IMG/VR virus record: IMGVR_UViG_3300038701_001873
Coordinates: 1 to 46,590 of that record
Source: a virus
Strand: one strand, 5' to 3'
DNA: 46,590 nucleotides
Positions within the stretch are counted from its first letter, which is position 1, and every line of letters starts with the position of its first letter. The notes below the pieces were generated by a model. That model was not told the DNA's origin, searched no databases, and saw only the letters and a list, made by a program, of their open reading frames with translations. A program made the translations under genes and the position numbers. Below are positions 1 to 46,590 of this stretch, piece by piece.

Positions 1-127
1 CTCTTCTTTATACTCTTTTGACTCTTTAGAGAAACCTTCTAATTCCATATATAACATGGCCCTATTCTCAGCTATCTTTAGCAGCGGGATTGTTATTATT
101 TGCTTTTCATTTTCAAATTTGATTACT
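1..127. repeat. 127-bp exact direct repeat (copy 1 of joint J2)
   Basis: Bases 1-127 are identical to 37081-37207; the first difference is base 128 (t) against 37208 (c). After this point the two copies lead into unrelated early regions, module A and module B. The length equals a k-mer size often used by assemblers, so the contig start may be a node of an assembly graph. Confidence 0.95.
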
Positions 128-132
128 TTCAT
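1..132 (-). CDS. Small acidic phage protein, N-terminal part, cut by window edge (module A copy)
   Basis: Only the first 44 codons are present; the gene runs off the left edge. Its sequence (start MKVIKFENEK) equals the start of the 99-residue protein at 36913-37212 except that residue 2 is Lys instead of Arg. I do not recognise the family. The start is an ATG at 130-132. It is probably read from the leftward promoter at 379-386 through the structured leader between them. In module B the same gene instead follows the DnaC-like gene. Confidence 0.75.
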   Translation of the reverse strand, partial: MKVIKFENEKQIITIPLLKIAENRAMLYMELEGFSKESKEYKEE

Positions 133-149
133 ATTTCTGTTTTTAATTG

Positions 150-372
150 CTAAAAGGGCGGGCGTTCTACCCTTAACCCGCCCCTAGAAAGAACGATACT
201 ACTTTAAAGATGAGCTATTTATTTGAGAAATACCTAGAAATGATTAAGGGCTTTCCCGTTGGACTAAAACTTTCGAGATTTATGGAAGCAAATCAGAAGC
301 GAAAATTTTAAGGAAAGCCCTTTAATTTTTTTGATACTTCTGAAATTACCTCCCCACTCTTTTGTTTTTAGT
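150..372 (-). ncRNA. Candidate structured leader or small RNA with terminator
   Basis: This stretch of over 300 bases without a gene holds a leftward promoter at 379-386 followed by two structures. The first is a long hairpin: an 11-bp outer stem (246-256 with 312-322) and a 10-bp inner stem (266-275 with 300-309). The inner stem has one position that is a G-U pair on the minus strand but a C-A mismatch on the plus strand, which favours a minus-strand RNA. The second is a GC-rich hairpin at 156-183 followed by four U. The product could be an RNA of about 220 nt or a leader attenuating the gene at 1-132. No known RNA family is recognised. Confidence 0.5.
152..183 (-). terminator. Terminator-like hairpin in leader
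   Basis: GGGCGGG pairs with CCCGCCC (177-183 with 156-162) across a 14-base loop, and the minus strand then has UUUU. Six bases in the loop (163-168, AGAACG on the minus strand) can pair with CGTTCT upstream (190-195), so the hairpin may have a competing or pseudoknotted partner. Confidence 0.5.
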
Positions 373-378
373 CCGCAA

Positions 379-386
379 CAAATATA
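379..386 (-). promoter_or_regulatory. Leftward promoter, TATATTTG
   Basis: The minus strand has a perfect Bacteroidetes -7 motif (TAnnTTTG), giving a start near 372. It is divergent from the promoter at 419-426 and replaces the read-through that the same downstream genes receive from the early operon in module B. Confidence 0.6.
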
Positions 387-418
387 ATAACAATTATTAT
401 TTTAGTTGCTATATTTTG

Positions 419-426
419 TATATTTG
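419..426 (+). promoter_or_regulatory. Rightward promoter, TATATTTG
   Basis: A perfect TAnnTTTG -7 motif lies 31 bases before the ATG of the DUF3127 gene. It decides the start at 458, because the longer reading frame opening at a TTG at 362 would begin upstream of the promoter. Confidence 0.6.
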
Positions 427-457
427 TTTCATAGGAAGCAAAAAAAATCTTAATCTT

Positions 458-808
458 ATGGAAATTACAGGAAGTGTAAAAGCAATACACGAAACGCAAG
501 AAGTAACTCAAACTTTCAAAAAAAGGGAGTTGGTTATTACTACTGAAGAACAATACCCACAAGACATTTTAGTTGAGTTTACACAAGAGAAAACAAGCGT
601 ACTGGATGGTTACTCAGTTGGCGAGAATGTAAAGGTTAACATCAATCTAAGGGGTCGTGAATGGACAAGCCCACAAGGAGAAACTAAATACTTTAATACT
701 ATTCAAGGTTGGAGAATTGAGAAATTAGCTAGTGAAAGCCAAGCACCCTCTGTACCTCCTGCACCTCACGGAAGTAGCGAAAAAGACGAGGACGACCTTC
801 CTTTCTGA
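458..808 (+). CDS. DUF3127 family protein, SSB-like acidic tail
   Basis: This is a 116-residue protein that I recognise as a DUF3127-type Bacteroidetes phage protein. It has a beta-rich body (residues 1-85, with motifs such as QYPQDILVEFTQ and NINLRGREW) and a proline-rich linker ending in DEDDLPF, the acidic tip typical of single-stranded-DNA-binding proteins. It probably binds ssDNA or replication partners; this is inferred from the tail and family. The ATG at 458 is chosen because it follows the promoter. The stop overlaps the next start by one base (TGATG), implying translational coupling with the HNH gene. Confidence 0.85.
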   Translation: MEITGSVKAIHETQEVTQTFKKRELVITTEEQYPQDILVEFTQEKTSVLDGYSVGENVKVNINLRGREWTSPQGETKYFNTIQGWRIEKLASESQAPSVPPAPHGSSEKDEDDLPF

Positions 809-1083
809 TGCCTAAGAAAGATTACAGAAAGGTTTACTTCCAAGAAATGGGCTTATACCCCGAAGAGTACAATCCTTGTGAAGTATGCAAAGCTCCTGGA
901 GTTGATGTTCATCATATTGAAGCTAGAGGAATGGGCGGAACTAAGAAAGAGGACACCATAGATAACTTAATGCTTGTATGTAGGTCTTGCCACGAAAAGT
1001 ACGGAGACAAAAAGCATTTTAAGGATTATCTAAAAACTATTCACGAAGAGGTTATGATTAGAAACGGTATCACTGTTTCTTAA
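808..1083 (+). CDS. HNH-type zinc nuclease, small
   Basis: A 91-residue HNH-fold protein. It has the zinc knuckle CEVC (residues 23-26), the catalytic motif VDVHHIEARGMGG, and a second knuckle CRSCHEKYG after DNLMLV. It likely cuts DNA during replication, recombination or packaging. It is coupled to the DUF3127 gene upstream. Its 3' end overlaps the convergent repressor gene by 14 bases. The protein is little more than the HNH core. Confidence 0.85.
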   Translation: MPKKDYRKVYFQEMGLYPEEYNPCEVCKAPGVDVHHIEARGMGGTKKEDTIDNLMLVCRSCHEKYGDKKHFKDYLKTIHEEVMIRNGITVS

Positions 1084-2017
1084 CGCTCTGAATTACATTA
1101 TATATTTGTTTACACTCGTCTAAAGGGATTACAATATCACTATACATATCGTTTAGAGAATGTAGCCTAATAAAGCCTTTGTCGGTATCGTGTTCAGTAA
1201 TCTGTTTTATTAAAATACCCTCTGTCTCGTGAACTACAACGTAATACTTCCAGCGGTGCAAGTGAAATTTATTAGTCCAATGGTGTCTTTGAATTTCTCT
1301 ACCTAGAACAATAGCTCCATCTTGGATGCTCTCAGACGTTCCATCGTCCATACTATCACCCCTTACCTCAAAACCTCTATAAGTTCCTTTAGGGTTCGAG
1401 TCTTCGGAAAAGAAGGGGTATTTAGGTAGTGTTTCTATATACTCGTCATCGCCGTACCCACTTAAAAACCCTGCGTGTGCAAATTTCGACACTAGAGGCA
1501 CTAATATAATATTAGGGCTTATAATCGGTTCAGCACTATTGCTTTTTAAATAGTTGGCACTTACTGGAAAATCTTGTAAAGGTTCGGCTTTTGGGTATCG
1601 TTCAGGATATATATCTTCGATCTCAACCCCAAACACTTCAATAATCTTATTAGCTACCTTGTCAGGAAGTGAACTTTCTTTTTCTAATAGCGATAAGCGG
1701 GATTGATGAAGCCCTAGCTTGTCAGCCAGTTCACTTTGAGTAAGGTTCTTTTCAGTCCGTAATTTAATAAGATAGTTTACATTACTATTAGTTACGTCTG
1801 AAATTTTACCCACACCATCAAGCACATAGCCCGCATTAATTTTATATAAGCCTGCAAGCTTATGCACTATGGTAGGTGGTGGTTTTGTAGAACTTTTATA
1901 ACGGCTTATTGCGGTTTTATTAAGTTCTAATTTTTTCGCTACTTCGGTTTGTTTATCTCCAAAGTTGACCTTAATAAAATCAAGGGCTTCAGCGAACCTT
2001 GTATTAATTGCTTCCAT
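1070..2017 (-). CDS. LexA-like phage repressor with two HTH domains and S24 peptidase
   Basis: A 315-residue repressor and the likely lysogeny switch of module A. Residues about 20-65 form one helix-turn-helix (TEVAKKLELNKTAISRY) and 84-130 a second XRE-type HTH (LTQSELADKLGLHQSRLSLL). The C-terminal half is an S24/LexA autoprotease: cleavage site Ala182-Gly183 (FAHAGFLSGYGD), nucleophile Ser222 in RGDSM, general base Lys271 in ILIKQI. RecA-stimulated self-cleavage is expected from the family, giving SOS induction. It is divergent from the early operon at 2129, with the operator between. Two DNA-binding domains in one repressor is unusual; one may bind the 6-3-6 palindrome at 2097-2111. Confidence 0.92.
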   Translation of the reverse strand: MEAINTRFAEALDFIKVNFGDKQTEVAKKLELNKTAISRYKSSTKPPPTIVHKLAGLYKINAGYVLDGVGKISDVTNSNVNYLIKLRTEKNLTQSELADKLGLHQSRLSLLEKESSLPDKVANKIIEVFGVEIEDIYPERYPKAEPLQDFPVSANYLKSNSAEPIISPNIILVPLVSKFAHAGFLSGYGDDEYIETLPKYPFFSEDSNPKGTYRGFEVRGDSMDDGTSESIQDGAIVLGREIQRHHWTNKFHLHRWKYYVVVHETEGILIKQITEHDTDKGFIRLHSLNDMYSDIVIPLDECKQIYNVIQSVKKQ

Positions 2018-2070
2018 AATTTTTAATCATTGTCCAATCACATATTTGCAAAAAAGTTGCCAAATTATAT

Positions 2071-2111
2071 TGTTGAATGATATTTTTATATTATATTTGT
2101 TGCATCAACAA
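2071..2111. promoter_or_regulatory. Early promoter and operator of module A
   Basis: The rightward -7 motif TATATTTG lies at 2092-2099. A perfect palindrome TTGTTG-cat-CAACAA (2097-2111) overlaps its downstream edge, and another TTGTTG half-site lies at 2071-2076 (allowing one base). Repressor binding here would block the early operon. The 6-3-6 geometry matches the operator of module B (42295-42309) although the bases differ. Confidence 0.65.
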
Positions 2112-2128
2112 CAACGAATTAATATAAT

Positions 2129-2599
2129 ATGCTAACTTTTAACAACATAGTAACAAGCAAGGACTTAAAAGTTTTACTTGATAATTGCTACGAAAATAAT
2201 GATTTAGAACTAGAGGACTTTGATATTATCGAAAATATATTGTCCGCTAGGTATATAAATGTTAGCGATTTCAGAAAATATACAGTCGGTTTCCCTGAGT
2301 ATTTTGATGATGAAAGTTTTAACGATTGGTTGGTTTCTAGCCTAGAGTTAAGTATAAGCCTTGATTTGGTTAAGGTTTTAGAGAAAGACCATTTAGACCT
2401 TGTTGATGCTTACGAGTTTGAAAGAAGAATATCATCACCAATATCGCCTGAGAGTTTCCTTTCTCACTTAGGACACGAAAACCCCACCGCTTTCATTATC
2501 GAGAGTGGTTTACAACTAGAATTTAACAAAGAAGTATTCCCTGAGCGTAATAGCTTGAAAGGAATGTTACATAACCTAACTAGAGCCCTATCAGCCTAA
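2129..2599 (+). CDS. Early protein of unknown function, first gene of module A operon
   Basis: A 156-residue acidic protein, mostly helical by composition, with no membrane segment or known motif. As the first product of the early operon under repressor control, it may act on regulation or host takeover. There is no clear counterpart in module B, whose first early gene (41849-42244) encodes a different protein. The stop overlaps the next start by one base (TAATG), so translation is coupled. Confidence 0.75.
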   Translation: MLTFNNIVTSKDLKVLLDNCYENNDLELEDFDIIENILSARYINVSDFRKYTVGFPEYFDDESFNDWLVSSLELSISLDLVKVLEKDHLDLVDAYEFERRISSPISPESFLSHLGHENPTAFIIESGLQLEFNKEVFPERNSLKGMLHNLTRALSA

Positions 2600-2874
2600 T
2601 GGATATAGATGTACTAAATAGCCACTTACAAGCTTGTGATGCTGAATTATACGGAGTTGAGTATCAACAAATCGCAGATAAATCTGACCTATCCAAAACA
2701 TACGTTCAGATGATATTGAAAGGTAATAACAAAAGCGTTGACGAACTTAAAACAAAGGTTCTTGAAAATGCACAAAGAGTATTGCGAAAAAAAGCCGAGC
2801 GACTTAGAAACCAAGCTAGAGAATGTTCTACGGTGGCTCAAAGAATAGGCAAACTAAAAGAATTTCAAGCCTAA
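2599..2874 (+). CDS. Small HTH-like early protein
   Basis: A 91-residue protein. Residues 18-50 (VEYQQIADKSDLSKTYVQMI) look like a helix-turn-helix, followed by a basic helical tail rich in Lys, Arg and Gln. It is a likely DNA-binding early regulator, perhaps Cro-like by position, but no family is recognised. It overlaps both neighbours by one base in a tightly coupled operon. Confidence 0.7.
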   Translation: MDIDVLNSHLQACDAELYGVEYQQIADKSDLSKTYVQMILKGNNKSVDELKTKVLENAQRVLRKKAERLRNQARECSTVAQRIGKLKEFQA

Positions 2875-3176
2875 TGTACGTTTCTGATATAATAAATTGG
2901 GAAAGGGCGGGAAAACTTAAAGGTCTCGAACCTGAAGAACTTACAAGGCTTTTAAAAGCTATAGAAAGTAATCACACACCTCTTAGCCCAAAAGCAATTA
3001 TCAAAGCTACAAAGGTTGCAAAGCTACTTAACTACGAAAGCACAAACGCTTTAAAAAAGTGGATTAAAAAAACGCCTGAGTGCCTATTAATAGAAGCTAA
3101 GAAAGGAGGTTACAAATACGCTAGTGTGGAAGCTGAACTAGATAGACAATATGGAGAAAGCAGACCACGAAGCTAG
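2874..3176 (+). CDS. Small DNA-binding-like protein, homologue of 41320-41613
   Basis: A 100-residue protein starting at the ATG fused to the previous stop (TAATG at 2872-2876), which is better placed than an upstream in-frame alternative. Its C-terminal 50 residues (KATKVAKLLNYES, LKKWIKKTPECL, YKYASVEAELDR) align with those of the module B protein at 41320-41613. The pattern of a helix pair followed by a basic hairpin suggests a winged or MerR-like DNA-binding fold. Function unknown. Confidence 0.75.
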   Translation: MYVSDIINWERAGKLKGLEPEELTRLLKAIESNHTPLSPKAIIKATKVAKLLNYESTNALKKWIKKTPECLLIEAKKGGYKYASVEAELDRQYGESRPRS

Positions 3177-3294
3177 AAAGAGATTACTGTTTGATGCCTC
3201 AAAAGGGAAACTAACAGATTTAACAGTAGGTCAATTTGCAAGGTGGCAAAAGACTTACGGAATATCAACTCAAAAATTGATTAACAATGATTAG
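3151..3294 (+). CDS. Very small conserved early protein (47 aa)
   Basis: A 47-residue frame that begins inside the end of the previous gene and overlaps the next start by 8 bases. The body (LLFDASKGKLTDLTVGQFAR, then WQKTYGIST) matches the C-terminal two thirds of the 61-residue protein at 39503-39688 in module B, and it keeps the same place directly before the winged-helix gene. This conservation between otherwise different modules supports a real gene. Function unknown. Confidence 0.75.
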   Translation: MEKADHEARKRLLFDASKGKLTDLTVGQFARWQKTYGISTQKLINND

Positions 3295-3652
3295 ATACAT
3301 TCCTCAAACAAGCTTAGATGCTTATCACGACCCAACGGATAAAGCCAAAAGGATTAGCCTTCAAGAGTTAATCAAAGACTTTTTTGCAATGAACCCTAGT
3401 CAGGATTTTACCATTCGTGAAGTCTCAGAAGCTATTAAAGTCCCTTACTCTTCAGTTCAAAAAAGAATAAGCGATTTAGATGGAATTAACATCAAACGCC
3501 ACCGCACAAGACTAGAAAATAATAGAGAAAACGGCACATATATATTCTATACAGGCGAACCTATTATAAAAGAGAACTTTAAAGACAAGGCTCTAAAATG
3601 GGTAGAAAGTAAGCTAGGTATAGAGGGCAGAAAAGAACTAGAAGCATTATAA
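3287..3652 (+). CDS. Winged-helix early protein, homologue of 39108-39506
   Basis: A 121-residue protein whose region about 25-75 reads as a winged helix-turn-helix (FTIREVSEAIKVPYSSVQKR, then a basic wing and YIFYTG). It resembles the module B protein at 39108-39506 (shared TSL-AYHD start, HTH, and a wing ending in FYTG). Likely a DNA-binding regulator or replication accessory. It follows the 47-residue gene with an 8-base overlap, the same order as in module B. Confidence 0.8.
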   Translation: MIRYIPQTSLDAYHDPTDKAKRISLQELIKDFFAMNPSQDFTIREVSEAIKVPYSSVQKRISDLDGINIKRHRTRLENNRENGTYIFYTGEPIIKENFKDKALKWVESKLGIEGRKELEAL

Positions 3653-3661
3653 ACAAAGAAA

Positions 3662-3675
3662 GCCCCTTTCGGGGC
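3662..3675. other. GC-rich intergenic hairpin
   Basis: GCCCC pairs with GGGGC around TTTC between two co-directional early genes. There is no U-run, so it is more likely an RNA-stability or pausing element than a terminator. A similar hairpin sits ahead of the annealing-protein gene in module B (41300-41315). Confidence 0.4.
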
Positions 3676-3696
3676 AGTCAACAACACAACAAATAT

Positions 3697-4092
3697 ATGA
3701 AATCAAAAGTAACAAAGGCAGAATTTAAAAACGACTACGATAGTAAGTATGGTACTATGAATGTATTTACTATCGAGTTTGAAAACGGACAAAAAGGGCA
3801 ATACCAATCCAAAAGCCGAAATCAAGACAAGTTTGTAGTTGGTAAAGAAGCGGAATATGAAGTAACGCCTGTTGATGGTTATCCCGACAAAATAAAGCCA
3901 GTACAAGCCAACAATTTTACAGGGGCTAAAAAGTTCGACCCTGTTGCTGAAGAGAAAAGGCAAAAACTAATCGTTGCCCAATCATCAATAAAAGCAGCGG
4001 TTGATTTAGCAGTTGGCGGGGTTGTTAAGTATGAACAACTAGAAGCTGCCAGCAAAAAGATTTACGAAATAGCTTATAAAATTTCAGAATAA
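3697..4092 (+). CDS. Early protein, possibly OB-fold ssDNA binding
   Basis: A 131-residue basic protein. The first 70 residues alternate as beta strands (MNVFTIEFENGQKGQY, KFVVGKEAEYEV) in a way compatible with an OB fold, and a helical tail follows. It may bind ssDNA in the module A replication or recombination set; this is inference from composition and place. It overlaps the next gene by one base. Confidence 0.7.
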   Translation: MKSKVTKAEFKNDYDSKYGTMNVFTIEFENGQKGQYQSKSRNQDKFVVGKEAEYEVTPVDGYPDKIKPVQANNFTGAKKFDPVAEEKRQKLIVAQSSIKAAVDLAVGGVVKYEQLEAASKKIYEIAYKISE

Positions 4093-4565
4093 TGGACACA
4101 TTCACACCTGAAAAACCAAGCGATGAGGAAATCGCATACTCAGTATTAAAGACTGAGAATATCCACACTCAAATCGAAGATATTGTAAACGCTACTGAGG
4201 GTGGATACATAGACGAACTAAAAGCGTTGGTTGCCTTAAAAGAGCTAGAGAGGCACATCAAAGAGGCTTTAGGTAAAGTTGATGAAAAGGCAACAAGCGA
4301 GGCTGAAAAATACAGAGGTCAAAATCTAGAAGTATTTGGGGCTAAACTGGAAGTAAGGAAAACTGCGGGGCGTTGGGATTACTCAAACATCCCTGAAATT
4401 CAAGAAAAGAAATCTGAGATTAAGGAACTTGAAAAAGAAGCTCAACAAGCTTACCACGCCTATTTAAAAGGCTCAAATATAGTTACCAATGATGGAGAAG
4501 TAAAACCCTTCGCTTCTTATAGGGATGGTAAGGAAAAGGTTTTTGTAACACTCCCTAAGAAATGA
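4092..4565 (+). CDS. Early helical protein of unknown function
   Basis: A 157-residue protein, mainly helical (residues 35-135) and rich in Glu and Lys, with a conserved-looking core FGAKLEVRKTAGRWDYSNIP. I recall similar proteins in recombination or replication cassettes of Bacteroidetes phages, but no function is established here. It overlaps the neighbours on both sides by 1-4 bases. Confidence 0.72.
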   Translation: MDTFTPEKPSDEEIAYSVLKTENIHTQIEDIVNATEGGYIDELKALVALKELERHIKEALGKVDEKATSEAEKYRGQNLEVFGAKLEVRKTAGRWDYSNIPEIQEKKSEIKELEKEAQQAYHAYLKGSNIVTNDGEVKPFASYRDGKEKVFVTLPKK

Positions 4566-4954
4566 AAGAACTACTAGAAAGGTGGCTTATTTATGGTCAA
4601 GGTATTATAGATGCAAGCCCTGAACTAGACCAATTACTAGCTGACACTAAAGAGGCTTTAAAAGTTGAAAACGGCTCGCCTGAACAACTGGTCTATGTGA
4701 TGAATGAAATGCTAGGCAGGCGATTTAAAACCACACCAAAGGTTAAGAGCCAATTTAAGGCAAGGTTAAAGGAAGGGTACACATTAGCAGAAATGCAAAC
4801 AGCGGTTGAGAATTATCTATCAAGTGATTTAACCGATAGCCGCTATTTAACACCTGAGTTTATCACGAACCCAAACAAATTAGAGAAGTGGCTAAATGCC
4901 ACCCCCACCAAAGAAAAGAGTAAAACACAAGAAGCTTTAGAATGGGAGAAGTAG
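4562..4954 (+). CDS. Phage replication-type C-terminal domain protein
   Basis: A 130-residue protein. Residues about 40-110 (VYVMNEMLGRRFKTTP, then FKARLKEGYTLAEMQTAV and YLTPEFITNPNKLEKWLN) match the conserved phage C-terminal domain found at the end of replication initiators (Phg_2220_C type). The usual N-terminal DNA-binding part is missing, so it is a stand-alone version or works with the next gene, which overlaps it by 13 bases. A replication role is inferred. Confidence 0.75.
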   Translation: MKELLERWLIYGQGIIDASPELDQLLADTKEALKVENGSPEQLVYVMNEMLGRRFKTTPKVKSQFKARLKEGYTLAEMQTAVENYLSSDLTDSRYLTPEFITNPNKLEKWLNATPTKEKSKTQEALEWEK

Positions 4955-5730
4955 CAGTTTACAAATCGCCCGCTTTAGTAGCTATACAAGATAGTCAGCT
5001 TATTCAGGACTGCACGAAACAGCAGTTAGAAGCAGAAGTGCAAGTTCTAATAAGTAAAGCCTTATTGTATTTAGGCAAAACCTTGCCATTGGAAGACAAG
5101 CAAATGTACAGGGAAATGATTGTTAGAGCCTTATTTAATGATTTTCCAATGATGCGCCTTAATGAGATAGGACTGGCTGTAAATATGGGTATCAAAGGCA
5201 ATCTAAACACCGAATATAGAAACGTCAGCCCAGTTGCATTTGGCGAGTGGATGAAGCTCTACAAAGTCTCAGATGCTAGGCGTTTAGCAATGCAGAAATA
5301 TAAAAAAATGGAAGCAGAAGTAAAAAAACTACCCCCTCAAGAGATTGGAGAAGATATTATCAAAAATAGGGTTGAAGAGTTATTTCAAGATTTTAAGAAT
5401 ACTGGAGACTTTGACGATTACGGACAACTAGCATATACGCACCTAAAAAAGCTTGAGCTAATAGTTCATCCAAAGAAACAAACGGAGCTATTCAACAGGG
5501 CAAAAAGAGAGTACTACGAAACTCAAAAAAGAAGAAGGGAAAATGCCAAATCTAATAACGATATAGCAAAGTTTAGAGATACTAAGACTATCATTAAATC
5601 CTTTTTATCCGCCTACAAAAACGACTCTTTGGAAGCCAACCAAATAGAGGCTATCAAAAGAAGTGCAAAAAAAATATTAGTAAAAGAGCAATTTGAAAAA
5701 AGAAAAAACCAAAAAACATTTTTTATATGA
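4942..5730 (+). CDS. Putative replication-associated protein
   Basis: A 262-residue protein, helical and basic at the C-terminus, with no visible ATPase or nuclease motif. Residues 75-120 contain NIKGNLNTEYRNVSP-like sequence (as MGIKGNLNTEYRNVS) seen in phage replication-region proteins. It follows the replication-domain gene with a 13-base overlap. It may be a replisome organiser or loader partner; module A has no DnaC-like gene. Function not proven by sequence. Confidence 0.7.
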   Translation: MGEVAVYKSPALVAIQDSQLIQDCTKQQLEAEVQVLISKALLYLGKTLPLEDKQMYREMIVRALFNDFPMMRLNEIGLAVNMGIKGNLNTEYRNVSPVAFGEWMKLYKVSDARRLAMQKYKKMEAEVKKLPPQEIGEDIIKNRVEELFQDFKNTGDFDDYGQLAYTHLKKLELIVHPKKQTELFNRAKREYYETQKRRRENAKSNNDIAKFRDTKTIIKSFLSAYKNDSLEANQIEAIKRSAKKILVKEQFEKRKNQKTFFI

Positions 5731-5891
5731 GTGGAGCAAGGGAGGTATTAGAGAACAATTCAAGTAGTGAAAGAGCAAAGGCATTGAGAGCCTTAAAGAA
5801 AGTCAAAGAGTTTGAGAAAAGAACAAAAGATGATTTTCATTGGGTAAAGATTTTCAAGGGTGTTAAACGAGTTATGAAATCAATACAATAA
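5727..5891 (+). CDS. Small basic early protein (54 aa)
   Basis: A 54-residue Lys/Arg-rich helical frame starting MSGAREVLEN, with its ATG overlapping the previous stop by 4 bases (ATGA). The coupling and charge pattern fit a real small phage protein. Function unknown. Confidence 0.6.
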   Translation: MSGAREVLENNSSSERAKALRALKKVKEFEKRTKDDFHWVKIFKGVKRVMKSIQ

Positions 5892-5916
5892 CGAATAAAA
5901 ATTAAAAATAGATAAA

Positions 5917-6279
5917 ATGACAAATACAGACGTAGTAAAAAAACTAATCGGAAATGTTCAACCTTATGGAGCTACCCATATTGATAACGAAAGGTTTGAA
6001 AACCTAAAAGCAATGTGCAAACTGGTAAATGAACTTGTTACTGAAATTGATACGGTTTCTTACAAAAATAAGGATAGACACGAACACAGTATGAAACAAA
6101 TGGCGGATTATGCTAGCAACTTTTTAAGTAATACGCTTGGGATTGTTGAGTCGAATGAAAAACTAATGAAACAACTTGAATTACTTTTAGATAGTTGTGA
6201 TAGCAATCACGCACTTGAAGTTGTTGGGTATAAAAGAGGTGTATTAGGTGCAATAGACCTAGTAAATAAACATTCTTAG
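5917..6279 (+). CDS. Early protein of unknown function
   Basis: A 120-residue acidic, mostly helical protein (start MTNTDVVKKL) without known motifs. It lies in the rightward early operon, followed after 3 bases by the VRR-NUC gene. Function unknown. Confidence 0.75.
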   Translation: MTNTDVVKKLIGNVQPYGATHIDNERFENLKAMCKLVNELVTEIDTVSYKNKDRHEHSMKQMADYASNFLSNTLGIVESNEKLMKQLELLLDSCDSNHALEVVGYKRGVLGAIDLVNKHS

Positions 6280-6282
6280 ATT

Positions 6283-6630
6283 ATGACCGAAAGCCAAATA
6301 CAAGAAGCTTGTGTTAAGTGGTTTAGATACCAATATCCTGAGTTAAAAAGATGCTTATTTGCTATTCCTAACGGTGGTGCAAGAACCCCTAAAGGTGGAG
6401 CAACTTTAAAAAAAGAGGGTGTTTTAGCAGGTGTTGCTGACTTGTTCTTAAGTAAACCAAATCAGACCTATCACGGCTTTTATATTGAAATGAAAACCCC
6501 AAAAGGTACTCAACAGCCCAGTCAAAAGGAATTTGAGAAAGAGGCAATAAAACAAGGTTACAAATACCTAGTGATAAGAAGCTTTGATGATTTTGAGAAA
6601 GAGGTTAAAGCTTACTTAAATGAAGTTTGA
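6283..6630 (+). CDS. VRR-NUC domain nuclease
   Basis: A 115-residue stand-alone VRR-NUC nuclease of the PD-(D/E)XK superfamily. The features are Glu at residue 8 (QIQEACVKWF), IPNGGARTPKGGATLK, the catalytic GVADLFL (Asp) followed by GFYIEMKTPKG (Glu and Lys), then PSQKEFEKEA. Phage proteins of this type cut branched DNA, for example Holliday or flap structures. It overlaps the NinB-like gene by 11 bases, so the two probably work together in module A recombination. Module B instead has a RecE-like nuclease and an annealing protein. Confidence 0.9.
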   Translation: MTESQIQEACVKWFRYQYPELKRCLFAIPNGGARTPKGGATLKKEGVLAGVADLFLSKPNQTYHGFYIEMKTPKGTQQPSQKEFEKEAIKQGYKYLVIRSFDDFEKEVKAYLNEV

Positions 6631-7069
6631 ATTTTACAGCACCGTAGAGCAGGGTAAGCTAAAACGCAATAGGGGTCTTGTGGCCGAAGCCATACAGTCA
6701 TTTGAAGGTAAGACTATTGAAATAACTATTCGTAAAGCCAGGAACAAGAGAAGCAATAACCAAAACCGCTATCTGTGGGGTTGTGTTTACCCTATCCTAA
6801 GACAAGGTTTTAAAGACTTAGGCACACTTATGACCCTTGAACAAGTACATTCTTTTATGAAGGATTACTTTATTCAGCATCAGCCTGAGAGTATTATTAT
6901 TAGAGAGGTTCATATTCCCAACTCAGATACTACGGTAAAGACTATCAAAAGCACTACTGAACTGACCCCTACTGAGTTTAACGAATACAAAAACGAGCTT
7001 CAGCATTTCGGGGTTGAAATGTTAGGGGTTGATATTCCTGACCCGAATGAGCAGGTGTCCTTTTTGTAG
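6620..7069 (+). CDS. NinB-like recombination protein
   Basis: A 149-residue protein. The block TIRKARNKRSNNQNRYLWG followed by a hydrophobic helix resembles lambda NinB (Orf), which binds ssDNA and helps recombination without RecFOR. The length is near that of the family. It overlaps the VRR-NUC gene. The rest (TTELTPTEFNEYKNELQHFG) also fits the NinB C-terminal part. The exact family needs a profile search. Confidence 0.65.
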   Translation: MKFEFYSTVEQGKLKRNRGLVAEAIQSFEGKTIEITIRKARNKRSNNQNRYLWGCVYPILRQGFKDLGTLMTLEQVHSFMKDYFIQHQPESIIIREVHIPNSDTTVKTIKSTTELTPTEFNEYKNELQHFGVEMLGVDIPDPNEQVSFL

Positions 7070-7161
7070 TTTGTAATATTTTTATTACTTTCATTAAGCC
7101 TTAATAAAACACCATTGTAATAATCTTTATATCAGACTTGTATGATTTAATTTAAACATTT

Positions 7162-7386
7162 ATGAAGAAGGGAGAATACTTTTTTGCGCAGGAAAACTAT
7201 GGAAATGTAAGAAAAGGCGACATATTAAAAACCAAACCATTCAAAAAACCATCAAGCCAAGAATTTTTGGCGGTTGTAGATAATATGCTTTGTACCTTAT
7301 TACCAAATCAAACAAAAAAAGAAACTGGGGATTTCATCCCTTATTGGAAAATACGAAAGGTTGAAGAAGTCATTAGGTCGTATTAA
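7162..7386 (+). CDS. Small protein of unknown function next to integrase A
   Basis: A 74-residue basic protein (start MKKGEYFFAQENYGNVRKGD), possibly a small beta-barrel by its alternating pattern. It is the last rightward gene of module A. It overlaps the convergent integrase gene by 14 bases. A 92-base gap separates it from the early operon, so it may have its own promoter. Possible excisionase or moron by position only. Confidence 0.65.
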   Translation: MKKGEYFFAQENYGNVRKGDILKTKPFKKPSSQEFLAVVDNMLCTLLPNQTKKETGDFIPYWKIRKVEEVIRSY

Positions 7387-8605
7387 TTACTTGCCAATGT
7401 ACTGAGTCTTGACTTTCATAGTCAAAATCATCTTGATACCTTTTATCAACCCCAGTTAAGGCGTGTCCTTGAATATTCATTAATATTTCATTGTCAAGCT
7501 TTAAATCTACCCTACCAATGGTTTTAAAGGTGTTTCTTGATACTTTAGAACTGATAGACTCATTGAGTCCTAATTCTTTGGCTACGGCTCGCAAAGGCTT
7601 GTTGTTTCCCACTAAAAAAGTGTTGTACTTTTTATTAACTTCATTATTTATAATCGGTATTGGAATAGACGGGACTATCCTGTCTCCATCTTTAAAAGAG
7701 TCCATTATTTCTTTAGCCTTTGGAAACACCCTAATATCAATCAATGAGCCACCGTACCTTTTATTTCTATTCTTGTACCTCTTAAAAGAAATCCTACCTC
7801 TGTAATAATTTTTAGAGTACGTTAGTAAACCCAAATCCATCAAGTCTATACCACCCAAATAGAACTGCAAAAGGAATATCTTAACTCTCAGGATTAAATC
7901 TTCATCATCTGACTTGAAGTTCTCTATTAGCTTAATATCTTCCTGTGAAAATGGTTTTTTCTTTTTTTGCTCTAGCAATTTTGGTCTAGCTAAGTAAAAG
8001 GGGTTTTCCACCTTTCTCCCTTTTGACCAAGTGTAAACAGAACCTAATTGATTCATATAGGCATAAGCTCCATTTTTAACACCTTTTAATTGAAGCCACC
8101 TAACAAAGTCTTTGCAAACTTCTAAGGATATTTCATTGATACCAATATTAGGGCGGAATATAAAGAACTGCCTAACGCTTCTAATTTTTGTTAATGTTGA
8201 AGCATCTTGAGACAAGTCAGATAAATATTCATTGAACACTTCTTGGAACGGTTTATCTTGTCCCATTTCTAACTCTCTAATACGGGCTTTTAGCTTGGCT
8301 AGTTCTATTTCTTTAGCTTCAGGTTCATCAACACCTTTTTCAAAAACGACTTTACATTCGTCAGGAGTCAGTTCATTCTTAACGCAAAAGTTTTCTTCAT
8401 TTATTAAAGAGGCTTTTTTGGTTAAAGCAAATTGATAGTCTTGAGATTTTTTAGGCAGCTTGGTTTTTAAGTCCCAATTCTCAGGTTGAATGTATAGCAA
8501 CGCCTTAGTGTAATAATACTTACCATCTTTTAAAAAGCGTACCTTTAACGGGTGTCCTTTTTGGGTTTTATACCGTGTATCGTAGTACAAAGAGGCGTTT
8601 AACAT
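7373..8605 (-). CDS. int: Tyrosine integrase A
   Basis: A 410-residue Bacteroidetes-type phage integrase. The ATG at 8605 is chosen over a TTG six bases upstream. The N-terminal part is an arm-binding domain (LYYDTRYKTQKG), residues about 110-205 a SAM-like core-binding domain, and 220-405 the catalytic domain. Catalytic candidates are Lys in RISFKRYKN, KxxR in ISSKVSRNTF, His in IQGHALTG and Tyr in DKRYQDDFD. The box I arginine is absent: the site reads FYLGGIDLMDL. Integrase B (44372-45610) has the same change. The arm-type repeats of attP begin at the start codon. Confidence 0.93.
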   Translation of the reverse strand: MLNASLYYDTRYKTQKGHPLKVRFLKDGKYYYTKALLYIQPENWDLKTKLPKKSQDYQFALTKKASLINEENFCVKNELTPDECKVVFEKGVDEPEAKEIELAKLKARIRELEMGQDKPFQEVFNEYLSDLSQDASTLTKIRSVRQFFIFRPNIGINEISLEVCKDFVRWLQLKGVKNGAYAYMNQLGSVYTWSKGRKVENPFYLARPKLLEQKKKKPFSQEDIKLIENFKSDDEDLILRVKIFLLQFYLGGIDLMDLGLLTYSKNYYRGRISFKRYKNRNKRYGGSLIDIRVFPKAKEIMDSFKDGDRIVPSIPIPIINNEVNKKYNTFLVGNNKPLRAVAKELGLNESISSKVSRNTFKTIGRVDLKLDNEILMNIQGHALTGVDKRYQDDFDYESQDSVHWQVINTT

Positions 8606-8830
8606 TTGCAAGGAATTTGCAATAAAATTGCAAAATTTAGACCAAAAAGCACCTATTTGGAGTAAAGTAAAATTTAAAAAACCTCTCGCTATCCTTGACT
8701 ATTCCCTAAACCAAAGACTATGAGAGGCTTTATCTTAAACTATATTCTATAAATTCTTAAATACTTGTAAGCTATCTGTTAGTTAGATAGTTATGGGACT
8801 TGCAATTTTCTATTTGCAATATTTTTGCAA
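8605..8830. other. attP: attP A: phage attachment region with arm-type repeats
   Basis: Three TTGCAA repeats (8605-8611, 8616-8622, 8629-8634) lie at the integrase start and three more (8800-8805, 8813-8819, 8824-8830) lie 170 bases away; the core should lie between. Integrase B has the same layout, including the shared stretch caattttctatttgcaat. Finding both arms together indicates an uncut attP rather than attL or attR. The core sequence cannot be told from this window. Confidence 0.65.
8676..8727 (-). terminator. Leftward terminator inside attP A
   Basis: CCTCTC and GAGAGG (8682-8687 and 8722-8727) form a stem followed on the minus strand by six U. It would stop the leftward HTH operon (9694 to 8837) before the integrase. 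The loop is long (34 bases), which lowers confidence. Confidence 0.45.
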
Positions 8831-8836
8831 TATTGA

Positions 8837-9043
8837 CTACTTCTCAATTCTAAAATAACTAGACATTAACTCAACCCTTTCTTTGGAATATCCATTAGGT
8901 GGGTAATAGGTTTCCTCTCCAACCTTATGTTCAATGTTTTCTAACTTAGTATAACCACCTAGCAAGTAGTTCTCACCAACTAAACTTAGTACCGTACCTA
9001 CTGGCATTATTAATGAAACTTCTTTTATTACAGTTGCTTTCAT
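8837..9043 (-). CDS. Small hypothetical protein
   Basis: A 68-residue, probably beta-rich protein (MPVGTVLSLVGENYLLGGY) without known motifs. It is the last gene of the small leftward operon headed by the HTH gene at 9470-9694, and it ends next to the right arm of attP A. Function unknown; an excisionase role by position is possible but unsupported. Confidence 0.7.
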   Translation of the reverse strand: MKATVIKEVSLIMPVGTVLSLVGENYLLGGYTKLENIEHKVGEETYYPPNGYSKERVELMSSYFRIEK

Positions 9044-9047
9044 TCTT

Positions 9048-9287
9048 CTATTTTATTTCAGTCCATAATTCGCCCTCAGATTCTATGATTTCTTGAAGGT
9101 TGGTTTCTTTAGTTATAACTCCAACTCCATTATCAGCAATAGCATTAATCTGTTGAGATAAGCCTTTTAATGAGTATCCATAGTATTCGTTAAGGCTTGA
9201 CTCTTTGTCCTCAATTAAAGAGTCTAGTATTTCCTCCACCTCTTTAAGCTTATCAAATGCTTCTTGTAGTTGTTCTAACTCACCCAT
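9048..9287 (-). CDS. Small acidic coiled-coil protein
   Basis: A 79-residue protein. The N-terminal half is an acidic heptad-rich helix (ELEQLQEAFDKLKEVEEILD). The start lies 1 base after the stop of the preceding gene, across the conserved joint in which a KDK stop is followed by ATG. Function unknown. Confidence 0.72.
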   Translation of the reverse strand: MGELEQLQEAFDKLKEVEEILDSLIEDKESSLNEYYGYSLKGLSQQINAIADNGVGVITKETNLQEIIESEGELWTEIK

Positions 9288-9288
9288 C

Positions 9289-9468
9289 TTACTTGTCCTT
9301 TAAATTCATCAAGTCTGCAATCTTTTGTGCGCTTGCTTTACATTCTTGCTCATTATCGTAGTCAAGGTTCGACAGTCTGCAAATTATAACAAGTCTTTCC
9401 CCATTCTTACAAACTATAAACCCACCACCATTTTCTAATGGGTTCTCTTTGACCGTATATTTTTCCAT
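9289..9468 (-). CDS. Small hypothetical protein (59 aa), full copy
   Basis: A 59-residue protein (start MEKYTVKENP, end DLMNLKDK). The C-terminal 38 codons are duplicated nearly exactly at the right edge of the window (46474-46590), where it follows module B. Four Cys-to-Cys spaced residues are present but no metal motif is clear. It belongs to the small operon that starts at 9694, with one base to the next gene. Function unknown. Confidence 0.75.
   Translation of the reverse strand: MEKYTVKENPLENGGGFIVCKNGERLVIICRLSNLDYDNEQECKASAQKIADLMNLKDK
9296..9405. repeat. 110-bp exact direct repeat (copy 1 of joint J1)
   Basis: Identical to 46481-46590, with near-identity for about 10 more bases on the left. 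Because the window ends inside the copy, the true repeat could be longer. Together with the 127-bp repeat it brackets modules A and B with the same flanks. Confidence 0.92.
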
Positions 9469-9469
9469 C

Positions 9470-9694
9470 TTACTTGTCCTTTAATATCCATTCTGTATTT
9501 AATACTTCAGCTAGTTCTTCTAGTTTATCTGTACTAAAATTTCTTTTGCCACTCAAGAAGTAGCTAAGGTTACTTTGACCAATGGTTGACCCGTTAGCCT
9601 TTAGCTTATCCTCTAACTCTTTCTGAGTTAGCCCAAGTTTATCTATTCTAGCTTTTATTTGCTCCCGTATTGGCACGGGTACTAAATTAGTCAT
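9470..9694 (-). CDS. XRE-family HTH regulator
   Basis: A 74-residue single-domain helix-turn-helix protein: residues 20-60 read LTQKELEDKLKANGSTIGQS followed by a recognition helix and SGKRNFSTDKLEELAEVL. It resembles Cro/antitoxin-type XRE proteins with one inserted loop. It heads a leftward operon of small genes beside attP A. The promoter carries repeated AT-rich elements (9711-9746), so autoregulation is likely. No toxin-like partner is recognised. Confidence 0.88.
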   Translation of the reverse strand: MTNLVPVPIREQIKARIDKLGLTQKELEDKLKANGSTIGQSNLSYFLSGKRNFSTDKLEELAEVLNTEWILKDK

Positions 9695-9710
9695 AGTTTG
9701 TTTGATAGTT

Positions 9711-9746
9711 CAAATATACTACAAATAGTATAATATACCAAATATA
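9711..9746 (-). promoter_or_regulatory. Promoter and likely operator of the HTH operon
   Basis: Two perfect TATATTTG -7 motifs on the minus strand (complement of 9711-9718 and 9739-9746) lie 17 and 45 bases before the HTH start. Repeated GTATA/AGTATA words between them could be binding sites for the HTH protein. Confidence 0.55.
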
Positions 9747-9767
9747 GTATTAAACATTTTCAATAAA

Positions 9768-9794
9768 CTTTATTAGTGCGGTCTCTTAATAAAG
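9768..9794 (-). terminator. Weak terminator after the lysis genes
   Basis: CTTTATTA pairs with TAATAAAG (9768-9775 with 9787-9794), followed by UUUAUU on the minus strand. It is the only candidate end of the long late transcript before the HTH operon. AT-rich, so weak. Confidence 0.35.
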
Positions 9795-9804
9795 AAAACT
9801 GGGA

Positions 9805-10335
9805 TTAACTTAAATAAGCTTTCTTAGCTAAGAATAAGCAAAGTATAATTAGGGTAGGAATAGTAATCCAAGCCCATAGAGGGGTTCGGTAAATGGTTTT
9901 CTTATCTTCGATTTTCACATCGCTTGTCGCCTCTAAGAAAACAGTATCAACTTTAGTTTTTGATAGTTCTAGCTGCCTTTCTAGTTTTTGATTGATAGAT
10001 AGTAAACTTTCAATACTCTCAGGACACTTTGTAACAATCTTTAGCTTGCCGTTTTCCGATTTTACAGTAGTATTCCCCGCTTTGGTTTTCAAGTCCCGCA
10101 AAAGTCCTGTAACACTATCGCACGGGTTGTCAATCTCTATATCTGAATTACTGGGTTTAGTTATAGTCGTTAGCTCTTTTGTCTCCTTAGTTTCCTTTTC
10201 TTTTAAGGTTTTGATTTCAAGCAATAGGCTATTTATGTAAGTACTATCGGTTTTAATCTCGGTTCGCTCTAAGCTCTTTTTAGACCCGCAAGCCGTAAGG
10301 ATTAATACTATTGATATGTAGATTAGTTTTTTCAT
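9805..10335 (-). CDS. Unimolecular spanin (u-spanin)
   Basis: A 176-residue envelope-spanning lysis protein. The N-terminus is a lipoprotein signal (LILTACGSKK, lipidated Cys16), a long helical periplasmic part rich in Lys, Glu and Thr follows, and the last 25 residues are a transmembrane helix (WAWITIPTLIILCLFLAKK). This architecture, with an outer-membrane lipid anchor and an inner-membrane helix, defines u-spanins such as T1 gp11, which fuse the two membranes in the last lysis step. It is the last gene of the lysis cassette and overlaps the upstream gene by 4 bases. Assigned by architecture, not by sequence identity. Confidence 0.75.
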   Translation of the reverse strand: MKKLIYISIVLILTACGSKKSLERTEIKTDSTYINSLLLEIKTLKEKETKETKELTTITKPSNSDIEIDNPCDSVTGLLRDLKTKAGNTTVKSENGKLKIVTKCPESIESLLSINQKLERQLELSKTKVDTVFLEATSDVKIEDKKTIYRTPLWAWITIPTLIILCLFLAKKAYLS

Positions 10336-10721
10336 TGCTTCGCTATATTAATTAGTTTCTGAGACCTTTCTATTAAGTCTTTTATATTATCGTTACTTTC
10401 TCTTAAAACTCTAATTTCTCCATTTCGGTAATCAAGGTTCTGAAGTATCTTTTGAAGTATTAATTCAAAAGCCTTGTCTCTTTCATTGATTTGCGCAAAA
10501 GCCTCTTGATTTTTTTTCATTTCAGCCAGTAAATCTGTATGATACTGGTCTATTCTGTTTTCGTGCTTTTTGGTTAGTTCTTTTAAGTTAGTCTCGTAGT
10601 TATCAGAGTTCTTTTTATATAGGTCAGCAAGCCATTTAAGAGCCTTAACCAACCCCCAAATTATTGCAGCGAAGGAAGGGTACTTTACTACCTCAAGTAA
10701 AAATTCATATTCCTTTGGCAT
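10332..10721 (-). CDS. Membrane-anchored coiled-coil protein, holin- or spanin-like
   Basis: A 129-residue protein. One hydrophobic N-terminal helix (FAAIIWGLVKALKWLADLY) is followed by about 95 residues of charged coiled coil. Similar layouts occur in BhlA-like holins and in inner-membrane spanins. It overlaps the PAS gene by 17 bases and the spanin gene by 4, so it belongs to the lysis cassette. Its precise role is uncertain. Confidence 0.75.
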   Translation of the reverse strand: MPKEYEFLLEVVKYPSFAAIIWGLVKALKWLADLYKKNSDNYETNLKELTKKHENRIDQYHTDLLAEMKKNQEAFAQINERDKAFELILQKILQNLDYRNGEIRVLRESNDNIKDLIERSQKLINIAKQ

Positions 10722-11244
10722 CGTCTAATATCTTTAGAACCTTATCCCTAGAATTCTCATTCTCTATATCTGAAATTAACCGATTTATGAAAATTTCTTT
10801 TTGCTCAACTTCTTTTAAAGCCCTTTCTGTTTCATTTACAAGTTGCGTAGTTCCAATAATCCCAACATTGACACCATCTTTTACTATTGACTCTCCAACA
10901 ATATGAACCCATTGATAAGCATAACCTACTTCTACTTCTCTAAGAACCCTAGCTTTTACATTTAGAGAGCCTTCCCCACCCAAAGCTTTGTTTACTGAAG
11001 CCTGGAAGCTTTGCCAATCTTTCGGGTTTATTCGTTCTTTAAAATCCTTTTCCCATTCGTCTAAGTTACTGTTGCGCTCCATTTGGTAGATTTCATACAT
11101 TCCATCACTCCACCAAACCGTACCGTTAGCATCTACACTCCAAGAGCCAATCTTAGCCACTCTTTCAAGGTCTGAAACTTGCTTTTTTAGACGCTTATAG
11201 TCATTTTCTCTACCTAGTATTTTATCTTTAATCCACTTAATCAA
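10705..11244 (-). CDS. Free-standing PAS-domain protein in lysis cassette
   Basis: A 179-residue soluble protein. Residues 1-30 are a basic helix or coiled coil (DYKRLKKQVSDLERV). Residues about 27-142 match a PAS fold of the PAS_3 type with its C-terminal PAC part: KIGSWSVDANGTVWWSDGMY, then INPKDWQSF, then YQWVHIVGESIVKDGVNVGI and GTTQLVNETERALKE. No kinase, cyclase or DNA-binding domain follows, only a helical tail. PAS domains sense small ligands, redox state or light, or bind partners. It lies between the endolysin (8-base overlap) and a membrane coiled-coil gene (17-base overlap), so a lysis-timing role is possible, but that is inference. Confidence 0.8.
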   Translation of the reverse strand: MIKWIKDKILGRENDYKRLKKQVSDLERVAKIGSWSVDANGTVWWSDGMYEIYQMERNSNLDEWEKDFKERINPKDWQSFQASVNKALGGEGSLNVKARVLREVEVGYAYQWVHIVGESIVKDGVNVGIIGTTQLVNETERALKEVEQKEIFINRLISDIENENSRDKVLKILDDAKGI

Positions 11245-11641
11245 GACTCTTTACTCTTTTCCAACCGTTATCATACTTGTACAATATCCTTTCATTGCCT
11301 TTGTAGTCGCAATGTATAAAGCTGTTATACCTACATATTCTTTTATAAGGAGAGTGTTCTATAAGGTCTTGTTGAAGCCTATCTAAATCATCACTCGTTA
11401 AATCAACCGCACCCTCGATTTTAAAGGTGTGCTGACTATTCCCGCTTCTCCCCTTGCTTTTTTCCCATTCTTTAGACCTGTAACCACTATTTTCACTCAC
11501 ATAGATGGGCTGACCGTGTTCCTCTCTAACTTTTTGAAGTGGAATTATATGGTACTCTTGTATTTTATCCGCTACATCTTCAGGTATCGGTTCTCCTGAG
11601 ATATTAAATTCTGAAGGCTTAAAGTGTAGTTTCATTGCCAA
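11237..11641 (-). CDS. Endolysin, M15-type D-Ala-D-Ala peptidase
   Basis: A 134-residue M15A-like peptidase, the usual size for such phage endolysins. Zinc ligands are His71 and Asp80 (SQHTFKIEGAVDLT) and His110 (SFIHCDY); Arg55 in SGYRS fits the substrate-binding Arg. It would cut peptidoglycan cross-links. There is no signal peptide, so it needs a holin; two membrane-protein genes (11632-12027 and 12024-12239) lie directly upstream. Confidence 0.9.
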   Translation of the reverse strand: MAMKLHFKPSEFNISGEPIPEDVADKIQEYHIIPLQKVREEHGQPIYVSENSGYRSKEWEKSKGRSGNSQHTFKIEGAVDLTSDDLDRLQQDLIEHSPYKRICRYNSFIHCDYKGNERILYKYDNGWKRVKSLD

Positions 11642-12027
11642 TCTTTTAATATTAGTTCTTTAGGTAAATTGAATAAGTTAATACCTACATAGGCTTGGAT
11701 AAGTAGCACCTTCCAAACAGCTATTTCAAAGCCTAATATCAAATAGTATTCTGCTTCTACAATTTGAACGGATAGCATAGTAACCAGGGTTATAATGCAC
11801 CACTTCTTACAGGATTGAAATAAATGCTCTCCATCTGTAAGCCCAATAAATAAAGTTTTCCAAATCCAATGCTTATCCTGTCTCCATAGATGCCCTGTCT
11901 CAGAGTTTAGGAAGCGTGTACTCAGTCCTAAAAAAGGTTTCTTCCATCTATTCCTTACACTCCTGTCTTCAGCTTCATTAAAGAAGTTGATTAAGAATAG
12001 TAGTAATATGTTAGGAATGGCTATCAC
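11632..12027 (-). CDS. Small membrane protein in lysis cassette
   Basis: A 131-residue protein with hydrophobic stretches at the start (IPNILLLFLINFF), middle (WCIITLVTMLSVQIVEAEY, YLILGFEIAVWKVLLIQAYV) and an amphipathic tail. It lies between the small two-helix protein and the endolysin and overlaps both. Could be a holin or holin partner. No family recognised. Confidence 0.72.
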   Translation of the reverse strand: MIAIPNILLLFLINFFNEAEDRSVRNRWKKPFLGLSTRFLNSETGHLWRQDKHWIWKTLFIGLTDGEHLFQSCKKWCIITLVTMLSVQIVEAEYYLILGFEIAVWKVLLIQAYVGINLFNLPKELILKDWQ

Positions 12028-12239
12028 TTACCAAACTTATTTTTTAGGTAGGTAAATGCTGCATTTGCTATCTTCTTAGGGTCAACCCAAAGTAATACAA
12101 AGCCAACTATAAAAATTGGAATATCGTACACTAAACTCAATGGTTTAGGGTATTCAAAAAAGTAGTTGGTTAATGAAAATACCATCAACAACACCCCTAA
12201 TAAAGTTGTGAAAATCTCTTTTATATTGGAAAGAGACAT
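12024..12239 (-). CDS. Putative holin, two transmembrane helices
   Basis: A 71-residue protein with two hydrophobic segments (IFTTLLGVLLMVFSLTNYFF and IPIFIVGFVLLW) separated by a short turn, and a basic tail (KKIANAAFTYLKNKFGK). This is the layout of class II holins. It is one base from the upstream gene and overlaps the downstream one by 4. Called by size, topology and place. Confidence 0.6.
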   Translation of the reverse strand: MSLSNIKEIFTTLLGVLLMVFSLTNYFFEYPKPLSLVYDIPIFIVGFVLLWVDPKKIANAAFTYLKNKFGK

Positions 12240-12240
12240 A

Positions 12241-12486
12241 TCAACTAAAACTATGTTGATGCTTACTATTGTCTAGGTACTTGCCAAAGCTAACCTCTTG
12301 TGATGCGTTTACATATACAAAAAAACCATCCTGTTTCTCTTCTTCGATGTATTCCGCACCTTTGAAGAAAATAGTTGCATTTTCTAATGTATAGTTTACG
12401 CTAGGGTTTTCAGGTAAGGAAGTATAAATCTTCTTTAGATTGGTTATAGCTTCTTCTTTATTAGAATATTTGAGTTTAAAAACCAT
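12241..12486 (-). CDS. Small virion or lysis-region protein
   Basis: An 81-residue protein (start MVFKLKYSNKEEAITNLKKI). The ATG overlapping the upstream stop (TAATG at 12484-12488) is preferred to an ATG 24 bases upstream that lies inside the receptor-binding gene. A short alpha-beta protein with no motif recognised. It may be a chaperone or accessory of the fibre gene it follows. Confidence 0.7.
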   Translation of the reverse strand: MVFKLKYSNKEEAITNLKKIYTSLPENPSVNYTLENATIFFKGAEYIEEEKQDGFFVYVNASQEVSFGKYLDNSKHQHSFS

Positions 12487-13715
12487 TATAGAGTAGTTAA
12501 AGTGATACAATCTTCATCTGAAGGCACTTCAGAACCATTCCAAACCGCAGCTCCATTAAAATTTTGATTGACTCCGTTGTCAGTTCTAAAGCTTAACGAA
12601 TTGAGATTGAAGCTATACTCGGTTTGGTCAAATTCTTTAACACCATTTACGAACATCTTAAAGCTTGTCCCATTTACTTTTATTATGGCTCTATATCTTG
12701 TGTCAACTGAAATACTTTTGGCTGCCTGTTGTGAATTATTTTCTACAAGCCTCAAAGAAACACTAGAACCAACTAAAAACACTTCTACCCTGTTGTTTGT
12801 GCCTGTTGCATCTGCCCTAAATGACTGACCATTATTTTTTACAGAGCCTTCAATTTCAAAATCGAAATAAAATGCAGATTGGTCTCCCGAAATCAAACCT
12901 CCGTTTAATGAGCCTGCACTTAAAGTTGTGTCAGCTACCCTTGTAGCCGTGCTGCCAGTTGTAACAATTGGACAAGTAAAGATGTCTCCTGTTTCCGATT
13001 GAGCAAAAAACACGTGAAATCCACTAACACCATCCCCCGTATAGCTAGTTGCATCTGAGTTATCAAGCATTTTTACAAAAGCATTTACTGAGGAGCTAGT
13101 CGCCGTAAAAGTTTTAGTTAGGTAATATATCCCATTAACACCTTTAGTAATAGTACCCCCAGCACCTGAAACAGCACCATCGCCTGTAAGCGTGTAATTC
13201 AAGCTTGCTGAAAAGCTATCCTGTATTTGTACTTTAGTTCTACCAGCAGCGATAGCTGCATCGTTTAATTTTACAGCAAAGGTTATCGTATGCTCTCCAG
13301 CCGTATAGGTGGCTTGAAGTCGCATATCGTGAACCCCTGTATTTGTATCTTCTACAAACTCATAAGACGTTTGACCGTCTATTATTCCTGTTTCAGCAGT
13401 ACTAGCAACCGAGCCTCCTTGTAATAGCCAATTAGAGAAATCATTAGAGTAGGTAAATAGGTTCGACCCTGCTAGTAACATTTTTAGCTTTGGACATCCA
13501 GTTCCATCTAATCCCCACCCAACTCTAGGCACGCCCGAACCAATAGAATACCAAATACCATCACTTGAACTTCCTGTTCCGCCTAATTGATAGCTTGACC
13601 CAGACCTTGATAATGCAAAATCTTTGCTTCCGTCAATTGGCTTAACAGAGGCTAAAACCCCTGACTTGTAGTTCTTCGGAACATTAAATAAAACTGAATT
13701 TCTAAAACTTCCCAT
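12486..13715 (-). CDS. Receptor-binding / tail fibre protein
   Basis: A 409-residue, Gly/Ser/Thr-rich virion protein. Residues 1-85 are an N-terminal attachment part (WGLDGTGCPKLKMLLAGSN). Residues about 85-255 form a carbohydrate-binding-module-like beta sandwich that begins LFTYSNDFSNWLLQGGSV and ends at TGSTATRVADT, a phrase common in phage tail spikes. Residues 270-400 form a second LamG/concanavalin-like sandwich (FYFDFEIEGSVKNNGQSF, FKMFVNGVKEFD). It likely binds a surface polysaccharide. It is near the end of the tail operon, the usual place for host-range genes. Confidence 0.82.
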   Translation of the reverse strand: MGSFRNSVLFNVPKNYKSGVLASVKPIDGSKDFALSRSGSSYQLGGTGSSSDGIWYSIGSGVPRVGWGLDGTGCPKLKMLLAGSNLFTYSNDFSNWLLQGGSVASTAETGIIDGQTSYEFVEDTNTGVHDMRLQATYTAGEHTITFAVKLNDAAIAAGRTKVQIQDSFSASLNYTLTGDGAVSGAGGTITKGVNGIYYLTKTFTATSSSVNAFVKMLDNSDATSYTGDGVSGFHVFFAQSETGDIFTCPIVTTGSTATRVADTTLSAGSLNGGLISGDQSAFYFDFEIEGSVKNNGQSFRADATGTNNRVEVFLVGSSVSLRLVENNSQQAAKSISVDTRYRAIIKVNGTSFKMFVNGVKEFDQTEYSFNLNSLSFRTDNGVNQNFNGAAVWNGSEVPSDEDCITLTTL

Positions 13716-13984
13716 TATGCTTCAAATCTGTTTATTTCATTAACTGCACACTCACTAGCATTGATGGTCATACTATCTGCTAAACAACGTGCATTAAAAT
13801 TGTCTATGGTTTGTTCTGCAAAGCTTCCGTTTGCACTTTCAAATCTGTTAATCTCAGAAACTAGGCAGTTACTTGAGACAATGGTCATACCATCTGCCCT
13901 GCACCTCTCGTCAAAGTCTTTTACAATTCCTTGAGCAAAAGACTGAGAGCCAATTCCTATTTGTATGGAAATAGCATTAATCAA
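13715..13984 (-). CDS. Small virion protein with two copies of a Cys repeat
   Basis: An 89-residue protein made of two tandem copies of a roughly 40-residue unit. Copy one runs from SFAQGIVKDFDERC to SNCLVSEINRFE, and copy two from SFAEQTIDNFNARC to SECAVNEINRFE. Each has two Cys 16 residues apart around ADGMTIV or ADSMTIN. One further copy sits inside the tail protein at 19601-20143. It is stop-start coupled to the fibre gene, so it is probably a tail-tip or fibre adaptor. Confidence 0.8.
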   Translation of the reverse strand: MINAISIQIGIGSQSFAQGIVKDFDERCRADGMTIVSSNCLVSEINRFESANGSFAEQTIDNFNARCLADSMTINASECAVNEINRFEA

Positions 13985-14228
13985 TATACCCTGCCTTTAT
14001 CCCTGAAGCGGTGGTGCCAGTCGCATACACCCTTTTAATCTGAAAAGGTTTTAATTCTCCTTTGGTAAAAGAAAGGGTAGTAGTCCCACCATTTACACAA
14101 TCAAATTTTATTGTGCCTTCCGTGCTGTCATTATCTAAAAAAATGATAGCCCCATTTTTAATATCGGTACTATCATTAGGGGTTACATCTTCAATCTTTC
14201 CTATTTGAAATATCGCTGGGAACTGCAT
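13977..14228 (-). CDS. Small beta-rich tail protein
   Basis: An 83-residue protein (start MQFPAIFQIGKIEDVTP) with alternating hydrophobic strands, typical of small tail-tip or decoration proteins. It overlaps the repeat-protein gene by 8 bases. Function unknown. Confidence 0.7.
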   Translation of the reverse strand: MQFPAIFQIGKIEDVTPNDSTDIKNGAIIFLDNDSTEGTIKFDCVNGGTTTLSFTKGELKPFQIKRVYATGTTASGIKAGYID

Positions 14229-14287
14229 AATAAATTTTTTATTAAAAATATACAGTCGCTACCCTAACTACCGTACATAAAAGCTAA

Positions 14288-16786
14288 CTATTTGGTAACG
14301 CTCTTGCCGTAGATGGTCGTGTTTTCTGCATATTGCCCGACATTATCTTCCCCTGCAAATTGTGCTTGTAATGGAAAAGTAGGAGCTAGTTCTGAAGTGT
14401 GTAATAAAGTGTCATCTTGGAAGTACTCAAGCTTGTACGTGTTATAAACAATCTTAAATATTATAGTGTCATCCCTAGTTAGGGTGTTCGTATATTTTTG
14501 GACTCCGTTTTCGTAAATTCTAAATATCCAATCGCTACCTGAAGGCGCAAAATAAAAGCAGTAATCTATTCCTGTATATCCTGTTGCTGGCGTTCCGCTT
14601 ACTAAACCAATAGCAATAAAATCATCTAGTGTTACTGGGTTCTCGCCAACCTGAAAATAAAACTCGAAATAGTCCCCTAAGATGTTTTGTCTTGATAACC
14701 CTTGCACGTCCCCAGCCTCTCCACTTGGACGTATCGTGTTATTTGAAAGCCCGTTGTTTTGAACGGTAATGCGCTCTCCTGTCCAATAAGGAAATACTTT
14801 TTTTGAAAGGCTTATATATTGACCTTCGGTTGAATTGGTTTGATGGTTGTAAAGAGTAGAAACAGGGTACAAGTAATGATTGTTAAACTCTAAAATATCC
14901 CCATAGTCATAATGACCTCTTAATGATATTTGAAACACCTCTCTGTTATAACGCTGATAGCTTAACCTTTCTTGAGTCATCAATTCCTCAAGGCTTAACA
15001 ATTCAGATTTTTTAAATATTCTAACATTAGCTATCTCAAAAATATCTCCTGAATTAGCAATATCCATATATAAAAATAAATAGTCGCTATTGCTATCAGC
15101 CGTAAACTCTAATTTAAAATAGTCTAAGTTGTTCGTGGTAATGTTTGATTGTGCGGTCATCGCCAAAGTAGGGCTTGGTATATTGCTACCTATTATTAGG
15201 CTAATGCTTCGCCCTAAAGAATTACTAACTAACTCTCCAGTTAGAATATAATCTTCTCCCGACTCTAAGCTCAATGGTAAGTAAGCTGAAACTTCATAAA
15301 CTGGGTCAGCACCTACCGTTGTTATTCTTATCGAACGAATGGTAACTGAGTTAAGCCAAGTTAAACTAGAGTTGTATCCAGTCCATCCCGTAATACTGGT
15401 TATAAACTGCCCATTACTTACTTTGTCTGCATCTTCTTGAATATTCTTATACCAATTAGGGAAGCCGTCAGAATTAATAGCAATCCCGTTCTTAATAAAA
15501 TTATACCCACCATAAAACATTATCATTGGCTCTGTATTTAGAACCCTTGTGTTGGTAAAGCTTGCTAAAGACTGAGACTCTATCGTGTCTATGTAATAAC
15601 TATTATTAGGCAGTTCATATATCGCATCAATAACTTGTATCCCATCAACAAAATCACTCTCGCTATAAGTCAATGAAGCATCGCCACCCCCGCTTACTTT
15701 GGTTAAAGAGCCAGTTGCTGGCGGCTCTGTGTTCCCGCTAGTTCGGGTACAAAGTATGTAGTAGGAAGACTTATTAAAATTGTAAAAAGAGCTTTCAACG
15801 GTATATTCAGTATTGTCGGGAGTTTTGTAAACCGCACCTACTGCGGGCTGTATTGTCGGGCTAATTCTAAATTGAAAATACGATGTCTCAGGAGAATAGG
15901 TAAACTCATAGCTAAGTTCGTTAAGCTGAAGCATTTTAGTAACAAGCGGTTGGGTCTTTAACAATTCCTGAGAGTTGTCTTGTAGGCTTTCTGTTGTTTG
16001 GCTTAAATATTCTACATTGTCCGCTGCTTCGTCCCATTTATACTCATCAAAAACAATATCTTCTTGATTGATGTGTAGTTCCGTCTGTACAATATAAAAA
16101 ACCCCTTTCTTTTGGTATAATTTTGAGTTGGTTAAATTTAGGAACGAGGCTAAGAAGTCTGTATAGTTTCCGCTAACGGGTCTTCCAAGCATAGCATCAA
16201 AAGGGCGCAAATAGAAATCACTAAAATAAATTACTTTCCAGTCTATTGCGGTTCTTAAAACCACATCCCCATCATCATAAAGCTTATTGTATTGTAGTCT
16301 TGACCTATCGGTGCTGTTATTTTGAAAAATGTAGTCAAAAATGCCAATAGTAGAGTTTGCAGCAAAAGGTATATTGAAGTTTTTTATCAAGGCTAGCACA
16401 TCGCCACAAACAAATCTAATAGGTATCGCATAGCCTATTGCTTCAGTTGTTTCTTCAGGGTACAAATAACCCCTCCACTCAATAACATCATCAATTGTAA
16501 TAATAACACCAAACTCCATAAAGTCAGCATTATTCATCTCTATAACTTCTTGTTTTGGGTATGTAATCAAACCACCCTTGTCAACATCTACGGTATCAAT
16601 CGCAAAACTAAACTTAGAACCCTTTATAGGGTCGAAGATGTTTTCTTCTTCCGAGTAATATTCTAGTTGATAATTATTAGTACTAAACTCTTTTGCAGAG
16701 CCTGAAAACCCTTCTTTACGAATAGAAATTCTAACCTCTTCCCCTTGTTGATTATAAAAGGTGCTGTATAGATATTCAGGTATCAT
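14288..16786 (-). CDS. Tail-tip / baseplate-hub protein (large)
   Basis: An 832-residue protein directly after the tape measure, the place of the distal tail and tail-lysin proteins. The N-terminal 120 residues (KGSKFSFAIDTVDVDKGGLI, WRGYLYPEETTEAIGYAIPI) look like the hub domain common in Bacteroidetes siphophages. Residues about 445-595 contain a carbohydrate-binding-like insert (NGQFITSITGWTGYNSSLTW), and the last 160 residues form another jelly-roll-like part. It starts at an ATG overlapping the tape measure stop by one base. Confidence 0.8.
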   Translation of the reverse strand: MIPEYLYSTFYNQQGEEVRISIRKEGFSGSAKEFSTNNYQLEYYSEEENIFDPIKGSKFSFAIDTVDVDKGGLITYPKQEVIEMNNADFMEFGVIITIDDVIEWRGYLYPEETTEAIGYAIPIRFVCGDVLALIKNFNIPFAANSTIGIFDYIFQNNSTDRSRLQYNKLYDDGDVVLRTAIDWKVIYFSDFYLRPFDAMLGRPVSGNYTDFLASFLNLTNSKLYQKKGVFYIVQTELHINQEDIVFDEYKWDEAADNVEYLSQTTESLQDNSQELLKTQPLVTKMLQLNELSYEFTYSPETSYFQFRISPTIQPAVGAVYKTPDNTEYTVESSFYNFNKSSYYILCTRTSGNTEPPATGSLTKVSGGGDASLTYSESDFVDGIQVIDAIYELPNNSYYIDTIESQSLASFTNTRVLNTEPMIMFYGGYNFIKNGIAINSDGFPNWYKNIQEDADKVSNGQFITSITGWTGYNSSLTWLNSVTIRSIRITTVGADPVYEVSAYLPLSLESGEDYILTGELVSNSLGRSISLIIGSNIPSPTLAMTAQSNITTNNLDYFKLEFTADSNSDYLFLYMDIANSGDIFEIANVRIFKKSELLSLEELMTQERLSYQRYNREVFQISLRGHYDYGDILEFNNHYLYPVSTLYNHQTNSTEGQYISLSKKVFPYWTGERITVQNNGLSNNTIRPSGEAGDVQGLSRQNILGDYFEFYFQVGENPVTLDDFIAIGLVSGTPATGYTGIDYCFYFAPSGSDWIFRIYENGVQKYTNTLTRDDTIIFKIVYNTYKLEYFQDDTLLHTSELAPTFPLQAQFAGEDNVGQYAENTTIYGKSVTK

Positions 16787-18549
16787 TAAAAAAAGTTGGT
16801 TCTTCGGTTTTCTGACCTTGTTAAGACAGCTTGTAAAGTATCTCCTCTTCCAATTAGATTGCCTGTTACATTTACGTTAGCTTGGCTTGAACCACTAGCT
16901 AAAGTACTACTAGGTAAAGAACTGGTTAATCCTTGAGGGGTTATTGCCCCACCTGCTCCTTTAAATAAAAATCCTAATCCACTTGAATTTAATGATCCTG
17001 AGAATAATTTGCCGAAACTAGCCCCTGTGAATATGCTAAATATTGATGCTAGAACAACAGCCGAAGCAATTGCACTTGTTATCTTTCGTAACACCAATTC
17101 CATAACATTAGAAAATGACTGCCCGAAAGATTGACCCTCAATAATCATCAAATCAAATACGGACGAGAATGTATCTCCTGCAGTAGCGATTGCTTCATTC
17201 ATTCTATCATACTTCTCATTGATATCATCAAGAGTGGTACTAGTATCCTCTAAGGCTTCCGCTTCCTCTTCTTCAACTCCAATCGGGACAAGTCCATTAG
17301 TTTCAAGCTTCGGTTGTTTTTGAATATTTAAAAGCTCATCAACATTAAACTTCCCTTGAGAGGCGTTCAACATTTCCCTATGTAAATCTCTAATTGTTGT
17401 TAGTGGAACAATGGACTCTTCAATCGCTCGGTTCAGCTCTTGTTGTTTCTCATATTGAGCTTCTGTTAATCCGTTATGGGCTTTTTTGAAATCACTTTCT
17501 TTTTGCAGTCCTTTTAATTGAGCTTCTAAAGCCTGCCTTAATTTTTGTTGCCCCTCTAATTGCTCTTTGAGCAAATTAACCTGGTCTTCGTTTAAGCCTA
17601 ATATTGGATGATTTAAGGCTATTTGCCTTTTTATCTTTTCTTCTGCTTCGTCTAATTGTTCAATATAAGTTTCAAGAGATTTTATCCCTTGTTCAGCAGT
17701 TCCCCAGTTTGATAGCTCTTCATTTATTCTTTTTAGGCTAATGCTAAACGCATCATTTGCTCTTTCGTTTTTCTCTATTGCTTCTCTGTAAGTCAAAAGA
17801 CCACCTTGACCAACGCTCTCTTTAAAGGTAAATAACACCTTATTTAGAACATCGTTAAAGTCGTTGTAGGTAGGTATGAGCTTCTCGCCCAACTCCAACT
17901 GAATGTTTTTATACTCAGCATTTAGCCTAGCCGCTTTTTGCTTTCCTGTTTCAACCGCATCGTTAGCAGTTGACATTGACGACTCTATAATATTAGCTGC
18001 TGCCTTTCCGAAATCGCCTGTTTTCTTTATTTCTTGTTGTAGCTCACTAGCTGAAATTCCTAAGTTATCCAGTACTAATGTTGACTTTCGACCTATACCG
18101 TCAACAATTGAGTTTACCAGGTAATCTACACTTTCCCCTGTTTCAGCACTTCTTTGTGTGGCGAATTGAAAAAATGTACCTAGCTTCTCAAGTGGAATTT
18201 TAAAGTTGTCGGCTCTTACTGAAGCTTTCATCAACTCCAAATCGTCAACCGTTCCCCTTGTGGCTGCTCTAAGATTGTTTAATAAGTTAGGAGAGTTTAG
18301 AGTTACAAACTTAGCTTTAACGCCCTCTAGCTCCCCAGCTAATCTAACACTCTCTTGTGTGTAGGATAATATAGCGTCTAAAGTAAAAGCCCCTGCTGCT
18401 AAAGTTGCTACTCTCGTAAAAGCAGCACCCCAAGTTTGCTCAACAGAAGATGAAGATTTCTTCATTTTGCCGTCAAGCTTGGCAAGGTCTCCATCTAGTT
18501 TGTCTAGCCTTGCCCCAATCTCTACATATAGTTCGTCAACTTTTGGCAT
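16786..18549 (-). CDS. Tail tape measure protein
   Basis: A 587-residue tape measure. Residues 1-210 resemble the conserved N-terminal part (YVEIGARLDKLDGDLAKLDG, VDYLVNSIVDGIGRKSTLVL), 250-400 are coiled coil, and 485-530 are hydrophobic (TSAIASAVVLASIFSIF). The C-terminus is Gly/Ser rich. By the usual 1.5 angstrom per residue it implies a short tail of about 85-90 nm. It overlaps the tail chaperone frame by 14 bases. Confidence 0.9.
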   Translation of the reverse strand: MPKVDELYVEIGARLDKLDGDLAKLDGKMKKSSSSVEQTWGAAFTRVATLAAGAFTLDAILSYTQESVRLAGELEGVKAKFVTLNSPNLLNNLRAATRGTVDDLELMKASVRADNFKIPLEKLGTFFQFATQRSAETGESVDYLVNSIVDGIGRKSTLVLDNLGISASELQQEIKKTGDFGKAAANIIESSMSTANDAVETGKQKAARLNAEYKNIQLELGEKLIPTYNDFNDVLNKVLFTFKESVGQGGLLTYREAIEKNERANDAFSISLKRINEELSNWGTAEQGIKSLETYIEQLDEAEEKIKRQIALNHPILGLNEDQVNLLKEQLEGQQKLRQALEAQLKGLQKESDFKKAHNGLTEAQYEKQQELNRAIEESIVPLTTIRDLHREMLNASQGKFNVDELLNIQKQPKLETNGLVPIGVEEEEAEALEDTSTTLDDINEKYDRMNEAIATAGDTFSSVFDLMIIEGQSFGQSFSNVMELVLRKITSAIASAVVLASIFSIFTGASFGKLFSGSLNSSGLGFLFKGAGGAITPQGLTSSLPSSTLASGSSQANVNVTGNLIGRGDTLQAVLTRSENRRTNFF

Positions 18550-18778
18550 TGAGTATCCTTATAGCTTCTTTGTGTTTCTCCTTATCGTCTTCTTCTACGT
18601 GGTCAAATGAGGTTGGCATAATTTCTTGAGGATTTCCACCAACTAAAGCGGCTATCACACCCCTAGTTCTTAACCAGTCCCTCTCAAGTCTTTTGTTGTA
18701 ACCTTTCCACCATCTTAACCACTCTGCCCAGCTTATTGCCCAAAAATCTACTTCGCTTAATTGTGCTTCTGCTGCCAT
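18536..18778 (-). CDS. Tail assembly chaperone T-part, probably made by -1 frameshift
   Basis: An 80-residue Trp-rich frame (DFWAISWAEWLRWWKGYN) just before the tape measure, the place of the T part of G/GT tail chaperones. Its frame stays open upstream through SGKEVSPPEDWIDFLG to the A9 run in the end of the preceding gene, so the main product is probably a fusion of both frames rather than a protein starting at the ATG at 18778. The chaperone would coat the tape measure. Confidence 0.85.
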   Translation of the reverse strand: MAAEAQLSEVDFWAISWAEWLRWWKGYNKRLERDWLRTRGVIAALVGGNPQEIMPTSFDHVEEDDKEKHKEAIRILNAKS

Positions 18779-18810
18779 TCCTAAGAAGTCAATCCAATCT
18801 TCAGGTGGGC

Positions 18811-19197
18811 TTACTTCTTTTCCGCTTTTTTTTTAACTTCTTTGTCTAGCAATCTTTCGCAGATTTCTACTATTAGAGTAGCTAAAACTTCAGCGTTATT
18901 AACAAATTCAAAGCATTGCTCTTTGTCAAATAATGGGTTTTCGTGTGGGTCTTTTTTGTGTCCAGCTTTCAGGGTGTAAAAAAGGACTAGTGATAAAACT
19001 TCTAGGTCATCCCAACTTATATCAATCTTCTTTCTTTCCTCTTCGGTCAGTCCTTGATATTTGGAAAAGAAAAAAACCGCTGCGATGGTTTCACTAGCAG
19101 TTTGATGTTTTAGGTCTTGACCTATACATCTAAGCTCCCAGTTACCAAAAAAGATAGGGTATTCAACATCGTTAAGCTTTACAGTTTTTAAACTCAT
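18811..19197 (-). CDS. Tail assembly chaperone G-part
   Basis: A 128-residue protein between tail tube and tape measure, with helical content and an end in KKKAEKK. It corresponds to lambda gpG by place and size. The zero-frame product stops at 18811; a -1 slip on nine A before the stop gives the longer G-T fusion (about 221 residues). Stop-start overlap of one base with the tail tube gene. Confidence 0.85.
   Translation of the reverse strand: MSLKTVKLNDVEYPIFFGNWELRCIGQDLKHQTASETIAAVFFFSKYQGLTEEERKKIDISWDDLEVLSLVLFYTLKAGHKKDPHENPLFDKEQCFEFVNNAEVLATLIVEICERLLDKEVKKKAEKK
18826..18834 (-). promoter_or_regulatory. -1 ribosomal frameshift site (A9) in tail chaperone
   Basis: On the minus strand codons GTT AAA AAA AAA GCG contain nine A. 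A -1 slip continues without a stop through AGC GGA AAA GAA GTA and joins the T frame exactly, in frame with its ATG. I traced each codon from 18826 to 18776. Matches the conserved strategy of long-tailed phages. Confidence 0.8.
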
Positions 19198-19598
19198 TAA
19201 ACTGTTGCTTCTGTATTCTCGCCTGTTAATTGAATGTCAATATTGTAAGTAGCAGCTTCATTTTTTGGTGCGCCATTTGACACCTTTTTAATCAAAGCGT
19301 TACTAGAATAATAAGTGTTACCTGAAGCAATCTGCCCCCAATGAACAGAGATTACTGTTCCCGCTTTTAAATTTGCGTAAGACTCACTAAAACCTTCTGC
19401 TGCGTCAGGGTCGTACAATCCATTTACAGTTACAGTTCCACCGTATTCTCCAGGAAGGTAGGTCTTAGCTTTACCTGTGCTGTCTTTGGTGGTGGTTGGT
19501 ATCATATCAGCCTCAAGGTCGAAGTTACCTCCAACTTGACCAACTAATGTTACTTCGTCAAGTCTTACATATATGTCCGTTCCGCTTATAATTGCCAT
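19197..19598 (-). CDS. Major tail tube protein
   Basis: A 133-residue protein of the TP901-1-like tail tube family: start ISGTDIYVRLDEVTLVGQVG, then PTTTKDSTGKAKTYLPGEYG and a beta-rich core (YYSSNALIKKVSNGAP, YNIDIQLTGE). It forms stacked hexamers around the tape measure. Position between tail terminator and chaperones agrees. Confidence 0.92.
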   Translation of the reverse strand: MAIISGTDIYVRLDEVTLVGQVGGNFDLEADMIPTTTKDSTGKAKTYLPGEYGGTVTVNGLYDPDAAEGFSESYANLKAGTVISVHWGQIASGNTYYSSNALIKKVSNGAPKNEAATYNIDIQLTGENTEATV

Positions 19599-19600
19599 AG

Positions 19601-20143
19601 CTAGGTATTTAAGTATTTACTTTGAGTGTGAAACCGAAATCTCAACCACTTAGTTATTGTTTTTCCTGTTTTAGGGTTCTCTATAAAATAGTCTTGAAAG
19701 TCTAAGTAACTCACGCTTATTTCCGCTGCGTGAGAACTACTAGGTATATTGTAACTCTCCTTTGGTTTTATCAGCCTTAATACTTGGTCTGCCAAAGCAT
19801 TGACCGTGATATTATTTCCTGAGCCATTCTGTGGTACTACACATTGAACCTCAATTGTTACTTCTGCCCCTGTTCTTGTTTTATCTTCATTAGATAGTTG
19901 AGTAGGGTTAGTAAGCAATATATAAGGCTCACTTGCATCTTCAGGAACAACTTGATAAACCTGAACTGTTGAGTTATCTCGACCTAAAAGCTCTTGCTCT
20001 AAGCAGTCAGACTGAACTATTGTAAAGCCTTCGCCAGTACATCTTTGCTCAAAAGCAGAAAGGTCTTTATCCCAAACTTTCCAAACACTATTTGAAAGAA
20101 CTTGAAACAAACTTAGAATTATGTTATCTGTGAAGTCGTACAT
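19601..20143 (-). CDS. Tail terminator / completion protein with inserted Cys repeat
   Basis: A 180-residue protein in the tail completion position (DUF3168-like C-terminal half: EVTIEVQCVVPQNGSG, NALADQVLRLIKPKESY, WLRFRFHTQ). Residues about 29-50 carry an insert AFEQRCTGEGFTIVQSDCLE that matches the repeat in the 89-residue protein at 13715-13984. It caps the tail and joins it to the head. The repeat in such a place is odd, see findings. Confidence 0.8.
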   Translation of the reverse strand: MYDFTDNIILSLFQVLSNSVWKVWDKDLSAFEQRCTGEGFTIVQSDCLEQELLGRDNSTVQVYQVVPEDASEPYILLTNPTQLSNEDKTRTGAEVTIEVQCVVPQNGSGNNITVNALADQVLRLIKPKESYNIPSSSHAAEISVSYLDFQDYFIENPKTGKTITKWLRFRFHTQSKYLNT

Positions 20144-20152
20144 ATAAAATAA

Positions 20153-20551
20153 CTATCTCCTTATGGCTTTTTTAACATTTTGGATTAATATTTTTCTATT
20201 CTTTTCGAGGGCTGGAAACAAAAAGGCTTTGTTTTTTCGCTCTACACTCTCGGCATAATTCACATTAGTACCAATTACAAAAAATCCTTTTTTCAATGCT
20301 ACATTTAAAGCTCCATCGTAGGACTTACCATCGGCCGAATAGTTAAAGTTGCTTCTTGGATAAGTTTCGTTGTGTATTGAGGCTCTTAACCTCCCTGTGT
20401 CAACTGGCACTAGTCTCTTAGCATCGCTTTCTATCGATATTGCTGAATAGCCTATCTCTTTAATTACATTCTCTTTGGTTTTCTTTTGCCAAGCTTTCAT
20501 CTTGCCTAAAAACCTTGTTATATCAGCCCTATTTACACTAGCAGTAATCAT
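20153..20551 (-). CDS. HK97 gp10-like neck protein
   Basis: A 132-residue protein of the HK97 gp10 / minor structural family, with the hallmark RLVPVDTGRLRASIHNETY and GTNVNYAESVE, ending in a basic helix. It acts in head-tail connection or tail completion. It overlaps the closure gene by 4 bases. Confidence 0.9.
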   Translation of the reverse strand: MITASVNRADITRFLGKMKAWQKKTKENVIKEIGYSAISIESDAKRLVPVDTGRLRASIHNETYPRSNFNYSADGKSYDGALNVALKKGFFVIGTNVNYAESVERKNKAFLFPALEKNRKILIQNVKKAIRR

Positions 20552-20856
20552 TTAATTTTTTGGTAGGCTTTAATCTCTAAATACCTTTTTTTAAATTCCT
20601 TAATACTATGGATATATAGTTCCCTTGAGTCGTAAACAATACGCCACCTCTCAGTAATATCAAGGTCAGGTTGCTGCCTTAGATTGATTGTATATCCCTT
20701 ATAATTTAACTTTTGCCCAAACTCTACCTTTTGGCTCTCGGTATCGTCTTTAATATTTACTAGTAAGGTTCTCTCGGTGGTGTAGGTCGTGGTTGACTGC
20801 CCACTCTCTAAGGTGTTAGTAGGGCTTTGTAATTCTATTTGATATTGAGGACTCAA
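20548..20856 (-). CDS. Head closure / head-tail joining protein
   Basis: A 102-residue beta-barrel-type protein. The pattern of residues KVEFGQKLNYKGYTINLR then ERWRIVYDSRELYIHSIKE followed by a last strand is typical of SPP1 gp16-like closure proteins. It lies between the connector (4-base overlap) and the gp10-like gene. Confidence 0.82.
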   Translation of the reverse strand: MSPQYQIELQSPTNTLESGQSTTTYTTERTLLVNIKDDTESQKVEFGQKLNYKGYTINLRQQPDLDITERWRIVYDSRELYIHSIKEFKKRYLEIKAYQKIK

Positions 20857-21386
20857 AAGAATAGATATTTACGGAATGGGGCTAACTTTGATTTAACCTC
20901 TTGACTCATTGTATAACTACCATCCATTATAGCTCCTCTATGGTCGTACTGGTCTTTAACCATCATTTTAATAGCTTCCAGTATTGGGGTTGGGATTGTA
21001 TCATATCCAGCCACGTAAACAGCCTGAAAAGCATTATCAATTTTTGACGTTTCTAAAGTAAAGCTTGTTAAGCCCACTTTATAAAAGTCTGTATTTAATA
21101 CAAGGTCGGTTTCTACCCCTTCCTTATATATGCTTTTAAAGCTTGTTAACGTCTTGTGTGGGGCATTAGGTAAAGTATATTCCCCATCTTTATCATACTC
21201 AAAAAAAACTGTTAAGGTTTGCTCTTGTAGGCTAGTACTGCAATATTCCTCAACTCGTCTAGTGGACGATTTAATTAAGTTTTCGATTAGATCGTTATGC
21301 GTGTCAAACCCTACATCTAAATAGTCCTTAACAACAGCTACTGAAACTGGTAAATAGTCAGGGGGCGTAGTGATTTGAATTTGCAT
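20853..21386 (-). CDS. Head-tail connector (gp6-like)
   Basis: A 177-residue protein. The ATG at 21386 is chosen because it abuts the upstream stop and begins MQIQITTPPDYLPVSVAVVK; a longer frame would read through a very basic unlikely N-terminus. The helical core (VKDYLDVGFDTHNDLIENLI, STRRVEEYC) and the loop to AIKMMVKDQYDHRGA fit gp6-like connectors (phage DNA-packaging adaptors). Confidence 0.88.
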   Translation of the reverse strand: MQIQITTPPDYLPVSVAVVKDYLDVGFDTHNDLIENLIKSSTRRVEEYCSTSLQEQTLTVFFEYDKDGEYTLPNAPHKTLTSFKSIYKEGVETDLVLNTDFYKVGLTSFTLETSKIDNAFQAVYVAGYDTIPTPILEAIKMMVKDQYDHRGAIMDGSYTMSQEVKSKLAPFRKYLFF

Positions 21387-21619
21387 TACTTCTTTTTTAT
21401 TGGGGTCTTGTCCTCTTTGGTCTCTCTGTTGAACTTTTCTTCTGCGGTTTCTAAAACCTTCTTTTCGCTTTTTGCTTTTGTGGCTTTTGCCTCTTGGTTC
21501 TCCTTTGCCCAACCTTTAGAAATCCAGTAGCTCGCTATTTCTTTGTTTACGTGGTAAACCTTTGTATTTTCATAAGCCATACCCTCGTGACTTACTGTTT
21601 TAATCATAAATACTTTCAT
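21386..21619 (-). CDS. Small head-region protein, paralogue of 21684-21821
   Basis: A 77-residue protein. The first 40 residues (MKVFMIKTVSHEGMAYENTK, VYHVNKEIASYWISKGWAKE) resemble the 45-residue protein encoded just upstream, so the two arose by tandem duplication. The remainder is a Lys/Glu-rich tail. It may be a capsid decoration or head-tail accessory. It is one base from the connector start. Confidence 0.75.
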   Translation of the reverse strand: MKVFMIKTVSHEGMAYENTKVYHVNKEIASYWISKGWAKENQEAKATKAKSEKKVLETAEEKFNRETKEDKTPIKKK

Positions 21620-21630
21620 AACTGGGTATT

Positions 21631-21661
21631 AAAAAAGGGCGAGCAAAAATACCCGCCCTTT
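21631..21661 (-). terminator. Terminator downstream of the capsid genes
   Basis: AAAGGGCG pairs with CGCCCTTT (21634-21641 with 21654-21661), then U6 on the minus strand. It lies in the only clear gap of the head operon, after the capsid gene and its small partner, so it probably lets capsid mRNA exceed tail mRNA. Read-through must be partial. Confidence 0.75.
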
Positions 21662-21683
21662 AGGTTAATCTATTTGAGAGTGT

Positions 21684-21821
21684 TTACTTCTTTTTACTGT
21701 CTTTGCAGTAACCTTGAGCTTTGTACTTATTGTATAAAGCAGGCTTTAGTTCGTAAACCTTCCCTTTGATATAAACCGCACCGCCATCGGCAACGGTCTT
21801 TAACATTTCTACCTTTTTCAT
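21684..21821 (-). CDS. Small conserved protein after the major capsid gene (45 aa)
   Basis: A 45-residue protein (MKKVEMLKTVADGGAVYIKG, then KVYELKPALYNKYKAQGYC). Its ATG overlaps the capsid stop by one base, so it is translationally coupled and likely made in quantity. The resemblance to the N-terminus of the next protein supports a real gene and a shared fold. Possible capsid cement or assembly factor; unproven. Confidence 0.75.
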   Translation of the reverse strand: MKKVEMLKTVADGGAVYIKGKVYELKPALYNKYKAQGYCKDSKKK

Positions 21822-23077
21822 TATGCTGCTGTTATATCAGTGATTATGTCTGCGAAAGAGTCGTACACAAACGCTCCATCGTAGTAAATCGGAAGGGCCA
21901 ACCTTTCTTCAGCTACAACCGTAACCATATTCTTAATGGCATTATCTTGGTCTTGGTCGTAGAAGCGAATATTCACTCCCTGACGGTCAAATAATTGTGC
22001 TCCCATTTGGAAGTCTCCACAAAGAAGATGACCAGCATCAACTGTATTATTTGTAATGATTGGCACTCCAAAAAGAGAGGCTAAACCTCCTTCCCAAAGG
22101 AATGGTGCTACATATCTGTTCTGAGTGTCCTTAACTAACAACATTTCGTAAAAGTCTTGGTCATTCATCACAAAAGCACTTGCAGAGTATTCAGTTTGGC
22201 TTAACTGGCTCATTGTAGCAATCATTGCATCCCATTTTTGAGGGCTTGCAACCGACATTCCTGAACCAGTCCCAGCAGAAGCGTTAATTGTCAATCCTGT
22301 AAGGTTGGGGGCGTTACCATCACCATAAAGCAGTTGAGTATCTTCAACTAACTTAATTTTTTGTGGCATTCTTAAACCTAAAAACCCTACTAAAGCGTCC
22401 ATATCCGTTAAAAGCTCTTCTGAGACTCTAACGTGATTAGCAATCTTGCGAGCTGGAGACTCTACATTAGTAAAGTCATAATCAGTTTGCGGCTTATTTC
22501 CGTTTTCGGCAACAGTTGAAGTTGTACCCTCACCACCCGACTCTCTTACGAAAGTAATCTTGTCAGCGCTCATTGTGCCACCACTAAGCAACTCTCTTAT
22601 GCGCTTTTTACGCTCAACAGCTACTTTGATGCCAGCGATACGGTCTGGCTCAATTACATCGCCAGTAAGGTTGCCTGTGATAGACATATTGCCCACCGCT
22701 TTCATATTGAAATCAAAACCTTTGCTTTGGTTCTGAGCGTACCCTTCTAATTTTGCTTTTAGCTCATCCTTAGAAAGCTCATCTTTCAAAGCTTTTGTAA
22801 AGGTTCTACCTAAAGAGTGTCCAGCACTAGCTCCTTGTTGCTTGTACTTTTTGAACTCAACCTCTAGGTTGTCCATTTGCTTTTGTTGCTCTTTGGTTAA
22901 AGTACCCAAGTGAGCCTCTAAAGCATTTTTCAATTCCGTGCTTTCCTGACTTACAATTTCCTTGATTTTCTCAGGGCTTGCGTCAGCAATTTTAGCATTA
23001 ATAGACTCCATTTTTTTGTCTATATCCTGCTCGATAGTTGTTTTGAGGTTTTTAACTGCCTCGTTTACATCACTCAT
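21821..23077 (-). CDS. Major capsid protein, HK97 fold
   Basis: A 418-residue HK97-family capsid protein. Residues 1-110 are a coiled-coil delta domain (scaffold, removed by the protease). The capsid domain follows with marks such as KITFVRESGGEGTTSTVAEN, DYDFTNVESPARKIANHVRV, EELLTDMDALVGFLG and LLYGDGNAPNLTGL. It is one base downstream of the protease gene. Confidence 0.95.
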   Translation of the reverse strand: MSDVNEAVKNLKTTIEQDIDKKMESINAKIADASPEKIKEIVSQESTELKNALEAHLGTLTKEQQKQMDNLEVEFKKYKQQGASAGHSLGRTFTKALKDELSKDELKAKLEGYAQNQSKGFDFNMKAVGNMSITGNLTGDVIEPDRIAGIKVAVERKKRIRELLSGGTMSADKITFVRESGGEGTTSTVAENGNKPQTDYDFTNVESPARKIANHVRVSEELLTDMDALVGFLGLRMPQKIKLVEDTQLLYGDGNAPNLTGLTINASAGTGSGMSVASPQKWDAMIATMSQLSQTEYSASAFVMNDQDFYEMLLVKDTQNRYVAPFLWEGGLASLFGVPIITNNTVDAGHLLCGDFQMGAQLFDRQGVNIRFYDQDQDNAIKNMVTVVAEERLALPIYYDGAFVYDSFADIITDITAA

Positions 23078-23078
23078 T

Positions 23079-23774
23079 TTAACTTACGTTTTTGTATAGG
23101 TTAGATAAATAGTCCACACGCATCGGCTCATTATCTATAAGTGGAGTTTCCGACTTATGAGTAACAAGTGAATTATATACTGCTTGAACTTGTTTTAATT
23201 CGATTTCTAAAACTTCAAATGTTTCATCGGTAAAGCTTCCGTGTCTAAAAGCTTTGGCTAGTTTTTCCATTCTAGCGTTGGCTTTTTCTAATAAGTCTTG
23301 CTTTTGCTCAGACTTCATTCCTACAACAGGAGTGTTAGCATTTGCGCCCCACGTTACACTTGAATACTCTTTAAGGATTACCTCAGAAATAAGATTAGCA
23401 CTTCCGTTAGAAGCTTCTTTAACTGTGATATATCCTATTGAATGTTCTGTGATTAACCCCTGCTCGTACATTTTACGATAGTCTCCATTTTTAATGTCGC
23501 TAACAAATGACTTAATCAATAGCCCTTTGTTGTCTTGCTCCATCGAAAGGGGCTTACCTATGATATTCCATACATTGTGTTGGAATAAGTGCTTAATGCG
23601 ATTAGCACCCTCTAAGCCGTTCTCTTTTATGGTTTTGGTAAAAGCTCCTTTTTTAATGATGTCTCCATCACTATCAACATTATCAAATGCTGAAGCGTAG
23701 AGTAATACCTCTCCTTTTGTGGTGTCTAGGTCTTTGATTGAAAGACCGCAATCCTTTGTTTGAAACATTTTCAC
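23079..23774 (-). CDS. Prohead protease, HK97 / S78 family
   Basis: A 231-residue protease with the family pattern: ASAFDNVDSDGDIIKKGAF near residue 28, catalytic His in IKHLFQHN, Ser in TEHSIGYITV, and WGANANTPVVG. It cleaves the delta domain of the capsid during maturation. The C-terminal 60 residues are helical. Gene order portal, morphogenesis, protease, capsid is canonical. Confidence 0.93.
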   Translation of the reverse strand: MKMFQTKDCGLSIKDLDTTKGEVLLYASAFDNVDSDGDIIKKGAFTKTIKENGLEGANRIKHLFQHNVWNIIGKPLSMEQDNKGLLIKSFVSDIKNGDYRKMYEQGLITEHSIGYITVKEASNGSANLISEVILKEYSSVTWGANANTPVVGMKSEQKQDLLEKANARMEKLAKAFRHGSFTDETFEVLEIELKQVQAVYNSLVTHKSETPLIDNEPMRVDYLSNLYKNVS

Positions 23775-23823
23775 ATTTCAAATTTGGGTCTAAGTGGTAG
23801 TATAAGTCGTATATAAAAGCTAA

Positions 23824-24108
23824 CTATTTAACCCTTCTCAGGTATTGATAATAGAACGCTTTGACCGAGTCTGAATTAATATTAAGAATGTTTCCTATCC
23901 TGTAAAATATCTCTTGCTTTGGCATTTTACTTTCTTTCAAAGACATCTTATCTACTATGTAGCTCGTGGCTGCTGAAGGTTTGACAATTTCTTTTTCTAC
24001 TAATAAATCCACTACATCATTTACCGAAAATTGGCGTAGGTCTGTTGTTACGCTTTCGGACAAAAGCTCTTTTAACTTTTCATTATTAAGCTTTACAACT
24101 CTTTTCAT
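23824..24108 (-). CDS. Small head-region protein of unknown function
   Basis: A 94-residue, helical and basic protein. Start taken at the ATG overlapping the upstream stop (ATGA at 24105-24108), giving MKRVVKLNNEKLKELL; a longer frame would begin inside the morphogenesis gene. Residues 60-95 (KQEIFYRIGNILNINSDSVK) look like an HTH-like helical bundle. Could be an assembly accessory. Unknown family. Confidence 0.7.
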   Translation of the reverse strand: MKRVVKLNNEKLKELLSESVTTDLRQFSVNDVVDLLVEKEIVKPSAATSYIVDKMSLKESKMPKQEIFYRIGNILNINSDSVKAFYYQYLRRVK

Positions 24109-24869
24109 ATTCGGTTGTAAACTATTGCACAACGGCAGTTAATTATATTTTCAGCACTTCCAGCGGGGTCTCCTGGATATTGTAGTCTTTCATTTCCCAC
24201 AATAAAGTAACCATCCATAAAAGATTGGGTGCTATTAGCCTGAGCGTGAGCCTCTCTTTCTCTTCCATCTAATGAAGTAAGCCACTCTTTAGTAAGGTTT
24301 AACCCTGTTGCTTTAGCACCTAAATAAGAGCCTCTATTACTAGCGGATATAATCTCAGTACGTGCAATTCTAGCACCACCAAAAGTTGAATATTCTTTAA
24401 ACTTATCAGGAACAATTTTTTCAATTAGTCTTTTAGTTTGTGGAATGCTTAAACCTTCTTTTGCTGCTTGACTTAAAGCCCATCTTATAGTTCTTTGGGC
24501 TTGCTTTCTGTTAGTCTCGGTAATTGAAACTATATGAGTTACCGCTTGAGTCTCTAAATACTCTCGAACTTCGTCCATAAAGAGCAGTTCTTCATTCTCT
24601 TTAGTTTGGAAGTTTTCAGTACTAGATTTAAACTGTTGTAGTGTGAGCTTTTTGAAATGACTCCCCACCTCATTGTATAGTTGTGCAAAAGGTGGGATTA
24701 TAGTATCCCTTTTGATTAGGGTGTAGTCTATTGAGTCAGGATATTCAATTTTGTTTAATAAGTCCTTATAGACAGGCTCAAAGGTCTTTAAAAGAGCCTT
24801 TTTCATTTCGAGGCTGAATTTCTTCTCGAACCTTGCTCTTTCTTTCTGTATGTCCTCCCAACTCTTCAT
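24105..24869 (-). CDS. Head morphogenesis protein (SPP1 gp7 / Mu gpF-like)
   Basis: A 254-residue minor head protein. The C-terminal domain holds the gp7 marks: RIARTEIISASNRGSYLGAK, WLTSLDGREREAHAQAN, and the end NIINCRCAIVY with a CRC pair. It binds the portal in related phages and is placed straight after it with a one-base overlap. Confidence 0.92.
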   Translation of the reverse strand: MKSWEDIQKERARFEKKFSLEMKKALLKTFEPVYKDLLNKIEYPDSIDYTLIKRDTIIPPFAQLYNEVGSHFKKLTLQQFKSSTENFQTKENEELLFMDEVREYLETQAVTHIVSITETNRKQAQRTIRWALSQAAKEGLSIPQTKRLIEKIVPDKFKEYSTFGGARIARTEIISASNRGSYLGAKATGLNLTKEWLTSLDGREREAHAQANSTQSFMDGYFIVGNERLQYPGDPAGSAENIINCRCAIVYNRI

Positions 24870-26176
24870 TAAGAGCCGTGTTTAGTATTTCCTTTATGTC
24901 GAGCTTGACTTTCATCTAAATATGAGTAAGGGTCTAAGATAGATAAACTCTTACTCTCTTCAAAAGGTGCGAACTCTTGCACATCTTCAGTAGCGAACCC
25001 TTGAACTTGAGCTTTTACTTCAGGCTTTAACCAATTAGAAATTGATAACCACCTAGCTTGCTCCAGCTTATCGGTTTGCATTTCAGGTATATTGTCAGTC
25101 TTAGGGGCTAGTCTTAGATTGTTTCCATAGGCAGGCATAACCTTTCTATTCCACTCATCACAAAAGGCTTGTACTTCAGGTAATACAAAGTCTTGCATTC
25201 CTATCTTTCGAGCCTCTTTCCTAGCACCATCATTTAGACCGCTTGACTTTTGACCGTTTAGTATCTCAACTGGTAGGTGGTATAGATTACATAGCTCCTC
25301 ACGGCTTAGTTGATTGTCTTTAATTAGGTTCAGGTCAACAGGGCTTAAACCGAAGTTTATATATCCCCATTCGCCCTGCGTAAAAACCAAAGAGCCTTTT
25401 TTATCAGTCCCTTTTAACTTTTTATCCATCCTTTTTTGAACCTCATAAGATTGTTCGGGAGTTAAATTCCCCCCCACCCCTTTATCATAAACTAGCCCAG
25501 CGGCTCCTAAGTTTTGATAGGATTTTTTAGAAGCTATATAGTTCTCGTTGGATTTATCAACCACTCTCAACCCTGCTTTTATAGGAGACATACCGTATAA
25601 ATGACTTCCTGAGCCGTCATAGTTATAGTTAGCATATTTAGAATGTAAAACATCTTCTTTAGCAAACTCCAAGTTTTGGTCTCCGTATTTTAGTTTGTAC
25701 CCTCTTACTGGCTCTCTAAACCCACCTGAAACAATTTCTACTGTTGAGGCTGGCAGAACATACATTTCTTGAGGCTTCCCCTTGTTTAGCCCGTAATCAG
25801 TACTTAATAGGCTTAAATAGGTATTGCCTGTAAGTAATCTAAAGCCTATATATTCCTCAAATAACTCTGACTTACCCTGCATAGGATTGGGATTGTATAG
25901 AACTTCTAATGCCTCGTGGTCTTGCACTTCTTCCCACTTGCCTTTTATACGTTGCTCTACTTGAAAATCAACTTGCGCACCCTTCCTTGCTCCCCAACTT
26001 ACGATTGAGTAAACAGTAGCATTTATGTCGTAGGCTTGAGAAATATAGCTCTCAGGGTTTTGGTCGCTCCAAATTGGGCTATTGCTCGCCATATAGTTAT
26101 ACATAGCTCGGTTTACTTGCTCTTGGGACAAATCCGATTTATCCTTAGTAAAGATTTTGCGTAGTTTAGAAAACAT
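24869..26176 (-). CDS. Portal protein, HK97 family
   Basis: A 435-residue portal. Marks: VYSIVSWGARKGAQVDF, HEALEVLYNPNPMQGKSELF, the stem region (YIASKKSYQNLGAAGLVY) and CNLYHLPVEILNGQKSSG. It forms the dodecameric ring for DNA entry and contacts the terminase. It overlaps the terminase gene by 11 bases. Confidence 0.95.
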   Translation of the reverse strand: MFSKLRKIFTKDKSDLSQEQVNRAMYNYMASNSPIWSDQNPESYISQAYDINATVYSIVSWGARKGAQVDFQVEQRIKGKWEEVQDHEALEVLYNPNPMQGKSELFEEYIGFRLLTGNTYLSLLSTDYGLNKGKPQEMYVLPASTVEIVSGGFREPVRGYKLKYGDQNLEFAKEDVLHSKYANYNYDGSGSHLYGMSPIKAGLRVVDKSNENYIASKKSYQNLGAAGLVYDKGVGGNLTPEQSYEVQKRMDKKLKGTDKKGSLVFTQGEWGYINFGLSPVDLNLIKDNQLSREELCNLYHLPVEILNGQKSSGLNDGARKEARKIGMQDFVLPEVQAFCDEWNRKVMPAYGNNLRLAPKTDNIPEMQTDKLEQARWLSISNWLKPEVKAQVQGFATEDVQEFAPFEESKSLSILDPYSYLDESQARHKGNTKHGS

Positions 26177-27380
26177 AGAATTCCCTTTTTTTAGTGTTAG
26201 ACTCCATAGCCCAATATCTCATTGCGTCCATAGCGTGGTTATAATTATCAATAGGTGTGTTTAATTCTCTTCCTGTGCGGTCAGTATCCCAAACGTAATT
26301 TCTGAGTTCGTTAATGATGTTGGTGCTTCTAGTGGTTACTAAAAAGCGTTGTTCCTGAAGTAATTGAATACCATACTTTATACTATCCTTTCCTTTAGAA
26401 ACTCCAACAACCGCCAAGCCATAGCTTATTAACTCATCTATACTTTTAGGTTCGGCACTATCCGCATAGCCTGTTTGGTGATTAGTAATGCCTTTCTTTT
26501 TAGCTAGTAGGCTTATATCTCTATTTGAAAGACCCTTTTGATAAATCACTTCATCAAATATTATTTGGTCGTCATATTTATAAACAGCTATTAATGCAGT
26601 GGGGTCATTGGTATATCCAAAATCAAGACCATAACCCAACCTTCTAGCGTCAATAGGCAAGTGGTCAATAGTTCCCCAATTAGAATAAACAGTTCCCTGT
26701 AAGCTTCCAAGTTCTCCTAGTCCATATACTTTCCACCAGTTAGCCCAATACTCGCTTTTAATATTGTTAGGGTCGTCAAGGTTTCCTTGTGGGTCGAAAT
26801 AAGCTTTATCTCGTTTCTTCTCTATCTCTCTCTTTATATTATCACCCAATCCTTCATTGTCTAAATAATCAAGCTTTAAAAACTCTACATCTACATCATC
26901 TAATAATTCGGTATGCACCCAAAATTCATTAACTGGGTTGAAGTCAAGATAAATATCTTCATTGGTGCGAATTTCCATTTGATGATAAGTATTGTAATTG
27001 ATGTGGTTACACTCATTCACGTATAAAATATCACGCCTGGGACCAACTACCTTTTCTGCTTGGTCAGTTCCAAAGAACTCTATGTAACTCCCGTTTGTAA
27101 ATGTGTATTTTAAATGGGTTGCACTCCAATGGTCAGCTTGCCACCTGCCTATGATTTTCATTATGTTAATAAAGTCCTTCATTGCACCTTTTCTAAGGTG
27201 CGGTATCGTTTCTGAAACAACCGATATTTCTAATTCGGGTGCTTTTGCTGCTATATCAATAAGGATAGGAAGAATTCCAAAGGTCTTTCCCGCAGACGTT
27301 CCGCCCTGTATCACTTTCTTGCGCTTTTTTAAAGCAAGAATTTTATTTATCGCTGTTGTCCTTTTTAATTCTTTTTTCAT
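26166..27380 (-). CDS. Terminase large subunit
   Basis: A 404-residue packaging ATPase-nuclease of the PBSX/Terminase_3 type. Walker A variant GGTSAGKT lies at residues 26-33, Walker B near DILYVNECNHIN, and the nuclease acidic residues in GYGLDFGYTNDPTALIAVYK, GYADSAEPKSID and NYNHAMDAMRYW. Its start overlaps the small-subunit stop by one base. Confidence 0.96.
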   Translation of the reverse strand: MKKELKRTTAINKILALKKRKKVIQGGTSAGKTFGILPILIDIAAKAPELEISVVSETIPHLRKGAMKDFINIMKIIGRWQADHWSATHLKYTFTNGSYIEFFGTDQAEKVVGPRRDILYVNECNHINYNTYHQMEIRTNEDIYLDFNPVNEFWVHTELLDDVDVEFLKLDYLDNEGLGDNIKREIEKKRDKAYFDPQGNLDDPNNIKSEYWANWWKVYGLGELGSLQGTVYSNWGTIDHLPIDARRLGYGLDFGYTNDPTALIAVYKYDDQIIFDEVIYQKGLSNRDISLLAKKKGITNHQTGYADSAEPKSIDELISYGLAVVGVSKGKDSIKYGIQLLQEQRFLVTTRSTNIINELRNYVWDTDRTGRELNTPIDNYNHAMDAMRYWAMESNTKKREFYVF

Positions 27381-27850
27381 TAAGAATTAAGATTTATTTT
27401 AATGTCAGGGAATAGCGGTTGCTCTGAGACAATACTCGTCTCGCTCTTATCTCTAAGCCCTAAATCTCTAGCTATTATATTGGCATTCAGTAGGTCAGCA
27501 GCAGAGCCAGCAAACTTTTGCTGATAAATGGTTTGCTCAATTCTCTCTATGACTGTGATAAAAGCTTTTTTGTTTTCACGGTCTTGAGACTTAAAAGACC
27601 TGAAATAACTCTCGCCACAATCGAGGTAAAGACATAAACCACCCAATGTGTAAGGTCTTAGTTTATCCACTTTAGCTTTAGTTATTTCTCCTTGAGAGTG
27701 GAACACTTTTTCTTCTTCTAGCGGGTTATTATCACACCATTCAAAGTATTCAGTAGCTGCATTCCAAAGCTTTTCGGGTGTTTCAAATAACTTATCCCTT
27801 CCTGCCTTTGCTCTAAGCTTCCAAAACTGATTTCCTTTAGGTGCTGGCAT
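27380..27850 (-). CDS. Terminase small subunit
   Basis: A 156-residue protein with a basic N-terminal part (APKGNQFWKLRAKAGRDKLF), a DNA-binding helical core (TLGGLCLYLDCGESYFRSF) and an oligomer helix, matching Bacteroidetes small terminases. It sits directly before the large subunit. It recognises the packaging start. Confidence 0.88.
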   Translation of the reverse strand: MPAPKGNQFWKLRAKAGRDKLFETPEKLWNAATEYFEWCDNNPLEEEKVFHSQGEITKAKVDKLRPYTLGGLCLYLDCGESYFRSFKSQDRENKKAFITVIERIEQTIYQQKFAGSAADLLNANIIARDLGLRDKSETSIVSEQPLFPDIKINLNS

Positions 27851-27859
27851 TGTTAAGTT

Positions 27860-28084
27860 TTAATTAGTTGTGCTTTTTACTAAGTCTTTAGTTACTTCTC
27901 CAGTAGCATAATCAACTTTATACTCTTTATTTCCATCCAAAGCATTTTCAGCATACTTCTTAGCCAGATTAACATTTCTATCAAAGCAAGTTTTACAAGC
28001 ACTGCATTTATGAACGTTAGAGGTCATACGCAAAGCATCTTGTATCTTCTTTAGCTGAAACTTATAAATAGTTACCTCTTCCAT
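27860..28084 (-). CDS. Small Cys-motif protein
   Basis: A 74-residue protein. Residues 27-33 are CSACKTC, a possible metal site on a helix-rich basic background. It precedes the small terminase by 9 bases. Function unknown; may be a packaging accessory. Confidence 0.68.
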   Translation of the reverse strand: MEEVTIYKFQLKKIQDALRMTSNVHKCSACKTCFDRNVNLAKKYAENALDGNKEYKVDYATGEVTKDLVKSTTN

Positions 28085-28107
28085 TACTTAGTCTTTTGTT
28101 CTAGCTT

Positions 28108-28281
28108 CTATAAGTCCGTATTAAAATTATCAATAGCATACTTTAAACCTTTCAAAAACCCTTCTTGATACCCCTCAAAAGAACTTTGATAATCGTAAAT
28201 ATGATTACTCTGAACCGCTTTTGAGTTAGCATAATATGCTGCTGAATAGTCTAAATCCTTTTTTGATATTTCCTCACTCAT
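28108..28281 (-). CDS. Small hypothetical protein (57 aa)
   Basis: A 57-residue frame (start MSEEISKKDLDYSAAYYANS, end DNFNTDL) that fills the gap between two operon genes. Aromatic-rich and acidic. It keeps the close packing of the late operon. Function unknown. Confidence 0.62.
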   Translation of the reverse strand: MSEEISKKDLDYSAAYYANSKAVQSNHIYDYQSSFEGYQEGFLKGLKYAIDNFNTDL

Positions 28282-28293
28282 CCTTTTAGCTTC

Positions 28294-28590
28294 TTAATTA
28301 TGCTTTGAGAACTCTCTTAATGCTTTTTCTAACTCTCCCTTATTCTTTTTGTAGTCTGACAAGCCCTGATTAATAGAAGATAATTTTTGCTTTATACCCA
28401 CTAAATCTGACGATACCTCCTTGACCGTATTATCATACCTTTCTGCTATCTTAACAGAGTCGCCTACTTTATTGTAAAGCTTTTTATAGTGCACTACTGA
28501 CTCTTGGTTCATTTTGTCAATCTGCCTTATTAGATTAAGACATATAAAAATCACAACAACTAACAGCATTAAGATTAAGTAGTCAATCAT
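28294..28590 (-). CDS. Membrane-anchored coiled-coil protein
   Basis: A 98-residue protein: one transmembrane helix at residues 2-22 (YLILMLLVVVIFICLNLI) then about 70 residues of charged coiled coil. It could be a superinfection or lysis-accessory protein, or a tail-fibre chaperone; nothing decisive. It overlaps the upstream gene by 8 bases. Confidence 0.7.
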   Translation of the reverse strand: MIDYLILMLLVVVIFICLNLIRQIDKMNQESVVHYKKLYNKVGDSVKIAERYDNTVKEVSSDLVGIKQKLSSINQGLSDYKKNKGELEKALREFSKHN

Positions 28591-28735
28591 TTTTACTTGC
28601 CGTTGAGTTCATCATACTCCAATAGTGATTATCAGAACCATCAAGTGAAACCTTTGGTAAAAGAACCCCGTTAAAACCTAAACAATAGTCTTTTGGTTCT
28701 ATCTGCTTTATGCCTCTTTGTTTTCCGTTATTCAT
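28583..28735 (-). CDS. Small hypothetical protein (50 aa)
   Basis: A 50-residue frame (start MNNGKQRGIKQIEPKDYCLG) that overlaps the next gene start by 8 bases. Supported by the overlap and lack of another feature in the gap; function unknown. Confidence 0.55.
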   Translation of the reverse strand: MNNGKQRGIKQIEPKDYCLGFNGVLLPKVSLDGSDNHYWSMMNSTASKND

Positions 28736-28835
28736 AATCTTATTTCTTCCTTCGTTCCCTTCTTAACTTGTTATCCATCCCTTTCAAATCTTCCTCTTTT
28801 TTAGTCTCCACCCCGTATATTTTAAGCCTTTAGCT

Positions 28836-29090
28836 TCATTTTGTAATACTTGACTGATAGTTTTTAAACTTTCTACGGGCGTTCTTCTCATTTCTAGCTA
28901 CGCATTTGAAAACATAGATATGCTCATTTAAAAAGCCCGAAGCATCAAATTGGTATTCCTTGCAGCCTTTTGGTATTACCACCTCTTTAGGGGTTTCGGT
29001 AACTTCCCTTTCAGCTCTTACGTCTGTATCGTGATACATCATTCCCGCCAAAGCCGCTAACATTGCTACCTTTCTTCTTTGTTTACTCAT
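28836..29090 (-). CDS. Small basic protein of the late operon start
   Basis: An 84-residue protein (start MSKQRRKVAMLAALAGMMYH) with a basic first part, a short hydrophobic stretch and a C-terminal domain with two Cys (KGCKEYQF, VFKCVARNEKNARRKFK). The C-terminal pattern is reminiscent of small phage proteins before terminase genes, but no function is known. About 100 bases without a clear gene follow it. Confidence 0.65.
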   Translation of the reverse strand: MSKQRRKVAMLAALAGMMYHDTDVRAEREVTETPKEVVIPKGCKEYQFDASGFLNEHIYVFKCVARNEKNARRKFKNYQSSITK

Positions 29091-29120
29091 TACGCTGCTA
29101 TTCCGTTTCTACACTCAGTC

Positions 29121-29297
29121 CTATTCAAACTCACTAACTTTATAGGTTGATAATGAGATTAAGAAGCATAATAGAGATATGGCTAAATAATGAGAGTAAT
29201 TCCCACCATCCCCTAAATGGTTACTAGCTAAACAAAGAATACAACTTAGTATCCCAGTCAAATTAGCCCCAGCTCTTATTATCTTTCTGTTAGACAT
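29121..29297 (-). CDS. Small two-helix membrane protein (58 aa)
   Basis: A 58-residue frame (start MSNRKIIRAGANLTGILSCI) with two hydrophobic segments (LTGILSCILCLAS and YLAISLLCFLISL). It overlaps the upstream gene by 8 bases. Could be a small holin or pinholin-like protein far from the main lysis cassette, but that is only topology. Confidence 0.6.
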   Translation of the reverse strand: MSNRKIIRAGANLTGILSCILCLASNHLGDGGNYSHYLAISLLCFLISLSTYKVSEFE

Positions 29298-29682
29298 CTT
29301 CCAGTTCTAAAGTTTGGGTTTCTACTGTAACTATACTCTTATCATCATCGTAAAGAGTCTCAAAAGGCGCATTAACCTTAGTGATTATATTTGTTTCTAA
29401 ACCATCTACAATAGCAAAGGCTTTGATGTTCTGAGGTCTATTTCTTTGGGATATGCTAACCACGTAGGTTCTACCACCCGCAAAGCTTAGGCTTTCCTCT
29501 TCTGCATCAATCTGAACTAAGCCATCCTCATCTGAATTGGCGGTCATTCTAAACCTTCTATCGCCTGCAATGTCATAGAACCACACATCAACAGGGGTGC
29601 TTACATCTGTTATAGTGCCTATTACCAACGACTCACATTGGCTTGCTAAAGGTTTGGTTCTGTAATTAGTAGTGTAGGTCAT
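29290..29682 (-). CDS. First late gene, beta-sandwich-like protein
   Basis: A 130-residue protein rich in beta strands (DVSTPVDVWFYDIAGDRRFR, FAGGRTYVVSISQRNRPQNI), resembling an Ig-like or decoration fold. It opens the long leftward late operon, 8 bases after a perfect -7 promoter motif. Function unknown; virion decoration is one option. Confidence 0.7.
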   Translation of the reverse strand: MTYTTNYRTKPLASQCESLVIGTITDVSTPVDVWFYDIAGDRRFRMTANSDEDGLVQIDAEEESLSFAGGRTYVVSISQRNRPQNIKAFAIVDGLETNIITKVNAPFETLYDDDKSIVTVETQTLELEDV

Positions 29683-29689
29683 ATTGAAA

Positions 29690-29697
29690 CAAATATA
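29690..29697 (-). promoter_or_regulatory. Late operon promoter, TATATTTG
   Basis: Perfect TAnnTTTG on the minus strand, with the ATG of the first late gene only about 8 bases on, so the mRNA would be nearly leaderless. It is the last promoter before terminase and the structural genes. Confidence 0.65.
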
Positions 29698-29737
29698 ATG
29701 CTAAATATTATAATTGTTGCGTTTTTAGGGATAAAAA

Positions 29738-29899
29738 AAAAGCCCTAGATTTCTCTAAGGCTTTAATAAACTGGCACTGGATTTTTACCGTTCAATCCAT
29801 TTTTTAGAGCGCGGCAACGCTCTTAGGCTTTACAAGCGACCTAAAGCACAACCCTCTTCAGTTGTAATTATTGCTTTAAGAAGTAAGCTTCTTGTTTAG
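29738..29899 (-). ncRNA. Candidate small RNA of about 160 nt
   Basis: This unit has a perfect -7 motif (29905-29912) and ends at a strong terminator hairpin (AAAGCCTTAGA, GAAA loop, TCTAGGGCTTT, then nine U, 29738-29764). Between them lie several short stems, for example GCTTTA with TAAAGC, ACAAC with GTTGT inside AAAGC with GCTTT, AGAGCG with CGCTCT, and TGGATT with AATCCA. No reading frame of note. No known family recognised. It lies just upstream of the late promoter. Confidence 0.6.
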
Positions 29900-29904
29900 C
29901 GACA

Positions 29905-29912
29905 CAAATATA
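29905..29912 (-). promoter_or_regulatory. Promoter of candidate small RNA
   Basis: TATATTTG on the minus strand, placed right after the terminator at 29930-29964, giving a start near 29899. Confidence 0.55.
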
Positions 29913-29929
29913 ATAAAAGGGTTGAAACC

Positions 29930-29964
29930 AAAAAAGCTTCCCCGTCTCCAAACAAAGAAGCTTT
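29930..29964 (-). terminator. Leftward terminator of the unit antisense to the tmRNA-like element
   Basis: AAAGCTTC pairs with GAAGCTTT (29957-29964 with 29933-29940) across 16 bases, then a U-run on the minus strand. It closes a transcript beginning near 30072. Confidence 0.65.
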
Positions 29965-29995
29965 CTGAAAATTCAATAAATAATTAACAAAAGGA

Positions 29996-30064
29996 GGGGC
30001 TGTCAGGTTTGATGATTTTTGGCTCGACACCTAAGAACAGTGGGTTCAACTCCCACCAGCTCCA
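29996..30064 (+). ncRNA. tmRNA-like tRNA-domain element, lacking the mRNA-like part
   Basis: The 69 bases join what look like the 5' and 3' ends of tmRNA. The acceptor stem GGGGCTG (29996-30002) pairs with CAGCTCC (30057-30063) and keeps the G3-U70 wobble used by alanyl-tRNA synthetase. The T arm is perfect (GTGGG, loop TTCAACT, CCCAC). The D-like side begins CAGGTTTGA as in tmRNA, and AGGT with ACCT gives a short P2-like stem. There is no anticodon arm, tag frame or pseudoknots, and no CCA after A30064, only CT and six T. No rightward promoter is visible; a leftward promoter and terminator flank it, so the transcript could instead be antisense. Confidence 0.6.
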
Positions 30065-30078
30065 CTTTTTTGTTATGA

Positions 30079-30086
30079 CAAATATA
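30079..30086 (-). promoter_or_regulatory. Leftward promoter reading across the tmRNA-like element
   Basis: TATATTTG on the minus strand gives a start near 30072 and, with the terminator at 29930-29964, a transcript of about 140 nt complementary to the tmRNA-like sequence. Confidence 0.55.
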
Positions 30087-30122
30087 ACAATTTCCTTTGA
30101 AAACATCTTAGTTCAAATATGT

Positions 30123-30130
30123 TATTTTTG
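30123..30130 (+). promoter_or_regulatory. Promoter of the lipoprotein moron
   Basis: TATTTTTG fits TAnnTTTG and lies 16 bases before the ATG at 30146. It gives the rightward gene expression independent of the leftward phage operons. Confidence 0.6.
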
Positions 30131-30145
30131 CTTTAAAGTCTCACA

Positions 30146-30604
30146 ATGAAAAGAATACTACCCTTTCTAATATTAGCTTTTGCTTGTTCTAAAGAAGAGA
30201 AGCTTGAAGACCCTTCACAATCAATTGATGCTATGGCTATTTATAAAAGCTTCGGGGAGTGGGATAGTACCCTTACTCAGTCTAATTCTAATACCTACAA
30301 CTTCTCTATTAATGACGAAACAATAGCACAGCTCACTATAAATCTTGAACCTCTATGTGTGGGGTCGTATGTTAGAACGGATACTTCATTATCAATAACT
30401 AATCAATACCCTGTTTATACAGATACAACTGTTTCATTTTTTGAGATACACGAGACTGAAGAGTATTGGTATATGGGTATGGGTAAGAGGGTTCAATTTC
30501 AGAATTTAGATACAATCTCTTTAGTGCCTAATGACACCCTTTTCCCTTTAGATATTACATTTACTGGAGAGCGAGTTTTTATATTTAAGAAGTTTTTAAA
30601 TTAA
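30146..30604 (+). CDS. Lipoprotein, probable lysogenic-conversion (moron) gene
   Basis: A 152-residue lipoprotein: signal ILPFLILAFAC with lipidated Cys14 followed by SKEEKLEDPS. The mature part is beta-rich (YNFSINDETIAQLTINLEPL). It is the only rightward gene inside the leftward late/middle region, has its own promoter, and is bounded by terminators, the classic moron layout. It could block phage adsorption or alter the host surface; the sequence itself does not show which. Confidence 0.82.
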   Translation: MKRILPFLILAFACSKEEKLEDPSQSIDAMAIYKSFGEWDSTLTQSNSNTYNFSINDETIAQLTINLEPLCVGSYVRTDTSLSITNQYPVYTDTTVSFFEIHETEEYWYMGMGKRVQFQNLDTISLVPNDTLFPLDITFTGERVFIFKKFLN

Positions 30605-30623
30605 AAAAGCCCCCGAAGGGGCT
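30603..30623 (-). terminator. Strong terminator of the middle operon
   Basis: AGCCCC, loop TTCG (minus strand), GGGGCT, then six U. It ends the leftward antirepressor operon. On the plus strand the U-run is missing, so it serves mainly the minus strand. Confidence 0.8.
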
Positions 30624-30627
30624 AATC

Positions 30628-31266
30628 TTAGTGAACCGTTATCCTTTCAAAGCATTGCTCCAGTATAAAGGTAGGATAGGCATTAACCTTTCCAAATCGT
30701 GGGTCGGGGACTTTATCTATCGGTAAACCCTGCTTTTTACAAGCATTAGATGCCATTTGCCCAACCTTAGCAGCCATTCTTAGATTAACTGGTATATCAT
30801 TTAGATTACCATATCCCGCAACTGTGAAATAGTCAGGTCTTGTTGTGGTTTTTGCCTCAATAAGCTTTACTTGATGTTCAACACTATCAATACGCTTGCG
30901 CTGCTCAACTAAAGCGGTTGCTGACATTAGAAGCTGCTCCTCTAAAGTAACGGGCTTTACTTGCTCCTTAAACCTCTTTTCAACCTCAATAAAGTATTGC
31001 CTGGCTTGCTTTCCTTTATCGCTACGCTGAAGCATTGATATTTCTTTAGCGCATTCTAAATTCAAGGCATACTCTTTTCGAGGACGACCGCTTGTTTTTT
31101 GGGAAAATCCAAAAAAGTCTTGACCTTCAATAAACCCGTAGTCTAGCATTCTCTTTATCCAAGCTGCAAAGACATCCTTAACCTCTAAAAACTTATGTAG
31201 TTCACGAGCAGAAACTACCTTGTTTCCATCTTGTTCTTCTATTTTAAATATTTCAGTACCCATCAT
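30628..31266 (-). CDS. AntA/AntB-family antirepressor
   Basis: A 212-residue phage antirepressor. Residues about 15-90 are the AntA/AntB domain (VSARELHKFLEVKDVFAAWI, GFIEGQDFFGFSQKTSG, YALNLECAKEISML). A coiled-coil linker and a C-terminal domain (YFTVAGYGNLNDIPVNLRMA) follow. Such proteins bind repressors and push toward lysis. It is last in a three-gene operon after a structured leader RNA and before a strong terminator. The tandem ATGs at 31266 and 31263 leave the exact start open. Confidence 0.88.
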   Translation of the reverse strand: MMGTEIFKIEEQDGNKVVSARELHKFLEVKDVFAAWIKRMLDYGFIEGQDFFGFSQKTSGRPRKEYALNLECAKEISMLQRSDKGKQARQYFIEVEKRFKEQVKPVTLEEQLLMSATALVEQRKRIDSVEHQVKLIEAKTTTRPDYFTVAGYGNLNDIPVNLRMAAKVGQMASNACKKQGLPIDKVPDPRFGKVNAYPTFILEQCFERITVH

Positions 31267-31562
31267 TCTTTAATTTTAGTCCATTCTCTAATTATAAAAT
31301 TGGCTGCGATTGTTGAAATCTCACCGTACTTAACTACCTGAAGAACCATATCATCAAATATTGATAAGCACTTTTCAAGTGTTTCTTCATTGACATTGCC
31401 AAGTGTCAGAGTAATGGCTTCGTCTAAAAACCCGTCTTTATTGGGTTCATTAGTAAATTGATAATTAGGATGCTTCTCTTCAAATTCTAAAAAGAAAACC
31501 TTTGTCTGTAAGGAACTCAAAACTAACTGTTGAGCAAACCTTGTGATGCCTATACACTTCAT
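31263..31562 (-). CDS. Small protein of the antirepressor operon
   Basis: A 99-residue alpha-beta protein (LSIFDDMVLQVVKYGEIST) without known motif. It overlaps both neighbours by 4 bases, so it is co-translated with the antirepressor. Function unknown. Confidence 0.72.
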   Translation of the reverse strand: MKCIGITRFAQQLVLSSLQTKVFFLEFEEKHPNYQFTNEPNKDGFLDEAITLTLGNVNEETLEKCLSIFDDMVLQVVKYGEISTIAANFIIREWTKIKE

Positions 31563-31711
31563 ATAAGCACCCCGACATTCGGGTCATTAGGATTATTAAA
31601 GAATGAGTTGAATTGATTTGGTAATCCACATTCAATAGCTACCATAACATCAAGAAATGATGTTTCCGACACTTCAGGGGTGTCTATCCCTTTTTTCTTG
31701 TCTGTTCGCAT
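31559..31711 (-). CDS. Small first gene of the antirepressor operon
   Basis: A 50-residue protein starting MRTDKKKGIDTPEVSETSFL. The ATG at 31711 is preferred because a longer frame would run back into the terminator hairpin of the leader (31735-31810). Function unknown. Confidence 0.62.
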   Translation of the reverse strand: MRTDKKKGIDTPEVSETSFLDVMVAIECGLPNQFNSFFNNPNDPNVGVLI

Positions 31712-31734
31712 TATGACAAATTTTAAATTAATAA

Positions 31735-31863
31735 AAAGCGTCCCCCCAATTTTTAGGTTGCGAACAAACAAGCCAGTAATACTGGATTAATTGTACCTAA
31801 TTGGAGGGACTTATCTTAATTACAATAAAATCAAGTGGTGTTATTACCGCTTGTAAGTTCGCA
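31735..31863 (-). ncRNA. Structured leader of the antirepressor operon, interleaved helices ending in a terminator
   Basis: This 287-base gap holds two long helices in an A-B-A'-B' order on the minus strand. Helix A: 31849-31863 with 31759-31773, 13 of 15 pairs around a 2x2 loop. Helix B: 31799-31810 with 31740-31751, 12 pairs including one G-U that would be C-A on the plus strand, extended by AGGT/ACCT; then GCUUUUU. A small hairpin CCAGT-ATT-ACTGG lies between. A perfect promoter motif at 31867-31874 puts the RNA start at the first base of helix A. It could be a pseudoknotted attenuator or a switch between terminator B and antiterminator A. Confidence 0.65.
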
Positions 31864-31866
31864 CTT

Positions 31867-31874
31867 CAAATATA
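31867..31874 (-). promoter_or_regulatory. Promoter of the antirepressor leader
   Basis: TATATTTG on the minus strand, start expected near 31861-31863. Confidence 0.62.
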
Positions 31875-31924
31875 CGAATTAAAAATTGATTGAATTGTGC
31901 TTCCATAATTTTATTAATAGGTTA

Positions 31925-31950
31925 CAAATATAACGAATAAAATATATTTG
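31925..31950. promoter_or_regulatory. Divergent promoter pair
   Basis: A minus-strand TATATTTG (31925-31932) and a plus-strand TATATTTG (31943-31950) face away from each other. The minus one could make a longer antirepressor leader. The plus one points into the 3' end of the gene at 31998-32738, where no rightward gene is seen, so it may give an antisense RNA. Confidence 0.45.
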
Positions 31951-31997
31951 TTTCATTATAGGGGCAAAATATCCCTAGTCCCTGTTATGGTATTAAT

Positions 31998-32738
31998 TTA
32001 ACAACAAGTGAGAGTATAATTATTACTTAACCTCTGAATTAAGAAACCATCCTTACCTTTAAAGAATACCCCTTTAACCTCATTAATAAGAGAATTAGGT
32101 ATAGAAGTAGTCTTATTTTGCCTTGATTTAGTTAAAAAGGCATCTTTTGCGAGGCTTTCTACTATTCTTTGGGCGTTGGTAATAGATGTGTTAAATAAAC
32201 GTGCTAAAGAAAGGTAGGATAAGTTCAAACCGTTGTTTACAAAACCATCTCGAAACTGGTACTTTTTAGATTGCTTCCTTGCTTTGGAATAATCTAGTTT
32301 GCTTGTCGGATTGTTGAGATTTTTCGCAATTCTCGATTTGTAGTTAAACTGTCTTTGCTTGATAGCAAGAAGTTCTAGGCATAGTAGCCTGTATATATCT
32401 TTAGGGTTGGTATAAGTTAGTGTAAAAGTATTTCGGCTCTTTGTAAAGGGCTTAAAATGAATATCTCCTTTTAGGATGTGGTTACGTTCTGCCCATCCTT
32501 CAGTAATAAAGAATTTGAATAATTGGCGGGCTTTGGTCTTTCCGCAAATTGGGCTATCTGTTAGCTTTTGGTTGGTAGTATCGTATAGGGTAGAATTAAC
32601 ATAAGAGTATTTAAACCCTATGAAATAGGCTAACTCTTTTAGATTACCGTTAGATTGGCACTCTAATAATAGCTTGTATGGAATAGTAGCAGTTATGGCT
32701 TGATATTTAAACCATAAAAAAAGGAGAGATGTCCCCAC
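31998..32738 (-). CDS. HTH protein, possible replication or regulatory role
   Basis: A 246-residue basic protein. Residues about 185-215 form a helix-turn-helix (LSYLSLARLFNTSITNAQRI); the N-terminal half has wHTH-like helices (NLKELAYFIGFKYSYVNSTL). The start is uncertain. A -7 motif (TATTTTTG at 32751-32758, minus) rules out the upstream TTG at 32762 and favours GTG at 32738. Function unknown. Confidence 0.75.
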   Translation of the reverse strand: MGTSLLFLWFKYQAITATIPYKLLLECQSNGNLKELAYFIGFKYSYVNSTLYDTTNQKLTDSPICGKTKARQLFKFFITEGWAERNHILKGDIHFKPFTKSRNTFTLTYTNPKDIYRLLCLELLAIKQRQFNYKSRIAKNLNNPTSKLDYSKARKQSKKYQFRDGFVNNGLNLSYLSLARLFNTSITNAQRIVESLAKDAFLTKSRQNKTTSIPNSLINEVKGVFFKGKDGFLIQRLSNNYTLTCC

Positions 32739-32875
32739 CCCTCCTTCAAACAAAAATAACAATCTAAGAGTTTCCTCCCTAGACTGAAGTGCAATATAAC
32801 ATTTTCTTTAAGGATTAGGCTATTCATTTGATTTTGTGAATATTGTATTGGTCATTAATCAGTAGGGGTGGTTAC

Positions 32876-33193
32876 TTAGTTGGTAAATGGTTTTAAAGTG
32901 AATGACCCATAAGGGTAAAAAGTGTGTTTTGATGGCGTTCCGTCTTTTTTAGCCTTTAAAAAAGAGTAATCATATCCGTCTCCATAGCTCATTCGGACGA
33001 GACTTATAAATGCTTTTTCCTCTTTAGGTTTGTTTTTACTTCCCAAGGGAGAGAAGGAGACTAAAACCGCATCTCCTTTCTTAAATGGAGCTTTGTCTAT
33101 AAAGTCTTTTTTGATAGTTGCAATCTCATTCTTTATACCTGTTATTGCCTGCTGAAGCTCTTTTATCTGGTTCCTTGTTTCTTTCTCGTTCAT
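32876..33193 (-). CDS. Small hypothetical protein, coiled coil plus beta domain
   Basis: A 105-residue protein: residues 1-35 coiled coil (RNQIKELQQAITGIKNEIAT), then a beta-barrel-like part (FKKGDAVLVSFSPLGSKNKP). Part of the leftward middle operon, 3 bases from the next gene upstream. Function unknown. Confidence 0.75.
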   Translation of the reverse strand: MNEKETRNQIKELQQAITGIKNEIATIKKDFIDKAPFKKGDAVLVSFSPLGSKNKPKEEKAFISLVRMSYGDGYDYSFLKAKKDGTPSKHTFYPYGSFTLKPFTN

Positions 33194-33196
33194 ATT

Positions 33197-33667
33197 TTAT
33201 TTATTACTAATTAACTCCACCCTTTCAGGTGGTAATAAACCTAGGTCAAAACCCATACGGGTTAAGGGTAGGGTAAGGTTAAGATTAATAGCTATTATGT
33301 GCCATTCAAAAATACCGATTGGGTAAAGTGTGCCTATCTCATCTTCGTATCCTTCAAAACCACCATAAAAAACACTAAGCAAACCCGTACTATCTATACT
33401 TGTGATTTTACCTTCTATCCCCAACTGGTTAGCCTCTTCCACCGTCATATCAGATAACGGTCTAAGGCGTAGTTTCCAGTCATCGGTAACTTGTAAGCTC
33501 CCGCCCTCGTTTGGGTCATCTTCTTCGCAATATGTAATTATTCCAATATCTGAATGAGGGTAACAAGTAGAGCCTCTTAATTCAAATAAGTCTTCTTTTA
33601 TTTTTAGTATTGGCTCTCTTATTGTAGAGTAAAGCCCTAACGCTTGGGCTAGTTGTGTTTCTTTCAT
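33197..33667 (-). CDS. Conserved-type phage protein of unknown function
   Basis: A 156-residue protein (start MKETQLAQALGLYSTIREPI). Patterns such as DVEEANQLG-like loops (TVEEANQLGIEGKITSI) and LPPERVELI at the end are familiar from Bacteroidetes phage middle genes, but no function is known. Soluble and acidic. Confidence 0.78.
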   Translation of the reverse strand: MKETQLAQALGLYSTIREPILKIKEDLFELRGSTCYPHSDIGIITYCEEDDPNEGGSLQVTDDWKLRLRPLSDMTVEEANQLGIEGKITSIDSTGLLSVFYGGFEGYEDEIGTLYPIGIFEWHIIAINLNLTLPLTRMGFDLGLLPPERVELISNK

Positions 33668-33671
33668 CTCT

Positions 33672-34052
33672 TTATCTGTTAGATTTTAAATTAGCTCTGC
33701 GATACTTTTCTTTCGCATCATATCTTAGATGACATAATTGACACCAAGCCCTTAGCCTTTCATCTTTCACATTATGGTTCTCCTCATCGTGGTCTAAATG
33801 AGCAATGGTAAGAACCACCTTTACTGGCTTGGCGGTGGTGTGCATATCCTCTCTTACCGCATCTTGTACATTCCTAAACCATAAAGTCCTATACTTATAT
33901 CTTGACCCATCACGTACCCACAGCTTAATAGCGTGGACAAATGAACGGTGTTCTAATCCGCATTTTTCGCAACAGTTCTTAGCCCTTTTCATTATTCTAG
34001 GTCTAATCTCAGTTTTCCAATTAGGCGGATATTTTGAATAGTCTATCGGCAT
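33672..34052 (-). CDS. HNH endonuclease-like protein
   Basis: A 126-residue HNH protein: zinc pair CEKCG (near residue 28), catalytic IAHLDHDEENHNVKDERL, and second knuckle CQLCHLRYD. Such proteins often assist the terminase or nick DNA. It sits in the middle operon rather than next to terminase. Could also be a homing-type nuclease, though small. Confidence 0.85.
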   Translation of the reverse strand: MPIDYSKYPPNWKTEIRPRIMKRAKNCCEKCGLEHRSFVHAIKLWVRDGSRYKYRTLWFRNVQDAVREDMHTTAKPVKVVLTIAHLDHDEENHNVKDERLRAWCQLCHLRYDAKEKYRRANLKSNR

Positions 34053-34057
34053 TGTCT

Positions 34058-34408
34058 TTATCTGTTAAGGGTTATCTTTTCAGGAATAGGTATTCCCATA
34101 CGCTCTAAATCGCTCTCAAAGTCCTCGATGCTTCTTACTGGAAGTTGGTGGGTAAATCTTTTTCTTGGAAAAGGGTAATTATCTAAAAGGAATGACCACT
34201 CTTTCTCTTCATTCCAAATAAATAACTCCAAATAGTCATCGTGCAAATCCGTGTCTTTAAAAACATACCTAGCATCGTAAATTCCCGCCACTCCATAAGA
34301 TGTAATACCTTTATATATTTTTGGTAAATCCGTGTGGTTAAACCCCTCTTTGTTCTTAGCTATATTCTCATCAATAGCCTTTTCAAAATCACTCTTCTCT
34401 TCGCTCAT
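34058..34408 (-). CDS. Hypothetical protein
   Basis: A 116-residue acidic protein (ELFIWNEEKEWSFLLDNYPF) of unknown family in the middle operon. It overlaps the upstream gene by 4 bases. Confidence 0.7.
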   Translation of the reverse strand: MSEEKSDFEKAIDENIAKNKEGFNHTDLPKIYKGITSYGVAGIYDARYVFKDTDLHDDYLELFIWNEEKEWSFLLDNYPFPRKRFTHQLPVRSIEDFESDLERMGIPIPEKITLNR

Positions 34409-34605
34409 TCTATTAATTTTAATGATTTTGCAGTTTCTTCGGGATAACCACCATCTAACGTTATTACGAAATAGTCATCAAGTTTATCCGCATATTTTTC
34501 GCTCCTTTTCAATCTTTTCCTAAACTCCTTAGCGGCCACTTTGCCGTCATCTGTTTTTATGTGCTTTCTAAGTTTATCAAACTCAGTTAATATTGTGGTT
34601 GCCAT
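34405..34605 (-). CDS. Small hypothetical protein
   Basis: A 66-residue basic helical protein (KEFRKRLKRSEKYADKLDDY) with a C-terminal strand. Close packing (4-base overlap) supports it. Function unknown. Confidence 0.68.
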   Translation of the reverse strand: MATTILTEFDKLRKHIKTDDGKVAAKEFRKRLKRSEKYADKLDDYFVITLDGGYPEETAKSLKLIE

Positions 34606-34616
34606 TCTATTAGTCT

Positions 34617-34907
34617 TTACTTTAAAACTTCGGCAAACATTTCTTTAGTAGCAACACTTCCATAAATCAAAGCGACATCTCTTAACTGACTATTTAATTC
34701 TTGGAGCGTTAGCTTTCTAGCCTCTTTTATTGAATTTCCTGAGCTTATAAGTATAATTTTACCCGAGGCTAAGAAAGAAGCGTACTTGTCAATCTCCCTA
34801 TTACTCCCTCTGTCTTGTTTTACAAAACGAGTTCCATTTGGTAATCTTTTTAATTGTGGGTACTCGTGTATATTACCCATTGCCATTTTTTCTTTTACTA
34901 TTTCCAT
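34617..34907 (-). CDS. Hypothetical protein
   Basis: A 96-residue protein (KRLPNGTRFVKQDRGSNREI, then FLASGKIILISSGNSIKEAR) that may be a small alpha-beta domain. Middle operon; function unknown. Confidence 0.7.
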   Translation of the reverse strand: MEIVKEKMAMGNIHEYPQLKRLPNGTRFVKQDRGSNREIDKYASFLASGKIILISSGNSIKEARKLTLQELNSQLRDVALIYGSVATKEMFAEVLK

Positions 34908-34918
34908 CCTATCTAGTT

Positions 34919-35404
34919 TTAATTATTTAGTGCTTGATTTAAAGAGTTAAACACCTTAGCGAATTTTGAATATTGCTCCTGGCTTGGAACAGATATAACA
35001 TATCGGTGAGCGACTTGCTTTTTCTTTTCATTCCAGACTATCCGAGCTTTCTCAACTCCATCTACAAAAAAGGTGTTAGGGTGTTTTCTCCATTGTGTTA
35101 ACACACCTTTATTAACTAATTCTAATATCTCTTTTGGAGTAACCTCTTTAGCTGCTTCAACGTCCATAATCTTACCCTCTTCTCTCTCAATAGCACGTTC
35201 AGTTTTAGCAATGCTTTCTTTTAAGTTTCTCAAACTCTCGTTCTGTCTATCCCGTTTATTTAAGGTGGCTTGTCCATTCCTTTTATCATTTAATGGCTGC
35301 CCATTAGATTGCTTTACCGTATCAAAATGGTCTTGTATCTTGTCATTAAACTGCTTTTGCTTTTTAGCTAAGGAGTTTTTAAGTATTGCTAGTCTTTTAG
35401 TCAT
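34919..35404 (-). CDS. Hypothetical coiled-coil protein
   Basis: A 161-residue protein. Residues 1-90 are strongly charged coiled coil (LAKKQKQFNDKIQDHFDTVK, LRNLKESIAKTERAIEREEG), followed by a compact basic domain (NTFFVDGVEKARIVWNEKKK) that may contact DNA. First gene after the small rightward gene at 35497, so it may start a new transcript. Function unknown. Confidence 0.75.
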   Translation of the reverse strand: MTKRLAILKNSLAKKQKQFNDKIQDHFDTVKQSNGQPLNDKRNGQATLNKRDRQNESLRNLKESIAKTERAIEREEGKIMDVEAAKEVTPKEILELVNKGVLTQWRKHPNTFFVDGVEKARIVWNEKKKQVAHRYVISVPSQEQYSKFAKVFNSLNQALNN

Positions 35405-35456
35405 TGTTATTCTGTTTTACTTTGTAAAAATAATAAACTATTTTCACATATACAAG

Positions 35457-35492
35457 TATATTTGTGAATTTGTTTAAATATGTTTACATTTG
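35457..35492 (+). promoter_or_regulatory. Tandem rightward promoter motifs
   Basis: TATATTTG at 35457-35464 and TACATTTG at 35485-35492. The TTTG ending the first is 20 bases before the second, the usual -33 to -7 spacing. The ATG at 35497 follows by only 4 bases, so transcripts from the second motif would be nearly or fully leaderless. Confidence 0.6.
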
Positions 35493-35496
35493 AAGA

Positions 35497-35694
35497 ATGA
35501 GAAAAGACGTTAAGACCATTTATGTAGCCATTCAGAATAATAAAGTAGTAGCTAGGAGTACAGGTATGTCCGACTTCATTAGAGACTGCGAAAGCAGGGG
35601 GCTTAAAATACCCCACCGCAATACTCTTGACCCGCTTTTTAAAGAGTCTGACTATTTCCAATATGGCGATTTTCATTTTCAACAGATTGTTTAA
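35497..35694 (+). CDS. Small rightward protein with own promoter
   Basis: A 65-residue protein (start MRKDVKTIYVAIQNNKVVAR, with MSDFIRDCESRG later). It is one of only two rightward genes between 9.3 and 42 kb, converges with the methyltransferase gene (4-base overlap), and has its own promoter. It could be a moron or a small regulator expressed in lysogeny. No family recognised. Confidence 0.72.
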   Translation: MRKDVKTIYVAIQNNKVVARSTGMSDFIRDCESRGLKIPHRNTLDPLFKESDYFQYGDFHFQQIV

Positions 35695-36428
35695 GCGACT
35701 CTTTTCAAACTTATAAAGAAGTACTTCGGAGTCTTTTCCATCATTATATATTTCCTCTCTAAGTTCTTAGCTGCTTTTCCATTGGTTCCTGAGCCGCTAC
35801 AATTATCTAAAACCACATCTCCTTTGTTTGTGTAAGTTTTAATCATATACTCACTAAGCTTTATCGGTTTTTGGGTTGGGTGTAAATTCAATAGCTGTTT
35901 ATCACTTTTGAATTTAAGAACACTTCTAGGGTATCTTTCAGTACTATCATATCCAACTACTCCAGTATTTGGATTATAAACTTCACTGTCCTTTTGCATT
36001 CTTTTATGTGATACTGTACTGACTTTCCTAACGTGGTCTTTAGTTTTTTGAGGATTGTAGATAGGTAGCTTCTTGTAAAAGACTAATAGTACCTCGTGGG
36101 CTTTCATAGGCATTTTTTTAGCGTTTAAATGCCCTGTTGCTGCTGTCTTTTCCCAAACCCATTCGTACCTAAGCATAGGTAGATTACTCGCTCCTAAAGT
36201 TTTATCAAATGGAGATTGAGCGTTTAAAATAATAGCCCCATTCGGCTTAATTATCCTTTTATATTCCGCCCACAAGGGTTTAAAAGGTATAATAGAATCC
36301 CACTTACATTTTGTGGTGCCAAATGGCAGGTCTGCTAAAATTAAGTCAATACTATTATTAGGGATATATTTTGGCATTAGTTCCAAACAGTCTCCGTAAT
36401 AAACTTTATTAGTTTTTAATTCCCGCAT
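35691..36428 (-). CDS. Orphan DNA methyltransferase (beta-class N6-adenine or N4-cytosine)
   Basis: A 245-residue methyltransferase. Motif IV is DLPFG (residues 33-37, in place of DPPY), preceded by a YYGDCLELM start, and the SAM-binding motif near residue 213 reads VVLDNCSGSGTN after HPTQKPIKLSEYMI. The order IV before I defines the beta class. There is no endonuclease partner, so it most likely protects phage DNA or acts as a regulator. The target site is not visible. Confidence 0.9.
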   Translation of the reverse strand: MRELKTNKVYYGDCLELMPKYIPNNSIDLILADLPFGTTKCKWDSIIPFKPLWAEYKRIIKPNGAIILNAQSPFDKTLGASNLPMLRYEWVWEKTAATGHLNAKKMPMKAHEVLLVFYKKLPIYNPQKTKDHVRKVSTVSHKRMQKDSEVYNPNTGVVGYDSTERYPRSVLKFKSDKQLLNLHPTQKPIKLSEYMIKTYTNKGDVVLDNCSGSGTNGKAAKNLERKYIMMEKTPKYFFISLKRVA

Positions 36429-36469
36429 TGTTTAATCGTGTATAGTGCTATTAAAAAGGTATCTATCTT

Positions 36470-36760
36470 TCATAGTCTGTTTAAATAAATCATTTTCCCT
36501 AATCCCAGTACATAGTATATCACACCGCTATTTGCTCCCCATTCTTCCCTTCCTGAACCTTTCTTTAACCATCGTAACTCCATCATCATTTCAGGCGCAT
36601 TCTTAGCGTAGCCATTTCTAAAAATCACGTGAGTAAATGACTTACCTTCTAACCGACTTATCCAATATTCTTTAATCTCACGATATTCTTCCTTCTTAGT
36701 TCCCGAAGCAATCATATCAAACCACCTCTTTTTTAAGGTTAGGTGTAATACTTTCATCAT
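36470..36760 (-). CDS. ASCH / PUA-like domain protein
   Basis: A 96-residue protein that resembles ASCH (DUF3850-like) domains: HLTLKKRWFDMIASGTKKEE, YREIKEYWISRL, and VIYYVLGLGK. Such beta-barrels are thought to bind RNA or modified nucleosides. It is the first gene after a tRNA-like element on the same strand. Two ATGs (36760, 36757) are possible starts. Confidence 0.75.
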   Translation of the reverse strand: MMKVLHLTLKKRWFDMIASGTKKEEYREIKEYWISRLEGKSFTHVIFRNGYAKNAPEMMMELRWLKKGSGREEWGANSGVIYYVLGLGKMIYLNRL

Positions 36761-36773
36761 CTATTCTTTAGTG

Positions 36774-36907
36774 CAGGGGGAGGGACTCGAACCCTCATCC
36801 TTTGATACTTATTCGTAGAGATTAACTACGACACTCTTTTACTATATCTTCATCCCGATTTTGCGGTTTACAATACAAGTGGTGCGAACCAGTTCCGCCA
36901 CCCCTGC
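36774..36907 (-). tRNA. tRNA-like element, oversized and without a clear anticodon
   Basis: Read leftward from 36907, it has a perfect 7-bp acceptor stem (GCAGGGG with CCCCTGC), a Leu-type D arm (GCG, loop GAACTGGTT, CGC), and a perfect T arm (GAGGG, loop TTCGAGT, CCCTC). The total is 134 nt, against about 75-90 for a tRNA. About 85 nt lie between the D and T arms, including a 6-bp hairpin (TCGTAG, loop TTAATCT, CTACGA), but no 5-bp stem with a 7-base anticodon loop is convincing; CCG-CAAAAT-CGG is the best candidate. It may be a tRNA with an insertion, a decayed tRNA or a tRNA mimic. No CCA is encoded. Confidence 0.5.
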
Positions 36908-36912
36908 TTTTG

Positions 36913-37212
36913 TTAGTTATCTACTTCAACAATATTTACCTCAGAATTTTCAAGGGTATCATTTGTAATAGGTTTAGTTTCCTTATCAACTATCTTTGCG
37001 AAAAGCTGCCACTCTTCTTTATCCATATTGTTATTTAACCAATCAATCCCTTCAAAATCATCATCCATTACAAAATCTATCTCTTCTTTATACTCTTTTG
37101 ACTCTTTAGAGAAACCTTCTAATTCCATATATAACATGGCCCTATTCTCAGCTATCTTTAGCAGCGGGATTGTTATTATTTGCTTTTCATTTTCAAATTT
37201 GATTACTCTCAT
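36913..37212 (-). CDS. Small acidic phage protein (complete copy)
   Basis: A 99-residue protein (start MRVIKFENEKQIITIPLLKI) with an acidic C-terminal half. Its first 44 codons are nearly repeated at the left edge of the window. It lies between the DnaC-like gene and the tRNA-like element. Function unknown. The joint between shared and module-specific DNA falls at its start codon. Confidence 0.8.
   Translation of the reverse strand: MRVIKFENEKQIITIPLLKIAENRAMLYMELEGFSKESKEYKEEIDFVMDDDFEGIDWLNNNMDKEEWQLFAKIVDKETKPITNDTLENSEVNIVEVDN
37081..37207. repeat. 127-bp exact direct repeat (copy 2 of joint J2)
   Basis: Identical to 1-127. Here it leads into module B (DnaC-like gene), at the window start into module A. 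Confidence 0.95.
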
Positions 37213-37223
37213 TATCTCTATTT

Positions 37224-37934
37224 TTACTTGTTACTTGTTATCTTCCTAAAATCTCTACTATTTGCTTTTGCCCCCAGTATTATCTTGGTAAACATTTCAT
37301 TAAATCTGCTTTCCATTCTTGCACCATAACGCTCTGAGAGTTCTTTTAAACTATGATTAGTCGTTAGATGTGTCATTAAACCATTGCTTGAAAGAAGTAT
37401 ATATCGCTTCTCTAAAACCCTCTTCATTACGTCCTCAGTTTTACCGTAATACTTTGCTACTTCTTCAGTTCCTAAATCATCAAAAGCCCAATGACCAACG
37501 AAGTATTTTTCAATCCCTTCATTTCCTTTACCCTCATAGTCGCTAACTACATCGTGGCTTGAAACCATCCTAAAACCTTTACGCTTTAAGTTATTAAACC
37601 TTTTAACCCATTGACTGCATAGGTCTAGTAGTGTAGTTTTCCCACTTCCAAAGTTTCCCATCAAAATCAAACCTTGTTCACTATCGCTCGCAAAGTGTTT
37701 TAAAGATGAAATGATTGCCTCTTTATTCTCCTGGTCAATTACATAATCTTCTTTTTGAGCAAGGGCTAATTTTTTAAAAACCTCTAAACCTTTATTCCAG
37801 TCAGCTTTTATGGGTTCAGCATCTTGCAATACCTTGTTTTTATATTCTTCACTTACAGGATGAATTTTAACAGGCTTTTTAAAAGGGTCTCCCATTGCCC
37901 AACGTTCACTAAGTTTTTGTATAGGGTTTTCCAT
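37224..37934 (-). CDS. DnaC-like helicase loader ATPase
   Basis: A 236-residue AAA+ protein. Walker A GNFGSGKT lies at residues 93-100, Walker B AFDDLGTEE near 150, and a sensor-type LTTNHSLKELSERYG with R-finger region ARMESRFNEM near the end. DnaC/IstB-type loaders place the host replicative helicase. It is coupled by one base to the DUF1376 replication gene. Module A has no counterpart. Confidence 0.9.
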   Translation of the reverse strand: MENPIQKLSERWAMGDPFKKPVKIHPVSEEYKNKVLQDAEPIKADWNKGLEVFKKLALAQKEDYVIDQENKEAIISSLKHFASDSEQGLILMGNFGSGKTTLLDLCSQWVKRFNNLKRKGFRMVSSHDVVSDYEGKGNEGIEKYFVGHWAFDDLGTEEVAKYYGKTEDVMKRVLEKRYILLSSNGLMTHLTTNHSLKELSERYGARMESRFNEMFTKIILGAKANSRDFRKITSNK

Positions 37935-38668
37935 TATGCAAAGTCTTTACGTCCTGTATTTGTGCTTACCGCCTCTTTTTTTGGCTTATACCAACCCTTC
38001 CAACCATTAGCTATTGCTTGAGATAACATTCCAACCGCCGTTTCTAAATTCCCCTCACTCTCATTGTAGAGTTGAATTTTAGCTCTCGCTAAAGAGATGG
38101 GTTTGTAAGTGAACTTAAATTGCTCTCGCTTGTAGTTCTGCCATTGCACCCACACATCCTTAAATTTTTTCTCTAAAAAGAACTCTGGGTGTCTATCCTC
38201 TGGACTATCCGCTACAATAGTCTCCGCCTTAATGGTTTTCACACTTTCCTTTATCTCTTTATCTTCTACTTCATTCTTCATACTTCTATCTTCTAAAGGG
38301 TTTTTTTGGGTTTCTTCTTTTTTTATGGGTGGCTTTTGTTTGGCTTTTTTAGGTCTACCACCTTTAGCACCATTTTGAGATTGTTTTTCTATAAAATTTA
38401 ATTTCTTATTTCTTTCAATCTCTAACCTCTCATTTATAATATGGTCGCCACAATCCGTAAACTTTTCCCTTAAGTCATCTGATAAATTTTCCCACTCTTT
38501 ACCCGCTAAAAACCCAAGCCTTTTTTTGGGTATTTCTCCTTTGTCCCATTGGTAGCATAATAAGGTTATATACATTCCTCTTTCTTCCATATTTAGGAAG
38601 TGTACGCCTGTTAAAAAATCTTGAACGTAGAATTGAAAAGCAGGTGCTTTGAGCTTTTTGTCTGTCAT
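37934..38668 (-). CDS. DUF1376-type replication initiator
   Basis: A 244-residue replication protein. The N-terminal 110 residues (FQFYVQDFLTGVHFLNMEER, YITLLCYQWDKGEIP) are a DUF1376-like winged-helix part. A basic, low-complexity linker (KGGRPKKAKQKPPIKKEE) and a C-terminal GWKGWYK motif follow, typical of phage replisome organisers. It pairs with the DnaC-like loader downstream. The origin may lie inside such genes but none is evident. Confidence 0.85.
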   Translation of the reverse strand: MTDKKLKAPAFQFYVQDFLTGVHFLNMEERGMYITLLCYQWDKGEIPKKRLGFLAGKEWENLSDDLREKFTDCGDHIINERLEIERNKKLNFIEKQSQNGAKGGRPKKAKQKPPIKKEETQKNPLEDRSMKNEVEDKEIKESVKTIKAETIVADSPEDRHPEFFLEKKFKDVWVQWQNYKREQFKFTYKPISLARAKIQLYNESEGNLETAVGMLSQAIANGWKGWYKPKKEAVSTNTGRKDFA

Positions 38669-39111
38669 TCTACAATAGCTGTTTGAAGTTTTCCAACTCT
38701 TTCCAAGTAAGCCTCTAGTTGATCACTCATATTTTTTGAAGCGTGTATAGCCCTATGCTTATTTGCCCAGTTCTCATATATAAATTCTAAATCATCACTT
38801 CTTAAAATCTTCTTGTAAAAGCTGTACTTACCCTTAAACTCAATTTTTCTTATGTTGGATTTGTCATTGAGTATTTTACCAAATTGGACTTGAGAGTGCC
38901 TTACGTTAACACGTCTCTTTATTAACTCAACTAATGGAGTGGTTACAACGTACTTGGATTTTTTAGCTTCAAATTCCTGAACTGAAATAGTAGAATTTCT
39001 TTTCATTTTATCCTTTAGGATAAGCTCAAAAATTTCTTTGATAGTTTCTTTTTCAACTTGCTCATTTAGCAAATAGTAAAACTCTAATTGTGTAAATCTT
39101 AAATCATTCAT
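38665..39111 (-). CDS. Hypothetical early protein
   Basis: A 148-residue basic helical protein (LEFYYLLNEQVEKETIKEIF, SNIRKIEFKGKYSFYKKILR) without known motif. Overlaps both neighbours by 4 bases in the module B early operon. Possibly DNA-binding. Confidence 0.72.
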   Translation of the reverse strand: MNDLRFTQLEFYYLLNEQVEKETIKEIFELILKDKMKRNSTISVQEFEAKKSKYVVTTPLVELIKRRVNVRHSQVQFGKILNDKSNIRKIEFKGKYSFYKKILRSDDLEFIYENWANKHRAIHASKNMSDQLEAYLERVGKLQTAIVE

Positions 39112-39506
39112 AATGAAACAGCGTCTTTAATTTCTATTACTACACTTTCCCCAAATCGCTTGTATATTTCGTTGAAAATTGTATCTGCTACTTGTTGGGC
39201 TTTAGTTCTTTTTTTAGGCTCGAACAATACCTTTTGACCTGTGTAAAACTTATAGGTTTGAACTCTTCTACCATTTGCTTTTGTGTGTCCAAATACTTGT
39301 ATCATTCCATCTTTTTGCAATTCGCTGTTTCGCTTCTTACAATTCTCATAGTCTATACCTGTTAGCTTGTGTATATCCCAACTACTAAAGTCTTTATAAG
39401 GACTAGATTTATATATTTCAAGCATCTTATCACGTATCTTTAATGCGTTCTCTTGCCTTTCTTTATCGTGGTATGCTTCCAAACTGGTATCAACTATTTT
39501 TCTCAT
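39108..39506 (-). CDS. Winged-helix early protein, homologue of 3287-3652
   Basis: A 132-residue protein with an HTH (FSSWDIHKLTGIDYENCKKR) and a wing ending KFYTGQKVLF. It shares the TSLEAYHD start and fold with the module A protein at 3287-3652. The gene order with the small upstream gene is also kept. Likely DNA-binding; function unknown. Confidence 0.8.
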   Translation of the reverse strand: MRKIVDTSLEAYHDKERQENALKIRDKMLEIYKSSPYKDFSSWDIHKLTGIDYENCKKRNSELQKDGMIQVFGHTKANGRRVQTYKFYTGQKVLFEPKKRTKAQQVADTIFNEIYKRFGESVVIEIKDAVSL

Positions 39507-39688
39507 TTTCCCTGTATTAAAGTTTCTGTTGTTATTCCGTATATTTTTTGAAGTCTTGCGTACAATCCAACTGTTAAAGGAGTTTGTTTTCCTGAGCTAG
39601 CATCAAAAAGCATTTGCTTTTGCTTTTCGTGATTAGCTATTTCCTTTTTAATCCTTTCAATCTCTTTATTAGTGTCCTCTAGTTCCAT
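39503..39688 (-). CDS. Small conserved early protein, homologue of 3151-3294
   Basis: A 61-residue protein: an N-terminal coiled coil (NKEIERIKKEIANHEKQKQM) and then LFDASSGKQTPLTVGLYARL with QKIYGITTETLI, which matches the 47-residue module A protein. Overlaps the next gene by 4 bases. Function unknown. Confidence 0.78.
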   Translation of the reverse strand: MELEDTNKEIERIKKEIANHEKQKQMLFDASSGKQTPLTVGLYARLQKIYGITTETLIQGK

Positions 39689-39825
39689 TTGCTACGGTCT
39701 ATCTTGTTATCCTCTTTCTTAAGCCCCCAGTAGAACCATATTAACCACAATCCCACCCAAAACGCTATCATTATTACGGTAACGGCAATTGTCATTGCTA
39801 CTAATCCAAATACATCTGTTTCCAT
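39679..39825 (-). CDS. Small single-helix membrane protein (48 aa)
   Basis: A 48-residue frame (start METDVFGLVAMTIAVTVIMI) with one long hydrophobic segment and a basic tail (YWGLKKEDNKIDRSKWN). The ATG overlaps the upstream stop by one base and its end overlaps the next gene by 10. It sits oddly between recombination genes. Function unknown. Confidence 0.65.
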   Translation of the reverse strand: METDVFGLVAMTIAVTVIMIAFWVGLWLIWFYWGLKKEDNKIDRSKWN

Positions 39826-40763
39826 TAGTTAAAATCGTTTTTGTAGTAAAGAGGTAATTCAAGGTCAATCACTCCATACTGGGTTACTTCTCCGTAACTT
39901 TTAAAATCGGTGTAGTTCATTTCGTCCCTTTTCTTTCCGATTGTGTTTAATACTTGAGCGCAACGGGTTAAATAGAACTCGTAACTAGTTCTTAAAAAAT
40001 CCCAATCGCTCTGACTAAATCTGTAAAGCCCGTAGTGATATGGTGCTTTCTTCTCAACTGCTAACCAGAAGTAATCATCTACCTTTTTGTGTAATCCTGT
40101 TTTTAATACACCTTCAATTTGGGTAATGGCTTGAAGCGGATAATCTAAGTTTGCCGCTTGCCTGGCGAATGCACTAGGAGAAGCATCTTGTGTTGTTTTT
40201 ATATCCACTACGATAACTTTACCCTTTGAATTTTCTTTCTCTACATCTGGGCGGGTTTTTATTCTTAACCCTGTACGGGCATCAGTCCACACTAAAGATT
40301 TTTGATATCCTGAATTTTTTAAAACCTTTCTTATCACTTCATCATTAAGAACACTCAGAACCATATTATTTAGCACTTCGCTATTCTCTGTTTCGCTTCT
40401 TTCATCTATGATGTACTTGCCAGAGTTTTCTTGTTGAAACTCTTTTAGAAGCTCCTTATAATGATTAGTTGATGTAGGTTGCTTAATCTTTGGATTTTCA
40501 TTTAGTACTATTTCGCACCATTCTTTATGATTAGTGATAGCTACTTCTTGTTGAAATAAGTTTGAACCGTTCACTTTATCCATTAAAGCCAACTCAAAAG
40601 CGTTACCAAAGTCAAAGCAAGATTTATTGTCTTGCGGCTGAAGTAAGTAGTGCGCAAAATCACGGCTTGAATTTTTAGCCTTTTTTATACCCGTGCTTGA
40701 TACTATAAAATTGTTTGCGTGGTACTCTCCTATACTTATATTTTCGTGTATGCCGTCTTTCAT
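39825..40763 (-). CDS. PD-(D/E)XK exonuclease, RecE/RecB-like
   Basis: A 312-residue nuclease of the phage recombination pair. Marks: GNAFELALMDK near residue 55, GLRIKTRPDVEK (Asp) and VIVVDIKTTQDASPSAFARQ (Asp-x-Lys with Gln), then LDYPLQAITQIEGVL. It resembles the exonuclease VIII / Cas4-like family that makes 3' single strands for the annealing protein. It overlaps the annealing gene by 4 bases. Confidence 0.88.
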   Translation of the reverse strand: MKDGIHENISIGEYHANNFIVSSTGIKKAKNSSRDFAHYLLQPQDNKSCFDFGNAFELALMDKVNGSNLFQQEVAITNHKEWCEIVLNENPKIKQPTSTNHYKELLKEFQQENSGKYIIDERSETENSEVLNNMVLSVLNDEVIRKVLKNSGYQKSLVWTDARTGLRIKTRPDVEKENSKGKVIVVDIKTTQDASPSAFARQAANLDYPLQAITQIEGVLKTGLHKKVDDYFWLAVEKKAPYHYGLYRFSQSDWDFLRTSYEFYLTRCAQVLNTIGKKRDEMNYTDFKSYGEVTQYGVIDLELPLYYKNDFN

Positions 40764-41272
40764 TCTGCTAGAGTTTCGGGGTTAAATAACGACCCCATTT
40801 CGGGTACATCTTCTCTATTTAGGTTAGCACCGAATAAAGAGCCTAACTTTTGACACGCGTTTTTAATAGCATAACTCGCAGAAGCGGGAGCAGCTTTTAT
40901 TATAGCATCACTTTTTATAGCGGATAAGTCCGAGGCATTCTTACCCTTGTCTAGCTGAACGGATTGTGCGCCCACTCCATCTTGATAGTTCCACTCATTC
41001 GTAACAGGGTCTAAATAATGCACTCGCACAGTTGTGCATACTGAGTTAAACAATTGTTTAACCTCTTTTATTTCAACCCTGCTTTGCGGGTAGATAGTCC
41101 TTAAAAGCCTCTCTACTGTTCCAATGGATAGGTAATGTACATTTGGTACAAAAGGGTGTTTTTCAATCCAAGACTTTTTCGGTTCAAGGTTTAAAAGTTG
41201 ATTAAAAGCATCAACCTTTTGTGTTATCTCTAACTCTTTGGTTATTTTTTGTATTTCCGAAGGATTACTCAT
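40760..41272 (-). CDS. Single-strand annealing protein, Rad52/Sak-like
   Basis: A 170-residue protein directly upstream of the exonuclease. The C-terminal half (SAIKSDAIIKAAPASASYAI, KNACQKLGSLFGANLNR) resembles the Rad52/Sak-type motif with an alternating helix and GxxFG end; the N-terminal part (VPNVHYLSIGTVERLLRTIY) forms the beta core. With the nuclease it would catalyse recombination-dependent replication and recombination. Confidence 0.7.
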   Translation of the reverse strand: MSNPSEIQKITKELEITQKVDAFNQLLNLEPKKSWIEKHPFVPNVHYLSIGTVERLLRTIYPQSRVEIKEVKQLFNSVCTTVRVHYLDPVTNEWNYQDGVGAQSVQLDKGKNASDLSAIKSDAIIKAAPASASYAIKNACQKLGSLFGANLNREDVPEMGSLFNPETLAE

Positions 41273-41299
41273 ATCTTTGTTTTGCTTTATTTAAGTTTA

Positions 41300-41315
41300 G
41301 CCCCCCTTGTGGGGC
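41300..41315. other. GC-rich intergenic hairpin before the annealing gene
   Basis: GCCCC pairs with GGGGC around a six-base loop in the 47-base gap of the leftward operon. The U-run is on the plus strand, so for leftward transcription it is probably a pause or stability element. Compare 3662-3675 in module A. Confidence 0.35.
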
Positions 41316-41319
41316 TTTT

Positions 41320-41613
41320 CTATTTCCCTTGTCTTTCTAATTCTGCAACTACACTAGCTTTTATATACTTGCCTCTAATCTTTGATTTGCGGATTAAACA
41401 GTTCTTATCATTCTTAATCCAGTAGGCTAGTGTAGTTGGGTTGTCGTAGTCAAAAAGCTTTGCCACTTCTTGCGCTTTAATAAGCCCCTTACGTGATAGT
41501 TCTGTATCTGTCTTTCTATTACTATCCACGTATTCCAATAAGTCTTTTATAGCTATTGGTACTATTGCTTTAGGGTTGGTATTAACTAGGTCTACTAAAT
41601 CGCTCGTGTCCAT
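41320..41613 (-). CDS. Small DNA-binding-like protein, homologue of 2874-3176
   Basis: A 97-residue protein. The C-terminal part (LIKAQEVAKLFDYDNPTTLA, YWIKNDKNCLIRKSKIRG) aligns with the module A protein of the same place, third in the operon. Probably a DNA-binding fold; function unknown. One-base overlap with the upstream gene. Confidence 0.75.
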   Translation of the reverse strand: MDTSDLVDLVNTNPKAIVPIAIKDLLEYVDSNRKTDTELSRKGLIKAQEVAKLFDYDNPTTLAYWIKNDKNCLIRKSKIRGKYIKASVVAELERQGK

Positions 41614-41849
41614 TACTCTGCTTTTAACTTTTCGACCATTCTTTCAAGCTTTTCAAGTATTTCAAAGTCTTTAGTGCGATAAGCCCAAACATTACCCACC
41701 CTTGTCATTTTACCTGAGTATTCAGGATAAATTCTTTTAAAAAACTGCTTCCAGTTATATATACCGTTTGCTTTCATTTCGTCTTTGACACTTTTAACCC
41801 TGTCTATAAAGTCAGGGCTTTTAGTGTCGTTTAGTTTTTCTTTATCCAT
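41613..41849 (-). CDS. Small early protein of module B
   Basis: A 78-residue protein; the ATG at 41849 (MDKEKLNDTKSPDFIDRVKS), which shares a base with the upstream stop, is preferred to one 15 bases upstream. Residues 30-55 (NGIYNWKQFFKRIYPEYSGK) may form a helix-turn-helix; it holds the same place as the HTH protein at 2599-2874 in module A. Function unknown. Confidence 0.7.
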   Translation of the reverse strand: MDKEKLNDTKSPDFIDRVKSVKDEMKANGIYNWKQFFKRIYPEYSGKMTRVGNVWAYRTKDFEILEKLERMVEKLKAE

Positions 41850-42244
41850 TACGCTATTATCCATTTTGCATTTTGTATTGCACTCTCTAATACTTTATAG
41901 TAAGGTGTTGGTATTGTGGTTTCCACTCCATCTTTATAAATTTCAAGACAGCACACCGTAGTGCAGTTAATCATTGTATCAACTACTGTTTCGGTATTAC
42001 CATATTCATCTGTACCACCCTCGAAATAATCTGTTTCAACTTCTCCATTAGCATCAAATGCTAATTCAAAACCTAATAATTCTATCTCTTCAAAAGAACC
42101 CGACCACGTTAAGCAATCAGTATCTACATCCGCTTCAAATGTGTGAGCGTTAATAGCAGTTACTAGGCTATTCAACTCGTTGCATTTTGGTAAGATGTCC
42201 TTTATTTCTAGTGAAGTGCTGAATTTTTTAGGTGAAGTAGTCAT
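41849..42244 (-). CDS. First early protein of module B
   Basis: A 131-residue very acidic protein (FEADVDTDCLTWSGSFEEIE, GEVETDYFEGGTDEYGNTET). The acidity recalls DNA-mimic proteins such as antirestriction factors, and the first early gene is a usual place for them, but no family is recognised. It is controlled by the repressor operator just upstream. Confidence 0.72.
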   Translation of the reverse strand: MTTSPKKFSTSLEIKDILPKCNELNSLVTAINAHTFEADVDTDCLTWSGSFEEIELLGFELAFDANGEVETDYFEGGTDEYGNTETVVDTMINCTTVCCLEIYKDGVETTIPTPYYKVLESAIQNAKWIIA

Positions 42245-42277
42245 TGCTTTTATTTAAGTTTGTATTGTTTTGTTGTA

Positions 42278-42309
42278 CAAATATAGTGAATTTATTGACG
42301 CTACGTCAA
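42278..42309. promoter_or_regulatory. Early promoter and operator of module B
   Basis: The leftward -7 motif TATATTTG (42278-42285, minus) drives the early operon. The perfect palindrome TTGACG-cta-CGTCAA lies at 42295-42309, between it and the repressor gene, placed to block the early promoter from upstream and the rightward repressor promoter. Confidence 0.68.
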
Positions 42310-42344
42310 TTTTAATATATAATTTTTGTAAAAATCTTTACGGT

Positions 42345-42680
42345 TTGACTGAAAGTAAAACGTTCTCAGATAGAATCAAATGGGTTCTAAAAGAGAAGAC
42401 AGGAAATAATAAACAGAAGCTTGCCGATAGTATTGGGATGTCTCGAACAATAATAACAGCCTACGTTAACGAAGATTCACCTTCGATTCCTAAAGCTGAT
42501 GTTATCGCAAAAATCTGTTCTGTATATAATATTAGTGAAAAGTGGATGCTAACGGGAAAGGGTTCTCCTGAAGGAAGTTTATTAACGGATAGTCAAAAAG
42601 TGGATAACGCCCTAATCCACGAAAAGTTGGATATGTTTATAGAGACCATAGAACACTTAAGAAGCAGATTAACAAAATAG
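42345..42680 (+). CDS. Phage repressor, XRE family (module B)
   Basis: A 111-residue repressor. TTG at 42345 is chosen as start because a longer frame would begin inside the early promoter and read through the operator. Residues about 20-75 are an XRE HTH (NKQKLADSIGMSRTIITAYV, then IPKADVIAKICSVYNISEKW), followed by MLTGKGSP, typical of CI-like proteins, and a short dimerisation helix. It has no S24 protease domain, so induction must differ from that of module A. Confidence 0.85.
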   Translation: MTESKTFSDRIKWVLKEKTGNNKQKLADSIGMSRTIITAYVNEDSPSIPKADVIAKICSVYNISEKWMLTGKGSPEGSLLTDSQKVDNALIHEKLDMFIETIEHLRSRLTK

Positions 42681-42797
42681 AGTGCTACAACTACTTAATT
42701 TTTAGTGAGTGAACTATTTTATTGAGTAGAAAATTTGTTACTGTAAGAAAATTCATATAGTTTTACATTGTAATAAAAACCTTATAAAAACAAAAAA

Positions 42798-43013
42798 ATG
42801 GGAGTAAGTTTAACAGTAGGAGACTTAACAGTTCACGTAAACGAAGTAGAAGATAAAGCAGTTGTTTCTTTTGAAAACGCAAGCGAAGAAGATGATCAAA
42901 ACGCAGATATTGTTTTTGCTGATGGCGATAGTATTACGGACTGGGATGATAAAACAACCTTAAATAATACAGGGGGTGTTAAAAAATCTAATATGAAAAT
43001 CAAAAAGCAATAG
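42798..43013 (+). CDS. Small acidic moron-cassette protein
   Basis: A 71-residue protein, beta-rich at first (VSLTVGDLTVHVNEVEDKAV) then strongly acidic (DDQNADIVFADGDSITDWDD), with a basic tail. First gene of a rightward cassette between repressor B and integrase B, two bases before the membrane-protein start. No family recognised. Confidence 0.68.
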   Translation: MGVSLTVGDLTVHVNEVEDKAVVSFENASEEDDQNADIVFADGDSITDWDDKTTLNNTGGVKKSNMKIKKQ

Positions 43014-43015
43014 TA

Positions 43016-43663
43016 TTGAAATATTTAAAGATTATAGGTAAGAGTTGGAGGCAGATATTATATGTAGTATCTGCTTTAGCTATACCTTACCTGTATTCTT
43101 TAAATGAGATATTCCCAGAGTCTAAGGAGTATAATGGATATGTGTTGGGTGAGGGTAGTTTTCCTGACTGGTTTACGTTTATATGGTTCTTGGTTTGTTC
43201 ATTCATTCCAATGTTTGCGGGTTTTATAGGTGTGGTAACTAGTAAATGGCATAAACACCAAGTCCCAAAAATAACTTTCTTTACCTCTTTGTTAATCTTT
43301 GGAAGTATCTTGACTGAAGATACTATAAGCAGCTCTGAAAGCTTCACTTGGTTTAATTTCTATTCATTAGATATAGTATTACCTGCTGCGCTTATATTAA
43401 TAGGATTATCAATAGCGTACTTAAGTAGAAATAGCCCAGAAGCAGAATTAGAAAGGTTAAAATCTCAGCTTGATAACTTAGATACTAAAAGTTTAATCAA
43501 GTTAGAAACTTATATACAGGCAATAACAGATTTTAATCGCGATAAAGAAAATTATAAAAGTGACGAAAAAGTTAGAACGGTAACAGATTTAGCATTAAAT
43601 GAGACTTGGGAGGCTCTCAAAGATGTTAAAGGAACTATTAAAAAAGTGCAGTATGAAAAGTGA
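43016..43663 (+). CDS. Four-helix membrane protein with cytoplasmic coiled coil
   Basis: A 215-residue protein, apparently starting at a TTG two bases after the previous stop. Four hydrophobic segments lie in the first 135 residues (ILYVVSALAIPYLY, FIWFLVCSFIPMFAGFIGVV, ITFFTSLLIFGSIL, IVLPAALILIGLSIAYL), then about 75 residues of coiled coil (AELERLKSQLDNLDTKSLIK). Superinfection exclusion or an effector of a small defence cassette would fit place and topology; unproven. Confidence 0.72.
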   Translation: MKYLKIIGKSWRQILYVVSALAIPYLYSLNEIFPESKEYNGYVLGEGSFPDWFTFIWFLVCSFIPMFAGFIGVVTSKWHKHQVPKITFFTSLLIFGSILTEDTISSSESFTWFNFYSLDIVLPAALILIGLSIAYLSRNSPEAELERLKSQLDNLDTKSLIKLETYIQAITDFNRDKENYKSDEKVRTVTDLALNETWEALKDVKGTIKKVQYEK

Positions 43664-43895
43664 AGACTCCCTTAACACCATAAAAAATGAGCTTTGGGAA
43701 ATATCCCTTGCGCTCCATCACAAAAGGGAAAATGAGGTCTTATATAGGGATGACCCGAAAAAACTAAGAAATATTTTAGTTACTTTAATTCACGAAATAG
43801 CTATTGAGCCTAACGAAACTGTTCGACTAGAAAAGGCTAATATGGCGGAACAATTAATTCCTGACGCGCATAGTTTGTCGGAAGGTTTAAGATAA
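43653..43895 (+). CDS. Small helical moron-cassette protein
   Basis: An 80-residue protein. The ATG at 43653, overlapping the membrane gene by 11 bases, is taken as start (MKSEDSLNTIKNELWEISLA); an ATG at 43623 is possible. Mostly helical with RLEKANMAEQLIPDAHSL near the end. Co-translated with the membrane protein, so perhaps its partner. Unknown family. Confidence 0.65.
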   Translation: MKSEDSLNTIKNELWEISLALHHKRENEVLYRDDPKKLRNILVTLIHEIAIEPNETVRLEKANMAEQLIPDAHSLSEGLR

Positions 43896-43917
43896 TCCAA
43901 ATTTTAATTTATTACTT

Positions 43918-44388
43918 ATGAAAAAATTAATAACTCTTAGCTGTATTGCATTTAGCCTTTGTGCTTTTGCTCAGTATGATATCAAACCAACTATCGTTAA
44001 TGTTGATAGCTCTTTTTCAAAATCCGATGTCTTTTCTTCAATAAAAGTATTTTTATCTGAGAGCTACGTGAATAGTAAAGAAGCAATTCAAATGTCAGAC
44101 TCTGAAATTGGCGTGATTGTAATAAAAGGCACTTCGCAAAATTTTATAAAAGGCTTGTTTGGTTCTTCAGTAGAGGCAGGTTGGTGGCATTATACTGCTA
44201 AGTTTGAAGTGAAAGAAGGTAAGTATAGGTTTTCGGTTTACGATGTAAAATTAACAGCAGATTACGGAACTGTATTATTTAATGATGATACCCACGAAAG
44301 CTATAAAAACACAGGTAGTAAACTATTGACTGACCTTAAAGAGTCTTTTTATAATATCCCTATAAAATCTTTTAGTGACGATTGGTAG
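43918..44388 (+). CDS. Secreted protein, DUF4468-like
   Basis: A 156-residue protein with a signal peptide (ITLSCIAFSLCAFAQ, cut after AFA) and a domain (SYVNSKEAIQMSDSEIGVIV, KGTSQNF, FSVYDVKLTADYGTVLF) like the Bacteroidetes DUF4468 family, predicted to have a TBP-like fold. Host-type secreted protein on a phage; likely lysogenic conversion. It overlaps the convergent integrase by 17 bases. Confidence 0.75.
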   Translation: MKKLITLSCIAFSLCAFAQYDIKPTIVNVDSSFSKSDVFSSIKVFLSESYVNSKEAIQMSDSEIGVIVIKGTSQNFIKGLFGSSVEAGWWHYTAKFEVKEGKYRFSVYDVKLTADYGTVLFNDDTHESYKNTGSKLLTDLKESFYNIPIKSFSDDW

Positions 44389-45610
44389 TTGTATCAATAA
44401 CCTTAAAATGCACTTCATCTTGACTATCATAGTCAAAAAGGTCTTGATACCTCTTATCCATTCCTTTTAGAGTATGCCCTTGTATCTGCATTAATATTTC
44501 ATTGTCAAGCTTTAAATCACGCCTACCAATAGTTTTAAAAGTGTTTCGTGATACTTTAGAGCTTATCCCTTGACTAATTCCTAATTCTTTAGCTACAAAT
44601 CGCAAAGGGCTGTTATTATGACCCAAGAAAGTATCATATTCTGAGGTTCGCTTACCATCTTTTATTGGTGTGGGAATAAATGGCACTAGCCTATCTGAGT
44701 AATCCCTTTTGAAATAGTCTAACAAAGCTTGAGCTTTTGGGAAAATCTTAATATCTATGGACGCGCCGCCTAGCTCCTTATTTCTGTTCTTCCATCTTTT
44801 AGTGGTTATCCTGCCTTTATGGACATTTTCAGAATAGGTAAGATTTGCCAGGTCTATTAAGTCCATACCACCGAAATAGAACTGAAGCAAAAACACCTTA
44901 ACCCTGTTTAGTCTATTTTTATAGTTTGATGTATAACCTTCTAGTAAAATTATATCATCTTTTGAAAGAGGTCTTTTTTTCTTTTGCTCTAGCTTTTTAG
45001 GTCTAACTAAGTAAAAAGGGTTTTCAACACGCTTGCCCTTCTCAAATCGGTAAATTGAGCCTAGTGATGCTAAATAAGAAATTGCCCCGTTCTTAACTCC
45101 GTTATTTTGCAGCCACCTAACGAATGCGTGAGCAAAGTTTTCGTTTATCTGGTTAATCGTGCATTTAGGAGCGTATTTTTTAAACTGGTTGTAAGCGTTC
45201 CTTACGCTGTCTAAATCTTCATTTTCCTTTCTTGAATTTAAAAACTCTAGGAAAACATCTTTAAAAGGTCGGTCGTTACCATTTTCTAACTGTTTTATCC
45301 TAAGTCTAAGCTTTGCTATTTCTATTTCTTTAGCTTCAGTATTATCAAGTCCATTCTTAAAAATACGTTTGCATTCCTCAGTACTCAGGTTATTATCAAA
45401 ACAGAATTTTTCTTCGTCAATTAGACTACTAAGCTTTGAGTTGTAAAATTGATAGTCCGAATGTTGAATTGGCTTTCCATCTTTCCAATCCTTAATGTAA
45501 ATTAGCCCTTCGGTATAATGATACTGGTTATCTTTATAAAATCTAACCTTTAGAGGGTATCCCTTTCGGGTTCGGTAACGTTTATCGAGGTATAAAGAAG
45601 CTTTAAGCAT
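44372..45610 (-). CDS. int: Tyrosine integrase B
   Basis: A 412-residue homologue of integrase A along its whole length (for example LYLDKRYRTRKGYPLKVRF). The ATG at 45610 is chosen over a TTG nine bases upstream. Catalytic candidates: Lys in RITTKRWKNR, KxxR in ISSKVSRNTF, His in IQGHTLKG, Tyr in DKRYQDLFD. The box I region is FYFGGMDLIDLANL, again without arginine. It lies at the same end of module B as integrase A does in module A, with an attP just upstream. Confidence 0.93.
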   Translation of the reverse strand: MLKASLYLDKRYRTRKGYPLKVRFYKDNQYHYTEGLIYIKDWKDGKPIQHSDYQFYNSKLSSLIDEEKFCFDNNLSTEECKRIFKNGLDNTEAKEIEIAKLRLRIKQLENGNDRPFKDVFLEFLNSRKENEDLDSVRNAYNQFKKYAPKCTINQINENFAHAFVRWLQNNGVKNGAISYLASLGSIYRFEKGKRVENPFYLVRPKKLEQKKKRPLSKDDIILLEGYTSNYKNRLNRVKVFLLQFYFGGMDLIDLANLTYSENVHKGRITTKRWKNRNKELGGASIDIKIFPKAQALLDYFKRDYSDRLVPFIPTPIKDGKRTSEYDTFLGHNNSPLRFVAKELGISQGISSKVSRNTFKTIGRRDLKLDNEILMQIQGHTLKGMDKRYQDLFDYDSQDEVHFKVIDTTTNRH

Positions 45611-45858
45611 TTGCAACAAATTTGCAATAAATCTTGCAAATAATGTATTAAAATGTTGTTAATCGTTGAAAATAGGTAAATGAAGCAAGTAATTATAAAA
45701 CTACTAACCCTTGATAATACTAGGCATTTAAAGCCTTTTAACCCTGTTCAAAATTCTTTTTGCTAAATGCTTGCTTATTGCTTACCCTAATAATTCTAAT
45801 TATCTAATTATTAGTAAAATAGATTATTTACAATTTTCTATTTGCAATTATTTTGCAA
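45610..45858. other. attP: attP B: phage attachment region with arm-type repeats
   Basis: TTGCAA-type repeats at 45610-45616, 45621-45627 and 45634-45639 face another set at 45827-45833 (TTTACAA), 45841-45847 and 45852-45858. The gene-free 188 bases between should hold the core, but it shares little with attP A, so the host sites may differ. A short AGGC/GCCT hairpin lies near 45722. Both arms are present, so the site is uncut. Confidence 0.65.
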
Positions 45859-46003
45859 TTTTACTATTGTTATGAGAGTTCATAATAACTAAATCTAACT
45901 GGCTTCTTAACTCTTTTAATCCCTTGATATTTTGGTTTTCTATCTTATCAAGAATAACACCTGCTGACTTTAGGAATAGTTGGTCGTTAGTGAAGTTGGG
46001 CAT
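45848..46003 (-). CDS. Small hypothetical protein near attP B
   Basis: A 51-residue helical frame (start MPNFTNDQLFLKSAGVILDK) ending inside the right arm of attP B. Two bases separate it from the preceding gene. By place it could be an excisionase or unrelated; no motif. Confidence 0.6.
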   Translation of the reverse strand: MPNFTNDQLFLKSAGVILDKIENQNIKGLKELRSQLDLVIMNSHNNSKIAK

Positions 46004-46005
46004 AG

Positions 46006-46182
46006 TTAAATAACTTCTAGTTTAACTTCACTCTCGCGGGTGTTAGTATAAAACTGTTCGTGATTTAAGTTTCTATTCATTCCGCTCTCTATTCTTTCAA
46101 CGCTTCTGTCTGTTTTTCCACTTACATCTAGTCGTTTAACTACGTTTTCACTATCATATTCCTTTATTTCAATGTATTTCAT
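46006..46182 (-). CDS. Small hypothetical protein
   Basis: A 58-residue frame (start MKYIEIKEYDSENVVKRLDV, end SEVKLEVI) in the small leftward operon, starting just after a copy of the conserved gene joint (KDK stop followed by ATG). Function unknown. Confidence 0.65.
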   Translation of the reverse strand: MKYIEIKEYDSENVVKRLDVSGKTDRSVERIESGMNRNLNHEQFYTNTRESEVKLEVI

Positions 46183-46232
46183 CTTACTTGTCTTTTATAC
46201 CCATTTCTAACAATTCGTAACCTCTTTCTGAG

Positions 46233-46472
46233 TTAGTCGTTTTCTATTTCACACTCGGTTAAATCGTCAAACTCAATATGTGAAAACTCATTTTCCAAAT
46301 CCTCTGCTAAACATTCCCCATCACAATCCGCCTCGTCATATATTATAGTATCAGGGTAGTGTGTAGCAAAAGCCCCAGTATGGTCAACTTCTTTTAAGTA
46401 GGCTACTGCTACTCTAATTAGATAATCTTTTCTTGGCTCGTTTTCTCTTGCTTTTATCTCTAGGTTTTTCAT
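46233..46472 (-). CDS. Small acidic protein
   Basis: A 79-residue, strongly acidic C-terminal half (DEADCDGECLAEDLENEFSH) after a helical start (MKNLEIKARENEPRKDYLIR). It directly follows the 59-residue gene that is shared with module A; there the place is taken by a different protein (9048-9287). The acidity could mean a DNA mimic, but this is only composition. Function unknown. Confidence 0.72.
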   Translation of the reverse strand: MKNLEIKARENEPRKDYLIRVAVAYLKEVDHTGAFATHYPDTIIYDEADCDGECLAEDLENEFSHIEFDDLTECEIEND

Positions 46473-46473
46473 C

Positions 46474-46590
46474 TTATTTATCCTTTAAATTCATCAAGTC
46501 TGCAATCTTTTGTGCGCTTGCTTTACATTCTTGCTCATTATCGTAGTCAAGGTTCGACAGTCTGCAAATTATAACAAGTCTTTCCCCATT
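46474..46590 (-). CDS. Small hypothetical protein (C-terminal 38 aa), cut by window edge
   Basis: C-terminal part of a gene nearly identical to that at 9289-9468, ending DLMNLKDK before TAA. Only two silent-type base changes are seen, near the stop. The rest lies beyond the window. Confidence 0.85.
   Translation of the reverse strand, partial: NGERLVIICRLSNLDYDNEQECKASAQKIADLMNLKDK
46481..46590. repeat. 110-bp exact direct repeat (copy 2 of joint J1)
   Basis: Identical to 9296-9405 up to the last base of the window, so the true length is unknown. Confidence 0.92.

Follow-up and report, generated by a model that had tools for sequence, protein, structure and literature searches.

Results

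A leader with three complementary segments

What does an RNA of two interleaved helices do in front of an operon able to bring a dormant Bacteroidota phage into the lytic cycle? To our knowledge, little is known of lysogeny control in such phages. The window, by which we mean the whole stretch of DNA analysed, is one virus record of 46,590 bases. Its leader and the operon that follows comprise these features:

31874-31867, minus strand: TATATTTG, -7 promoter box of Bacteroidota type (from the sequence and box scores)
31863-31849, minus strand: TGCGAACTTACAAGC, segment A, the upstream target, which lies at the transcript's 5′ end and mimics the start-codon region
31832-31853, minus strand: 5′ hairpin CAAG(C)GGU...ACC(A)CUUG, competitor for the 3′ half of A (from the fold)
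31810-31799, minus strand: GTCCCTCCAATT, segment B, 5′ arm of an intrinsic terminator
31773-31759, minus strand: GCTTGTTTGTTCGCA, segment A′, antisense to both A and A″, located in the terminator loop
31751-31740, minus strand: AATTGGGGGGAC, segment B′, 3′ arm of the intrinsic terminator
31737-31733, minus strand: GCUUUUUAUU, terminator U-run, U5 (from the sequence)
31711-31697, minus strand: ATGCGAACAGACAAG, segment A″, second target, including the start codon at 31711-31709
31559-31711, minus strand: first ORF, 50 aa, positional counterpart of P1 icd
31263-31562, minus strand: second ORF, 99 aa, with an ATGA overlap with the 50-aa ORF
30628-31266, minus strand: antirepressor with AntA domain, 212 aa (from Pfam and PHROG)
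30602-30625, minus strand: AGCCCCTTCGGGGGCTTTTTT, intrinsic terminator closing the operon (read from the sequence)

The first-pass annotation had described helices A:A′ and B:B′, of 13 and 12 pairs, in the order A-B-A′-B′ and ending in a U-run, and all of these are present at the positions listed above. The 13 pairs of A:A′ surround two U-U mismatches, and the only variant pair of helix B is, as had been noted, a U-G pair on the minus strand, where the plus strand would have A-C. The RNA of 31735-31874(-) has a minimum free energy of -42.7 kcal/mol (z = -5.4), and none of 200 shuffles folds as well. The leader had also been thought to begin at the first base of the transcript. This agrees with the promoter, since the gap between the -7 box and A is 3 nt on the minus strand of the window and a start predicted ~3-7 nt downstream of the box falls at or just inside A.

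Absent from that description was the start-codon copy, A″. In the 46.6 kb record there are exactly three copies of the motif GCGAACNNACAAG, all within 166 nt, and the third contains the start codon at which the operon's first ORF begins (ATG CGA ACA GAC AAG). Hence A′ has two complements, one at the 5′ end of the RNA that carries it and one at the translation start. Since A′ thus has two alternative targets, the arrangement points to antisense control of the c4 type, and the original proposal survives in part: a leader RNA very probably regulates the antirepressor operon, and it would probably do so as a c4-type antisense rather than as a riboswitch sensing a ligand or protein.

The antirepressor operon and its setting

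An antirepressor operon does follow the leader, as had been predicted. It runs from 31711 to 30628 (minus strand) in the order 50 aa - 99 aa - AntA, with 4-nt ATGA overlaps between the frames. The 212-aa protein belongs to the AntA/AntB family (Pfam PF08346, E 6.7e-25, 87.9 bits against a cut-off of 27) and matches the PHROG anti-repressor (E 9e-36). Searches of the same protein family collections gave no family match for the 50-aa and 99-aa ORFs.

Elsewhere in the window, HTH repressor-like ORFs at 1070-2017 (-) and 42270-42680 (+) and two integrase-like ORFs similar to each other at 7373-8611 (-) and 44372-45619 (-) were recognized by eye rather than by domain search. The repressor-like ORF at 1070-2017 and the integrase-like ORFs were counted in favor of a temperate phage under c4-type control. 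The presence of two ORFs of each kind in one record perhaps reflects two adjacent prophages or a composite record. Near the middle of the record, at ~30040-30065 (+), GTGGGTTCAACTCCCACCAGCTCCA followed by a T run resembles the 3′ end of a tmRNA gene, which is a common phage attachment site. A match to the Rfam tRNA model at 36772-36907 (-) covers 136 nt, with ~65 extra bases (33.4 bits), and was not found by ARAGORN; it is possibly an interrupted or decayed tRNA, or a chance match.

Homologous leaders keep the layout and exchange the sequence

The same layout lies upstream of AntA antirepressor operons in 22 leaders, that of the window and 21 others, all in phages or prophages. These leaders apparently all come from Bacteroidota, judging from named relatives, genome searches and promoter type, with host names known for some of the 22 loci only. 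In the relative from Sphingobacterium sp. SGG-5 (L002/L161), whose antirepressor is 53% identical, the layout is the same and the sequence different, with ATGTCAACAYAG as A and A″ and CTGTGTTGAC as A′. Among the 22 leaders, sequence has been replaced wholesale and complementarity kept.

A strict detector of such triples, applied to 203 AntA loci, returned 14 with a score of at least 55 as against 0.33 in dinucleotide shuffles; these 14 rows correspond to ~11 accepted leaders, since L183 and L057 each contributed two rows, one per AntA domain, and L262 was rejected. The 22 leaders were curated from the detector set and further loci, with the arms set by hand in five. Two candidates with strong A′:A″ pairing, L104 and L262, were rejected for want of a proper A or for a wrong start, and L108, judged by eye, has A-B-A′-B′ without a clear A″. 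Neither the detector nor curation yielded convincing triples at Firmicutes AntA loci, and many other AntA loci, including a number in Cytophagales, are without a convincing triple. A DNA search of phage records with the leader as query gave no match.

That homologous leaders would show compensatory changes was a prediction set beforehand, and one that could have failed. The 22 leaders bear it out, with compensatory changes at most of 12 aligned columns; column 3, for example, is C-G, T-A, G-C or A-T. The A:A′ duplex has an energy of -26.3 kcal/mol with its own partner and -8.3 (sd 3.8) with swapped partners, and the A′:A″ duplex -19.7 as against -7.3 kcal/mol, a contrast that is partly built in because the leaders were found by a search for complementarity. 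The own partner is the best in 21 of 22 rows for both duplexes. Positions are paired in 94.7% and 91.7% of cases, whereas permuted partners reach no more than 71%; most columns contain several pair types, and the non-Watson-Crick pairs of A:A′ are mostly G-U on the transcript strand (~25 U-G as against 4 C-A, with some scoring bias). As A:A′ is often stronger than A′:A″, the RNA, whether full-length or terminated, could mask its own antisense. In some homologs A:A′ is bipartite, and A″ there matches mainly one part.

Less biased evidence is provided by the shuffle count above and by the promoter box and terminator, which lay outside the search criteria, as the search required only a T run between A′ and the start codon. 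In 18 of the 22 leaders (2.6 expected) the 13 nt preceding A include a TTTG box, which in most is exactly 3 nt from A, and the mean -7 box score is 5.27 compared with 3.63 in shuffles. Every leader has A′ within an intrinsic-terminator loop at a distance of 0-11 nt from B′, and the B arms differ. A promoter before B, which would make A′ a separate gene, left no signal (4.32, and 4.32 in shuffles), which argues for one transcript. The positions of the three complementary segments thus match those of promoter, terminator and start codon exactly, and the segments have evolved jointly in the 22 leaders.

An early terminator in some leaders

In eight of the 22 leaders (L057, L083, L084, L182, L183, L213, L269 and L303) an early terminator, T1, comes directly after A, and the 3′ end of A is part of the overlapping anti-T1 helix or borders on it. 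Blocking A in folding raised the probability of T1 in seven of these eight, from 0.05 to 0.99 in L269 and from 0.24 to 0.83 in L084; L083 is the exception, its T1 probability falling. On this folding model, A would be a site of antisense-induced attenuation in the T1 leaders. As T1 is clear in these eight leaders only, we rejected it as a general feature, and the window has no clear T1. Blocking A had no effect on the B/B′ terminator of the window, whose probability was 0.90 with and without the block in a model that cannot treat pseudoknots.

Relation to known antisense systems

In phage P1, c4 RNA represses the icd-ant operon and blocks ant expression (PMC8198154; PMC12197685), and c4 antisense RNA has been listed for Proteobacteria and phages (Weinberg et al., 2010; PMC2864571). 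In the GenBank annotation of P1, C4 is flanked by its putative target sites, with a1 and b1 on the upstream side and a2 and b2 between C4 and icd, giving the order a1b1 - C4 - a2b2 - icd - ant with a 4-nt overlap of icd and ant1. A simple word search recovers these sites. Since a1b1 lies upstream of C4, the upstream copy A too has a P1 counterpart.

The window leader and its 21 homologs share with C4 of P1 and P7 (RF01695) the target-antisense-target order in one transcript before an antirepressor operon, a downstream target in the region where translation of a small first ORF starts, with a 4-nt overlap between this ORF and the next frame, and a comparable spacing of the parts. The antisense of C4 is split into a′ and b′, whereas that of the window leader is one continuous segment, and C4 is a processed 77-nt RNA, whereas the leader antisense sits in an intrinsic-terminator loop and the terminator would supply its 3′ end. 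Also unlike C4, the leader has a downstream target that includes the start codon itself and an upstream target at its very 5′ end, and its promoter is of Bacteroidota type. The RF01695 covariance model, which matched P1 as a positive control (E 9.9e-15), did not match the window, L002 or any of 17 further loci, and a search of 4227 Rfam families for a riboswitch or other known leader gave, at a permissive threshold, only chance-level miRNA matches far below gathering scores. Given that the order of parts is that of c4 and that the C4 model does not match, the leader would work like c4 by anatomy and falls outside RF01695. Searches of open-access papers turned up no counterpart in Bacteroidota.

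P1 itself (AF234172; L378 ~132-162) has a terminator-like hairpin and T run (ACCGCA...TGCGGTATTTTTG) after a1b1, in a T1-like position; the stretch viewed carries no terminator annotation there. The change in T1-like probability when the upstream target was blocked in folding was negligible in P1.

In attenuation of plasmid rep mRNA of the pT181/pIP501 type, the antisense is transcribed from the opposite strand. The T1 subset resembles these systems in that A involves or adjoins the anti-terminator helix, so that antisense binding would favor the early terminator, but A, A′ and A″ are all transcribed from the same strand, which has a single promoter signal. P22 sar is a separate small RNA and not part of a target-antisense-target leader. 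What it has in common with the proposed role of the leader is antisense control of an antirepressor (PMC12197685).

As a by-product, we found matches to sRNA-Xcc1 (RF02221), a family left without an assigned function in PMC2996969, upstream of AntA genes at L178 749-837 (Bartonella grahamii) and L179 3483-3570 (Parachitinimonas). In both loci the element lies between upstream and downstream copies of complementary target words (TAAGAAAC and CACATAG in L178), and further genomic matches at L384 and L386 have paired words in the same order. These elements are Proteobacterial and have two target words, as in C4, without a sequence or model match to the window leader. Their organization suggests that sRNA-Xcc1 may also be a c4-type RNA.

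Discussion

If A′ can pair with either of two targets, how might the antirepressor be controlled? We consider it probable that the leader is a c4-type antisense RNA/attenuator which, in lysogens of a temperate Bacteroidota phage, would keep the antirepressor from being expressed. A single promoter would produce a transcript with target A as its 5′ end, and most transcripts would end at B/B′, giving a short RNA of ~125-130 nt whose terminator loop contains or borders A′. By pairing with A″, either in cis or in trans from RNA accumulated in the lysogen, A′ would block initiation at the first ORF, and the translationally coupled ORFs downstream, including the AntA antirepressor, would stay off. 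Given the complementarity and the overlapping frames, the leader would repress translation of the first ORF, and so the antirepressor, as in the c4 system. Within one molecule, A:A′ would compete with A′:A″ and leave A″ free, and it could in this way protect the mRNA from self-silencing. A′ from another molecule, by pairing with nascent A, would remove this competitor, and in the T1 subset it is predicted to favor T1. Termination, the small RNA, its action in trans, the direction of the effect and a role in immunity are predictions from this anatomy.

One alternative is an attenuator that acts only in cis, with no trans-acting RNA. Co-transcriptional A:A′ pairing would hinder B/B′ and leave the start codon free (on); in the off state, A would be held by its own 5′ hairpin, a ligand or a protein, such that B/B′ forms and A′ kisses A″. 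This would account for the strong A:A′ pairing in nearly all leaders, the local competitor hairpin for A in several and the position of A′ adjoining B′ in all of them. It does not predict the unchanged terminator probability of the window with A blocked, as far as a model that cannot treat pseudoknots can tell, and a single antisense with two targets accounts better for the likeness of A to the start-codon region. We therefore regard this alternative as unlikely.

Repeated operators occur in temperate phages, and the window has three near-identical 13-bp sites beside a promoter. Given this precedent, the repeats could be DNA operators for a phage repressor, three sites with one inverted, and the RNA complementarity could be incidental. 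However, the third site is in start-codon register and A′ in a terminator loop in all 22 leaders, and the departures from A:A′ pairing are, some scoring bias aside, mostly those tolerated on the transcript strand. Operators would also have had to change sequence wholesale with their register kept, and we judge this explanation very improbable.

Finally, A might serve as a decoy start of translation or as a leader peptide (GTG CGA ACT TAC AAG CGG TAA) for ribosome-mediated attenuation, as A begins with NTG like the real start in many leaders and with a 6-codon ORF in the window, but its start codon is not conserved (CTG in L193, GCG/ACG for ATG in L083, L148, L269 and L277) and the frames after A have no common length, which leaves this reading with hardly any credibility.

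For c4-type control, several implications can be envisioned. A leader with the logic of c4 and no detectable sequence relation to C4 would point to more than one origin of antirepressor silencing by a self-encoded antisense, and a function is suggested for the orphan family sRNA-Xcc1. The findings also draw attention to the upstream target, a1b1 in P1, as its counterpart A is strong and well conserved in these leaders. More tentatively, target-antisense-target leaders may be a general, repeatedly evolved antirepressor lock. In the Bacteroidota class, the terminated RNA would both block translation at A″ and bind nascent A, promoting termination and thus a self-sustaining silence, and different sets of A′ would define separate RNA immunity groups. 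If control is indeed of the c4 type, phages that share RNA immunity would be predictable from sequence alone.
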